Shown: in pieces, positions 1-64,000 of the stretch
Position numbering within the stretch: the stretch's first letter is position 1
Layout: each line of letters begins with the position of its first letter
NCBI GenBank assembly: GCA_024195585.1
Contig: SWBL01000045.1
Coordinates: forward strand, 62,001 to 126,000
Direction: 5' to 3'
Length of the DNA: 64,000 nt
DNA from: Aureobasidium sp. EXF-3400
Taxonomy: Eukaryota; Ascomycota; Dothideomycetes; Dothideales; Saccotheciaceae
Notes under the pieces: model-generated
Told to the model about the DNA's origin: nothing
Seen by the model: only the letters and a program-made list of their open reading frames with translations
Databases searched by the model: none
Translations under genes and position numbers: made by a program

Positions 1-738
1 GGTATGAAGGCGCTGTTGCGCAAGGCCCGCTGTCGTGTACCTGGCACTCAGATCATCGGTATGAAGACGCAAGGCTCACGTATCGTCGTTGGAGACGTGC
101 AAGAGTCGGTTTGCTATGTTGTGTACAACCACAAGGACAACAAACTCACACCATTCGCCGACGACGTTATCGCTCGCTGGACTACCTGCTTCACCATGCT
201 CGACTACGACACTGTGGCTGGAGGAGACAAGTTCGGAAACGTATGGGCTGTGCGTTGCCCGAAATCGGCATCAGACGAAGCAGACGAACCTGGTGCTGCA
301 TCTTTCCTCGCCAACGAGAAGGCATACCTCGGTGGTACTCCTCACCGTCTCGCACTACAATTCCATGACTTTGTCCAAGACATCCCCATGTCGATGCAAA
401 AGACGACACTGGTGCCTGGTGGTCAAGAAGTTATCTTCTGGGCTGGTCTGCAAGGCACATTAGGTATCTTTGTGCCATTCATGGACAGAGAAGACGTGGA
501 TTTCTTCGGCAGCTTGGAGCAACATATGCGCACCGAAGACCCACCGATCTGTGGACGTGATCATCTCATGTACAGAAGTTACTACATTCCCGTCAAGGGA
601 TGTATTGACGGTGATCTCTGCGAGAGGTTCTTCTTGCTTGGCAGAGACAAGAAAGAGAGGATTGCTGGTGACTTGGATCGCACGGTTAGAGAGGTTGAGA
701 AGAAGATTGGTGAGATGAGAACGAGAGTCGCATTCTAA
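1..738 (+). CDS. RSE1: RSE1 / SF3b subunit 3, C-terminal part (5' truncated by window)
   Basis: The frame is open from the first base and ends in TAA at 736-738, so the gene starts outside the window; the ATG at 4 is internal. The 245 visible residues match the C-terminal CPSF_A/beta-propeller domain of the U2 snRNP subunit SF3b130 (Rse1/SF3B3), with characteristic stretches such as [18 protein letters not shown], a [13 protein letters not shown] segment and the terminal [16 protein letters not shown]. This family is a large WD-like propeller scaffold that helps SF3b bind the intron branch site. No intron is seen in this part. Family recognition is by eye and is strong; the missing N-terminal ~950 residues cannot be judged. 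Confidence 0.93.
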
Positions 739-1397
739 GTAATTCCTTATATGGATGTTAGCCATATCATTCACGAAAAAAGCATTGTGTAACTAATACT
801 CTTGATTTGACCGTCCTCGAGGTTGCAATAATGCCGATAAAATCGACGCTCATTGCGTCATGGTATACAGACAGGGTTGTCCTTGATACAAGCGCTCGAA
901 ACATGTTTTTGTCTTTGGTGATTCGACTACACACTTTTCTGACCATCTGAGGTGCTTAAAAGTAAGTTTGTGTCCATAATATGCTTTGAAATGTCACTTC
1001 GTAGCATCCCGTTGGAGTCTCGAGAACCCATTTCGATTTCATTGAAAATCAGACAAGTTCCAGAGTTTCTGGCATCATTTCTTTCGGAGCTCGACCGTCA
1101 TCAGTTTACATGGGCCATACATCTGTAACATCTCTCCTGCTTACACAACAATCTGTACCGATATACATCGATATGTTGTAGCGGCTACAGACTATACTGT
1201 GTCAATGACTTTGATCTGAACTCATCTGGATTGCAAGAAAATGTCATCGCTAGAGAATGTCAGGGTGCCTCCTGTTGCAAGCACGGCTTGGCGGCTTGTT
1301 GTCACAGCAACTGGCGCCTGTATGTGTTTCTATGCCAGCCTGGAGACTCTATCTTCCTCGCCATCTGTTATCAGACATCTGTATCGATATTGGACCA
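739..1397. other. Spacer between RSE1 and F-box gene
   Basis: This holds the RSE1 3' UTR and the promoter and 5' UTR of the downstream gene. Short open frames here (for example starting 1231, 1241 and 1257) overlap each other, lack family features and look like leader sequence. Confidence 0.5.
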
Positions 1398-2882
1398 ATG
1401 TTGGACAGGCTCTCCAACGAGATTATACATTCAGTTCTCCAAAACCTTGCGACATCACCGGAACTTATCCACAATGGCGATGATCTAAACTATAACCACC
1501 ATCGTGACAACTGGGCGACCCTCGCACAGCTATGCAAGGTGTCGCGACAGCTAAGACGTCTCGCAGAACCTTTTCTGTATCGGAACTACGCCAAACCCGA
1601 TTCCAGCCTGGATCCTAACAAGCATTTCGTTTTCCGAAAGTTCCTCATCACCGTACTTGAACGACCTGAGCTTTTGCAACACGTTCGCTCATTGTACATC
1701 GGTGCCTGGAGATATTCTCCCGGATCATACCGCCAATATAACGCTGATAACGCCCCAAGACAGGATGGCCACTTTCCTGATGAATTGCACGATATTTACA
1801 GTAAATATGTAGAATCGTCAGCACTCAGTGCCGGCTGGAGAGAGTCACTGAAAGCTGGTGAAGAAGTTGCAGAGATTGCTTTGTTGATGAGTCTGACAGC
1901 AAACCTGGAGCATATCGAATTTTGCATGCCCGATCTGCACAGTCGAGATTTATATGCTCCTCAATATTTTTGGCCCAGCCTGCTTGTTGCATCAGGTGAA
2001 TGGGACCCTGCTCGCCACTTCCAAAGACTAGGCTCTGTGATGGTACACAGAAGAAACTTGAAACTGGGTTATCGAGCGGCAAGAAGACATTACGGCTTCG
2101 AGATCGATGCATTCTTGCCTTTCATCGGACTACCAAATTTGAAAGTCTTTCGGGTCGAGAACGACACTGTTGGCGTTCATCAAAAACGTCCGGAAGATTA
2201 TCCTCTCAATGTTGAAGAGTCACACCTGACTGATCTGACACTCGGTATTTCGTACATCGATCCGATGAAAATGATACAAATCCTCGAGCGCTGTACCAAG
2301 CTAGAAGTATTTCATTGCGAGCTTCAGCGGCCAAGTCCTGTACCAAGCCCGACGTTCTCTTGGGACATATTCAGAGAGGCATTGGATAGTAGCCGTGGTA
2401 CTCTCAAGGAACTCACATTGGATGCCGATGAGCTATCCGAGAGACCCAACACAGATGGAACTTCTGTATCAATCGGACCGCTTACAGATTTCACCTCACT
2501 CAGAAAGCTTGTTATCCCACAATCCGCCCTCCTGGGATCCGAGTCTATAGAAGACTACTCCACTCTAGGGCCTTCACCGCCTTTGGAGGAGATATTGCCA
2601 AGTAGCCTTGAGAGTCTCACGATCGAACGATGTTCTTTTAACATTGTACCTTACCTGGAAGACATCTCAAGCAAGCTTGAAGACAAGTTCCCACATCTCC
2701 GAGAGATACGGCTTATTGCTATGGATATGAAAGTGTGGCAGATCAACGACGGTCCAGATGGCGAGTTCCAGACTGTGGTTAAAGGCCGAGAAGATCGTGT
2801 TGTTCGATTGAAGGAAGCATTTACAGCAGCAGGTGTTCGATGTTTGCAAGCTTTCGATCGAGATGATGATGAGTTCTGGTAA
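1398..2882 (+). CDS. F-box-like protein with leucine-rich C-terminal region
   Basis: A single-exon protein of 494 residues if started at the ATG at 1398, which I prefer to the in-frame ATG at 1257 because it places the F-box at the N-terminus: MLDRLSNEIIHSVLQNL followed by a run LAQLCKVSRQLRRLAEPFLY. This is the usual fungal arrangement, in which the F-box binds Skp1 of an SCF ubiquitin ligase and the variable remainder, here with irregular leucine-rich segments (LTDLTLGISYI, LKELTLDADEL, LESLTIERCSF), recruits a substrate. The target is unknown. Such genes are numerous and fast-evolving in filamentous ascomycetes. The 141 extra upstream bases are open but hydrophobic and unlike the family. 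Confidence 0.72.
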   Translation: MLDRLSNEIIHSVLQNLATSPELIHNGDDLNYNHHRDNWATLAQLCKVSRQLRRLAEPFLYRNYAKPDSSLDPNKHFVFRKFLITVLERPELLQHVRSLYIGAWRYSPGSYRQYNADNAPRQDGHFPDELHDIYSKYVESSALSAGWRESLKAGEEVAEIALLMSLTANLEHIEFCMPDLHSRDLYAPQYFWPSLLVASGEWDPARHFQRLGSVMVHRRNLKLGYRAARRHYGFEIDAFLPFIGLPNLKVFRVENDTVGVHQKRPEDYPLNVEESHLTDLTLGISYIDPMKMIQILERCTKLEVFHCELQRPSPVPSPTFSWDIFREALDSSRGTLKELTLDADELSERPNTDGTSVSIGPLTDFTSLRKLVIPQSALLGSESIEDYSTLGPSPPLEEILPSSLESLTIERCSFNIVPYLEDISSKLEDKFPHLREIRLIAMDMKVWQINDGPDGEFQTVVKGREDRVVRLKEAFTAAGVRCLQAFDRDDDEFW

Positions 2883-5182
2883 CAAGCTCGAGCAGACCTG
2901 GGTGGACCTTGAAGTGTTGAGGCTTGCAGACGACTCTGCATCACGCGCGATACATGCACACCACCAATTCCGGTGCCGCCAGCTACGATTGGACTGCCCT
3001 GACTCTTTCGCGTGAAAGTTATTGACCTACGAGGTGTTCAGTGAGATGTTCGTCGGAACATTGAGAGCGTATCAACCGCATACCGTTATAACAATGTCGA
3101 TTTCAACAATTAAGGCGCAAATGGATGAGCCTCGACACCTAAAAGGATATTATTTTACGACCAGCGAGAGGTTCCACAGTAACATCGAACCTGTGATGGC
3201 CGTTGATCACATCCCTGGGTTAAGTGAAACCTTTCCTGTTACCGCCGACAGTAGAAAAAGCAACAGACCGACCGTCAATTACCCCCAGAACCGGTCATAT
3301 CGTGATACCAAATCGCACAACTCAGCGTCACGATCTTGAGGTTTGCTTCTTGCGGCTCCCGACGGACTTGACGAATCTGTGGGTCGCTGCAAGTGAGTAG
3401 CGTATGACGAATCGATTAAATGGGTTACCCTGTTTGGTATAAATCTCGTCTCCCGCACTCTTGATTGAGGATTTACTAACAGGCTGCCGTACTGCAACCT
3501 GCTAGCCAAAAGATCATGGAAGAACTCTGTTCGATGCAATGTTGCAAGGGTCCAAAGACAACGACACATCCATTATCGCACTGGACGCAGTAGTCGAACA
3601 AAAAGCTACTTACGAACGTCGAGATTTTGTTGAGTCTCCGCTCGGATGTGTCTTGGAATATCAGGACCAATATTCACCATACCGCATCACATGACCCAGA
3701 TACGAGGTTGCAACTAGTCGTCGTCGAGGGTGTCCCGTGCCATCTTCTGGCAAAGAACCGATCTCGATCACACACAATTGAACGAGTGGCAAAGTTTTCA
3801 GCAGACTCGACTTATCGAATCTTCCACTGATCAGCAGAGAGGACATCCCATGCCTGGACGATCGTGCGTCAGGTCCCTCAGGATATCGCTTACATCCGGT
3901 ATATGCAGCCGACCAACAATCGGCACACGAGATCATCGTTACTGCAATGGAGCACACGATGCGACGGATGAAAAATGCCTCAACCGTATCGGCAGTCTCG
4001 CAGCCCAGAGTAGCAGACTCGAAAACCTATACACTAACGGTGGAGATCTGGGATGCCACTCATTATTGTGTCCGGAAGCTTTTCGAAATGCTGGGGTGGA
4101 GCCTCCTCGGAGTGGGTTACCATTGTATGTGGCTGCATGGTAAAGCTACAACACGATAGGCTGAGAGCGGGCTAACATACTCGAGCACGCAAGCTATATC
4201 CGGCGCCGCTATTGGTTGATTGGGTAGGTATATCTTAAGCGAGGGCATAATCCCACGACTCAGTCTGCAACCATGAACAGGTTTTTCGTACCTTGCATAC
4301 AAGACTCAAGACCTCCATGTGAAGAACGGGTACACTCACGAGGGTGAGGGACACAAGAATAGATCCAATACAAACAGGAATAGTGTATCAGGATGGCTCA
4401 ACAAGATGATCCTGCTCGATCATTAACTCGACACGGCAAGATATGTACTGTGAGCAGCGTCACTGTCTTACTCAACTGCTCGGGATAGGACGAGCAACTC
4501 CGTCAAGAGCAACGGGAAAAGCGGAGCAGAATCCTGCGCCCGTAAGATAGTGTCTTGTGTTCCTGGAGTGGGACGAGAGGCGAAGAGTTTGGACGATAGG
4601 GCATGAGCCAATAGTTAAAGGATCTGCAGGTTCGTTCCTGCCGTAATGACGCACCTGCAAACCGATCGACGTGTAATCCTACTCGTTCCTTGTCGTAAAA
4701 CGAGGGACCAGAGGATGGAGAAACAATATAATAACGTTGTTTGCCAAGCTTTGTTGCATGGCTGGGTTGACAGGCGCGGGATTCGGGAGATCTTCCCCAT
4801 TTCGCTGCAGGGCCTGCGTGCTTCTCTCGACTTCACCTCGTGCTGCGCTTTCTATAATTTTGACCATATACTTTCTGAGCTACACAAGATGAACGCCTCT
4901 TGCGCCTTGCGTATCTCAGTCCGTTGAGGCTGTTCCAACAGCTATCTTTCGGCGCATCGAGATTGTGTGATGGCGGTTGCAAGGTTGCGTACTTTTCGCC
5001 CGTCTCAATCTGAAAGCCGCAACGTTCCTCGTAGAAATTTATCGATTTGGCAACGGTCTCCATCTTTAGCAACCAAAGTGACAACGGTAAGTCAACTGTT
5101 TCCAAGGGAAACAACTCGTTTCTTCGAGAGGTTGGTGAAAACAGCGAACCTTCTTTTGCGGTGCAACTGTCGAGCAGCGACT
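2883..5182. other. Long spacer, no convincing gene; possible gene relic at 3782-4159
   Basis: About 2.3 kb in which open frames on both strands are short, overlap each other and show no recognised domain. The best candidate is a plus-strand frame at 3782-4159 (125 codons, stop TAG) that includes a plausible segment around TLTVEIWDATHYCVRKLF, preceded by intron-like sequence ending in CAG near 3802. It could be a terminal exon or a decayed gene, but I cannot join it to anything upstream. Confidence 0.3.
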
Positions 5183-5190
5183 GTATATAA
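5183..5190 (+). promoter_or_regulatory. TATA box of the cell-wall protein gene
   Basis: GTATATAA lies about 145 bp before the ATG at 5335 and is followed by a CT-rich leader (TTCCTCATCC, TTTCGCTCATC), a common layout of strongly expressed fungal genes. The strong C-ending codon bias of the gene fits. Confidence 0.55.
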
Positions 5191-5334
5191 CCAGGCAGCA
5201 GCAGCCACCGAAGACACTTTCTCTTCCTCATCCACGATCACTTTCGCTCATCGACAACCACCCACTTTCGTTTAGGGGGACTCTTGTGTTTGTATAATTA
5301 ATACCCGGACTAACAACAACATCGGACAACAAGA

Positions 5335-7221
5335 ATGCCTTCGTTCATCTCCGCAGCCGTCGCTGCTCTGTCGCTTTCGAGCCTCGCCTCTGCCAATGTG
5401 GCATGGCGCCGCCAGGAGGCTTCCCTGGCTCCCTTCCCTTCTGCCAACAGCTCCTCTAGCTCTACTCAGCTGTCGTCTACTCGCTCCGTGCCCGTCGGTA
5501 CTGGAAGCTCCAGCATAATTGGCGCTCCCAGCTCTACCGCTGGTTCGGGCTCTGGCTCAAACTCCACCACCACTGCCACTGGAACTAGCCCTTCCACCAC
5601 TGCCAGCCCCAGCAACTACCCCCTCACTTTCAGAGGTGTCAGCTTCTTCCTTGAGATCGATATCACCTACGAGGGTATTGACCTTGATCTGGCCATCATC
5701 TTCGCCAAGAGAGCCGGCGAGACCCTCGATGACTGCCTTGCCACTTGTGCCGCAAACACCAAGTGTGTTGGTACTGCCTTCGACTCCAACGATGATACTT
5801 GCTCCTTCTTCAGCGAGATCAACAAGGCTTCGAGAAAGTCTGCCCCTGGCGTCACTTTCGCCACTGTCACCAACCGCAACAACGCCACTGGCAACAACTC
5901 CACCTCGTCTGCTCCCATCAACAACGGCACTTCTTCTACCAGAGGCCCTATCTTCCCTACCACCACCAAGAACGGCACTTCAGTGACCGCTGTCCCTAAC
6001 CCCGGCAACAACGGCACTTCGCCCTTCCCCAACGCTGAGACCATCATCTGCCCTGAATACAACGACCAGGTTCTCCAGAACGCCGATGGCTCCCAGTACC
6101 TCATTGAGTGCGGCATGAACATTGAGGGTACTCTCCTCTACACCCGCAAGGCCCGCATGATCAGACGCCAGGCCACTTTCGGTAACGACTGGATCGTTGA
6201 CTGCATTGAGACTTGCGGTGCTACTGATACTTGCGTCGGTACTTCGTACAACTCTGCCCTCGGCACGTGCACTTTCTACAGCACTGTTGATGCTCTCGTT
6301 GCCGATGCCAACACTGATTCTGCCATCCTCGTGAACGAGGCTCCCGTCCCTGGCGCCAGCACCTCTCTTGTCCCCGTCGTCTCTACCCAGACCGTCACCG
6401 AGGGCGAGGTTACCCGCACTATCACCACAACTCCCCTGACCACCTCCACTGTCTACAGCACCACCACTCGCACTATCCAGTCTTGCGCTCCTGGTGTCCC
6501 TTGCGCTGCTGCCACTGTCACCGAGGTTGTTGTTGCCTACACCACCGTCTGCCCCGTTTCTGCCGTCCCTACCGGCGCCAACAACGGTGGAGCTGCCGCT
6601 GGAGGTGCCCAGAGCACCAAGACTTTGACCGTCTGCACTGCTTGCCAGTACCAGCCCACCACCGTCACTGTCTACCAGTGCCCTACCGGTGTTAACGGAG
6701 CTTCTGGCAAGCCCGTTCCCGTTACCACCACCGTCATCTCCGTCCCCGTCCTCGCTGGACCTACCGGTGCTTTGACCACCTCGACCGTCTACCAGACCCA
6801 GGAGCACGTCACCACCACTTGCGGTGCTAACGGATGCGGCAAGGCCACCGTCACTGCCGTTGTCTCTCTTTACACCACTGTCTGCCCCGTCAGCTCTGGT
6901 GCTCCCGGTGCTTCTGCTCCTTCCGCTGGCCAGCCCGGTGCTTCCGCCCCTGCCTCCGAGACCGTAGTTGTCCCCGGAACCACCGTTCCCGCATCTACCA
7001 AGCCCGCTGAGACCGTCCCCGCCACCGTCGAGAACGGCTCCACCAAGCCTGCCGAGACTGTCCCTGCCACTGTTGTCCCTGGCTCTACCCAGAAGCCCTC
7101 GACCACCATTGTGCAGTACAGCCCCACCTCCTCTGGCCTTGTTGCCTTCACCGGTGCCGCCGTCAAGAACGGCATGGGCTTTGCCGCCATGGCTGCCGGT
7201 GTTGCTGCCCTTGTCCTCTAA
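5335..7221 (+). CDS. Ser/Thr-rich GPI-anchored cell-wall protein with two PAN/apple-like cysteine modules
   Basis: An intronless 628-residue protein. Residues 1-20 form a signal peptide (ISAAVAALSLSSLASA), followed by an RR site that could be a Kex2-type cleavage site. A low-complexity Ser/Thr linker leads to two related cysteine modules, each with a DCxxTCxxxxxCVGTxxxxxxxTCxFxS pattern (about residues 140-165 and 285-310), which resemble apple/PAN-type domains that bind sugars or proteins. The C-terminal half carries repeated TSTVY...TVTxVVxxYTTVCPVS segments and a repeated STKPAETVPATV unit, typical of O-mannosylated wall proteins. The last ~25 residues are small and hydrophobic (FAAMAAGVAALVL), fitting a GPI signal. 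Many NxS/T sites are present. Codon choice is strongly biased, suggesting high expression. The exact ligand is unknown. Confidence 0.82.
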   Translation: MPSFISAAVAALSLSSLASANVAWRRQEASLAPFPSANSSSSSTQLSSTRSVPVGTGSSSIIGAPSSTAGSGSGSNSTTTATGTSPSTTASPSNYPLTFRGVSFFLEIDITYEGIDLDLAIIFAKRAGETLDDCLATCAANTKCVGTAFDSNDDTCSFFSEINKASRKSAPGVTFATVTNRNNATGNNSTSSAPINNGTSSTRGPIFPTTTKNGTSVTAVPNPGNNGTSPFPNAETIICPEYNDQVLQNADGSQYLIECGMNIEGTLLYTRKARMIRRQATFGNDWIVDCIETCGATDTCVGTSYNSALGTCTFYSTVDALVADANTDSAILVNEAPVPGASTSLVPVVSTQTVTEGEVTRTITTTPLTTSTVYSTTTRTIQSCAPGVPCAAATVTEVVVAYTTVCPVSAVPTGANNGGAAAGGAQSTKTLTVCTACQYQPTTVTVYQCPTGVNGASGKPVPVTTTVISVPVLAGPTGALTTSTVYQTQEHVTTTCGANGCGKATVTAVVSLYTTVCPVSSGAPGASAPSAGQPGASAPASETVVVPGTTVPASTKPAETVPATVENGSTKPAETVPATVVPGSTQKPSTTIVQYSPTSSGLVAFTGAAVKNGMGFAAMAAGVAALVL

Positions 7222-7831
7222 GTTTGAGGTTTACTTCATGATGCCATATATCGATGCGTCTGGCACACATCACTCTCCTTAACGCCAACCTTCAAATAAC
7301 CACCTTCACCTCTTTCTTTGCAGTATTCACTGAATGGTGTTGCTGTTTATGTGGGCTTACGAGCCTGCTGGTTATAATTACCCTAACCTTTTTTTCCTTT
7401 TGTTACAAATGTAAAACTATATAGTGGAGGAGATTTCTTGATAGGAAAGAAGGCTGTAAAATGCAGTAATACCCCAAATGGTTTCCTCTAGTTTTAGAAT
7501 ATAGTGTACACAACGAGATCTGCAGTATCTCTGTATTACAAAGAACATTTTCGAACAAACATTTTTCACCAAAGTCTTTCTTTCCTCTTTGTTTTCTTAC
7601 TCAAGTGAAGCCAGAACATTTTCAACTAAAGTCCCTCTTTGCTTGTCTTTTTGATCACAAAACGGTAACAGCCAGTACATAGACAAGGGATAGTGCTTTG
7701 GAAAGCATACCTAACACCGCCTTCACCTTTGTTGAGGGATGCTGCAGCAAGCGTTGCGAAGTCGTTCATGCTACATGAGATAAAGAATCCTGCTCATGCC
7801 CGTTCCTGAAGCAACGTAGGCGGAGACGTTG
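7222..7831. other. 3' UTR and spacer before the repeat block
   Basis: Contains the downstream region of the cell-wall gene. An internal near-repeat is visible: two AT-rich segments around 7545-7580 and 7610-7650 share ACATTTT plus CAACTAAAGTCCCTCTTTG / CACCAAAGTCTTTCTTTC. No coding frame is supported. Confidence 0.4.
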
Positions 7832-9100
7832 TTCCGGTCGATGCATACTCTCTGGTTGCGTAAGTATCATAGGGAACGATCGAGATAAATGGACGAATGA
7901 TAGGTAGCAAACTTTGAATATATTTTCACGATCAATGGAGGAAGCAGCGAATAGAGAGTGGAAGTGAAAGGCCTGGTGGCTGTATATAATCATTACGAGA
8001 CTCTTGGAAGAGTATTCTCACAACTGCCTATGCCTTCGTTGAGGCAGAGACGGTCATGCTATCTCAGGCAAGGGTACCTCCGCATACCCACTTCTGCATG
8101 GCTCTTTCCAACTCCGTATGCAGATCAACGTAGCCGAAGACGCGCGTCCGGTCGATGTATACTTTCCCTGACGCATGGATCTCCTAGGAAACGGACGAGA
8201 TGTCGTCGAATGGGCGGATATGAGGCAGAAAACTTACGTGCTTGATGATAGCAGGTGTTACATGGAAATCGCATGGATAATGTACCAAACAGCGTTCTTC
8301 CGGTCGATATTTGCTTGTTCAATCGCATAGATCTCCTCGGAAACGAGATTAAGGATGTATGAACGGACGCAAGGCAGCAAACTCCTAAGACTGTTTGTGA
8401 CAAGAGAAGCGGTGGATAGCCAGATGAGATGGGCGAGTTTTGATATATGTATGGAAGTAATGAAAATTACTTATATGAACTTCCAACTTAATGTAGACAA
8501 ACAAAAGATCCATCCAATGACGGCAGGTGCTGCTTAATAGCTGTAGGAGCCGTCTTTAGATTCAAGACATACGTCTTTCCGGTTGACGTATGTTTGTCAC
8601 ATTACGCATAGTCTTAGGAAGTCGAGATTGTGGACAAAAGAACGGACGCGGATTAGCAGACCTTTAAGTAGTGTTGGTTATGGAAGCAACAGCGACTAGA
8701 GAGATGGACTCTTAGACTCTAGTGTGTGTATATAAGCAAAGAACAGCCCTGACTTAGACCTTCCACTTGACTCAAACAACCAGAGAGTCTATTCGATGAC
8801 AGCAGGTGCTGCGTACGGCTGCGAGTGACGCTCACAGTATCTTGGTCTCCTAGATCTTTCAGGGAACGTACCGGACGACGATGTTCCGGTCGATGTATGC
8901 TTGTGTTTGTGCGACATTTCCAGAAGTCGAGATCAAGGATGAAAGGACGGATGCAGATCAGAAGACTTTACAGTAATGTTTGTAACAGGAGGAGCAGGAA
9001 ATGAGCAGCTGCTAGGCAAGACGTAGTGGACGACGATACTCCGGTCGGCGTATGTTTGTCTGATTGCCCAGGACTCTCAGGTGCGCGAATGACACTAGAC
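7832..9100. repeat. Diverged tandem array with a ~740-bp higher-order period
   Basis: A core TTCCGGTCGATGTATGC-like motif occurs six times, starting near 7832, 8146, 8298, 8577, 8884 and 9039. Several copies are followed by GATCTCCT..GGAAACG..GAT and by GAACGGACGCA..AGCAAACT. Spacing is 314/152/279 then 307/155, so copies 1-3 and 4-6 repeat the same irregular pattern at about 740 bp. Other anchors agree: GGAAGCARC..GCGA at 7940 and 8682, and TGTATATAA at 7981 and 8727. A GATGAYRGCAGGTGYT motif precedes three cores (near 8244, 8515 and 8797). Copies differ by point changes and small indels, so the array is old. No credible protein is encoded. Confidence 0.75.
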
Positions 9101-9148
9101 GAAGACATCGTGGAAGACATCGTGGAAGACATCGTGGAAGACAACGAG
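9101..9148 (+). repeat. 12-bp minisatellite, GAAGACATCGTG x3 plus a degenerate fourth copy
   Basis: Three exact copies at 9101-9112, 9113-9124 and 9125-9136, followed by a copy with changes (GAAGACAACGAG) at 9137-9148. It sits at the right edge of the larger repeat block and is not inside a supported gene. Confidence 0.85.
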
Positions 9149-9307
9149 ACAACGATGTGCTATTGAATAAGAGACAAGACGATGCTTAATCTTCCATCTG
9201 CGAGAAGAATGATACCGAAACATCATACCACCCTTCACTAGAAGTGAAACCCTGCATCTCTGTTACTAGACCATATATTCAACTGAGAGCTCACTTATCA
9301 TGTAATC

Positions 9308-9540
9308 GGCTGAGTGGTGTAACGGTCTACACTCATGTCTTCTACAAATGCGGCGGTAATAAAACCACCGTTCAAGTCCCGCCGTGTACGCCTTAATCCA
9401 CGAATTAGCCAAATGTCCGACATTTGGTGGCTATGATCAAGGGACAAGAACGGGAGTTTTCCCAATGAGCTTCGGCGCTGGTTTTTTGCTGAATTGGGGT
9501 ATTCTATTCTGTTGGTGGTGGGCATGGGTCGTGCGGAGAG
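9308..9540 (+). mobile_element. tRNA-headed SINE-like element, copy A
   Basis: A pol III A-box-like stretch TGGTGTAACGG (9315-9325) is followed 55 bp later by a B-box GTTCAAGTCC (9370-9379). The arms around the B-box do not pair as in a functional tRNA, so this is tRNA-like rather than a tRNA gene. Downstream, the words GGGAGTTTTCCCAA (9452-9465) and TGGTTTTTTGCTG (9479-9491) also occur, in the same order and at nearly the same spacing, in a second tRNA-like copy at 39204-39430. That is the structure of a SINE: tRNA-derived head plus conserved body. The 3' end and any target-site duplication are not resolved. Confidence 0.5.
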
Positions 9541-9675
9541 GTATGGTGTTCGATGTTATTGGGCCATCAAGCCGAACAGATACGAAGCAGTAAACTTTGT
9601 ATGGTGTTTAGAACGCAAAGAGCAGTAAGTCACTCGTTGCTTGAAGATTGACTACGAGATCTGCTTCCAATCTGT

Positions 9676-10976
9676 TTACTTGGCCTTCACCTCCGCGGTA
9701 GCCTCACGGTCTGCTAATGTCTTTGCCATACGTTCTGCCTCGAGTTTGAACCGGAGTTGACACCACTGCGGGATATTAGTTCATGATCAGCACCAATGGA
9801 TGTATGACACTCACATCACCACAGCTGATCGGCTCGTACTTGGGCGGATTTTCAGGACCCGTACATGTCGGAATGACACCCTCGACGCAGTTGAAGTTCA
9901 AACCTGATCACATCAGTTTTGAACGAGTTCTCAAAGGTCGATGAGCTTACCAAAGAAGAAAGGCATTGACACTCTTTCAACCGGTGCGCGGTTATAAACT
10001 CTATGCACCGTACTCTTGAAGAAATCATTTGACAACCTCATCATGAAGTCTCCGATATTGACGACGAATGTTCCAGGTCTAGGTTTTGCTTTGATCCACT
10101 GTCCGTCTTTTGTCAACACCTGCAAACCACCGACTTCATCTTGCCAGAGCAAAGTGAATAGTTGAAGATCAGTATGCGAACCCAGTCCTACTGAATTGGC
10201 TGCTGTTTCCTCTGCAGTGGTGACAGGGTAATAATTCATCACTCCATCGGCACCAGGAAATGTGGTTCTGGAATCGAAGTAGTCCTCTGGTAAGTCCAGA
10301 CTCAGAGCAAAGACTTTGACGAGTTGTCTTGCTAACTTCAAGCAGGATTGCCAATATGTTAAGATATCGGTCTTGAAGTCTGTGAGATGTGACGTTCCTT
10401 GCCAAACAAAGTCTTCGCCGCGGATCCAGGGTTGGACTTCAGAGGGCAGAGACGATAAGGGTTGAGGATGATCAGGATCATTCTCGGGGTGGTAGCGCCA
10501 GCTAAAACTCTCTTTTACGTCGACGGATTCGGTGCGACTGATGTTTGTACTGCGAGGGGCTTTCCATCCGTTGTAGTATGTGGACTTGTCTTGTGATACC
10601 TTCTCCTTTGCTTCAGTGTCTTGCTCGATGAAGCTGGTAAGTCAAGATTGGTCAGTCCATCGGTTCGGAGGCTTGCAGATGTGTGGATCAGATACCTGAG
10701 AAATTGAGACTTTGCTTTCGTAATCGTTTGTTCATCGATGCCATGGTTCTTGATGTAGAAGAAACCCATGTTTGTACCTGCGCTGCGTACGGCTTGAGCA
10801 ATCTCCTTGCGACTTTTGGCACTGTTGAACAGTCCGTCGAGGTCGACGACTGGAACTTCTTCTTCTGTAGCATCGCGTGGCTCGGTGTTTAGGACGTCAC
10901 GGAACACTGGACCGTAGGCAGTATGGAGCTCAAGTTTGTAGCTTGTCGGAGCTTCAGTCACGGTGGTAGACGACAT
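9676..10976 (-). CDS. 2-oxoglutarate/Fe(II) dioxygenase, isopenicillin N synthase-like
   Basis: Four exons: 10976-10696, 10633-9951, 9903-9815 and 9765-9676, giving 380 residues with introns of 62, 47 and 49 bp. The N-terminal DIOX_N part contains VPVVDLDGLF and GFFYIKNHGI. The C-terminal 2OG-FeII fold shows the iron ligands H247 and D249 (GSHTDLQLF) and H304 (STVHRVYNR), and the 2OG-binding pair R314-x-S316 (ERVSMPFFF). The family performs oxidation, hydroxylation, desaturation or ring closure of small molecules in the cytosol, often in secondary metabolism or xenobiotic breakdown. No biosynthetic core enzyme (PKS, NRPS, terpene cyclase) lies nearby, so the substrate is open. It is transcribed divergently from the permease at 11926. 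Confidence 0.88.
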
Positions 10977-11925
10977 CGCTACGTTCGTTCGAGGATTTGA
11001 GATATGGATGCTCCAAAATGTATACTCATGTGCTGCCTACTTTTTTGAGAGCTTTCATCGATTTCGCGGTTCATCGGAGACCGGCGCCTGGCCATCGATA
11101 TTGCCCTATCAGCGAGACAGGCGTACCCATCTGAAGATGCCGATAATCTGTTATCACGCCAAGTCAATGTGCAGTCAGGGAGACGATTGGGGTAAGAGCA
11201 ACCGCGGAGATTTGCGGAGAGCGAAGAGGTTCGCACGCGATGGCCAAAAGTCGTGGCCAAGGCAGAACAGCTGGGTCGACGGCACCTCTGCCTGTCCTTC
11301 GTCCACCTCATCATTTTCGCTCAATGATATTTGGCATCGCGAGACAGTCAATCTCAACTGGAATCGGTATGCCTGACTCGACTTCGCGACGAAACGATAG
11401 ATAAGCGCTGCCCGCCCTTGGCCGTGAGTGTTATCTCGCCAAGTGGTGAAGCGGTTGTCAAGTCGCTTCAGGTGCTTGGCTACATGGAAGCCTTGATTGA
11501 GAGACACGGTTTTCACATGCCTTCATAAGAGATGGACAATAAGCAGCTTCAACGACACAACTCGAGTCTGAGCAAAACGTAAGTCGAAGAAAGACAAAAT
11601 CGGTCGAATTGTTTCTACACGGAAATCTCTTGCCGTCGTCTGTGAGACACGTTTCTTCACGACCATTCGCAATGAACCTGGGCGGAACTACCGATCAGCA
11701 TTACCTATCTGCGACCACGGTTCGCCAAACTCTCGGCACTCGCAGCCTCGACTGGTTCGAGCGATAGGCGTCTGTCCGAATATTCCTCTACACAGCCTAG
11801 AGATAATGAAAGCAGGGCTGATTGCCGACATGGCATATCCATATGTTTATTAATTGGCTCGAGTGCCTTGTGTATATGTTCGTTACTTCAAGCATCCATT
11901 CTTGTTTGTCATCTTCTATCTCAGA
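10977..11925. other. Divergent intergenic region between dioxygenase and NCS1 permease
   Basis: About 950 bp carrying both promoters. Overlapping open frames on both strands (for example 10963-11376 plus and 11175-11516 minus) have no domain and mutually conflict, so I see no gene here. Confidence 0.45.
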
Positions 11926-13710
11926 ATGTCGGGACTCGTGAGCAGAATCCGCAATGGCATACCCCGACCTCACCTGCATGCAGCAGGTACGGAAGAAGTC
12001 AAGGGCCAGGATATGTGGCTCGACAACGACGACATCAGGTATGCGATCCTCGAGGAACCGATTGGGCTTCTACTAAACAATATCTAGACCACTGAAGCTC
12101 GCCGATCGAACATGGGATATGAAAGCATACTTGACCTTTTGGTTCAGTGCAGTAGCCACCGTCTCGAACTGGTATGCAGCATCCTCAGCCCAAGCTCTGG
12201 GTTTGAGTATGTGGGAGTCTATCGCCACTGCTTTGGGAGGACAAATACTCATCGCGATTGTTATCGTGTTCAACGGTCGTGCTGGAGCAAAATATCATAT
12301 CGGTTTCCCTGTGCTGAACAGAGCTGCCTTCGGAGTCTTCGGAGCGTGGTGGCCCACGTTCAATCGTGCCGTGATGGCCATCGTCTGGAACGGAGTCAAT
12401 GGAGTAAGTGGGAGAAGTTGTACTACACCTGTATTCTCACTGACATCTTATAGGTTCAAGGAGGCCAATGCATATACGTGATGATTCACGCCTTGACACC
12501 CAGAATCACGAAGCTTAAGAACATTATGGGCGAAGGTTCAGCTATCAACTCAGGAGAATTTATTGGCTGCATCATCTTCTGGCTTGTTACTTGTGCCTTT
12601 CTGGTCATTCCAGTTCCTAAGATGCGATCGCTCATTTACGCCAAGCTGGTCGTCTTCATCGTCTCAGCCATTGCCATGTGTGCATGGACTTTGACAAAAG
12701 CTGGTGGTGTTGGAGCTATCGCACACCAGAAGGGCACAGCCACAGGATCAGAGAGGACATGGCTCCTAGTTCGCTTCTTCTTCCTCGGCGCCGCTAATTG
12801 TGCGACGTTCGCCAGTAACTCGAGCGATTTTCAACGCTATGCACGTAGACCGAACGATGTTATCTTGGGTAACCTTGCGGGCTTCCCTTTGAGCAACTTC
12901 ATTGTCTGTATCATCGGTAATCTCGTCGCATCAGCGTCGCAAGCAATCTATGGCGAAGTCATCTGGAACCCTCTTACCTTCCTCGACATGCTTCAGACAA
13001 CCGAGTACAGCTCTGCAAACCGTGCAGGATGCTTCTTCATCGCCGCTTGCTTCGGCTACTCAGCCATTTTCTCATCAATTTTCGAAAACTCTCTACCTGC
13101 TGGCAACGACATTGCGGCGCTGTTCCCGAAATACCTCACTGTACGCAAAGGCTTCTTCATCTGCGCTGCTGTTTCATTCATCATCAACCCTTGGTACCTT
13201 CTCGGCAGCGCTGGCATCTTCATCTCTTTCCTCGCTTCATACCAGATCTTCTTATCTGCAATCACAGGAGTGCTTCTATGCCACTACTACATCATCTCAC
13301 GCGGCTACCTCAAAATCGACGATCTCTACACCAGCGACAAGGATGGCGTATACCATTACTTCCACGGCTGGAATTGGCGTGCCTATGTCGCCTACGTTAT
13401 CGGCATCATTCCCAATTTTTACGGCTTCCTCAACAATATGGGTGTTTCTGCACCGATAGGTGTTACCAAGGCTTATTACTTTGCCTATGAGATTGGTTTG
13501 ATTTTAAGTTTTGGAGTGTATTGGGCTTGTTGTTGGATCTCGCCTCCTGCACTGGTTATGCCGTTGGGAGAGTGGCATGAGCCTAAGGATTATGTGAGGC
13601 CGGAAGAGAGGGCAGAGGTTATTGATGGTATGCCGGCAGAGACATGGGGTGATGATGATGTTGTTGGTGTTTCTAAACTTGCGAGGGAAAATGTCAAAGA
13701 GCTTAGGTAG
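11926..13710 (+). CDS. NCS1 family nucleobase permease, Fur type
   Basis: Three exons: 11926-12038, 12088-12403 and 12454-13710 (introns 49 and 50 bp), 561 residues. It is a 12-transmembrane nucleobase-cation symporter-1 of the plasma membrane. Diagnostic signatures are NGRAGAKYHIGFPVLNRAAF, GAWWPTFNRAVMA, and WNGVNGVQGGQC followed by the ALTPRI segment, and later NSSDFQRYARRPND. The Fur branch takes up uracil, allantoin, uridine or related compounds with protons; thiamine-type paralogues also occur, so the substrate is not fixed by sequence reading alone. Both N- and C-termini are hydrophilic, as expected for cytosolic tails involved in endocytic turnover. Confidence 0.9.
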
Positions 13711-13768
13711 TACTCATACAGAATGAACATATCTTGTGATAGATGTTTAACAGCATATCTGAGTCTTT

Positions 13769-14560
13769 CTAGTGCCAGAGCTCTAATTCACTCACGCAAA
13801 GAATACATGTATCATCCAAGCCAGAGACCTTCTTCTTGTCCATGGGTGCATACAGATCCGTCGATAGCATGTAGGCATAGTGCCAGATGGTATCATACTG
13901 AACGAGATTTGCATCATCCCAGTTCTGATGACCCTGATCTCCATACCTCAGAGGTCCACCTACAGGACCCATGAAACGCACCGTTGCCCCCGCCGAATTG
14001 CCAAAGCCTTTCTTGAAGTCTTCCATGTAGTCATCGTGTATGGCACTGCTCCCCTTATACTTGAACAGATTGAAGAGACTCACTGGCTCGTTGGCAAGTT
14101 CAGCAGGTAGCGCCTTGGACAAGAATTCAGCCATGGATGGATCGAGATGCAGCTCGCCAGGTTCAAGTGATCCGTCTTTCGCGGTGGTGACAGCTGACTT
14201 TGGTATACCTCCTCCCTGCCATTCTTGCGGTAACGGAGGTGTCTTTTCAGAAGCCTTGGGCCGAGATGAAGAGGTAGATTTGAGTTGCGCGAACTGATCT
14301 TCCGGTAATGAGAAGGGTATAGTAAAGTGGTCTTTGGTGTGTTTTAGGGCTTCGTCTGATAGCTTTGGCTCTTTCGTGACGAGAAACAGATCCCAGGCAT
14401 GCGCAAGAAGTCGATCTTTGTCAAGGAAGTGAGGTTGATGCACCCAAACGTGGGGCTTGCCCCTGATTATGGGGTCTGCTGCGAGCGATTGTATCACATC
14501 TTGGGCGCTGCTGCTTGAATTGATGGCGATGAGATGGATGGAGAGCAGTTGGATTGCCAT
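13769..14560 (-). CDS. Conserved hypothetical fungal protein
   Basis: A single-exon frame of 263 residues from ATG at 14560 to the stop at 13769. I do not recognise the family with certainty. The N-terminal part is mixed alpha/beta (IQLLSIHLIAINSSS, KPHVWVHQPHFLDKDRLLAHAW). A central Pro/Ser linker (about 95-130) follows, and the C-terminal half (SLFNLFKYKG, GATVRFMGPVGG, WHYAYMLSTDLY, CILCVSELEL) looks like a small alpha/beta domain, possibly of the dimeric alpha-beta barrel kind. It has no signal peptide or membrane segment. It ends 58 bp from the convergent permease stop. Real gene status is supported by length, sensible composition and lack of a better frame on the other strand. Confidence 0.6.
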   Translation of the reverse strand: MAIQLLSIHLIAINSSSSAQDVIQSLAADPIIRGKPHVWVHQPHFLDKDRLLAHAWDLFLVTKEPKLSDEALKHTKDHFTIPFSLPEDQFAQLKSTSSSRPKASEKTPPLPQEWQGGGIPKSAVTTAKDGSLEPGELHLDPSMAEFLSKALPAELANEPVSLFNLFKYKGSSAIHDDYMEDFKKGFGNSAGATVRFMGPVGGPLRYGDQGHQNWDDANLVQYDTIWHYAYMLSTDLYAPMDKKKVSGLDDTCILCVSELELWH

Positions 14561-15416
14561 ATTGTCGGATGTAGCTGTAATAAGAGATCTTGTTGCATCT
14601 GCAAGTGGTAGGGAGAGGACTATGGATGTGAAGAAAAAGAATACAATACTACCTATGAGTCGATTCGCACATCTCTTTTACCCCTCATGATGCGTTTCAG
14701 AGTAGCATGTTAAGTCTGTCATTCGCTTCGACGGCTCGTCTGGTGGTCGCTTTGCTTTTATGGAGAGAGAGAGAAAACGATAAGTGCTTGTACCAATCAC
14801 CGTAAAGCTAACCTAGGAGCTTCGTGTATTTGATATGAGAGAGCGTCTAATATTACTCGTTCGGGATGGCACACTGGCGGCGATGTCGGGACAGCAAATC
14901 GGAAAGGGTCTTTGGTCATGCAAAAGTTTTGGCCAATCATAGTAAAGGCATTTTGGCGCGTAAAGTGTGGGGTAAGACACCCTATTGAGCCTCAGCTCAA
15001 ACTTCGATACGCGTTCTTGAGGAAAACTGACGAGACGGACGATTGAGATGAAGACAGTGACCAGAGCGTAAGCTACAGTCCAACAGAGCTCAATACACAT
15101 GCAGGTACTCTGAAATTTGCATCTTGGAATTCGAGGCTGGCTCGAAGAAAAGCTTCGGATCAAGATGTGCCGAGGGTATCCTTAAAGGCTACCTCCGCAT
15201 CTGTGCCGTTCAGTGTGGGGAAGGCGGCAGCATGTTTTCTATTCCCTTGTTCCGAGCAGGGAGAGAACAGCGACTATCAGCCGATAGTCCCTATCCCGAT
15301 CAGCCTATTTCTTCGTTTCCTCTTCCTCTACGCCTCCAAGTCAACCCCTGCCAGTCCAGCCTCGCTACGTCGAACCATCCACCAAAGTCCCGGTCGAACT
15401 CGAGTACACCGTCAAC
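14561..15416. other. Intergenic region upstream of the lactate dehydrogenase gene
   Basis: Divergent promoter region of the hypothetical gene and the CYB2-like gene. The last ~120 bp before the ATG at 15417 are CT-rich leader sequence. No supported gene. Confidence 0.45.
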
Positions 15417-17039
15417 ATGAACCATCCTAGCAACAACACGCAGGCCGTCAAGTTGACAGGCGAAGAGGTGGCCAAGCACAACAATGCCGACTCATGCTGG
15501 GTCATTGTCCACGGACGCGCCTACGATGTGACAGAATTTCTTCCCGAACATCCTGGCGGTCCAAAGATCATCCTCAAGTATGCTGGAAAGGACGCCTCGG
15601 AGGAGTACGACCCCATCCATCCCCCCGACACTCTCGACAAGTTCCTGGACAAGAGCAAGCACCTCGGCGAGGTCGACATGAACACTGTCCAGCAAGAGAC
15701 AAAAGAGGAGGATCCCGATGAGGCTGAGAGACAAGAAAGAATCAAGCGCATGCCGATCCTTGAGCAGTGCTACAACCTGATGGACTTCGAAGCTGTCGCC
15801 AAGAGAGTCATGAAGAAGACGGCTTGGGCATACTACTCCAGTGGTGCTGACGACGAGATCGTGAGTCTGACATGGTCACAATATTCTGACTGCCACTGAC
15901 CGTTCATCAGACGATGCGTGAGAACCACAGCGCCTTCCACAAGATCTGGTTCCGACCAAAGATCCTCGTCGATGTTGAAAAGGTCGACATGTCGACGACC
16001 ATGCTAGGCACTAAAGTTAGCATGCCTTTCTACGTGACAGCTACTGCTCTGGGCAAGCTGGGCAACCCTGAGGGCGAGGTCGTCTTGACCCGCGGAGCCA
16101 AGAAGCACAATGTCATTCAGATGATTCCTACTTTGGCCTCTTGCTCTTTCGACGAGATTATGGATGCCGCAGAGGGTGACCAAGTTCAATGGCTGCAACT
16201 TTACGTATGTTGACCACGTCCTGAATATCCAGAATCATCGCTGATACGAATATCCACAGGTCAACAAGAATAGAGAAATCACAAAACGTATCATCGAGCA
16301 CGCTGAGAAGCGCGGATGCAAGGGTCTCTTCATCACTGTCGACGCACCCCAACTCGGTCGCCGCGAGAAAGATATGCGTTCCAAGTTCTCAGACGTCGGC
16401 AGCAATGTTCAAAATACTGGCGGCGACAATGTCGACCGCAGTCAAGGTGCCGCAAGAGCTATCTCCTCCTTCATCGATCCCTCTCTATCTTGGAAGGATA
16501 TCCCATGGTTCAAGAGTGTCACCAAGATGCCCATCCTTCTCAAGGGTGTTCAAAGAGTCGAGGATGTGATCAGAGCGGTCGCTGCGGGAGTCGATGGTGT
16601 CGTTCTGTCCAACCACGGAGGCCGCCAGCTCGATACTTCCAGATCTGGTATCGAGATCCTCGCCGAGACCATGCCCGAGTTGCGTCGCCTGGGTCTCGAA
16701 GATAAGATCGAGGTTTACATTGATGGTGGAATTCGTCGTGCCACAGATATCCTCAAGGCTCTGTGTCTCGGTGCAAAGGGTGTAGGTATCGGCCGTCCTT
16801 TCTTGTACGCCATGTCAGCATACGGTCTGCCTGGTGTCGACCGTGCAATGCAACTTCTTAAGGATGAGATGGAGATGAACATGCGCTTGATCGGCTGCAA
16901 CAGCGTCGACCAATTGACCCCTGAGCTCTTGGATGTCAGAAGTTTGCACACGCATACTGCAGCCGTGGCACCAGATACCCTTAGTATCGCTGCATACGAT
17001 CCTTTGGCTGGTCCCAAGGAGCGGCTGGCCAAGCTGTGA
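15417..17039 (+). CDS. Flavocytochrome b2-type L-lactate dehydrogenase (FMN-dependent)
   Basis: Three exons: 15417-15860, 15911-16204 and 16260-17039, 505 residues. Residues 10-85 form a cytochrome b5 domain with heme ligands H45 (EHPGG) and H68 (YDPIH). A linker leads to an FMN-dependent alpha-hydroxy-acid dehydrogenase barrel with the catalytic histidine H365 in LSNHGGRQLD and the phosphate-binding segment DGGIRRATDILKAL..GIGRPFLYA. The enzyme oxidises L-lactate (or a related 2-hydroxy acid) to the keto acid and passes electrons to cytochrome c. Unlike yeast Cyb2, it lacks an obvious mitochondrial presequence: the heme domain begins within ten residues of the start. It may therefore act elsewhere or on another 2-hydroxy acid. 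Homologues of this shape are common in filamentous fungi. Confidence 0.9.
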
Positions 17040-18141
17040 GCTTCGTTGAAAATCACCTTGTATCTGTTTAAATACTTGTTATGCATTATGAACTCTTCTT
17101 ACCATCATCCAGAGCTCCGTTTGTGACCGCGTTTGACACGAATGTGTAGGCACAGACTTATCTGACGATACAACAAACACCTGTATAATGATTTACAGTA
17201 TTCAGCAATAACAACATTCCAGGAGCGCCCGTCAAACTTGCGTAGCCAAGGATAGCACATCTGATCATGACTCCAGAAGCGGAGTGCAACTCCGACGACA
17301 CTTCCTCAAACTTCTCCTCTCGAGTCATCTCATACAACATCTTGAGCCAATATCCATATGCACCCAAGGAAAAGCACGTTTATCGAAGGTATCACTAAAA
17401 ACTCTCGATCAAATGACGCCGAAGGAGTTCTTCGTTTCGATATGCACAGTTCATCGCGACAGAAGACAATAGAAATAGCTTAATTAGAAGGAGACAGTAA
17501 TATAGAGTGTACCATCACTAGATCAATAGAGCATTGTGGATTAGCCTTGATATATACTACGATCACGATTGATTTAGACGGCCTTTCGGGCAACAAAGAT
17601 GCTGAGGGAACCGCGTTCGACTATCAAGTCATTGGATACAACAGCAAGAGGTGCAAGCCATCAAGTCCAGGAACTCGTTCGTCATTCTAGAGCTCCCAGC
17701 GTCATAACTACCTCAAAATCGTCACAACTTAGCACTTTGAGAAAATAACGCGAGCTCAACTTTAGGCAGCAACACTCACACCTCGAGACAGCTATACCAC
17801 AACACACATATCACGAAAATCCGATACCATCACAAAAACAGACATATCACGAACACCAGACACATCACAGAATATCAGACACATCACAGAAACAGGCACA
17901 TCACAGATATCACATTCATCAGTTGGGAATCAAAAGTTTTCCGAAACAAAAAGCAATTGCAATTTCATTCTAGAATAAGCACCTCTCAATCTCATTCCAC
18001 TCTCGCTAAAAACCCAACTGGTAAAAGTAGTAGCATTTCATCCAAAGTTACTAGGTCATAATCGCCTTTCGCAATGAAACGTGCACCGAAAACTCAGTCT
18101 TGGGAAAAGAGTAGTAGAAATTGCAGGGATCCAACAAGTTA
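17040..18141. other. Gene-free AT-rich spacer with a short tandem array
   Basis: No supported coding frame. It contains the 3' UTR of the lactate dehydrogenase gene and an array of CACATCACAGA-like units at 17805-17915 (listed separately). Confidence 0.5.
17805..17915 (+). repeat. Imperfect tandem repeat, unit 17-20 bp (CACATCACAGAAAYCAGA-like)
   Basis: Six head-to-tail units share the core CAYATCACRRA. The best-preserved ones are CACATCACAGAATATCAGA and CACATCACAGAAACAGG around 17879-17900; earlier units have CATATCACGAACACCAGA. Purine-poor on the minus strand, non-coding context. Confidence 0.7.
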
Positions 18142-18360
18142 CTAGAACAAAAACGTCTTTGGCAAGGGATGTGCGTGGGAAAGGGGTGAGTAGCGAGGCA
18201 TACTCGCATGTGTTTGTGGCTTGGCCTTGTGCTGCGAACAGCATGAGGAGGTGGATTTTTTCTCAATGTCACTGAGCTCTACAAGAAGATCTTTCATGTC
18301 GTAGATTCCACGGGCCTGATCAACAGTGGAAGTAACTTCCTGGTTGTTGGTCGAAGACAT
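18142..18360 (-). CDS. Small hypothetical protein (72 residues)
   Basis: A minus-strand frame from ATG at 18360 to TAG at 18142. The protein starts MSSTNNQEVTSTVDQ and contains an amphipathic segment (IYDMKDLLVELSDIEKK), then a short basic, His/Pro-rich tail. Support for a real gene comes from upstream order: a TATATA box at 18505-18510 and a CT-rich, upstream-ATG-free leader of ~140 bp. The end is uncertain, since a GTATGC donor (in the codon after QTHA) and a CTAG acceptor coinciding with the stop could remove the last part and extend the frame into downstream sequence. No family recognised. Confidence 0.38.
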   Translation of the reverse strand: MSSTNNQEVTSTVDQARGIYDMKDLLVELSDIEKKSTSSCCSQHKAKPQTHASMPRYSPLSHAHPLPKTFLF

Positions 18361-18950
18361 GATGGTAGCGATGCTTGATGTGAATTCTTTCGTGAGGGAT
18401 TGAGAAAGTGGCTTTTCTTGAAGTGGTTGAGGAGTGGAGAGGCAACTTTGCAAGATGGTTCTGTGGAATGAGAAAGTGAGGAAGAGAGGGAGAGAAGGGG
18501 TGGTTATATAGGTAGGCTTGGGGATGCTCGAGGATTACATAAGGCAGGTTCCAGGATCACGGGTTGTGTGTTTGTGCTTTGGGGAGATCACTGGGGAACG
18601 ATTGGCAGCGACAGAGTGTCTAAGCGAAAATTCTCTGGAGGAGATGTGTTCTGAGCAAGTTTTCGGTATACAGTCCCGTGACAAGTCCCGTGATGGGGCA
18701 AGCGTCGGTATACCGGGCAAGAAGCTGGCGTCAAGCAAAGAAAACCAAGTGATGATGATGCCGTGAGTCTAAAGCAGGAAGGACCAAACATCTGTGAATT
18801 TGTGTGATAGTATCTCGAGTGTTTATTGTAACAAGCAGTTTATCCTAAGATCACTTTCCCATAGTCATCTTTCGAGTCCCTCAAGATACCACCCACTTAA
18901 CCGTACTTCCATTTTCTCTTTTCCACATCTTCGCCTCCCCTCGCATCCCT
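18361..18950. other. Spacer between the small hypothetical gene and the secreted-protein gene
   Basis: Contains the leader and promoter of the small gene and the 3' end region of the secreted-protein gene. A short direct repeat, GTCCCGTGA (around 18674 and 18684), is present. No supported gene. Confidence 0.4.
18505..18510 (-). promoter_or_regulatory. TATA box upstream of the small hypothetical gene
   Basis: TATATA on the minus strand about 145 bp before the ATG at 18360, followed by a CT-rich leader. Confidence 0.4.
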
Positions 18951-19653
18951 CTACTTCGTGGGCATAGCAACAGGAGTAGTAGGTCTCTTACTCACATGCC
19001 ACGGCGTACTACTAGGAATCTTCATCTCACTAGTCTTCCTCCACTTCGAACTCTTACTCCTCGTCGAATACAACGTCCTATAAACCTCTCCCTTTCTACA
19101 ATTATCCTTTCCCCAAATACACGCGTGAGAAGTGGATGTCGTATATCTCGGCGTCTGCGAAGGCAAGATATAGTAACTGTTCGAAGAGGTAGGGAAGATT
19201 GTGGACACGGTGAGGGTGTCGTCGATGGTGAGGATGGTTGTCAAAGGCATCCCAGGGCCAGCGTAGCCGGAGCAGAGGTGAGAGATGAAGGTGTTGTATT
19301 GGGAGATGGCTTCGGCGGCGGATGAGGGGAAGGCGTTGGCGATGCAGATGGGGAGGTCTTGGTGCCAGGTTCCGGTGTTCTTGTCGCAGAAGAGATCGAG
19401 GTGGTCGACGTAGTCTGTCCAGACCATGGGGATGTTGAGTTTGATGCAGCGTTGCTGTCGATGCGTTAGCGAAATGATTCGGTTGTCGAGGTAGAAGACG
19501 ATAGGAACTTACGATTTCGTAGGGAAGTGCTGTCATGTCTCCAACATGGCCTGGTCTGACATCTTCGAGCTTGGTTGCTGTTTGTTTGTCGTCTTGACCG
19601 TAGACGGAGCCAACCACGGCCATGAGTGCGATGCTGAAGTCTGAGAAGCGCAT
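18951..19653 (-). CDS. Small secreted cysteine-containing protein
   Basis: Two exons: 19653-19513 and 19454-18951, with a 58-bp intron, giving 214 residues. Residues 1-19 form a signal peptide (MRFSDFSIALMAVVGSVYG). The mature part has six cysteines spread through it (QQRC, LFCDK, PICIAN, HLCSGY, HACIWG, DNCRKG), compatible with three disulfides, plus a Ser/Thr-rich region and a basic C-terminus (SKSSKWRKTSEMK). No transmembrane or GPI signal follows. No family is recognised. Lineage-restricted secreted proteins of this size are typical effector or wall-associated candidates in plant-associated fungi, but nothing here proves such a role. Confidence 0.68.
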
Positions 19654-20024
19654 ATTTGCTGTGGAAAACGTTATTTATTTATCTTGTGATGGAAGGTTGC
19701 AAAGTTGAGTAGAGTAAGGAGTTGGTAGTGGGACAAGAATCGCGATTTTATATCAATTGAAGAAGGTATTCGAGTCATCAAGGATATAGGAGTCATGAGT
19801 TGGCAGCTCAGATGCTGGGTAGAGGTAGTTTGAGAGTGATTGATGGCGGTCCGACCAAGCTTCAAAACGCGACTTCAACTTTGGAAAATCATGATCTATT
19901 CGTCTTGAATTACTTCTACGCAGATGCAATGCAAAATGATCTATATACAATAAGTGTTCGTAAATTCATCAGAATGAATTTGCATCCATCCGTCTCTGCA
20001 ATGTCGCAAGACCGCCGAGAACTT
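19654..20024. other. Promoter of the secreted-protein gene / 3' flank of the MFS gene
   Basis: AT-rich 371 bp. I see no gene; it carries the upstream region of the minus-strand secreted-protein gene and the downstream region of the MFS gene. Confidence 0.4.
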
Positions 20025-21852
20025 CTAGCCAAGGTTGAAAGCAAACTTGCTCAAACTCCTAATCTTCTTACCATAGTACCAAAAGATAAGAGGGAATGGA
20101 ATAAGTGCAATACACACAAACGCCAACAGCGAAGTCGCCCAATCCACGCCAAGTCCCTGGTACATGTAAGTGGCGAACATGGGGAAGCCAGCTGCTACCG
20201 CAGATCTGATGAAGGTGTTGATAGCGATAGCGCTGTTGGCGTTGAGCAAGTATACGTCAACCATATACGTGACACCACTCATGAAGATCAAGATAATTCC
20301 CAGACCGATGAAAATACCCGAAACGACTTGAGGCGCCCAATGAGTATCAGGGTGAGAGGTCCATGCGAACCAGAAAAGACCAATAGGGAGGATCAAAGAG
20401 CCAGCAATCATAGGCGGGAGTCTGTCTTCAGGGTTGAGCTTGCCCGACTCGATGAGACGTTTAGCATACCAAGTCTTCGAGAACATTCCAATGATGAGAC
20501 ATGCGAGGACGACTCCTATAAAGATTGCGATGAAAGGTAGCGACGCAAGACCAGGAGTCCAGCCACGATCCATTTCGAAACTGATAGGGTAGGCTTCGAA
20601 AGTCAAGTACAAGATTCCGTATACCAGACTCATGTAAAGAGTCAGGATGATGAGAATGGGTTCCTTGACGATCATAACGAGCGGCTTCATGAGGTACTTG
20701 TTGACAATGGTATCGTAGTTGAGAGGATCTTCTTCGCTCTTAGAGTGCAAAGCCCAGTCTTTCGTCTCATGGCGAAGCTTGTCAGCTTTCCATGCCAGCA
20801 AGACGGGTTCGTAAGTCTCTGGAGTCACCAGATAGGCGAGAGCAGTGAAGAAGACGGACATGATGAGGGTGATCCAGGCAGTCCATCTCCATCCGAGATA
20901 GCTGTAGGCGATAAACGAACCAACGACAGGTCCTGCTACGGGACCAGCAAAGACAGCCCCAGCAAAGACACTAGTGGCCACACCACGGTTGATTGGTTCC
21001 ATAAAGTCGACAAACATGCCTCCGACGATTGCCAGAGGAGCCGAACCAGCAACTCCGCCAAAGAATCTGCATACGAAGATTGTTTGCAGGTTCTGGGCCA
21101 CAGCGACAGGGATTTGGAAGATGCAGAATATGATCATTCCAGCAAAGAGTGGACGGGTGCGGCCATAGGCTTCTGACAGTGGTCCCCAGATGAGAGGTCC
21201 TGTAAGTGCATTAGCAGACGGCCCGAAAGGTAGGAATGATGAACAACTTACCAAAAGCAAAACCAAGCACATAGAGCGAAAGGCCTAGAATCATAACCTC
21301 GCTACTGACACCAAATAGCTCTGCTGTCACAAACGTCGTAGTCGAGAACACCGAACTAGCAAATGAAACACAGAAAGTCATCAGACCAGTTGAGACGACA
21401 ATCAGCCATTTGCGAAGTTCTGACATGTTCATCGGCTTCTTTGGATCATGTTCACCATCCCAAGTGACAATCTTGCTGTCTTCCGCTTTCTCTGGCGGTA
21501 CAATCTGCATGGCCTCCAGTGCGGCTTCCTGATCCCGGTCAAGGTGTTTGCACTTGGAGCAGAGACGTTCGGCATACTTTTGCTGGATCATGTGCTCGCG
21601 GTTATCTACTTCCTTTTCGGTCATGGAGCTGTACGAGTAGCGTTTTGTGGTTCTGGAGCTACGGCGGTCATTGTAATCCTCATGTAGCGTAGGTGTTGTC
21701 GAATGCATGCGAGATCGTATGTAAGGTGGTTGTTCCGGTTCGTCGACCATCGCAAGTAAATGATGAAGGCGTGCATGCTCTCCAGGTGTGGGCAAGCCTT
21801 CTGATGGCGTCTCTGGCGACGAGGGCCCAAAGTCATTTGATGTGCTCGCCAT
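20025..21852 (-). CDS. MFS multidrug transporter, DHA1 family
   Basis: Two exons: 21852-21252 and 21199-20025, with a 52-bp intron, 592 residues from the ATG at 21852; an in-frame ATG at 21897 would add 15 residues. The long hydrophilic N-terminus (~150 residues, Ser/Pro/acidic) precedes 12 predicted membrane helices. Family signatures include GPLIWGPLSEAYGRTRPLF (motif A region), CRFFGGVAGSAPLAIVGG, and GYxGWRWTAWI-like GWRWTAWITLIMS. The family exports drugs, polyamines or toxins using the proton gradient, normally at the plasma membrane. A segment CSKCKHLDRDQEAALEAM in the N-terminus is unusual for the family. Substrate unknown. Confidence 0.87.
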
Positions 21853-22969
21853 GATGGCTGTTTCCAGTATCTGTGGTTTCCAAGTAGAACCAAGCAAAAA
21901 TTTGAATCCGAGATATTGTATTTATCGCAATTCCGGCCGTCGAATTATGGTTATTGCGTTATCCAGGATGTTCTCGGCATTCAAAGAGACGAAACAGCTG
22001 GAGAGAAGAGCAAGTCGAGAAGAAGAGTGGATTCACTCGGTTTTGAGAAGAGAGATGGAGAGAAAAATGTTGGCCTACAAAAAGATCTTCAAAGATCCAC
22101 ACCAATGCGTTCTCCCAAGATGGAATTCCGGTTCGTCAGGGATCCACCGAGATAGCGACGAAGTCAGTCAAATCCACTTTTTCGCACGAATGACTCCTGA
22201 GGCAGTCTTTCTATATGAATTGACCTACAATATATTGCGTGCGCGTCGCACACCGAGGTTAATGGTGGTACAAGAATACTCAACATCATTCTGTAGCAAT
22301 TGTGTCAACAGTCGTGATCTCAAAGCTCAGCAAACGCGTCCATGTTGAGTCAACAAACACATGAAGCCGAGCTGGAGCGGAAGTCCGGCACAGACTCCGC
22401 CAGCCATTGATGACGAAGAGTTTCTTCCTTACTCAAGCCTCCCATGCTTTTGCCAGAATACGGAGGTTGAAGGCTCAAAGTTGCTGACACGTACAAGCTG
22501 ATCAAGCATGTTCCTGAATAGGATGAAGCATAGAAGTGGGAACAAGATCGTTGGGAGTCTTCAGGGTCAAGATTGCGGACGGAAGCGCCGATCGGCAACC
22601 GGCATGACGCAAGCAGAAAGCAGATCTGTCGAGCATTCAACATCACCTCCATCAGTTGGTCTATCACGTCTTCCTATCTTGGCTACTACATGACATTATT
22701 GCACGCTCTGGAGGAAGAGCATTGGTTCAAGCCCGAATGATCTCAGATTTTGATGGCTAATGCCTCTTCTAGCGAGAAAGAGAGCAAAGCTGTATGAGCC
22801 ATGTCTATCGTGTAACAACGAGAGGCTTCTTGCAATGATGTCTGGTAGCGATAATCTTCCTTCCCTAGCAATGCTCCTCAGCAACACAGCTTATCCCCTG
22901 TTTCAAGCATCATCTCATCAATCCCGTCCGGCGACTTCTCTCCAGCACCGTAACCCAGAGCACGACTCA
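21853..22969. other. Spacer between the MFS gene and the BRCT-like gene
   Basis: About 1.1 kb. It carries the promoter of the minus-strand MFS gene and the 3' flank of the BRCT-like gene. A 186-codon plus frame at 21788-22348 overlaps the MFS start antisense and has no domain. No gene supported. Confidence 0.4.
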
Positions 22970-24004
22970 TCACAGTTCCTCATCGGCAGACTCCAAATCC
23001 TTGGAGTCTTTGACATCCTCATCACTATCAGTCTCCTCTTTCTTAACGATTCTCGTTCTGACAACAGGTTTGCCTGGGACCTTTTTGCAAATCTTGGCGA
23101 TCTCTTCCTTGGTGAACAGCTGAGGAGCAGGTTTACCAGGCATCTCAGGAATGACCCGAATACGAGCAAGGAGCTCAGTAGGAGTGATTGGTTTGAACTC
23201 CTTCTGCTTGATCCTGCGCAGAATGTTCGAGGGTACGTCGGCGCCAACGACGAGTTGATGGTTATCGTTGTTGTTGTAGACGGGCAGCGTTTTGTTGACC
23301 CTGCCTCCAAACGTTCTGATGATGACTTTAATCTGCGCTTCGCTCCAGTATTCATGATGGCCAAACACGGTGTACGAGGTGAAGTAGTAACCAAGACAGC
23401 CAAGAGTGCCAGTAGGGGCTGCAGCAATATCGGCCTCGGTGACTGCTTTGGGGTCGACGACAGAGTCACGCTTCTCGGCGTCCAAGCCTTTGTTTGAGCT
23501 CTTGGAGTTCTTGCGGGCGGCTTTGGTAGTCTTTGGCGAGACAGGTTCGCTGTTCATATCAACATCCTGGTCAGGCTCTTCTTCCTCATCAGAGGCTTGT
23601 GACTTCTTGGCTTTCGACTTGGTGAGCTTCAATTTGTTGTTCTTTGTGGACTTGGGCGTCTTGCGAGAAACGGGCTTGTCATGCATAATGATGCCCCCCA
23701 TCAGAGGCATGATGAGTGTCTCGACGGTGACATCTCTCTTCCGATGCTCCAACGGCAGCTCCATCCTGAAGGTGCCGTCCTTGGAGTAGTTGTCGAGGGT
23801 GGGTGAGGGAGCCTCAATGTCGAGATTCATAGCAAGCTCATCGGCTTTGGCCTCGCTGAACTCATTGGCCTCGTCGAGTGATGAGAAGGCTTGGTAGATC
23901 TGGAGTCTGCCGAAATCGTCCTTTCCATTATCAAAGGTGACTGAACTTGTGATGTAGACGTTGTGCTCGGTATGCGTCGGGGCGGCTCTACTCTTAGGCG
24001 GCAT
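22970..24004 (-). CDS. BRCT-like domain nuclear protein
   Basis: Single exon, 344 residues from ATG at 24004 (MPPKSRAAP); a longer open frame reaches 24253 but its extra residues look like leader. The N-terminal ~100 residues form a compact domain (NVYITSSVTFDNGKDDFG, YQAFSSLDEANEFSEAKADEL). Residues 110-180 are a basic then acidic linker (KSTKNNKLKLTKSKAKK, DEEEEPDQDVD) with likely nuclear localisation signals. Residues 200-285 resemble a BRCT fold (GYYFTSYTVFG..VIIRTFGGRV..HQLVVGADVPSN..LLARI). The acidic C-terminus has clusters of S/D/E suited to CK2 phosphorylation. A role in chromatin or DNA-damage protein contacts is inferred from the fold only. Confidence 0.62.
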   Translation of the reverse strand: MPPKSRAAPTHTEHNVYITSSVTFDNGKDDFGRLQIYQAFSSLDEANEFSEAKADELAMNLDIEAPSPTLDNYSKDGTFRMELPLEHRKRDVTVETLIMPLMGGIIMHDKPVSRKTPKSTKNNKLKLTKSKAKKSQASDEEEEPDQDVDMNSEPVSPKTTKAARKNSKSSNKGLDAEKRDSVVDPKAVTEADIAAAPTGTLGCLGYYFTSYTVFGHHEYWSEAQIKVIIRTFGGRVNKTLPVYNNNDNHQLVVGADVPSNILRRIKQKEFKPITPTELLARIRVIPEMPGKPAPQLFTKEEIAKICKKVPGKPVVRTRIVKKEETDSDEDVKDSKDLESADEEL

Positions 24005-24329
24005 GGTGCACGGTCTGAATGATAGTCGTGAAGGTTGGATGTGACGATTGCAACGATGGTGGGGGGAGAGGGTGAGAATGAGTTGATGAGTGCTCACGTT
24101 GTAAATTCGATGTGGGCGTAAAAGAAAGAGTCGCGTTGTTTGTGCGAGACAAACTGGCGCGCTGAAAGAAGCAGGCGCGAGTGAGAGTGAATGTGACGCC
24201 GAGCTTGCTTGCGATGGAATATACAACACATCGCATCGGTCTTGACCGTTCACTCATTAATCTACTAATGCCTCCGAGCCTTTGTCAAGTGTTGAATTTC
24301 ATTCTCAGTCAATTTCTCAAACTGGGAAT
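24005..24329. other. Short spacer upstream of the BRCT-like gene
   Basis: 325 bp with the CT-rich leader and promoter of the minus-strand BRCT-like gene and the 3' flank of the amidase gene. Nothing else seen. Confidence 0.4.
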
Positions 24330-26421
24330 CTAAACAAACACCATCTCAGCCGACGAACGCCCGTTCCTTCCAGTAGCGAGAATAATGACCATCACTTTGC
24401 TCAGATCTGGAACCCTCTTCTCCTCAGGCTTGACTTGGGACCAGTGCACATCCACCGAGATGTCAATATCGGCACTCCAAGTGCCTTTGGTGACCGAAAC
24501 GTCTTTGATCTCATCGCCATCCACATATATGTGTAATGCCGACTCACCATCTACAGTGCCAGATAAATGAACTCTCTCCATTTTCTCCTTGTCCAAAGCT
24601 TCAACTCTCTCCACCGTTAGGAGAGGTGGCAGATCTCCGAACTCGGATGTTGAGTTCGACATTGTGATAGTATCTGTCAGCAGCACTGGTGTTCTTCCTG
24701 GCGCCTGTCGTAGTCGCGTAGCCTGCTCGAATGCGAAAGCGTATTTGAAAAGAGCACTATCGTCATATGCCTTGCCAGCGAACGTCAAATTGACTGGCAT
24801 CTTAGTGTCTGCCATGACGCCCATGGGCACACTTACGGTGGGGATGCCCAGTTGTCTGATAGCACAGTTGCCATTCGAGTACAAAATACCGTTACGCCAG
24901 GCCTCGACCGCAGATTCTTCATTGATGTCTGCATCTGATTTTCCGACATCTGCGTTGCAGGGCCAGACAACGGCATCGATGCCTTCTGTGACCAACCAAT
25001 TTTCAAAGTCTGTCTTGCGGCGAGCTTCGAGGTTGTGCAGTGCTTGGCCTAGACCTGGCATATCGTAGATTCGAGGCCGGTCAGATGTAATGTGCGCAAC
25101 GACATCTTTGTGCCTGACGAGTGGATCCTGTTGGTCATAGCGATCGAGCAGGGCGCCTGGAGGACGAGGAAAAATGGTTGCTGAATCTACCTGCGCAAGG
25201 GACGTTGCAACTTTTGCGTCACCGTTTGCAGCGAGGAAGTCATCCCACGCATATGCCATAAGCTGTGACATGTCGACTTCGTTGTGATGAGGTGGAGCTG
25301 ATGTCTCATGTGCAACACCATCGCCGTCTACCGCATCGAACATGTTGATAACAGGAAAATCCACTTCAACAACAACAGCACCCAGAGACTCGATGGCTTT
25401 TCTGGCGTTGTTCCAGAGATCAATCACAGACTGACGCGTGTGCACATCTCGAGCTCGAGGATCTGAGTCTTTGCCGCCGATGTACATCTTCGGTACTGCA
25501 ATCTTCTTGTTGGCAAGCGCATCTGCATCGGAAAGATCCTGGTAAGTTGTCGGGCGTACAGTGTCGACTTCTGGTAGAGTAACGAACGGCTGCTCCCGCC
25601 AAAAGTCGCAAGTGGTCTTGTCATCTTTGACAGCAATCACGTCAAGAAGCGTGAACATATCCGCCATGGTTCTTGTATGAGGCACGACCGTGTCACAAGT
25701 GGGGAACAGCGGCCAGTTACCGCGGATGGAGAGAATGCCTCTGGAAGGTGTATAGGCAACCAAGCCATTGTTCGAGGCAGGCGATCGTCCCGAAGAAATG
25801 GTCTCCTCACCCATGCCGAATACACCAAAACTTGCAGCTGTTGCCGTAGCACTTCCATTTGACGAACCAGATGCAAACGCGGCAGTCAGATATTCGGCAT
25901 TGTATGGCGATTCAGCACGGCCGTAGACACCCCGTTGCATACCTCCAGCTGCCATGGGAGGCATATTGGTTCGACCCAGGATGACTCCACCAGCCTCCTT
26001 GATTTTTGCGACGGTGAAAGCATCTTCGTTTGCGACGAGGTGTTCAAAAGCAGGCGATCCGGCGGCCACGGTCGTACCAGCCATCTTGTAGGAGTCTTTC
26101 ACAGTGCAGGGCATACCGTCCAGTGGACCAAGCGGATGACCAGATGCTCGACGCTGGTCAGATGCTTGTGCTGCAGCGAAGACATCCTTGTTGATGATTG
26201 GGATTGAGTTGAGAAGAGCGGAGCGACGATCATACTTCGCAACACGGAGCAGTGATTTCACAGCTAATTCGACACTGTTGGTCTGACCTCTGGAAAGCGC
26301 ATCTGCAAGATCAGAGACAGTCGCTTCCACGATGGAGAGGGACTTTCAATACGTGAGCAACCAAAATCTGTGATATACTGACAACAGATATGCTTACCTG
26401 TAATTCAGCTGAAGATAACAT
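24330..26421 (-). CDS. Amidase signature family hydrolase
   Basis: Two exons: a 24-nt first exon 26421-26398 (MLSSAELQ) and 26342-24330, joined across a 55-bp intron, 678 residues. The main exon has no usable ATG near the domain start (an in-frame GTG at 26330 only), which is why the tiny first exon is needed. The catalytic triad is visible: K90 (CTVKDSYK), the cis-serine near S168 (ASGSSNGSA) and the nucleophile S192 in GEETISSGRSPAS. These enzymes hydrolyse amide bonds of small amides or acyl-amides to acid plus ammonia. A C-terminal beta-rich extension (ERVHLSGTVDGESALHIYVD) is seen in fungal members. It is divergent to an MFS transporter with a Zn2Cys6 regulator beyond, suggesting a catabolic unit. 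Confidence 0.88.
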
Positions 26422-26885
26422 GGTTGATTGGATAGAATAGCAGATTGATGCGCGAGCTTTGTTAGCTATCGAGATGGTTGTTTGTGTTGAGGGAAGGAAC
26501 GATAGATGATATTGGAAGTAGGCACTGCCCATCGAACCTTTAAGTATTCAGATGACTTTGGCCGATGATCCCGTTGTCGTGTAGATCAACGCTGTTTGAC
26601 TACGAGCTGTCCTTGGACAATCATCAGCTGCTAAATACTATCAGCAGCTGTTAAAGAGCTTGTGCTTGCAACCTAACCATCGCGTAGAGCTGTTTTTCCT
26701 TTCACCAGCTGAAGATTGATAGCGGGTGGTAGAATTTAGGAGCTGGGAAATTGATTGAGCACAATAATGCCTCATCATGGAGGGTCTATAACTGTCGTGG
26801 TATGTCGCTCATGTCGTTCACGCAGGCTCACTTGTTCATAAACGCCCTCACACCATATCACTTTACTGCATCTCCGCTGCACACT
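26422..26885. promoter_or_regulatory. Shared divergent promoter with GATA and CAGCTG motifs
   Basis: 464 bp between the amidase and MFS start codons. HGATAR sites for GATA factors such as AreA-type nitrogen regulators appear at 26466-26471, 26500-26505, 26638-26643 and 26717-26722 (both strands). CAGCTG palindromes lie at 26625-26630, 26645-26650 and 26706-26711, the first two within an imperfect direct repeat (26621-26636 and 26640-26656). An 11-nt word CAGCTGAAGAT occurs at 26706 and again at 26406 in the first amidase exon. Function is inferred. Confidence 0.45.
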
Positions 26886-28544
26886 ATGGCGAACCACGCC
26901 GAAGCAGATAGTGATTATGTACCAGGTACTGTGCATCTCGTCGATGTTACCGGACAAAGTTCTTCCTCGCATCACGATGGCTCGCAGAAGGATATCGTGC
27001 TCATTCCACAACCAAGCTCAGACCCAGAAGACCCGTTGAACTGGACATACCGTCGCAAGATTCTTGCCGTCAGCATGGCATACCTGTATGTGCTCGCCAC
27101 TGGTATCGCCACTTCTCTCCAATACTCTGTTCTTGCAGACATAACAGCCGACACGGGCATCTCCACCGACAACCTTGTCCAAGGCACTGGAGTGATGTTC
27201 CTGTTCTTCGGGTGGGCATGTCTGTTGTGGCAGCCCGTTGCACTCACGTATGGTCGTCGTGGCGTCTATCTCATAACCATGTTTCTCACGATCCCTATCA
27301 TGGTGTGGACCGCCTACTCCTCAACGGCTGGCGAATGGTTCGCTCATCGGATCCTGATAGGCATCGTGGTGTCGCCTATTGAGTCGCTTTGTGAGGTCAC
27401 GGTCTTTGACCTTTTCTTCGCACACAATCGAGGAACCTTCATGGGCTTGTATGTTTTGACGTTATTCGGATCCAACTTTCTTGCTCCACTTGTCGCAGGA
27501 TGGTTCAACGATGCGTATGGCTGGCGATGGACGATGAATTTGGGCACGATCATCTGCGGCGTCATTTTCATCATCTTGTTCTTTTTCATGGAGGAGACGA
27601 TTTACTTCCGGGATGCTACCCTGGAGAGCATCAGTGTCGAGGTGCAGAGCACAAGTGACTGCCCGACCGAGAATGGAGGAAGCAAACAGATGATGTCGGA
27701 GAAGGCTACACCTGCTGCACCGGGTATTGCTCAGCGACTCGAAGTCCCGACAGCTTCCCAAGAAACGACCACCAGACGCAACAAGTACCATCTCTTCCGA
27801 CCGCTTCCTGGAAGGCCGAGCAAACTTGATATGTTTCGCATGGTCTATCGGCCCCTCATCATGATAGTCAAGTTTCCAACAGTCGCTTGGACCGGCTTCC
27901 TGTATGGCATCAATCTTGCGTGGTACAACGTACTTAATGGTACAGCAAGTCCAGTGTTAACAGGTGAGCCGTATGGATGGTCGGCAGCACAAGTCGGCTG
28001 TGTGTATGCAGGTCCAATCATTGGTGCAGTATTCGCCTGTCTGTGGTCTGGAAGGATCGCTGATTCGATCACACTTGCGCTTGCTCGACGAAACAATGGC
28101 ATACGAGAGCCAGAGCACCGTCTTTGGGTCTTAGCGGTTTCAGGAGTCATCTCTGCTGCTGGTCTTGTCACTTGGGGTGTCGGTGCCTATCACGAAGTCC
28201 ATTGGATCGGCTTGGTGTTTGGTCTCGGAATGCTGACGTTTGGTTGTGTGACTGGTGGCTCCATTGCGGTGAGCTACAATGTTGACTGCTTCAAGGAGAT
28301 TGCCGGAGAGACCATGGTGTCCATCATGATCATCCGCAATACCATCGGCTTCGGCATCAGCTTTGGCGTCACCCCATGGTGGACGACACAAGGCTTGCAA
28401 GATTGCTTCATCACTGCTGCAGCAATCTCACTCGTCTGCACCTTCTCGTTCTTGATCCTGATTGTGTACGGAAAGCGACTCAGACGCCGATCCATTCCGG
28501 CGTATCGAAAGTACATGGCCACAGCGGTGGTGTCGCAGGAATGA
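26886..28544 (+). CDS. MFS transporter of the DHA1 family
   Basis: Single exon, 552 residues from ATG at 26886 (MANHAEADSDYVP); the frame is open to an ATG at 26751 but the extra part resembles leader. Twelve membrane helices are split by a hydrophilic central loop (about 245-325). The typical DPEDPLNWTYRRK stretch precedes helix 1, the motif-A-like YGRRGVY follows helix 2, and EETIYFRD follows helix 6, as in fungal DHA1-like carriers of uncharacterised substrates. It is divergent to the amidase and convergent with the Zn2Cys6 gene (130 bp between stops), so import of an amide, or export of a product, is a reasonable guess. Confidence 0.87.
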   Translation: MANHAEADSDYVPGTVHLVDVTGQSSSSHHDGSQKDIVLIPQPSSDPEDPLNWTYRRKILAVSMAYLYVLATGIATSLQYSVLADITADTGISTDNLVQGTGVMFLFFGWACLLWQPVALTYGRRGVYLITMFLTIPIMVWTAYSSTAGEWFAHRILIGIVVSPIESLCEVTVFDLFFAHNRGTFMGLYVLTLFGSNFLAPLVAGWFNDAYGWRWTMNLGTIICGVIFIILFFFMEETIYFRDATLESISVEVQSTSDCPTENGGSKQMMSEKATPAAPGIAQRLEVPTASQETTTRRNKYHLFRPLPGRPSKLDMFRMVYRPLIMIVKFPTVAWTGFLYGINLAWYNVLNGTASPVLTGEPYGWSAAQVGCVYAGPIIGAVFACLWSGRIADSITLALARRNNGIREPEHRLWVLAVSGVISAAGLVTWGVGAYHEVHWIGLVFGLGMLTFGCVTGGSIAVSYNVDCFKEIAGETMVSIMIIRNTIGFGISFGVTPWWTTQGLQDCFITAAAISLVCTFSFLILIVYGKRLRRRSIPAYRKYMATAVVSQE

Positions 28545-28674
28545 TGTGGCTAGCTGTGAGATGAGCGAAAGAGCTCTTTAGTACTCTCCTGTAGATGACA
28601 TTTTGGAGTCCTGGTATTGAGAAATTGTTCATAAAATTTGAAGCACCGTTGAGCGCCGTATGAAGATGTTGTGT

Positions 28675-30165
28675 TCAGGTGTTGGCTTCTGCAAGCCTGA
28701 TCAACTTGTCTCCAGCAGATCTCGCTGCAGGTACGACACTTTCCAGACTCTTCACAAGGTCTCCCAGAAATGCAATGAGTCGCTTCGCTTCTGCACGGTA
28801 TTGATCACTGTCATAGCGTGATGCATTCGAGAGCATATGCCCTACTCCAAGTAATTGATGCACAATCTGACTGCTTGCAATCTTGAACATGATCAGTGGG
28901 GCTGAGCTCAGCTCCTGTAGGAACTTGTCGGCCACTGCCATGACATCCCGGGCGGGAGCTTGACAATAGAGTAAAGCCATGATCGTGGTCGTTGTCTCGG
29001 TGCAGCTGATTTGCACAGCCATGTATCTGCAGCGATTGCTGCCAACCTCGCTATCGGGGTCATGCAATCTGGTCAACACCCGCAATTTGTTTGCTTTGAG
29101 CTGAGCCAAGCTGTCAAGTAACATGGTCGGCGATGGACGATCGCAAAGAACAGCGAGTAAAGCCTTACGATTCTTGCACGCTCGAAGACCAAAAATGGCA
29201 TATTCCAGAAGGCGAAAGAGATCCGTGATATAATCCCAGCCAACAGTCCAAGCTTGTGTCTCTGGGTCCATGGAAGGAGTGATCCGAGGGTAGTAGACTG
29301 ACACTTGTGCTTCCGGTAGACGCACCAAGTGTCCGAACACACACGACGAATGGATCTCGAGCCGATAGACGCACCAAAACAACCTTCGACGATCGTCAAC
29401 TTCGGATAGGGAGATATCGTCAGGCCAGCGGTTCTCATCATGGAAACCGTACTCAGCAACAAGAGCATGGTACATCCCAAGGTAGCGATGAAGGTCATTG
29501 TTGTTGCCACATTGCAATGCGTATACTGTTAGAAGTCCAAATGACCGGAGATAGTCGAAATCTTGAGGCAGAGAAAATCGGGCAGGGATCCTTGAGATGG
29601 CTTCCGTGAAGTATTGTTCGCTGTCCGGAATTGTAAAATTCTCGAGCAACGTATTGTCAAAGACTGCCTCTAGCGCAGCTGTATGTGAGCTCACTGCACA
29701 GAGAGCCATTAAGAGCATGTATGATGGCTCGTTGACGTTGGGTACGCGGTCCTTCCATCGCGTAAGGAGATCCTTCTCGTTCAAGAATGGAAAGCTGGAG
29801 ACCAGAGTAAGCATGGCAGATGAAAATGCCAGGTTTGAAGATACTGCTTACTAGCATTGATACATCGTGTCACGATATATCCGGACAAGCTTATGTATGG
29901 TTTCCATAGACATGATATGCGAATCTCGGGTCGATTGAATCTCGTTTTCGTTTGAGGACGTGGCTTGTGGTTTCCTTCCCCGCTTCCTGATAGGCCTATC
30001 CACCGTGCAATCTACGCCATAGTCCTTGCAATTGAGGCAACCAACATCTTCAATCGCTTGACCGTCTTGTCCAGTAGCGATGCGTCGGCATCTCAAGCCT
30101 CGTGTATGACAGAAATCACAAGCCTGGGAAGCACGTTGTCTCTTTGCCGCGACAGCTTTGGGCAT
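28675..30165 (-). CDS. Zn2Cys6 fungal-type transcription factor
   Basis: Two exons: 30165-29852 and 29794-28675, with a 57-bp intron, 477 residues. The zinc cluster lies at the N-terminus: C16-x2-C19-x6-C26-x16-C43-x2-C46-x6-C53 (CDFCHTRGLRC and CLNCKDYGVDC), followed by the basic linker RKRGRKPQ. The C-terminal part is the fungal-specific middle homology region (DYLRSFGLLTVYALQCGNN, RRRLFWCVYRLEIHSSCVFG), resembling the xylanase/quinate regulator class. It should bind CGG-type triplets and act in the nucleus. Its position next to the MFS-amidase pair suggests it controls them. Confidence 0.88.
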
Positions 30166-30903
30166 TGTTGTAGCCGGGCAGGATATAGCAAAAATTGAAC
30201 AGCTGCAAAATTGCGGGCAATGCCATGGTCTTAACAGCAGTGGTCGATCGCTGGAAGCTGATAAGAAAGATAAGTGGAACGAATTAGCAGTTTACCAGTC
30301 AGGGTCTCCGAGGCGCAGCCAGTCTTGGCGCAGCATTCAGACTATCATCACACCTTGAGTAGTTGCTGTTTTTCGCGAAAGACAGTTATGATGTCCCCGT
30401 TAATTGTATCATTCGTCAGAAGATGATCACGAACGATTTCGTACTTTGGTATCGAGTCAAAGCTTGCAGGCTCCGGATTCAACTCGAAGTCCTTGTTGTG
30501 CAATGGCACATCAGTCGCGGAAGACAGACAAGGTAGAAATGGAAAAATCTGGAAGATGAAACCTGGAAGACCAAAGAATGTCTTAAGGCCGCCTCAGCGT
30601 CAAGAGAAGTCTTGAGATCTCAGAGCCGCAGAGACAAAGGTGGAATGTTTCATCCACGACAGGCTTTGAGTACTTCATTGTTGTCGAAGTCTGCTGAAAC
30701 ATGGAGGAAGCAGCCAGATAAGCCGATGTGTTTGTTTGCTTGCCAGTGTGTGAAAGAATAGTGGAAGGAATGTCTCGGTCTCAAATCGTGTTGTATGAAT
30801 CCAACACTTCTTGTAAACCAGGCACTCATGAAGGAGCAATCTTCAAATACCGCTTCTACTCTTCCAGTCAGACGGGCTTTTCGAGCAGAAGGACGCCAAA
30901 ATC
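30166..30903. other. Divergent spacer between Zn2Cys6 gene and two-TM protein gene
   Basis: 738 bp carrying both promoters. Short plus frames (29965-30198, 30158-30358) have no domain. No gene seen. Confidence 0.4.
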
Positions 30904-32691
30904 ATGGCAAGGGTTCGAACGCCATCCGCATGGGAGAGTGCACCTGATATCCTGAGGACAGACTTGCCTCAACAAACCCAAGAAGCACACCCACATGTGA
31001 CATCAAGCCCACCACCCGTATCCGGCGAACGTCGCCAAAGCAGAAGACGCATTTCCAGACGTGGTACATATCCAAAACAACGCGAAAGCCAATGGATCCA
31101 GTACGAAGGCGGATCGCCACAGCTTGTGCCCATCAGAAATGGCGTGCCAGATCCTCCGTACCCAGTCACACCTCCGCCGCTCGAGCGACCTCAGCTAGGT
31201 TTGCCTCAACTTGGCTACCGAGCACCAACACCACAGCCGGCTTTGCCCCAATCAAGCGTACAGCCGCCAGTGCAAAGACCGGGAAACAAGCCATCCCGCC
31301 TGCTTCAGCGTCAGCGAGACTGTGCCCGCCAGCTCGATGCTTCGCTGTCAACACTCAGCCTCACAGCTTTGGCCTCGGGCTCGGTACTGCTTGTCTCGGC
31401 TATCTTGTTCGTCCGCAGCGTGATGACTGGCACACCCCATGCAGTTGTCGGAAAATCAGCATTGATCGTTTTCTTTGCTCTGTCGGTGGCAGCCTTCATC
31501 GTCTCCTTTGGTTTGATCTTAGGTGTATTGTGTCGAAGAACCAGAGCGACCAGAGGTGCTATCGTGAGAGCACAAGCAAGACAAGAGATTGAGTTGGAGA
31601 CAAGATCGCGTGCGAGCGAAGGCGGGTTGCCCTTGTATGATCTGGGTAGACGCAATGCGATTTGTGAGCTTCGTGATGAACCAGGAGTTGTGGTTGGTGG
31701 TCGCCCGAACGTATGGCTTCAGCGTCCGGACGAAGGTAGAGTCATCCATCGTCGTTTCGCACCACCTATTCGAGTTGCTTCAAGGCATCTGTCCGAAGTC
31801 CCATTCTCACGACCTCCAACACCCCACCCTAGGCCACCTTTGTCGCCTCTCCTGCCGCCTGTGCCTAGCACACCTCCTCCACCCATACCCGAGCGCAATC
31901 CTGCTCGCCTGCTAGCAACGGCCAAGAAGATCAAAGAAGATACTGATGCCGATGCTCTGAGTACAATCGCACAGCCCAGCCCAGAACCAGCCGTCTCACC
32001 AAAGACTCTACCACTGAAGGCCGTTACACAAAGCGATCACAATGGCGCTGTCTCTAGTCGTTCGACTCAGATGTTCAACCAGCACATGCTTAGGGCAGGC
32101 ACTCGCGAGTTGCAAGCCTACCTTAATGCTCCATCGAACTCCAGCTTGAATACTTTTGCTGCGTACCAACACAGCAAGAGTGATTCGTCCACTACCCTGG
32201 ACGTGATGAGTAACGATCGCAGCGTATACAGCAATGTCAACGACCAGGGAGATGATGAGGAGCATCAAGTCGGCGAAGCATCGGTGCTGAGTCTGCGGAA
32301 GGTAGGCAAGGCACGTGAGTGCTACATTCCAGCCCCGAAGAGTAATACGTCAATGCCCAAGTCACCCGATACTAAGAAGCAGCGACGTTCGAAACTCAGG
32401 GTATTTACCGACACCTCGCAGGCACAGGGCGAGAAACCCAAGGCACGCAGGTATCAAAGTATGATGGACCCACTGCCAAGCGCACCTTTTCTGCTCTCAG
32501 CACCGAAGAACAAGGACAAGCAGGTTGCAGTCAGAAGGCCACACAGTCTAAGTCCGAAGAAGCTGACCGGGAATATGGCGAAGCCACAGGCGACTGGACT
32601 TGGCATCTCGATCGGCACAGAGCAGAACAAGGAGAACATAGATCCTGGCCAGGGCGAGATGGAAACTTGGAGTGCTTTAGGCGATCGCTAG
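30904..32691 (+). CDS. Hypothetical two-transmembrane, largely disordered protein
   Basis: Single exon, 595 residues from ATG at 30904. The N-terminal 130 residues are Pro/Arg/Ser-rich and probably disordered. Two hydrophobic helices follow (about 150-172, LTALASGSVLLVSAILFV; and 187-210, LIVFFALSVAAFIVSFGL), forming a hairpin. The remaining ~380 residues are again low-complexity, with Pro-rich runs that could bind SH3 domains (PRPPLSPLLPPVP, STPPPPIPERN) and several S/T-P sites. A KENxD-like KENID sits near the C-terminus. Both long tails should face the cytosol. I do not recognise a family; similar architecture is seen in many uncharacterised fungal membrane proteins. Confidence 0.68.
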   Translation: MARVRTPSAWESAPDILRTDLPQQTQEAHPHVTSSPPPVSGERRQSRRRISRRGTYPKQRESQWIQYEGGSPQLVPIRNGVPDPPYPVTPPPLERPQLGLPQLGYRAPTPQPALPQSSVQPPVQRPGNKPSRLLQRQRDCARQLDASLSTLSLTALASGSVLLVSAILFVRSVMTGTPHAVVGKSALIVFFALSVAAFIVSFGLILGVLCRRTRATRGAIVRAQARQEIELETRSRASEGGLPLYDLGRRNAICELRDEPGVVVGGRPNVWLQRPDEGRVIHRRFAPPIRVASRHLSEVPFSRPPTPHPRPPLSPLLPPVPSTPPPPIPERNPARLLATAKKIKEDTDADALSTIAQPSPEPAVSPKTLPLKAVTQSDHNGAVSSRSTQMFNQHMLRAGTRELQAYLNAPSNSSLNTFAAYQHSKSDSSTTLDVMSNDRSVYSNVNDQGDDEEHQVGEASVLSLRKVGKARECYIPAPKSNTSMPKSPDTKKQRRSKLRVFTDTSQAQGEKPKARRYQSMMDPLPSAPFLLSAPKNKDKQVAVRRPHSLSPKKLTGNMAKPQATGLGISIGTEQNKENIDPGQGEMETWSALGDR

Positions 32692-32790
32692 ACCATTGGA
32701 GGGGGCAGCTGAAGCATGATGATTTGGCTTTTTCCATGTTGCTGGCGGAGATGTCGATGGGGTTCTCCAACATCAGACTTAGTCAGACGT

Positions 32791-33806
32791 TCAATCATTC
32801 CAACCTTCAATCTCAAATTCGTATCTCTGAACATCGTGGTCTGTCGGACGACCGTTGTCATCGTAAAGTGTTTTCTCGACGTACGTGGCGGTACCGTCAC
32901 GATCAACAAGAATGACGGTTTGCTTCTGTGTCCCATATGCTTCACTGTCGGTCTTTGCAGTACGGCCTGCATCGCAAACAGCATGGTCATCGCCAGAAGA
33001 ACATTCCGCTTCTTCTCGACCAATTCTAGGGATGAAGATGCTGTTCCGAAGTTGATAGACGTATGTCTCCCAGTCTTCGCCGTGTTGGCGACCAGGCAAA
33101 GCGTCGAGGCTCAATATTTTGAACAACGCGTTGAGCAGGTCTTCTTTGCTCGAGCCTTCCGCAGCGTGCTTTTGGATCACGATATCAAGCGTATGCTCCC
33201 CGTCCACGACCTTCGGCCAAGACTTGTCGCCGTAATGAGAGTTGCTGAGGCCTTGGATCTCACCAGGCTTACCACAAATCCAGGTGGTAGCCGAAGCGTC
33301 CTCGGTGCGGTTTGAGATAATCGCGAGGCCTTCTCCCTCTTGCGCACAAATGTTTCGCCTGCTCAACCTACCAAAGACGAGGCTGAAACCTCCTACATCG
33401 CCTACACCGACATCTTCGATCATGTGTCGTGCAAACTCCTGAGAAGACTGTGCGCTTGACGGAGGCAGTGTCAAGAATGCTTTTGGCAATCCTCCTCGCG
33501 ACTTTGTGCCATATACCAGGGCGTCAGACTCGCGAAAATTAGTTAGACAAGCCAGGCGACCCTGCTTGGTGAGGCCTAGCCATGTGCCTTGCTCCGGACG
33601 TTGAAGATCACGACCTCCTAGAACATGTTCATTGGGCGACGGCCAGAAGGCGGCTTTTGCAGTCGGTCGATTCAAGAATTCCTATAGCCGAAATGGTGTC
33701 AGTCGGCCAAACGTGGCCAGTATGGTTCGGGCGTAATTACATCGCGGTTGTTCAGCAGAATGAACGGATATTCGGGATGAGCAGTCGTAAGCAAAGCGAT
33801 ACACAT
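32791..33806 (-). CDS. TANGO2/NRDE family protein
   Basis: Two exons: 33806-33741 (22 codons) and 33681-32791, with a 59-bp intron, 318 residues. The N-terminus MCIALLTTAHPEYPFILLNN then RDEFLNRPT is the family signature, with the conserved Cys2 and the NRDE motif (here NNRDEF). It is followed by VLGGRDLQRPEQGTWLGLT and later LTNFRES, all matching TANGO2 (DUF833). Family members are linked to Golgi/ER organisation, mitochondria and lipid or heme handling; the biochemical activity is debated. Cys2 immediately after the initiator Met resembles an N-terminal nucleophile. The second exon alone lacks the NRDE start, so the short first exon is essential. Confidence 0.88.
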
Positions 33807-35063
33807 GCTGCAGGCCTCCGAGGATGAATTTCAGAGTTTGATAGTAGCGACTTGGAACGGTGTTTGTGGTTGACAGGACTGCAGACAGCCGCCTGTCCGT
33901 CAGAAGTGGTTGGGCCGGGACCACATGACGTTTGCCGAAGACTTCCGCGCCAAATGCCCAGCGTTTGACAAATCTGACAAGCCTGATTTTGTGAGCTTGA
34001 CCATGAACCAAGACAGACGTCGAGCATCTCCAAGGCGCGTATGATGTTGAACATGATTATGCCTTTGTCCGACTGTGAGACTCCATCACAGCGACTTGCG
34101 ACGAGAATTCACACCGAAAGCGCTGAAAGAAAGAGCTCTCCACAAGCAAGCCGGCACCCGCCTTGTGTCCGTCGCAACTTGACTCGCATGTGTTACACCG
34201 TTGATGCTAAGATGCTATGCAGGCTTCCTTTAGTGTTAAAGCTTGATCAACATCTTGTTTATGTCGACGTCTAGTGTTCGACATGCAGCATCCCCCTTCA
34301 GGTAATTAATGACCGCAACGATTGCGACTCTGAGATTCTCAGTGTGGGTTGTGTGCCGCTGTCTGCAGTGCGCCTACACATGTGCCACAATACTACCTGT
34401 ATCACATTATTCCCGTACTGTGGTATAGCTTTGGTGAGTCTTGGAGTGTTTTGGTAATCGTGATTCGCTGCTTGAAGAACCAGATCTTCAAAATGATCGA
34501 CATTGTCGATTGTCTCCGAGATGAGGTTCGGACCGAATTTTTTCTTGACACAATTCCAAAATTAACCATCAAACACGAACACTTCGTGTCGCGACGAGCT
34601 CAGGGCTTGTTGGCCAACGGTGAATGTTATACGAGGGCGAGAGATGGAAATTTCACGGAACAATGAACAAGAAAGGAAGGTCCCTAGTCGCACAAATGCT
34701 CGAGAGGGAGAGTAAGAAATTGGACAGGGAGGGAGACCCGAGTGTAGGGCTCATACAATCTGTCTCAGCATGAAAAGTAGAGATAGAGCGGCACCTATCA
34801 AACAGACAAGCCTAATCTCCCGTTAATTCAGAGGCTCAGAGCAGTTGCTTGGGCTACATTTCGAAAAGAGCCGCGGCGGCTAGTCCGGATACTTCAAGCA
34901 CCATCATACGCCCACTTTTTCCAAGAATATCAAGGTTTTGATTCACGTTTGCTGCGTCGGCTTGGTGAAGGCTGGGAACTTCCTACTTCTTATAATCGCT
35001 CTTTCCTCAGTATTTACATCACGCTCGCTTTTGAATATCATTCTCGCATTCCTCAACATCATC
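33807..35063. other. Spacer upstream of TANGO2-like and GH72 genes
   Basis: About 1.25 kb of divergent promoter sequence. Short frames (34041-34274, 34349-34666) lack any domain. No gene or RNA is supported. Confidence 0.4.
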
Positions 35064-36739
35064 ATGAAGACGGTAATTTCGCCAGCGCGCAATGCCACAA
35101 TCGCAAAGACGCGTATGCTAACTCTAATCGTAGACATCTGTTACAGGCACCGCTCTGGCAGCGGCCTCGCTTTTCTCATCCTTTGCAGCAGCAGTTCAAA
35201 CAGTCAATGTTAATGGTGCAAACTTCGTCAAGTCGGGTGGAGACCGCTTCTCTATTGTTGGTGTTGAGTAAGCGCGATCATGACGCAACTCTCAACGCGC
35301 ATCGCTAACGGGTTCACTTTAGCTACCAGCCTGGCGGTTCCTCAGGCGTGACAGCCACCAGCGATCCTCTGAGTGACCCTGATGCTTGTCTGAGAGATGC
35401 AATTCTCATGCAGCGCCTTGGTGTCAACACTATCAGAGTGTACAACTTGATTGCTGAAATCAACCACGACGAGTGTGCATCCATCTTCAACGCTGCTGGT
35501 ATTCATATGCTCCTGGACGTCAACAATGGCTTCTCCGGATCCTACCTTGACCGCTCTGCGCCCTGGACAACTTATACCAACGACTACATGAACCATGTTT
35601 TCAGCGTCATCGAGGCTTTCGCACCCTACCCCAACCTTCTTGGATTCTTCTCTGGTAACGAGGTCATCAACGAACAGAGTGCTTACAATGCACCCGCCTA
35701 CATTCGCGCTGTCACTCGCGACATGAAGGACTACATTGCCAAGAACATAAACAGAGACATCAGTGTTGGCTACTCAGCTGCCGACGTTGCTGATATTCTT
35801 AGCGACACTTGGGAGTATCTTGGCTGTGAGCTGTCGAACTCGACATCTTCCAAGATCGACTTCTTTGGTCTCAATGACTACGAATGGTGAGTCGCCAGAG
35901 TTTTTCAATTAGATTAAGACATGCTGACATGAGATGATAGGTGCGGAGACAGCACTTTCGAACAGTCTGGTTACAGCAAGCTCATTGATCTGTTCGGCAA
36001 CACCAGCATTCCTGTCTTCTTCTCCGAGTACGGATGCAACCTTGTCAAGCCCCGCACTTTCACTAACGTCCCTGTACTTTACGGCCAGGAGATGAGTGTC
36101 ATGTCTGGTGGTCTGGTCTACGAGTACTCTGAGGGCGAGAACGACTATGGTCTTGTCAACATTACCAGCGCTGACGAGATCCATCTCCGCGAAGACTACG
36201 GCTTCCTTGCTACACAGTACAGTAAGCTCGATGAGAGCCTTCTCAACTCTGCCAACAGCACTGCCACTGGTCGTAAGGCTCCTGCATGTGACCCTGACCT
36301 TATCACCGAGAGCTCTTTCTACAACAGCTGGGACCTTCCCGCTCGTCCCAGTGGTGTTGATGCTATGATCAGCAGCGGCATCTCCAGTGCCAACAAGGGA
36401 AAGACCGTTTCCGTTACCAGCACTGCTATGCCCGCTACTGTCTACGACTACAACGGCGAACAGCTCAACAACCTCGAACTTACCGTTCTCTCAGAGCAAG
36501 ACAGCAACCAACCTGGCCTTGCTGGAAACTACACTCCCTCCACCCCTACCGGAACTGCATCAGCCACTGGCAGCAGCAGCACTGGCGGTAGCTCGAGCGC
36601 CACCCGTAGCAGCTCTGGATCGCCCTCCTCAACTGCCGCCCAATCCGCAGCCACCAGCAGTGGTGCCGCCGCACCCATGGTCGTCTCCTCGGGCGCCGCA
36701 ACTTTCGGTGCTTTCCTTGCCTCTTTCTTCTTATTGTAA
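35064..36739 (+). CDS. GPI-anchored beta-1,3-glucanosyltransferase, GH72 (Gas/Gel family)
   Basis: Four exons: 35064-35072 (only 9 nt, MKT), 35134-35267, 35323-35886 and 35941-36739, 501 residues. The first intron has a textbook GCTAAC branch site and TAG acceptor. A signal peptide (about 1-24) is created only after joining the 9-nt exon. The catalytic GH72 barrel shows the acid/base E161 (FSGNEVIN) and nucleophile E265 (FFSEYGCN). A C-terminal Ser/Thr-rich stretch (about 425-475) leads to a hydrophobic GPI signal (ATFGAFLASFFLL). There is no cysteine-rich X8/CBM43 module, so it belongs to the Gel1-like subgroup. It elongates and remodels beta-1,3-glucan at the outer face of the plasma membrane. 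Confidence 0.93.
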
Positions 36740-39700
36740 AGCCATGATTATCATTCCTTCGCAACAGCATGAGAGGTGACGCAGGCTCATCACCCTTTTT
36801 CTTTGTATACTTTTCACGTGTAGCATAATATTCCCATTCTCATTTTCTTGCATCAATTGGTCCAAGAGAAACCTGGGCTACGACAACTTTGGGCTGCATC
36901 AGTGTTTTGTCTTTAGAACGTTCAATACCACTTTGTTTTTTTTATCACCTTGAACACACCTTTCGACTCTTGTATCCTGCATTGCTTGCCCGGACGGTCG
37001 GACTCCATTCTAACACCCTTATCTTCTACCAGTGGGACCGCCTTCTGTAAGCTCAAGAACATGGTGTCCAAATGACATTGTCCTATTCAGGCAAGTACGA
37101 GTGGGTTCATGTAAATCAGCCAACGCTTCTTTTCCTACCCACACCCACAATTGATACAGCTTGGCTTCTCTAGTGGTCAGACCGCTAGTATTTCGACTAC
37201 TGACCACATTCCATTTGCACCGAGCTGTTGGCCTCGCTAGAGGAACTAACCATAGTTGATCAGGTAAGTAAACTCAGTTTCCTGATTGTATCCCTGAGCA
37301 GCTCCCTGCAATATTTGAGGGTGTGAGTACTTCAGGCGGCGATATACCTCAGCCAGGAAGTGATGGAGAGTCGCAGCGAGATGTTGACCTCCTGACTTGC
37401 CTCCTTGGTCCTGGCTTCCCTTCTCTTGCCTTCCCTCAACAAAAAAGAGCGATTATATCATAGTCCGCAACATTTGTGCCTCATCTTGGTGACCAGACGG
37501 AACCTGAGGTCTTTTGGTGCTCCTTTGATCAACTCAGAATTGAGGTGAGAGTGATCTTGTATACCCATAGAAATGGGACGTCATAGTGGTAAGGAGAGTT
37601 ATGATGCTGCTATTGCTGCTACTGCTGTAACTGGTAGACCCAGGAACAACGGGAATTAGAATCGAGTGAGAATACACAGGCAAGATTATCAATGATGATA
37701 ACACGGCCTAGGGAAGAGTCGTTCCAGCTCATCAGTATAAACACTACTACATAATAATCTTGAGGTAGAGATGCTATCAACCAAGTCCGCATCGGCATGA
37801 TTCTATCGAAGACAGACAACAGGTATACCTTTCCAGCGTAAGGAGGTATTCGTGTCGGAAATTGACTCACAGCGATCAGGTATCGACACCAAGAACAATC
37901 AGGTCAGTGAAACCAAAATGCCTTGACTCCATCCCAGACTAGTTTTCCACAGCCAAACTAGTGCCTTGAGCATCGTCGACATCAATGTATCGCAGCTAGG
38001 GAGTGATAGGGAGTTGCAGGAGACACTCACCTGATGATCTTAGTGCAGTCGGCAACATGCTTATCATTAAAAAGCTGTACTAGACTGATGTATGCAAGTT
38101 CTTCCCAGGTCGTGTCTGGTATGTCTCCACAGACGACTGATCTCCTCGCTGTGTAGATGTTTGGGTGGTAAGTAACAGGTGGCTTGATTTTTGACTGCGA
38201 TAAGGCATTTATTGAGCAAGACCTTCAGAGAGCAAGATTGAGTGGCGATGGTACAGCAGAGATTTGAGTCAGAATAGAGAATTTCACAGGTGCGTTTCCG
38301 TAGCTGACATAGACATAGAGAGTATGCTCGAAGGAAGAACTTTTTGGCCTCCCCCATCCATAACATTGCTGTGTATATACTGTGAGTCCATTGCTCTAGC
38401 ATACGATCCCCGAACTGGGGAGCAGAGAGATCGCAACTGCCATAACCTTCCAATCATATATTCCAAGTCAAGCAACCAGCCCCTGAGAGAGGTTATCGGG
38501 TCGGTGAATCTCTGATTCCATCTCCGCTGTCTCGTGTCCAACTATGCCACTGACGGAGAGAGGTAGGTCCGCTGGGAGATACAGTATGATCTGGTATATC
38601 ACTTGCCTTGTGACTCCTTCCCGCTGTGATATATTCGGAGGTCGATCCGTTCACATTGGCAAGAGGCTGCATCACCTTGGACTCTCTTGTATAGCACTGG
38701 CCAGTACGAAAAAAACGATAGGTCGGTTGACTAGAAGTTATGTTTGCGATCTCTGAACCAATTTTATATTGCACTCCTCATCGCGTAAGCTGAATATCAC
38801 TCCAGTGTTGACTCTGTGAGGCTGTAGTCGTTCGAAAGTGGCTTTCGATCATTATTCAGACTTGATTGATTAGCAGCTAGACTAAGAGCTTTACAGTCAA
38901 TACAAGTGAAGGGTAAGAACATCAGATATAGGACTTCTCGCATAACCTCCTCTTCGGCGCCGGTAGCTAGGATGTACATTCCTGGTATCCGGGAGTAAGT
39001 GTAAGTTGGGCAGAGGGAATGATTACCTCGAGGTTGGAGTCCAAGGCGAATCTCGAGTAGGAGAAGCGATATCAATAGATAGCCGAGGAAGAACTACGTA
39101 ACTCCAAGTGAAGCAACAATGCCACCTTTTTTCTTGACGACATCCACCTTCACTTCCTCCATCACGTTATAATGCAGTGAAACCAGCTCTCTACCAGCAA
39201 ATCGGGAAGTTGGCCTAATTGGTAACAACACTATTTGCGATAAAACTCCTGAGAGTCTCCTGCAGAGGTCGTCGGTTCGATCCTTATAATAAGCAGATTC
39301 TTTCGCTCTGTACTCGCAAATGTAGAATACTCTGCAAGATGGAGGGAGTTTTCCCAAGTCGCGCAATAGCGGCTTGGTTTTTTGCTGGTTTTTGTGTGGG
39401 TGGTGTCCTTGTCTCTACTAACTGTCAAGCAATAGACGTCAAAGGTTTGATATCCTTGCCTAGACTAGAGTTGGACATGCGCGGCCGTCGTGCTGATATC
39501 CAAGTGCCACTCATGTATGCAACAAGGCTTGCAGGTTGCAAGCTCTTTGTGAGCACGAAGTATAAGAGGTCTTCGATCAAGAAATATCTGGCACACTAGT
39601 GCAAGATGCTGCGTGACTACCGGCATCTGTAACGACACGTTCGTCGACGCCAGTTTGAGTGGCACGAGAGAAGTGCATCTGATGTTATGTCAGTGAAGTA

Positions 39701-40440
39701 CAAGTCAAATAGTTGATCAGGTTAGTGATCCAGGAGGTAAATGTATAATCTCTTCTGAGCATCCTTGTATATGGCATTGATAAGCGCGGCCGCGGGAATA
39801 GATTTTCCATCACTGGGTCACTGACCTGACTGTTTGACTGTGACGGCGGTACTTGATTTGCCAGGCCCATAAGGCGTGGTTTTGAGAACTACCGGTCTAA
39901 GTTTTTTCTAACAACGTCTTGTTTCTTGTCTTTGGCGATCATGTCTTTGCGGTTCAGATTGTTTGTGTCAACCGAAAATTATATACTCCTTGGAGTCCTA
40001 GGTACGGTACGCTTTGCAGCTTGGCGCTATCTTTTCTTTCACCACAGTCAATATTGTGGTTATTTCGTGAGTTGTATCACGATCACTCATGCTATTTCTG
40101 TGGTTGCTCCAATCGAATGACAGCTCTAATGTTAGAAAGTATAGCAAGCTTTGGTATCACACACTGCCGAGAAAAATTGAAAGTTCAAGTTGTTGATAAA
40201 CATACACTTGTACTATTAACACTCTGCCATTCCCAAAATGAACGCCACGCTCGCTATAGAGAAGTGAGATGTAAAAAAGCCCTAAAAACGATAAACAAAA
40301 TTTCACCCAAAGACGCCAAATGCTAAATGCTATGATCATGTACATGCAATGCAATCCACGACGTCCTTCGTACATATAACCTCATACAATGCCACCTCCT
40401 TTTTCGTTAGTCTTTCGATTATAGTCGAGTCCTCTCTCGT
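36740..40440. other. 3.7-kb gene-free region
   Basis: Both strands hold only short, overlapping frames (for example 38067-38453 minus, 39919-40326 plus) with no domain. It includes the GH72 3' UTR, a small GCTGCTATT-type triplet stretch near 37607-37626, several GATCAGGT words (37259, 37876, 39717), and a SINE-like copy at 39204-39430. It is AT-richer than neighbouring genes by eye. Confidence 0.5.
39204..39430 (+). mobile_element. tRNA-headed SINE-like element, copy B
   Basis: A-box-like TGGCCTAATTGG at 39211-39222 and a B-box GGTTCGATCC at 39274-39283 give a tRNA-like head, 63 bp apart. The T-arm does not pair fully, so it is not a functional tRNA. The body contains GGGAGTTTTCCCAA (39344-39357) and TGGTTTTTTGCTG (39375-39387), the same two words as in copy A at 9308-9540. 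Copies A and B otherwise diverge strongly. Ends are not defined. Confidence 0.5.
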
Positions 40441-42195
40441 CTATGCCAACAGCGGACGCTGCTCGTTAGTCTCAACTTCCTGCTCTTCCTCATCCTGCAC
40501 AACGATGTGAACGATCTCCTGTCTGTGTTCCTCAGGAGGCATGAAACGGCAAGGAGCACGAGCGCGTACTTGATGCCATTCACTGCTCTTCTTGCGGTTG
40601 ACAAAGAAGACCTGAATGGCACCAATAACAGCAACGGCACCGCTGACCCACCACGCAAGAGCCGTGAAATCGATATCGATGCCGATACCGTAGAGGATAC
40701 CTGCGATGGGGGAAGCAAGGGTGCGGCAAGCGGCGCCAGTGCTGGCAGCCAAGCCGTTGATCTTACCCAGACATGAGGGTGAGGGAGAAGCTTCCTTGAG
40801 CAGAATAAGCAGGACTGGGTAGACGAGAATGGAAAAGATGTTGCGGATAGTTAGGCAAGCGTAGATGCCAGGGTAGAGCCACTCTTCAGGCAGAAGCACC
40901 AAGTAAGGTACAACAATGTAAGCGATGGGGTGCAAGACAGTGGTGACGATGAAGAGCTTCCAAACGCCCAGCCATGCTGCAGCCAAAGGGAACACAATAG
41001 CTTGTACACCCAGTGCAATGATGCCGTTCACGGACATGACGACGCCTACATCTTGGATTGACAGACCGAGACCGCCTGCCATTGAACTTAGCTTGTTTCC
41101 ATGAGCTCTGCTCTCCACACGCGAGTCCTGGAAAAAGATGGGAAGCAAATGATCGTAGGACATGCTGTGGTATGTGAAGATGCCGAGAGCAACAATCAGC
41201 ATGACCACACGCTTGTTAAAGACGACTTGGTCCTGGGGTTCTGCTTCCTTTGGTGCATCCGTCCCGTCGGGCAAGACATTCCACTCCTGATCTTGGACGA
41301 CCTTGTTGAAGGTGCCGTAAGATTCGTTGTGCAAGTCGACTGCAGCTGTGAATGTTCCGGCTTGAGCAGCGAGAATCGGGGTTTCTGCTTCGGTGTGCTC
41401 GAGATCGTCTACCGTACTCCATGGCTGCATGTCAGGGTGAGTTTCTTCGAGGAAGAAAAATCCACAGACGATTGAGAACAGCATCAAGGCTGCACAGATC
41501 AGGTTGGGAAGCAGGTAAGGAAATTTGGCGAAGATTCCATGGGGAGAGAAGATCTCAGGGAAGTTGTCCGCTGGAGCTGAGAAAATGCCACCAATCGATG
41601 GGCCGATGATTGTGCCGATGGACCAGACGAAAGGCATGACCGAGTATGCTCGCGGCTCGTGCTTAGGGTTGACCGTAAGCTCGCCGACCATTGTCTGAAT
41701 AACTCCGATGTTTCCATTGAGGAAGCCTCCAATGGCTCTTCCGGCAAGAGCCATCCAGAAGTTAGTGGAAATACCAACCAAAAGGAGGGAAAGCATAGTG
41801 CCTGCACTTCCCAACAGCAGAACAGGCTTGCGCCCGATGCGGTCTGATAGACCTCCCCAATACCTTCGGAATTGTCAGTTTTGCGACGGACATGAAACTC
41901 CAGCTGGTGTTTACTCACATTCCTGTCAGAGATTCAGCAAGAGCAAAGGCTGAGATCAGCAAGCCAGCATAGAAAGATGCATTTGCGCGATCGGTTACAT
42001 TAAAGTCGAGCACGAGTTTCCAGGCATAGGGAAAGATGGAGGTGAGAGCAATCGGCTCGGCGACTCGAACGAGGGCTGGAAAATTATTAGGATCAACACC
42101 TCGAAGCCAGTACAAACAACAAACTTACCCAAGAAGAAGAGCTGAGTAGTAGGGAATTTGTTGAAATCCCGACGTTGCCTCTGAGGAGGAGACAT
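40441..42195 (-). CDS. MFS transporter (DHA1-like, ZIF/YCR023C-type)
   Basis: Three exons: 42195-42129, 42075-41919 and 41863-40441 (introns 53 and 55 bp), 548 residues. The N-terminal MSPPQRQRRDFNKFPTTQLF leads directly into helix 1. The conserved GLSDRIGRKPVLL (motif A) and GRAIGGFLNGNIGVIQTM segments identify the DHA1-like group that includes plant zinc-induced facilitators and yeast Ycr023c. A hydrophilic loop of ~80 residues separates the two six-helix halves, and the C-terminus is acidic (QDEEEQEVETNEQRPLL) with a dileucine-type vacuolar or endosomal sorting signal. Substrate unknown; membrane may be vacuolar rather than plasma membrane, by inference from the sorting motif. Confidence 0.87.
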
Positions 42196-43382
42196 TAGGT
42201 CGGAGAGTGTCTCACGGTGTTGAACAGGCTTCAAACAGAGAGCTAGGCTTATAAAAAAGATAGTCTTCTTGTCTGATATGCACGCTTGACAGTCGTTCCT
42301 CAATTAACACCAGACTGTATAAGAATGTTGTCGCTGGTGAGGTTTTGGAGGAGGGCGACGTGGGAAAGATGTTGGCAAGGAGAAAGATCTTTTGTATGTA
42401 GCGGATCGGCAGCGACTTGAGAAGAAAAACCTTCTCTGATTGGCTCAACGCCTGAGACTATCTTCGGAAAGCAGCCGCGCCGCGCTAAAGAACACAAGAG
42501 AGCAGCGATTTCGCCTCAAGGAGGCATGATTTCGCGGAGGCGAGTTTCCGTTACTTGATGCTTCATTTCCATTGCGTGTCTGGCTCCATCGATCGGAACG
42601 AGTCCAAATCCTCGATGGCTCAAGCAACTTTGGCATAGAGCAATTCGAGTACTTATCGCACTGAGACACGATGTACAGGTTTCCATGTTTCCTAATGTGA
42701 GCGAATTATGGCATGCAGCATGGATAAGATTGCTCAAGACGGCCGGGAAGGGGCGTTGAGCGCGTCTTGTGATTGATCAACTCAGTACCAGACTTGGGAT
42801 AGCTCGTTCCCGGCTATGCAGGCGCGGGGAACGTCGAGCTGGTTGTGTCGCGTGAGTCGTTGGATAGGCCACCAATACGGTCGTTCTGTATCTCACCGCA
42901 CTTCGAGATGGTTCTACAATTGAAGTGCAATGCTGGAAGCCTCTCTTGACTGGTCCGTACTGCCCAGACAGCAACACTTATTTGCTGTGCTTAGTGGTAT
43001 GTAGTAGTCATGAGCTAGTCTGGGTCTGGTCCTTCGCCTGCAATCTCTCCTTCTAGCTCTGCGAACTGTTCTGGGCGGCAGAGGGTCAGCCCGGCGCAGG
43101 GTTGACCGTTCGCTGATTGTAACAACAAACAAGAGTCTCATCGTCGAAAAAGCCTGTTGAAAACAGCCGGATTGCGGGGAGAATGCGATTCGACTGCCGA
43201 GAGAGAGGTTAGATATATGACTCGATGAGCTGCCTCTGATTTTCAACTCTTCCTCTCATCTTTCTTTCAAGCCAGCACACAAACAAGATTGTCACACGTT
43301 GTGCTCCGAGAACTCCCACAATTCAGGATAGTTGAACACATAGAGTTCAAGATTGTCACTGGTTTCCCCCATAATCAGAACC
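42196..43382. other. Divergent spacer between MFS gene and hypothetical gene
   Basis: About 1.2 kb. Minus frames here (42445-42669, 42914-43246) have no domain. Promoters of both flanking genes are expected; no other feature seen. Confidence 0.4.
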
Positions 43383-44316
43383 ATGGTGAAAGACTCTATC
43401 CTTACCTATCTCCCGCCTGGTTGGACAGAGGAGAGATACGAGAATGCCACTGACGATGACTGGGAAACCCTACCTGAACACGTAAGTTAAACATATGCTA
43501 TCTCATCTCTGACAATCATTGTGTTGACCAACCAGACAGGAAGCTGAACTGCTGTTCAAAAGAGAGAACGAAGAGAGAAAAGCAGCGTCGAGGGAAGCTC
43601 GTCAAGCCTTCAAGGATGGCATGATAGCAAAAGCTCAAGCTGCAGGTGCGCCTCCTCCAGAATTTCCTCCTGAGACAGACGACTCTGAGCCGGACTTCTT
43701 GGTCAAGCTTGTGGAGGAGAACCAATGGGATGACTTTGGGTTTCTCGTCTTTCGCACGTACTTTGGCAACGACACGCTCTGGGACCAATTCCGTGAATCA
43801 TGGGATTCACTCCTAGAACACGGGTTCGACACGGCTGATGAATCTGAGGGGTTCGATCGCATCCGTGACAAGCTTTTCATGAAAACTGTTGACGACGACA
43901 TAACCAACGGGACGAGTGCGGAAGGTGTCGCTTTTGCATATCGACTGTTCGCCGAGGACGATGACGAACTGGAGGAAGATGAAAGGCTCGAACCTGGACT
44001 GCGAACAAGAATGTGTCTCTTTGTCGACGAAGAATGCATGAGGTCTGTAGTGGAGCCAGGCTTAGATATACCGCCCTTCGTCAAGGCTGTCGATGTTGAG
44101 CTCGGCGCTGCTACACAGCAGAGACCTGGAGCCATGTTCCGAGTCGCTATTAAGGACCTGGTCACTCGCTTCTACCCTGCTCTGCACCTGTCCGAAATAA
44201 ACGACGTTGCTGACCTCCGTCCCCAGAAAGACGATGAGATCTGGACAAGATTGTCTTCAAGCTTCTATGGACATGCACAGCAAAAAGAACTCCAGCACGT
44301 CTTAGATGGAACATAG
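43383..44316 (+). CDS. Hypothetical acidic cytosolic protein
   Basis: Two exons: 43383-43481 and 43540-44316, with a 58-bp intron, 291 residues. The protein is strongly acidic with no signal peptide or membrane segment. It begins MVKDSILTYLPPGWTEERYE, has a charged coil-prone segment (LLFKRENEERKAASREAR, about 37-56), a Pro-rich linker (PPPEFPPETDDSEPDF) and then a domain with FGFLVFRTYFGNDTLWDQF and MCLFVDEECMRSV. I do not recognise the family; related-looking uncharacterised proteins are frequent in Dothideomycetes and Eurotiomycetes. The splice joins His33 to Glu34 in phase 0. Confidence 0.65.
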
Positions 44317-44695
44317 ATATCAGATGAACATAGTGGGCCGATAGACTGATAAGAGTCTCTCAAACTCGTGAATGTATGATCATGGAGCGTAGCACTACAT
44401 TCAAGCTTTTAGCTTCTGGGTGACTTCCCAGGCAATAACTCAAGCTTCAAGAAGAGAATGCGAGCTTCGAATGGTTGTAACTTGGAAATGTGTTTGGTGA
44501 TGTAGTGTCACATGTCAGTTGGGAGAACTTGAAGGTGAAGGACTGCGCCACAGTGACGTTGTGGAGCTTCCAGTTTCTCGCCGCCTTGAGGGGTACGAAC
44601 TCATCCACCAAAACGCTATCCACACCACGTCCTCCTCAATCATCTCTCAACACCACCTTCAACTCATAAACCAATCCTCACATACCTAATTCATC
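44317..44695. other. Promoter and leader of the RRM-metallothionein gene
   Basis: 379 bp. The last ~100 bp are CT-rich and ATG-free up to position 44696, as in highly expressed fungal genes. No other feature seen. Confidence 0.4.
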
Positions 44696-45743
44696 ATGTC
44701 GACCACCGTCAACGTCCAGAACATCTCCAGCCAGACCTCTGAGAAGGAGGTTCGCGACTTCTTCTCGTTCTGGTGAGTCGTGTCCTCTCAGCTCAATAGC
44801 CCAACATCGACTAACGCATCCTTCACAGCGGCAAGATCTCAAACATCTCTGTCACACCCGAGTCCAACTCCGCCGACGCCGTCAAGTCTGCTTCGGTCAC
44901 CTTCGAGAAGGAGTCGGCTGCAAAGACCGCTCTTCTCCTCGACAACACCCAGCTGGGAGCCAACCAGGTTCACGTCACCACTGTCGCATCTCTCGATGAA
45001 CTTTCTGGTGGAAAGCTTTCCGCTGCCGACGAGGAGCACTCCGGCGAAGACCTCTCTCAGGATGACAAGCCCCGCTCTCGCATCGTTGCCGAGTACCTTG
45101 CCCACGGCTACACCATCAGCGACAAGGCCATTGAACGCGCTCTTGCTCTTGATCAGCAGCACGGTGTCAGCGCTCGCTTCACCTCTACCCTCCAGCAGTT
45201 CGATGCCAAGTACCAAGCTACCGCAAAGGCTCAGGGCATTGACCAGAAGTACGGCGTTTCTGACAAGGGTGTCGCTGCCTGGTCTGGCTTGAACTCATAC
45301 TTCGAGAAGGCCCTCGGCACTCCCACCGGCCAGAAGCTCAGAAACTTCTACAGTCAGGGCAGCAAGCAAGTCCTCGATGTCCACAACGAGGCCCGTCACC
45401 TTGCCAACCTCAAGACTGGCAAGAACGATGTCCACTCTGTCGGAAACGGAAAGACCAAGTGTACGTTCTAGAATATCTGAAAGCAATCTTTACAATTTAC
45501 TGATGTGACATAGGCTCCTGCTCTAGCGACGCTGGTGCCTGCCCTTGCGCTCCTGGACACTGTGCCTGCTCCGGCTGTGCCAAGAACTCCGACAAGTCTT
45601 CTGGTGCCACCGCTGAGTCTGCTGACATGAAGGTCGTCTCGGAGGAGCCCAGAAAGACCAAGTGCAACTGCGGTGGTGCTGAGGGTAACTGCCCCTGCCC
45701 TGCCGGACAGTGCACTTGCAACGGTTGCGCTAAGGCTTCTTAA
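44696..45743 (+). CDS. Vip1-like RRM protein fused to a twin seven-cysteine metallothionein-like tail
   Basis: Three exons: 44696-44772, 44829-45460 and 45514-45743, 312 residues. Residues 1-80 form an RRM with VNVQNISSQTSEKEVRDFF (RNP2 side) and SASVTFEKESAAKTAL (RNP1 side), closest to the fungal Vip1 group. A helical, charged middle part (about 105-230) follows. The third exon encodes two modules with identical spacing, C-x-C-x6-C-x-C-x4-C-x-C-x2-C, separated by ~27 residues. Fourteen cysteines in this exon and almost none before it indicate metal binding; Neurospora copper metallothionein has the same order of seven cysteines with slightly shorter gaps. The role may be metal-responsive RNA binding. 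If intron 2 is retained, translation stops at 45469-45471 and the tail is lost. Confidence 0.85.
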
Positions 45744-46351
45744 ATGCTGAAGTTATGATGGACTCTGATGAAGAACAAAATTTTGCTTGGATGAGGCACA
45801 GGTGTTTACTTGCTTGCTCTTTTGGTGATTGATACCAGCGTGTCTATTCGCGCACCGTCAACGATTTTATGTAATGAATGAAAACAGTCTTCAACTATTC
45901 CCCAATCATGGCTGCCCTTCGTGGTCAAGCAAAGTGATGCTCGGGCTATCTGAATGTACAATTGTCTTCAGATCAGAATCGCGGTCAGCAGATCGCAATT
46001 GGCTCCTCAGAAGTACTGTTTCTCTGTTATCTCGTAGTATAATCGTGACAAAGGCAGTCAAAGACTGTCGTATTAATGGATTAAATCAAACAAAGAAAAA
46101 TTGGTTCGACGCCTCGAACGCGCCCAACGGCAAAAAATTTCTAGTTCGGGCCAAAAAGTGGCAACGCTTTGGAAAAGACATGTCAAGAACCTGGAGAAGA
46201 AGAGTCATTTCCACGTACATTAAAATGTTCTAGGTCGCTTACAAAGATACCCGGCTCTTACAGCTTTCCGCAAACTGTTTGATTGATTGATTGATTGATT
46301 TCCTTCAAGTCGCCTTGTGAGAGTGCTTTTTGCTCGATCTTCAATTCTGGA
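45744..46351. other. Spacer with a TTGA microsatellite
   Basis: 608 bp between the RRM gene and the permease gene, including a (TTGA)5 stretch at 46279-46300 just upstream of the permease start. No supported gene. Confidence 0.45.
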
Positions 46352-47917
46352 ATGGCTCTCACAATGAACGACCGCACCGTCAAGGAACCGGATACCAGGA
46401 TTACTGACGAGGAGAAAGGGCTTCCTGGACCTGTGAAAGACGCGGATGTAGAGGTTGCTCAATCATGGTCACTGAAGAAGTTTGCATCACTGGGAGTGGA
46501 GACTGGAGGTATTGTTCCCATTCCAGTGTCTGAGAGAACGAACACGAGAGTCCATGGAATATTTACGCTTTGGTTGACTATGAGTGTCAATTTGCTACCG
46601 TGAGTCCTCTCTTTCAGGTATGGGAACACGAACATGTTACTGACAGAATCAAGAATTGTTACTGGTATGACTGGACCGCTGGGCTACGGACTTGGACTCA
46701 GAGATTGCTCCTTGATCATTCTGTTTTTCAGTGTTCTGTGTACGATACCGGTTGGGTATCTGGCAACACTGGGCCCTAGGACCGGTATGAGGCAGATGAT
46801 TCAGGCAAGGTTCTCGTTTGGCTACTACCTCGTATCGGTGCCTGTCATTCTCAATCTTGCGACTCTTACTGGCTTCTGCGTCATTGACAGTGTTATTGGT
46901 GGTCAATCTCTGTCTGCAATTACCCATGGCCATCTGACGCCTGATGTGGGTATTGTGGTCATCGCCATTCTTGCCATGTTGGTCTGCTTCTGCGGGTTCA
47001 AGATTTTGCATCGTTATGAACGATTCGCTTGGATCCCAGCCCTGATCGCGATTGTTATTGCTACTGGAACGGGTGGCAAGCATCTGAGCAACCAGGTTGT
47101 CCAGCCAGTCCCTGAGGCATCTACTGTCTTGTCGTTCTCAGCACTTATTGCTGGGTTCCTCATTCCTTGGGCGGCGCTGGCTGGAGATTTTGCTGTCTAC
47201 ATGGTTCCCGAGGCTTCCAGCACCAAAGTTTTTGCTTACACTTATGGTGGACTGTTCCTACCGACAGTACCTCTGATGGTCCTCGGTGCTGCTATTGGAG
47301 GTGCATGCCCTAATGTGCCTTCCTGGCAAGCTGGTTACGATTCAACCTCTGTCGGTGGTGTCCTGGCAGCTATGCTCGAACCCGCAGGTGGCTTTGGCAA
47401 ATTCGTTGTCGTCCTGCTCGCCTTCTCACTTCTCGGAAATATTGCAGCAACCATGTACAGCATCACACTCAACTTCCAACTCTTGCTGCCTTGGATGGTC
47501 AGGGTTCCTCGCTTCTTGTTCGCGATTGTCATTACAGCCATTGTGATCCCTGTGGCCATTCGTGCCGCCACCAGTTTCTTCGACAACCTGGAAAACTTCA
47601 TCGGCGTCATTGGGTACTGGGCCTCTGCATTCGTGGCCGTGGTCGTTATCGAGCACGCTTGGTTCAGGAAATCAGATTGCTCAGCTTATTCTCATGAGAA
47701 GTGGGACAAGGCTAGTATGCTACCTAGCGGCATTGCTGCACTGGGAGCTAGTGTTTTGTCTTTTGCTTTGGTGGTTCCTTCGATGGCGCAGGTGTGGTAC
47801 ACAGGGCCGATTGCGAAGACGACTGGTGATATTGGGTTTGAGATGGCTTTTGTGGTCACAGGGCTGCTGTATGTGCCGCTCCGATACTTGGAGATCAGGA
47901 TACAGAAGCGAGTATAG
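46352..47917 (+). CDS. NCS1 family cytosine/purine permease, Fcy type
   Basis: Two exons: 46352-46599 and 46654-47917, with a 54-bp intron, 503 residues. The join gives the family stretch SVNLLPIVTGMTGPLGYGLG; the intron carries a TTACTGAC branch site. Other signatures are the RFSFGYYLVSVPVILNL helix, the GGQSLSAI segment, and FLIPWAALAGDFAVYM. The family comprises proton symporters for cytosine, adenine, guanine or hypoxanthine, and some members carry vitamin B6. The start is taken at 46352; an in-frame ATG at 46295 lies within the TTGA repeat region and is less likely. It is a different NCS1 branch from the permease at 11926. Confidence 0.88.
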
Positions 47918-48192
47918 ATCATAGATCATGTCAGTCTCGTATAAAAGTAATTATTGTCTGAAGACGTTCGCGACTCAATGAATACGTGTGCACGTGAAGT
48001 GTCGGTGATATAGACAGCATAAAAGTTATGCAATTCGAAGCTCCGACTTCCGTGCTTTCGGCATCGTCATGAGCAATCGCCATCTCTACAACAACTCCAT
48101 CACTGCCATCACAACTCGCCGTCGCTCACTGGCTATTACCCTTTGTCTGCATCCCTCATTTTCCCAGCGCCACACACATCAGATCGCCCAAA

Positions 48193-49418
48193 ATGGCGCT
48201 CGACACTTTCTTCCACAACAAGATCGAGAGCATGAAGCTCGAGATCATCCAGCGTCAAGCAGTCCTCCGCAGACTTGAAGCGCAAAGAAACGACTACAAC
48301 TCAAGAGTGCGCCTGCTGCGCGAGGAGCTGGGCTTGCTCCAGCAACCTGGATCCTATGTGGGTGAGGTCGTCAAGGTCATGAGCACAAAGAAGGTCCTGG
48401 TCAAGGTGCATCCCGAAGGCAAATACGGTACGTCCAAACAAGCCCGCCCTCACGCTGTGCGCTCTGCTGACTCTTTACGCCAGTCGTTGATGTCGCCGAC
48501 GATATCGACATGTCCAAGCTCACCGCCGGCAAGCGTGTCACTCTCCTCTCCGATTCATACAAGCTCTCGTCCATGCTTCCCTCATCCGTCGACCCTCTCG
48601 TTTCGCTCATGATGGTCGAGAAGGTGCCCGACAGTACTTACGACATGATTGGTGGTCTTGATGAGCAAATCAAGCAAATCAAGGAGGTCATCGAACTTGG
48701 TCTCAAGCACCCCGAACTTTTCGAATCGCTCGGTATCGCACAACCCAAGGGTGTCCTTCTGTACGGCCCTCCCGGAACAGGAAAGACGCTGTTGGCAAGA
48801 GCTGTGGCTCATCACACCGACTGCAAGTTCATCAGAGTTTCTGGTTCTGAGTTGGTGCAAAAATACATTGGAGAGGGTTCACGAATGGTCCGCGAGCTGT
48901 TCGTCATGGCACGAGAGCACGCTCCCAGTATCATCTTCATGGACGAGATCGACAGTATTGGTTCCTCGCGTGTTGAGGGCTCTAGCGGTGGAGACAGCGA
49001 AGTCCAGCGCACCATGCTGGAACTGCTCAACCAGCTCGATGGTTTCGAGCCCACCAAGAACATCAAGATCATCATGGCCACCAACCGTCTCGACATTCTG
49101 GATCCCGCCCTTCTCAGACCCGGTCGCATCGACAGAAAGATCGAGTTCCCCCCACCAACCGTCGAGGCTCGTGCCGACATCCTTCGCATTCACAGTCGTT
49201 CCATGAACTTGACCAGAGGCATCAACCTCACCAAGGTTGCCGAGAAGATGAACGGATGCTCAGGCGCCGAGCTCAAGGGTGTTTGCACAGAAGCCGGCAT
49301 GTTTGCCCTCAGAGAAAGAAGAGTTCACGTCACCCAGGAGGACTTTGACCTCGCAACCGCAAAGGTTCTGAACAGACACAACGACCAACAGGTTTCGCTC
49401 ACCAAGCTATGGAAGTAG
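48193..49418 (+). CDS. RPT6: 26S proteasome regulatory ATPase Rpt6
   Basis: Two exons: 48193-48427 and 48484-49418, with a 56-bp intron, 389 residues, the usual family length. An N-terminal coiled coil (about 8-50) precedes the OB domain, then the AAA+ module with Walker A GPPGTGKT (173-180), Walker B MDEID (231-235) and the second region of homology [20 protein letters not shown]. The C-terminus ends SLTKLWK, without an HbYX tail, as expected for Rpt6. The protein forms part of the hexameric ATPase ring that unfolds ubiquitinated substrates and opens the 20S gate, in nucleus and cytosol. Confidence 0.97.
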
Positions 49419-50917
49419 ACGGACAACACAACGCATGCAACGAAGGAACTGCGGCCTGTGTGCAACAGTGGAGTACGGAGTTTTGGGGGCTCTGGTAATT
49501 CGAGAAGAAAGCATGGCGCGGAATCTGTACCATAGAGAGCAAGCAGTGGCCACAATCAACGATTACACTTTGACGAACCAGTATGTCTTGACTCGAGTTT
49601 TTGCGTGCTGCTTGCCACATGTGCAGTTGAAGACGGCAATGAGTTTGATCCAGTCAAAGCATTTCCAAGGCAGTAAACATAGCCATGACACGATGATTAG
49701 ATGACACGACAACGCTCACATCACGCAGAACGCCCCCCTGATAATGCTGACAACGACTAAGCCAGGCTGCGACAAGAAGCCATCTTCTATTTCTAGATGG
49801 TAAGTAAGAACGGTCACATTGGACGACATGACGCGGATAATGACCGTTTGTCGCGTTGTGGCCAACTTGAGGCTGAGCAAGTCATGTTCGCCTTCCTTGA
49901 TTTCCTTCTCTGTCCGCGCAGGGCCCCAAAGTAAGCAGTGAGGTGCAGTCATACGCAGCAATGTCATAGAGTTGTCAAGGGGTAAAGTGGCTATTGTTGT
50001 TGGCAGCATCCGAGACAAATGGAGTAAGCCCCGTGGTCATGTGTGATGGTTGCTTTCGGACAGTTCAGCTGGGAATCTTGGCGCGATGTTGCAAGGGTCT
50101 GGTCTGGATCAGGGCATGGTGTGTGGCTGCTATGAAGAGGTTCCAGAGCGTTTTCTTTGTCGCAGCGAATGCATTCACGGGTCGGGAAAAAGAGGAGTAA
50201 AAGAACCAGACTTGAAGATCAGATAAGAGTTGAGAAGCACGCAGAGTAAAGAGTGCCGAGATGTTACATGTGGTTGAAGAGGTGCTTGAGCGTTTGGGGT
50301 AATTTATGTGACGATTGAATGGCGAATTTGCAAGAGGATACGAGAAAAAGGGTCTGTGGATAAGGCAAAGATGTGCAAGAGGCACGTGGACCCGGTTTTT
50401 TGTGTCTCTTTGTTCTGAACTGCGAACGAGTCGACATGTCAGCCTTCAGGGTCTAGAGATTGGGTTTGGGGTTTTTTTGCTGCAATCTCTAGCAGAAAAC
50501 ATGGATGAAATGCAGAAGAGGAAGAGGAATATTGATGAATAGTGATGTCTGGTATCAGCTTCATATGCAATGATATTCGCAGGGTGAGAGGTCGAGAGCG
50601 GGCGGTGCGACCTTTGGGATTGTTATTGGGAGCGCTTGGACGGGCTCTCGGATGATGTCACCAGAAGTTGGTCTGGGTCTTTCGAGGCCCACCTTTCACG
50701 CATCCACCCGAGCCTGTGGACAACTACACCCGTCAAGACTCTTACACATGGATTCTGTGCATATCAATCCCGTCGCCGCCTAGCCCCGACATCTGACCTG
50801 ACCAACATCACTCTGCGCGCCGTCTTCTGTCGCCTACATACCCTCTGCTCGCCCCCTTCTGCGTGAAAAATTACACCTACCCCCCAGAGACTCGCCGTCA
50901 GCCACATACGCAGCATC
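49419..50917. other. 1.5-kb spacer between RPT6 and phosphatase gene
   Basis: Carries the RPT6 3' UTR and the long promoter/leader of the phosphatase gene. The minus frame at 50065-50385 and plus frames at 50315-50866 have no domain. The phosphatase leader from ~50690 is C-rich. No gene supported. Confidence 0.4.
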
Positions 50918-53653
50918 ATGTCTGCGGCAAAAACCCCCGGCGCCCGTCCGCCGTCGACCAGCGCGCGCAGTATGGGTCCCTTGCTTCAATCACCGCAGCC
51001 CCATCGTGGCCATGTGCGCACACCCAGTCCAAACTACTTTGGCTTCCCTGCCCAGGACGACTCATACGACTCGGAATCAAACCACCACACAAGAAAGAAC
51101 TGGAGTCCTCCTTCATCCGCCGTGAGGTCGACGGCCGCCTTCTCGCCCACCGTCATGCCTGTCGACCAGAACCCCGACTTTGATGCTTTCCGACGTCAAT
51201 CCGAGAGCGTTGGCTTCAGCTTGGGCTCCCTGCATGAATTCGACTTCAAGAAGCCTGCACTGCCCTCTAATAGCAGCAACAGCCCCAACACCACCAACGC
51301 AAACAATAACAGCTTCTTTAACAACATCAACATCTCGGCCAGTCCAAAGCCTACGACAGAGCCGAGACAAATGCCTCCGATGGGTCGTGCTCCCTCTGGC
51401 TCAATATCAGGTGGACGTGCTCCTTCTGGTTCCATCTCAGGTGGACGCGCTCCTTCAGGGTCAATATCGGGAATGTCAGGTGGAAGAGCTCATTCGGGCT
51501 CCATCTCAGGTGCAGGTAATAACTCAAATCTCGATCCCGAATCTGCGTACCAAGGCCGTTCTCCAAAAAGACATCTTTCTAACGACGGGTCTTTTCCAGA
51601 CGGCCTTCGCCATGCTCCCGAACGCCCGAGCAGCCAGCCCAGGCTTAACATGCCTTTCAACCTGAACCTTCCTTCCCAACCCCAGTTCAAGCCTAGAGCT
51701 GAGACTGTTCCTGTGGCCGGTCCCTTGAACGATTCGACTTCTTTCATCACCCCCCAGCATCTGTGCAATCTGCTCGACTCCGCTGCCGAGGAGATTCTGA
51801 TACTGGATCTACGTGTCTCGACACAATACGCCGGTGCCCATCTCCATGGAGCTCTCAACTTGTGCATTCCTACCACTCTACTGAAACGTCCATCTTTCAA
51901 TGTAAACAAGCTGGCTGAGACCTTCAAGGACGATCCCGAACAACGCCAAAAGTTTGAAAACTGGAAGAGCAGTAAATATATTATCGTTTACGATTCGGCC
52001 TCATTCCAACTGAAGGATGCCACTACTTGTGTTAACACAATCAAGAAGTTTGACAGCGAAGGTGTGGAAGGAAAATGCTACATCCTCAAGGGCGGCTTTG
52101 CCGAGTTCGCCAAGAAGCACCCGTCGCATGTTCAGAGAGCAGGTGGTGCACCAAGTCGTGCTGGTGCTCCCATGTCGATGAAGCTGGACATGACAGGTCC
52201 TGAGATCGCTCCCGTCATCGGAGGTTGTCCTATGCCTGTCGAGAAGAACGCTGCCAACCCTTTCTTCGGAAACATCAGACAAAATATGGATCTCATTGGT
52301 GGTGTCGGTCAAATGGAACTCAAGCGCCCCTCACACTTGTCCAAGGATGCGCAAGACCACTTTCCGTCCTGGCTTCAATCAGCGTCTGAGGAGCAAGACA
52401 AGGGTGCTCGTGTGTCTGACAAGTTCCTACAGATCGAGAAGAGAGAACAGAAGCGCATGCAAGAAGCACTCTCAGGAAAGGTCTCGTATGGTTCTTCGCC
52501 CGCGCAGTCCGTGCCAAAGTCTAAGATTCAAATTGCTGGTATCGAGAAGGGCTCAAAGAACAGATACAACAACATCTGGCCCTTCGAGCACTCGCGCGTC
52601 AAGTTGCAGGACGTTCCTTCGCATGGATGCGACTACTTCAACGCTAACTACATCTCCTCGAAGCGTTCGCATAAGCGGTATATTGCTACCCAAGGACCCA
52701 TTCCTGCCACGTTTGCTGTGAGTTAGCCTCTTCCTTGCCTGTTTATGCAATATCTGACGCTGTAATAGGATTTCTGGAATGTTATTTGGCAACAAGAGAC
52801 CAGAGTGATTGTTATGCTTACAGCAGAGAAAGAGGGTGGCCAGGTCAAGGCACACAATTACTGGTCAGACAAGCAGTACGGACCCATCCGTCTCGAGTTC
52901 CTCTCCGAAAAGCGCGCTTCGTTGGACCCGGCAAAGATTAAGAGACATCGTCAACAACGTCCATCGATGAGTGGAAGAAAGTCCACTGATGGAGCTCCCC
53001 TCGCACGTATCGACACGACTGCCGAGAATGCAGCAAAGGACGACCAACCATATGTCATTGTCCGCAAGCTCGCGCTCCGACACGAGGGCTACCCATTCGA
53101 ACGCATGCGCGAGATCACACAACTCCAATACTCGAGCTGGCCCGACTTTGGTGCCCCAGCGCATCCGGCACATCTCTTGGGCTTGGTAGAGCAATGCGAC
53201 GCTGTCGTACACAGCACAACGCATTCCAGCCTGTCAGAACCGGATCCCCCAGAGGCACCGCCGATTGTCGTGCACTGCAGTGCTGGTTGCGGACGCACAG
53301 GCACATTCTGCACGGTAGCCAGCGTCATCGACATGCTCAAGCGACAAAGGACCTCGCGACGAAGACAATACCGCGACAGCTCGCCCATGCACATCGACAC
53401 ACGCCGAAGCTCTGTACAGATGAAAGACGACAGCGGTCCGTTCTTCTCCGCACCTGCCCCTCAACAACCTCAATCCTCAGAAGAAGACGAAGTAGATGGT
53501 AAATGGGTGGATGACGAAACTCAAGACTTGATTGAAAAGACGGTCGAAGAGTTCCGCAAGCAGAGAATCAGTATGGTGCAGAGTTTGCGCCAATTCGTGC
53601 TTTGCTACGAGAGTGTGATGGAGTGGCTTGTTGAGCAAGAGTCTGAGGATTAG
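50918..53653 (+). CDS. Protein tyrosine phosphatase with N-terminal rhodanese homology domain
   Basis: Two exons: 50918-52717 and 52769-53653, with a 51-bp intron, 894 residues. The long disordered N-terminus includes four GRAPSGSISG-type repeats (residues 156-198). A rhodanese/CDC25-like domain spans about 277-398; where a catalytic cysteine loop would lie (LKGGFAEFAKKHP) no Cys is present, so it is a binding module. The PTP domain has the WPD-loop D726 and the signature HCSAGCGRTGT with C770 and R776. The architecture matches yeast Ptp2/Ptp3 and S. pombe Pyp1/Pyp2, which dephosphorylate stress MAP kinases of the Hog1/Sty1 type via the rhodanese-side docking region. A long insertion (about 790-845) after the signature is rich in Ser/Arg. 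Confidence 0.92.
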
Positions 53654-54560
53654 ATGTCTGATACTCTGTGTACGACTATGGAAGCAATGGTGTTGTGAAT
53701 GTGGAAGTAAGGGGATTAGGGATGTATTTTTGATTAGAGAGTTGGAAGGTGTGTCACAAGCAACGAATGAGCATGCGAATGAAACGAAATGCATGTAGTG
53801 GGGTTAACAAATTATTTCTTCTTCTTTGGTTTATTTTTTTTTTCGATTCTCTTTCTCTTCCTTCAGATGTTCTTTTCTTGATGGTCGTGTGAGCGGGTTG
53901 AAGTGCAACAACATATGTTGCATGAGAGTAAAGTGTGCATACACGGTAGAAACGATTTGTATCTTTCGCACAGGGCGTCGTCTGTTCTGTGATATTGTTT
54001 TCATTTATTTTCGTGTTTCTTCATGTTAATTCTTGATATCAATGGTCATCTCACTTATTCGTGCAGGGAGATCAGTCTCAAAACCAAATCTGGCGTCTCA
54101 CTGCCATCAAGGCTCTAAGAAGGTTGATACGATATACAAGTAACGTTTTAGAGCTTACATAGGCTCAGATCAACGCTTACAGCATGTATATAACAGGTGA
54201 ATGGCCTAGTAGTGGACCTAGAAGCAATGGTATAAACAAAGACAGGGTGTCCCACCGAGCAAAAGACATGTGAAGGTGGTCCAAGCGCCAGACCGCAACG
54301 ATGTCACTGCCAATCGCGATCAATCACATTTGCGACTATAGTCTTCTACACCACACGCTTCCTCTACGGCATATCAGACCTCGGCGATCAATCTCAGAAT
54401 CACTCAACTCAGCACACCGAGAATCGCCTGCCTCATTTCCATCTATTCCGACCAGTCCTGTTCCATCTACACACGTCCACCACCTATCGCCAACACCAGC
54501 GACTGAAAGAGCAAGGAATATACAAGGCAGAACGTCTTAAATATACACACAACAACAACC
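53654..54560. other. Spacer between phosphatase and TRAPP subunit genes
   Basis: About 900 bp. It includes poly-T tracts near 53825-53845 downstream of the phosphatase and a leader before 54561. A 79-codon frame at 54301-54540 is Ser/Pro-rich leader sequence rather than a gene. Confidence 0.4.
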
Positions 54561-55420
54561 ATGGCAACAACAACATCACAAAACACAGATGCCTCATCAA
54601 ACCTTCAACCCCAAGTCGCAGCCTCAACCCTAGACTTCCTCCTCATAGAACTGGTTCCCTTAGCCCAACGCATAGCCACCGATCTGCACGCCAGAGACAC
54701 CGCTCTCCTCTCCTCATCGCTAGAAAGAAATGCAACCCTAAACACCTCCACCGCACCCACACCCCTCAAACCCACAGACCCCAGCATCGCCAGCGTAGCT
54801 AGAAGCACCACAGCCCCCGACTCCGACTCCGACTCCGACTCCTCCTCCCACTCCACCGCCATCTCAGACTCAGCAACCCACACCCTTTCCTCTCTCGGTT
54901 TCCGCGTGGGACTGGCGCTTATCGAATCCCTCTCCCTGCACTCAGCCCGTCCAACCACACCTCTAGATATGATTAAATTCATCTGTAAAGATTTATGGCA
55001 GGTGGTGTTTCGCAAACAAATCGATAATTTAAAAACTAATCATAGAGGCACGTTTGTGTTGACGGATAATAAGTTTTTGGCGCTGGGGAGGATGAGTGTT
55101 GATAGAGGCAGGGGGGCAAGGGGGTTGGAGGAGGCGTTGGGGGGTGCGCAGGCGGTGAGTTTGATTCCTTTGCGGCGGGATGGGATGGGGAGGGTGCAGC
55201 TTGCTTGCTTGATTGCTCGAGAACTGGCTTACTGATCTATCCCTACACCTTTGGTTTAAACATTACTGACTGACCGACTTTCGAACAGTTCCTATACTTC
55301 CCTTGTGGTATCATCCGTGGCGCTTTATCAGCATTCGGTCTCAACGTCACTGTACACGCAGAAACTTCTGAATTACCTCAAGCGGTGTTTCAAATCAGGA
55401 CCGTGGGGTCGAAACCATGA
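54561..55420 (+). CDS. TRS33: TRAPP complex subunit Trs33 (TRAPPC6/Bet3 family)
   Basis: Two exons: 54561-55154 and 55289-55420, with a 134-bp intron, 241 residues. Family features are the N-terminal FLLIELVPLAQRIA helix, the GFRVGLALIES segment, FICKDLWQVVFRKQIDNLKTN and RGTFVLTDNKF, and in the last exon FLYFPCGIIRGALSAFG with the typical C-terminal strand (VTVHAETSELPQAVFQI). Trs33 sits in the core of the TRAPP complexes that activate Rab GTPases Ypt1/Ypt31 at the Golgi. A disordered insertion with a run of DS dipeptides lies at about 88-98. If the intron is not removed the frame runs on for 26 codons and stops before the conserved last exon. Confidence 0.9.
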
Positions 55421-56215
55421 GGATTGGAACCATGGGGGCTGCACTCATGAGACCTGAAATCACGGAAAGCATACTTCTCACAATGTTCCAGAGAAAGAAA
55501 GCTATGAGATGATGCAACGAACGTTGATTAGAAGAATCCACGATGGGTGAAGAGATGAGGAAGGATATGGGAAGGCGAACCAGAGGAATGGAAGAAGATG
55601 TGGTTAATGAGAAGGCAAAAAGGAGAGAAGAGGACACCAGAGGAACAAAAGGCATGAATCAAGAGCATCAACAAGGAAACCAACATCTGCATATCCTAAG
55701 CCATACCAACATACATTTCTCTGCATTGCACGGCACAACCAATACCCCATAACGCCATTCTAAGCAATCCATCTCTGCAGCGGTTCAACTCCAAAGGTCA
55801 CTTGTCGATTCTAGAAGTATATACCCACACACACTCCTGTCATCCCACATGCTAGAACACGTTAATCCTGGGTGAGGGATCAAGCGCATCACTTTGTTAT
55901 CGAACAGACACATCCGTCTCGCTCCAATCAAAGTCTCAAAGACCAAGAGCAGTTGGGACAACAAAAGTCACATAGAATAGAGAAGAGTGTTGTGTTTACG
56001 AAAATGTGTTGTGCATTTGTTTTTGTATTTTTCCGCGATATGATCATCAAGGCTGGAGATCAAAAGTCTTGCGCTCCACCTATGCCATGCGAACTATGTG
56101 AAAACGACAAGCTGATGAGACGAGAGGGATTCATGTCAATTCATTACAATCTATCTGCCACGCAGAAATCGTCAGCATTTTCATTTCCACAGTATCTCAA
56201 AGATAGGCAGCAAAC
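55421..56215. other. Convergent 3' region of TRS33 and malate dehydrogenase
   Basis: About 800 bp between the two 3' ends. A purine-rich stretch at 55540-55660 gives a 69-codon low-complexity frame (KRREEDTRG) with no homology features. The predicted intron at the malate dehydrogenase stop codon extends into this region (to 56155). Confidence 0.4.
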
Positions 56216-57408
56216 TCACTTGGCAGGAGGGTTCTGGATGAACTCAACACCCTTGCTAATGTTACCGGTCAAACCCTCATAACACTTTGCCAAAAGCTTC
56301 TTCTCGTAGTCGTTGGCCGACGAAACGACATTGATGGCCTTCTTGGCACCTTCGGGGCCGAGCTCGACGGGAACGGAGAAGAAGTCACAGCCGGTTTCCT
56401 TTTGGATGGCGTCGCCGCCGTCAACGCCGGGGAGGTAGACGAATGTGGGCTCGGTGATGCTGGACTCGCCCTTGACGGCCTTGAGGAGCTTCTCGGCGAA
56501 GCGGAAACCGGCGTAGGCCATGGAGAGGGTTGCGGAGCCGGCGCCGTCCTTGGCCTTGACGACCTCGTCACCACCGAATTGGACGCCTGTTGGGGGAAAG
56601 AAAGTTAGGTTTCTGTCTGTGGGTTTGAGGAGGGACAGGAGAAAGACTCACGGTTGGTCAGGGCATCGAGCTTGTCCTCGGGAATGTTGACAGCGGGCTT
56701 GGCCTGGCTCCACAGGGGAACAATGGTCTCGCCGGAGTGACCGCCAATGACGGGGATGGTGGTCTTGCTGGGGTTGCTCTCGCCGGTGATTTCAGCGACG
56801 AAGGTCTCGGCGCGGACAACATCGAGGGTGGTGACACCGAACAGCTTCTTGGGGTTGAACTTGCCGGCGGCCTTGAGGACCTCGGCGGCGATGGGGACGG
56901 TGCTGTTGACGGGGTTGGAGATGACGAGGACAAAGGCGTCGGGGCAGTACTCGGCGACACCCTTGATGAGGTCTCTGACGATGCCGGCGTTGATCTTGAA
57001 CAGGTCGTCACGGGTCATACCAGGCTTGCCTGTTGCTCGCTGTGATTAGTCTCTGCTGAAGCGTGTTTCGCGTGTAGCTGTCACTTACGGGGAATACCAG
57101 CGGGAATGACAACCATCTCAGCACCAGTAAAGGCGTTCTTCATGCCGTCATCCTTGGGAAGGAAGCCAGTGACCTTTGCGGGCGAGGAGATGTGAGAGAG
57201 GTCGGCAGCGACACCGGGGGTGTTGACGACATCGTAGAGCGAGAGCTCGCTGACCAGAGGGCTCGACTTCATGAGAAGAGACAGAGGCTGGCCAATGCCA
57301 CCAGAGGCTCCTGCAACAACTAGAGACGGTATACCATGTCAGCTCCTGACTCTTATGGCCCACCAGCCCCGCGTACCAGAGCTCTCTTTACTTACCAACT
57401 TTGACCAT
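56216..57408 (-). CDS. NAD-dependent malate dehydrogenase, cytosolic type
   Basis: Four exons: 57408-57396 (13 nt), 57319-57089, 57029-56652 and 56586-56216, 330 residues, introns 76, 59 and 65 bp. The N-terminus [20 protein letters not shown] is the Rossmann glycine motif directly after the start, with no mitochondrial presequence. Active-site residues are R83 and R89 (IPRKPGMTR), D152 and R155, and H180 (VIGGHSGET). The enzyme interconverts malate and oxaloacetate with NAD. The C-terminus NPPAK has no canonical peroxisomal PTS1. An intron-like element (56219-56155) spans the stop codon; removing it changes AAG-TGA to AAA-TAG and leaves the same protein. Confidence 0.94.
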
Positions 57409-58285
57409 ATTTGCGGTGTTTGTGAGGTGAGAGAGAAGTGTGAGGGTGAGAGAGGGATCTGTTCGAGAGAATATAGAACAGGAAGGAGTCTTTTCAAAGA
57501 AGAGGAGTGAAGAGAGGAAGCAGAAAGGATGAACGACTTGTTTCGGACTTGGGAAACTCAGCTCATGCTCTCTTTGCGTGGAAAGAGCTTGGACCATGCC
57601 CCAAACCCTCCCCCGCTCCGAGAGTCGAGACGCTCATCAGCAGTGCCCCTCCTCGACCACATGCACTAACAATAGACCGACATACGCCCTCCGCATACCC
57701 GACCTGTTGTCCTACTCAACACTCCTGCCTCCCCTTGTATACAGCTTCGACTTCCACTGCTCCTCTCACCTTCCCATCACTCTCCATCATAGCAGCTCTC
57801 ACTTGCAGAGCCCGACGCACTTCACCCCGCCATGCCGAGGCCGGCTTCGGTTAATGAACAAACAGGGTCTTTACGGATCGTTTCCCTCTCCAACATCCCG
57901 ATAACATCAAGGTACTCGTGCTATCGTCACACCTTGGTGGACAGAGTAAGCCATACCCGCGAAACAGCCAAGGCTAGAAACATACAAGATAATGAAACGG
58001 CATGCCTCCATCTTAGAGGCTTCCGGTATGAATTCGTGAAGTGAATAGTCCCCTAACACCAAAATACTGTCATTCCGTAATCTTCCTTCGTCCCTTTGAC
58101 CTGTTGCTCTCCCTGCAAGTTATCGTCCTTGCTCCGAGTTCTTGTCTGTTGTCGCTCTGTGATTTCTTTTTTTTTATTTTGCTCTTTTCTTATGTCGTTG
58201 TAGTGGGGTATCAAAATTGTGTGTCATGTTCTCGCTGCATCCAGTACCTGGGGTACCAGAGTATTAAATGTCCCAGCAGACGTCC
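57409..58285. other. Promoter of malate dehydrogenase and 3' flank of HAP5
   Basis: About 880 bp. The first ~150 bp are the CT-rich (on the minus strand) leader of the malate dehydrogenase gene. Plus frames (57507-57854, 58041-58340) are shadows without domains. No gene supported. Confidence 0.4.
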
Positions 58286-59482
58286 CTATACTTCGTACTG
58301 GTCTCTCTCGCCCTCTGCATCGTCTTCGGGCGCACGATAATGGTGCTGGCCATCATTACCGCTCATTGAGGGATCGGCCATTCTCGGTCCTTGTGGTGGG
58401 TACATTTGCTAAACACTAGAGTTAGCTTCTGATCATATATATCTCCCTGTTTGGCCATGGACACTCACGGGTTGTTGCAACATGTTGTAGCCGCCAGCAT
58501 ACATGTTAGGGTCGAAGCTGTGTGGCTGTGCGTAGCCGGCTGGTGGTGCAGGAGGATACATGCCCGTCTGCGTCTGATACGGCTCTTGTGCCACGTGCTG
58601 GCCCATGGAACCGTAGTCAGTAGGCTGCATGTGTTGCTGCGCCTGTTCCTGACTTTGAAGCTGTGCTGCTGCGGGTGGAGCCTGCATCGAAGGTCCAGCG
58701 GTAGCAATCTGTGTGTCCGAGCCTGGGAAGCTGCCCGGTGGGAAGTCCTGTCTGCGTTTGTGTTGAGGAGTGGCGTCTTCGCGAGGCACAATGTCGATGA
58801 GGAAGTCGAACATGTCGCTCTTAGCCAAGGCGCTTGCAATGTCACTACGTTGCAAGGTGCGTCTCTTATTCTCCTCTGCGTGGATCCATGCGCGCATGGT
58901 CAGCTCTGTGATGAAGATGTCGCAACCCTTTGCGAATAGGATGGGTGCTTCGGCTGAAATCATCTTGACTTCGGGGTCGGCCTTCATGACCTTCTTGATG
59001 CGAGCTAGTGGTAGTTGGTGGATCTTGTAGTCATGTTCGTCCGTCTCGAGCTTCGTGACCTGATTCTGCCAGTACGTGTTCAAGATGTCTCTGTAGTTGC
59101 CGGAAAGTCCTTGGGACACCTGTAGAGCAGGACGCATCAGTGCGGAGCTCGTAGGAGAGTCGCGTCCTCCCAACTCACGTTCGACCATTGTCCCGTAAAT
59201 GTCTCTGGTGGAGGTGCGCTGCCTTGCGATGCAATCTATAGCAGATGTGAGTCAGAGTCGGTGTATTATGTCGCGCATATAGCCTTGAACGTACGAAAGA
59301 ACTGGCGCCTGTGTCGCAAAGTCAGCTGAAGTACACTGCAGTAATGCGCACTCATTGCACCTACCATAGTGACCACCGTGGGTGGGATCATAAAGTGGAC
59401 CACCGTCGCGTCCATCATAGCGCTTGGGCGGAGGTACGTTGGAGCCAGAGCTCTGCAAGGCGTTGTAATTCGGATTCGACAT
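58286..59482 (-). CDS. HAP5: CCAAT-binding factor subunit Hap5/NF-YC
   Basis: Five exons: 59482-59365, a 14-nt microexon 59308-59295, 59235-59179, 59119-58469 and 58408-58286, 320 residues. The histone-fold domain occupies about 95-175 (QLPLARIKKVMKADPEV, ISAEAPILFAKGCDIFI, AEENKRRTLQRSDIASAL). Just before it lies DILNTYWQNQVTKLE, the fungal segment that recruits Hap4/HapX-type subunits. The C-terminal third is Gln/Pro/Tyr-rich and disordered, ending in an acidic tail (PEDDAEGERDQYEV). With NF-YA and NF-YB it binds CCAAT boxes and controls respiration, iron use and many metabolic genes. The microexon is required to keep the frame (GASSF). Confidence 0.92.
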
Positions 59483-60563
59483 GACTAGACAAAGCTCGCG
59501 CTGCTCTGCTCAAGTTATATGCGCCGAGTATCACGACTGGAAAACAACACCGACGTCAGTACAACAAAGTGGTATTGAAAGCAAGATCAATGGTGATGAG
59601 CTGGTTCGCGTCGCGTTGCCGAACCGCGGGCCGCTTTCGCGCCCGACACTCTCTTCTGCCCTGTTGACATGCTTTCGCAATATCAACGAAACTCCTTTGC
59701 GTCGCGATGGTATATGGAACCCAGGACCAGGAAGCCCATGAGGGGAAGACTCACTGACCTATGATTTGCTTTTGGCGAAAGCAGTTGAGACTCTGGCGAA
59801 TCGGATGATTTGGCTACTCGCTGGGCCAGTACCCGTAGGCAGGCAACTTGTGACTGGACCGTACGAGTGGAGCTTTGACACGCTCTGGTTGGCAAACCAG
59901 ACTTCGGAGTCGAATCCCTGCCCTGATAGGCAGTCCGTTGATATGAGATAAAGCAACGAGAGCCACTGATATGGCGAGCAAGCGAAATGATTTGGTCGTT
60001 GATTGGGGAAGAAAGCTGCCGTGATGCGCTTGTTTATGCAAGAGATGGTCTTGACGAGAATGGAGAGTGCTTGTTCATTACGAAGACACAGGTACATGGA
60101 TTGTCTACTTTCCACGTGACTGTTTCCAATATATCTTGAACGCATGCTTTGCTGTCAGTCGGCGGCTGCCCGAGACTGCTATTTGTCTTTCATGCCTTGT
60201 TTTGCCTTTGCTTCTTCCCGCTTTCCATATGGGCAAACCGCCTTTGAAAAGACTGCCAGTCTATCTACCTGCCCATGGGATACCTGCATAGTTCACCATG
60301 CGATGTGCACGTTGGCATAATGCAACGTCACGATGCTGCGAGGTGAAACTTGATTTTAGAGGCGGTGGTGCTACGGGAGAAGAACCGCTACATTGTCAGC
60401 AAGGCAAGTGTGTGTGACATGGGAAGAGAATGTGAAAAGGCGTAGAAGGGTCGTAACCCGATATCAACAAGATTGAACCGTAAAATCCTCCTTTTTATAC
60501 AAAAATACTGTACACGGCCAAGAGGCGCCTTGGAGATGCGAAGAAAAGTAGCAAATCCACACC
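59483..60563. other. Spacer between HAP5 and the mitochondrial ribosomal protein gene
   Basis: About 1.1 kb with the HAP5 promoter and the 3' flank of the uS10m gene. Overlapping minus frames (59683-60145) have no domain. A GATTCGACTCC word near 59915-59925 (minus strand) resembles a B-box but has no partner A-box. No gene supported. Confidence 0.4.
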
Positions 60564-61525
60564 TTAGTTAGACTTGCCATATGTGCCCATGGGTGCCAAC
60601 GAGCCCGAAGCACCCTTGAAGATGTTGTCATGGATCATACCATCGACATCAGCATCATTGACGCGATCACTGCGTCTACCAAACAACTTCAATCTCTCAT
60701 CAATCGACGCCTTTGCCTGATCAGCCTGCTCATCCATCTCTTTACCAACATCCAAACTCGAGTATTCCCACACATTCGCCTTCATACCCACACCGTAGTA
60801 AGCGTACTTTTGCAAGAAACCCAGCCAGATCTGCACAACTTCAGGGTGTCCATCTTGAATTTGAATCAATCTCCTCAATGTAATACGCTCAAAGTTCTCT
60901 TGACTCTTCTTGTGTACGAAGTTGGATCTGGGAACGGTCCAGCGCTCGGTGATCTTGGGGAGCGGCACGGGGCCTCGTGCAGGAAGGTTAAGGTAGTAGG
61001 CAGCGCGGAGGGCGAAGTCGGCGAAGAATTCGAGGTTGCGCACACTGTAGGAGCGCAGTTGGAGGTCGGCGGCGGGGACACCATGGGTTGGTGTGCGCTT
61101 GAGGGGCTTGAGGTAGTTGAGGTGGATGGAACGAGGGAGACGGAGGGCTTCGAGTTCGCGCTGGATTTCCGGACTGAAGAAAGGCTCGCGCGATGGGAGT
61201 GTGACACCTCGTGCTCTGTGGTTGACGGCGTCTTAGTATACCGGATCTGCTGTATCCTTGGATGGTCTTGTATGAGCTTACTCTTGCGCAGTCTGGCTCA
61301 TGAAGTCATCAAAGTCGACTGAGGCATCACGCTGGTGCTCGAGTGGGACGGATTGGTTGCCATGCCACGGTTGGCGAGACTGGTATACTGTGCGGACTTG
61401 AACAGGTGCAGGAGGCGCAATCTATAGTCGCGCATGCTGTCAGTCGCTATATCTCATATAAAATCAAGTGAACCTACCCTTAGACGCTTTGTCAGCCCAA
61501 AGGGCGACCGTAGATATGAAGCCAT
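60564..61525 (-). CDS. RSM10: Mitochondrial small ribosomal subunit protein uS10m (Rsm10)
   Basis: Three exons: 61525-61478, 61421-61282 and 61215-60564 (introns 56 and 66 bp), 279 residues. The N-terminus MASYLRSPFGLTKRLRIAPP is Arg-rich, without acidic residues, a typical mitochondrial presequence. The uS10 domain covers LNYLKPLKRTPTHGVPAADL, LQLRSYSVRNLEFFADFALR, ITERWTVPRSNFVHKKSQ and NFERITLRRLIQIQDGHPEV, followed by a fungal C-terminal extension (GFLQKYAYYGVGMKANVWEY). It starts 191 bp from the divergent purine nucleoside phosphorylase gene, implying a shared promoter. Confidence 0.93.
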
Positions 61526-61716
61526 TGGTTCTTGTGTATATACCACCGCCGCGCTCGCAGAATGTCAATCTAGAAATCAATCCCGGGATTCCTGGTCGCC
61601 TCACCGCTCGGCAAAATCGTCTTCTTGGCATCAGTCTATCGACTCACACGACCAGCAAACATAACACCGTCTTTGACGACACTCTTCTGTAGAGACACTG
61701 GTCTTGTGTATACAAT
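61526..61716. promoter_or_regulatory. Short bidirectional promoter RSM10 / PNP
   Basis: 191 bp separate the two start codons. No clear TATA box is seen. Confidence 0.45.
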
Positions 61717-62910
61717 ATGGCAGCAGCCACTGATCATTTATCGAGCTCGAAACCCTCCTCCGAGGCATACCAAAGAGCCTCTAGTTCCGCAGACTTTATC
61801 CGCTCCAAATTACCTTCCCACCTACACAACCCCCGTGTAGCTATCGTCTGTGGTTCTGGACTTGGAGGTATCGCAGACACTGTGACTGCTGATACCAAGC
61901 TCGAGATCGATTATCATGACATTCCAAACTTCCCAAAAACTACTGGTGAGTCTCATAGTCGTTCCCGAGTTGCACATATTGACAAGCATGTTAGTTCAAG
62001 GACACGCCGGCAAGCTTGTAGTTGGCACTATGGGAGAGACCAAAGTCCCTGTTGTCTTGTTGGTAGGCAGAGCACAGTAAGTAAACGTATAACAATTGCG
62101 TAATGGGATATGATGTGCTCATTCGTGTCTTTCTATCAAGTTTCTATGAAGGTCACACCATGGAACTCGTTACTTTTGCAACAAGAGTCTGCAAGGTGCT
62201 TGGTGTCGAAACCATGATCGGTACGTCTTTCATCATCGATCTCGATGAGATACTGACGATGATACAGTGACCAACGCTGCTGGTGGACTGAACCCAAACT
62301 ACAGCGTGGGCGACATTGTCTGCCTCAATGATCATCTGAATATGGCTGGCCTGGTTGGATTCCACCCTCTTCGTGGACCCAACGCTGACGACTTTGGTGT
62401 ACGTTTCCCTCCTCTATCTGATGCATATGACCTCGGTCTGCGCCAAAAGGCACACCAGACATGGCAGAAAGTACGTCCAGCCGATGGCAAGCGCAAATTG
62501 CACGAAGGTGTGTATGCTTTTGTTGCCGGTCCAACATACGAGACAAGAGCCGAGTGTCGTATGTTGCATCAGCTAGGTGCTGATGTGGTGGGTATGTCGA
62601 CCGTGCCTGAAATCATTGTGGCCAGACATAGTGGCATCAGGATTCTGGCTTTCAGTCTGGTGACTAACAAAGCCGTGCTGCAATCCGTACCTCGTGGTGA
62701 TGATACGGCATTGAGCTCCATGTCACCACAAGAGCTTGTGGACCACTTGGGCAAGGGTAAAGCAAACCATGAGGAAGTGATCGAGGCTGGAAGGGAAGCC
62801 GCGAAGGATATGCAGGTGCGTGTGACAGACGGCGATGGCGTTGTGTGTAAAGAGATGTGTCGACTGACCGGATACAGACACTGGTGTATAGCATTGTGTC
62901 GGATCTGTAG
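61717..62910 (+). CDS. PNP1: Purine nucleoside phosphorylase
   Basis: Five exons: 61717-61945, 61995-62076, 62141-62220, 62268-62815 and 62878-62910 (introns 49, 64, 47 and 62 bp), 323 residues. The phosphate-binding GSGLGG motif is at 46-51. VQGHAGKLVVG, the joined RAHFYEGHTM, VTNAAGGLNP and the GPTYETRAE and VGMSTVPE segments are diagnostic for the trimeric PNP/MTAP family 2. The enzyme splits inosine and guanosine (and the deoxy forms) with phosphate in purine salvage, in the cytosol. The last exon is only 11 codons (TLVYSIVSDL and stop), which completes the final helix. It ends 10 bp from the convergent FCF2 stop codon. Confidence 0.94.
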
Positions 62911-62920
62911 AGACGACGGC

Positions 62921-63840
62921 TCATCTCTTCTTGGGGTCGAAAGAGCGCTTGGCTTGCAGAGCCTTGTAGTACGACTTCTTTCCGCTTGTCTTGGAACCCT
63001 GGATGTCGCTGTACTTTCTCTTGAAACGGCCAGTATCTTTCTCGCTGGACAGGACTTCGTCGACAAAGGTCTTCTTGCGATCCTTGTTGTTGAGTCTGCC
63101 GGAGAAGTACTCGGTGGGACCCTCGACGATGGTGCCGACGTGAGAGTATGGCGGAGGTGCCATCTTGCCATTCTCCTTCTTGTAATGTCTATGCGGATCA
63201 AGCACGTTACGCATCTTCAGGAGCTGGAGATCTCTCTTCAACTCAGGAGTGAGGTCGGTACGGGGCATGTTGTACCACTGTTCGCCAGAAGTGGCTTTCT
63301 TAGACTAGAGAATCGAAGCACGTTAGCAAAGATCTTCTCTGATGTGGATGTTCAAAACGTGTGTTTGTGTGAATGTGCCTCAGAGTAACTATGAATAAAA
63401 AAGCTTCAGTTTGTGCAGAGGGGCACCAAGACGGTGCCCTGATTCCGCGTCAGGGAAAAATTGGGATAATTTTCCTCATAGGCAAGGGGGTGTGAAAGAA
63501 GAGAAATATTAGAACGTACCTCAAGTGTCTTCTTCTTGAAGGCAACAGGGTCCTCGACCTTGCGGATTTGGTTTGACAACTTGCGGTCCTGCTCAGACAA
63601 CAAGCGCGAACGGTCGACAGTTGCGACATCTCCTGCATTCGAGACATAAGGCTGAACCATCTCTCCAGTGTTGAGCTTGGGGAAGTTGAACTGGTTGGCC
63701 TTGTCTTTGTCGTCCTCGTCGAAAAGCGCAACACTGGCCTTCTCCTGTCGGCGCTTGGCCGCCTGAGCGAGCATTTCCTGCATCTGCTCATCGCTCAAGT
63801 CTTCCTCATGCTGAGGTGCGAATGAGATTACGTCCGCCAT
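62921..63840 (-). CDS. FCF2: Fcf2 pre-rRNA processing factor
   Basis: Two exons: 63840-63520 and 63304-62921, with a 215-bp intron that is several times longer than others here, 234 residues. The N-terminal half is charged (EEDLSDEQMQEMLAQAAKRR). The Fcf2 domain begins at the exon join and contains GEQWYNMPRTDLTPELKRD, LLKMRNVLDPHRHYKK, VGTIVEGPTEYFSGRL and KKTFVDEVL, with a basic nuclear/nucleolar tail ending FDPKKR. The factor acts in the nucleolus in early cleavages of pre-35S rRNA for the 40S subunit. The codon Glu107 joins Ser108 in phase 0. Confidence 0.92.
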
Positions 63841-64000
63841 GTTTGGATGGCGTCCAAGTAAAGAAGAAGAAAGGTCTAAAAGCGTCGCGAGCCGGAAACT
63901 TTTTTAAACTTGGGCTTTGCGCGTCTGTGCGCCATGCCAAGCCTACGTCCATCTCCCTCGACGCTTCCTTTGGTGTGCACCACTTTCATTGTTTTCACGC
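63841..64000. other. FCF2 promoter, window edge
   Basis: 160 bp upstream of FCF2; no coding frame seen before the window ends. Confidence 0.35.

Follow-up and report, generated by a model that had tools for sequence, protein, structure and literature searches.

A fungal Vip1-family protein with an RRM fold and an apparently undescribed tail of seven-cysteine, metallothionein-like modules

Background

The cysteine modules considered here most resemble the copper metallothionein of Neurospora crassa (PDB 1t2y), a free-standing polypeptide of 25 residues that is rich in Gly and Ser, has a Lys near its end and contains seven Cys ordered CxC, CxC, CxC, C with gaps of x5, x3 and x2. The rest of the protein resembles the Vip1 family, represented by S. 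pombe vip1 and by fungal entries named 'protein vip1' or 'actin cytoskeleton protein VIP1', in which an RRM fold is combined with a helical region. CDD places plant 'Vip1-like' RRMs together with fission yeast Vip1. The plant BPA1/BPL proteins (binding partners of ACD11) presumably have a helical region similar to that of the protein described here; to our knowledge they carry no cysteine tail. In the excerpts of PMC9603095, BPA1 is an ACD11 interactor that contains an RNA-binding motif. A literature search largely outside subscription journals returned no paper on an RRM protein with such modules.

The gene analyzed here lies in a 64,000-nucleotide stretch of DNA (the window) from Aureobasidium sp. 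EXF-3400 (GCA_024195585.1, contig SWBL01000045.1, positions 62,001 to 126,000). It apparently represents the known Vip1 family with an undescribed, widespread metallothionein-like extension. Vip1-family names are borne by many of its relatives and say nothing of the cysteine tail.

Gene structure and comparison with metallothionein

The gene has three exons, spans window positions 44696-45743 on the forward strand and encodes 312 aa (Table 1). Its product belongs to the Vip1 family; a hypothetical protein of Aureobasidium sp. EXF-12298 has exactly the same sequence. The original prediction placed two identically spaced seven-cysteine modules in the last exon of a Vip1-like gene, and both the CDS and a pattern match bear this out: CSCSSDAGACPCAPGHCACSGC (aa 237-258) and CNCGGAEGNCPCPAGQCTCNGC (aa 287-308) each follow C-x-C-x6-C-x-C-x4-C-x-C-x2-C. 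Each packs 7 Cys into 22 residues without F, Y or W, in dense CxC arrays as in metallothionein. Besides these 14 cysteines, the protein has Cys26 in the RRM. The junction 45460/45514 agrees with the one originally predicted and splits the codon for the first cysteine of module 1. Reading through intron 2 leads to an early stop, with the ORF 44815-45471 ending in KTKCTF; if retained, this intron would yield a tail-less form of the window gene.

Table 1. Coordinates of the gene and its features in the window
Feature	Position	Strand	Remarks
CTTGAGGGGTA, AGGGG core	44585..44595	+	111 bases before ATG; longest upstream run common to both copies
Exon 1, start of RRM	44696..44772	+	
RRM fold, aa 1-80	44696..44991	+	split by intron 1
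Intron 1, GT..AG	44773..44828	+	second copy: intron at same place
Exon 2, remaining RRM, linker, helical region, base 1 of first module Cys codon	44829..45460	+	
Conserved helical region, aa 107-222	45070..45417	+	invariant positions in alignment; low-confidence model helices
Seven-cysteine module 1, aa 237-258	45460..45578	+	first codon split by intron 2
Intron 2, GT..AG	45461..45513	+	
Exon 3, cysteine-rich tail and stop	45514..45743	+	
Seven-cysteine module 2, aa 287-308	45663..45728	+	

The module was expected to have the cysteine order of the Neurospora protein with longer gaps, and 1t2y agrees: the order, the Gly/Ser-rich composition and the Lys near the end are shared, but the gaps in the tail are x6, x4 and x2, and the metallothionein, unlike the module, has no Pro and has Asp rather than Thr before its first Cys. 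Neither the tail sequence nor the tail profile matched 1t2y. Twenty two-module tails, hand-picked from the 49 of 105 left after an 80% identity filter, were compared with structure and family libraries; their profile matched no PDB chain at E up to 10, and with Pfam and NCBIfam no metallothionein model was hit by any of the 20 at E<=1. Some weak matches of the tail, to 2cs3 (E 0.18), 9ncf (E 1.2), PF17492 and PF23499, were taken as noise. The Neurospora metallothionein, as a 25-residue query run without a positive control, matched nothing in the Aureobasidium genome. By sequence the tail falls outside the metallothioneins, but it may work like one.

The RRM fold and the helical region

AlphaFold strongly predicted an N-terminal RRM fold, and a structure search with the whole model returned mainly RRMs; on these models the fold of the window protein is secure. 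Alignments of chosen rows, 83 for the RRM and 79 for the helical region and each including the window protein, were used to look for conserved residues. Cys26 is present in 83/83 members. The RNP register was set by aligning sequences with poly(A)-binding protein rather than by superposing coordinates. In this register aa 6, 46 and 48 (RNP2-2, RNP1-3 and RNP1-5) are never F, Y or W in the 83 members, and His occupies RNP2-2 (aa 6) in 76. The original description of the protein as RNA-binding therefore finds no support in the canonical RNP stacking aromatics, which are absent throughout the alignment.

The helical region has 26 positions that are invariant in the 79 aligned rows, and many of the source matches are named 'protein vip1'. 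Pfam holds no family for it. AlphaFold predicted helices there with low confidence in both models, and the region alone gave a pLDDT of 64.

One polypeptide joins the Vip1 part and the tail

In four relatives (P0069, P0074, P0039 and P0104, on contigs of 2,894 to 18,743 bases), a single ORF that sets out within the exon-2 equivalent continues across the helical region and includes both modules. Here tail and helical region are joined without splicing, so the fusion is real; the prediction that RRM fold and modules share one polypeptide is borne out, and a separate transcript for exon 3 is rejected on the evidence of these other species, whose ORFs have no intron at that point. In addition, P0002 (311 aa) reads as one ORF across both Aureobasidium junctions, as expected of a spliced transcript, and its 1,077-base contig leads us to infer that it is one. 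In P0005, the ORF reads on into intron 2, at a position matching that in the window gene.

The tail profile also gave 54 short matches, of which 24 were inspected. Most of these look like pieces of Vip1 genes, with a helical end or an internal-Met start; P0202 and P0211 may, from their sequences, be free-standing module proteins.

Conservation of module spacing

A search of 5.8 billion proteins gave 2068 matches, of which the best 120, including the protein itself, were taken. A second search, started from relative P0101 and restricted in its scoring to residues 1-215 to leave the tail out of account, contributed 78 new proteins among the best 120 of 2103. Gaps of 6, 4 and 2 were found in 229/230 loosely matched modules of the first 120 proteins and in 295/298 of the 198 listed family members. 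Spacing kept to this degree throughout the relatives rules out a chance run of cysteines. Whether relatives keep the cysteines had been proposed as a check, and 117 of the best 120 proteins (own protein included) carry one to six modules.

Among the strict modules, which number 229 in the first 120 proteins, three further residues are nearly as constant: a Thr immediately ahead of Cys1 (226), a Gly as residue 15 of the module (227) and Lys24, two residues after the last Cys (227). Linkers between modules range from 10 to 32 residues in the same set. Likeness was scored for the 96 two-module proteins at the 15 positions other than Cys. It was 0.50 between the two modules of one protein; between proteins the values were 0.43 for module 1 against 1, 0.47 for 2 against 2 and 0.41 for 1 against 2. 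There is some sign in these values of both old positional identity and copying of modules within a protein. The nearly identical repeats of P0015 and P0028 look like recent amplification, as would be expected of a capacity trait. AlphaFold gave the tail blocks pLDDT values of 65-84, not plainly disordered, and predicted a beta hairpin ahead of each module.

Distribution and module number

Among the best 120 of the 2068 matches, the loose pattern found two modules in 91 proteins, one in 17, three in 7, four in 1, six in 1 and none in 3; read from their ends, P0020 and P0053 of these last three are pieces ended at intron 2, and P0108 has a shifted frame. The strict pattern applied to all 198 listed proteins gave two modules in 96, one in 72, three in 7, four in 1, six in 1 and none in 21. 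Seven of the 198 have no cysteine tail at all (P0123, P0147, P0161, P0162, P0170, P0185 and P0192), though P0161, P0162 and P0170 are flagged 'partial' by the source and P0192, from Penicillium psychrofluorescens, could have missed an exon. P0147 and P0162 have a C-terminal end that resembles that of P0101 without the module, and so have apparently lost nothing but the module. Other proteins blank under the strict pattern include eight that stop mid-module, as if an intron had been read through, P0176 and P0182 with altered gaps, and P0175, which is scrambled. In the P0101 relatives P0130, P0132, P0136-P0138, P0143, P0144 and P0149 the match ends inside the module, as if this were cut by an intron placed differently from intron 2 in our gene.

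Tail carriers among the matches listed belong to the Dothideomycetes (for example Cercospora beticola), Chaetothyriales (Exophiala dermatitidis) and Lecanoromycetes (Icmadophila ericetorum). The tail-less P0185 is from Pleopsidium flavum, also of the Lecanoromycetes; the tail is thus absent in one member of a tail-bearing class. Within the Chaetothyriales, proteins without a tail, with one module and with two modules all occur.

With module numbers of 0, 1, 2, 3, 4 or 6 among the listed relatives grouped in four classes (0, 1, 2, and 3 or more), 19 changes were needed on a tree of the protein core without the tail. This tree held 58 of 62 chosen proteins, since no cut point was found for P0026, P0044, P0052 and the six-module P0015; P0075 was counted as one module, and 17 of the 55 inner branches are open. 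Shuffled module numbers needed 25.9 changes, and none of 200 shuffles went as low as 19, so module number is clustered on the tree and does not drift freely. Even when starred branches only are counted, 11 changes are forced for proteins with two modules, and errors in gene models may add false changes.

A second gene copy and the flanking DNA

A search that scored the best candidates only found one other copy of the tail in the same genome, on contig C36. Both copies sit in Vip1 genes rather than in small free-standing polypeptides. The two genes are 83% identical over 1220 DNA columns, with dS 0.60, dN 0.054 and a ratio of 0.09; by part, and from small counts, the ratios are 0.09 for the RRM, 0.05 for the helical region, 0.12 for the tail, 0.06 for module 1 and 0.16 for module 2. 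By these ratios the tail is constrained much like the rest of the protein. The second copy keeps 15/15 cysteines, but 14 of the 15 Cys codons are also identical in DNA, so the pair alone says little about each cysteine.

The assembly comprises 53.4 Mb in 717 contigs, and many of its RRM matches seem paired by eye. The last 52 residues of the second copy are identical to P0215, an entry named Aureobasidium melanogenum. Taken together, the two Vip1 copies, the seemingly paired matches and the A. melanogenum-like end suggest a hybrid or duplicated genome.

The 3' flank (45744-45895) is 78% identical to the second copy in a global alignment with gaps counted, and 84% over part only. By comparison, intron 1 reaches 74%, intron 2 58% and the stretch of 75 bases that ends at the ATG 75%. 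As 78% is little above the value for intron 1, the flank was dropped as a candidate for a strongly kept element. Rfam gave no matches on the window; on 45700-46360 a single snoRNA match scored 17.2 bits against a cut-off of 50. The non-coding block 46080-46215 is 86% identical to the second copy and occurs at just those two places in the genome. It lies between the Vip1 gene and an ORF at 46604-47917 that matches the Pfam permease for cytosine/purines (PF02133, E 7.5e-30), and is perhaps the permease promoter. Directly upstream of the Vip1 gene, a 262-aa ORF (43528-44316) has no Pfam match at E<=0.01.

Upstream motifs and reported expression of relatives

The longest run shared upstream of the two copies, the last 50 bases excluded, is CTTGAGGGGTA, at -111 in the window gene and -100 in the second copy; in 100 single-base shuffles, none reached 11 shared bases within an offset of +-30. 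We take its AGGGG to be the core of the stress response element, and GCTG/CAGC to be the copper core. The latter is missing from the 380 bases upstream of the window gene, which argues against a classic copper-detoxification gene, and it occurs 7 times upstream of the second copy. These motifs are a hint and would settle neither copper nor stress control.

Relatives and proteins of the same name appear in several expression studies. In the excerpts of PMC8960879, S. pombe vip1 is down in delta-atf1 and is tabled alongside ctt1, gpx1 and hsp16. The Pseudocercospora fijiensis gene MYCFIDRAFT_158260, our two-module relative P0064, ties for the top RPKM in germinating conidia, a value based on only 22,940 clean reads, in the part of PMC10607838 available. 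That part explains fungal Vip1 through plant VIP1 references 102 and 103, the first of which is by its title on a bZIP protein; it apparently mixes up the fungal and plant names. For Paracoccidioides, extracts of PMC10672198 and PMC7711940 report a rise of 'actin cytoskeleton protein VIP1' under proline and a greater abundance in melanized cells; earlier finds in cell wall and vesicles are cited there as well. The Coprinopsis paper PMC3606632 also names a VIP1.

Possible function of the tail

We give slightly better than even weight to a Vip1 scaffold with a metal-thiolate buffering tail, for Cu(I) or Zn(II), that is tunable by copy number. Each module would enclose a small cluster in which thiolates hold Cu(I) or Zn(II), and the tail would buffer metal as a tethered store, its capacity depending on how many modules it has (relatives have one to six). 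Abundance, cellular place and general stress response control would come from the Vip1 part. Buffering fits best because cysteines and gaps are conserved with few other fixed residues, copy number evolves and the core persists without the tail. The stress link draws on the AGGGG-bearing 11-mer of both copies, on S. pombe vip1 in the delta-atf1 table and on the P. fijiensis relative in conidia, as far as the excerpts of those papers go. For the window gene we infer metal binding, the choice of metal, buffering, location and stress control. Spacing unlike that of the solved metallothionein, together with the lack of metallothionein or PDB matches for the tails compared, counts against buffering.

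Metal loading of the tail might instead alter RNA binding or partner choice by the RRM and in this way make transcripts responsive to Cu or Zn. The real fusion and the strongly predicted RRM fold speak for such a regulator, and the His at RNP2-2 in 76/83 members could still stack. We nevertheless consider it unlikely: RNP2 position 2 and RNP1 positions 3 and 5 are without F, Y or W in 83/83 members, seven listed relatives keep the rest of the protein without the tail, which indicates that the core works without it, and the 3' flank, a possible self-target, offers no clear support (78% vs 74% for intron 1). Metal-sensing RNA regulation is possible, and less likely than metal buffering; the metal-sensing role originally proposed is not supported, given the tail-less relatives and the window gene's upstream region without GCTG, though the second copy has several.

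In another improbable reading, the modules are structural zinc folds, each with two Zn on seven shared thiolates, made for protein or nucleic-acid contacts and not for storage. Seven thiolates would suffice for two Zn if one bridge is shared. The spacing is near-absolute, more constant than a loose metallothionein seems to need, and could reflect a structural fold; T-1, G15 and K24 are conserved, and a beta hairpin is predicted before each module with fair pLDDT. A copy number of 0 to 6 fits such folds poorly, apart from Cys, Gly, Thr and Lys hardly any residues are fixed, so that conserved contacts are few, and no known zinc-domain profile matched the tails compared.

A broader version of metal-gated control seems decidedly doubtful. 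Vip1 would here be a post-transcriptional regulator in which module number sets a metal threshold and loading switches the RRM or helical part between partners or RNAs; lineages would tune the threshold by gaining or losing modules down to tail-less forms, which might also arise through retention of intron 2 in the window gene.

A thiol redox buffer or switch, in which oxidative stress turns the cysteines into disulfides that control Vip1, we judge very unlikely. C-x-C pairs in fixed arrays are a mark of metal-thiolate proteins, and seven cysteines per unit are more than a switch needs. In favour of such a switch are the AGGGG-bearing element upstream and the stress regulation of the S. pombe family member in the excerpts of PMC8960879. 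Finally, an artefact in which exon 3 belongs to a separate gene or is mis-joined is scarcely credible, despite the free-standing look of the short relatives P0202 and P0211, as in P0069, P0074, P0039 and P0104 one ORF reaches from within the exon-2 equivalent across both modules, P0002 spans the two junctions and the same fused protein recurs in many named entries.

Implications

The annotations 'RRM', 'vip1' and 'actin cytoskeleton' cover a common fungal protein with a cysteine module that has no family in the libraries searched. If the tail holds metal, these fungi would have a large tethered store of evolvable copy number besides any small metallothioneins, and a protein that has turned up in work on conidia and proteomes would gain a testable function. 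The relatives with 0, 1, 2, 3, 4 or 6 modules provide a natural dose series for relating metal tolerance to module number.
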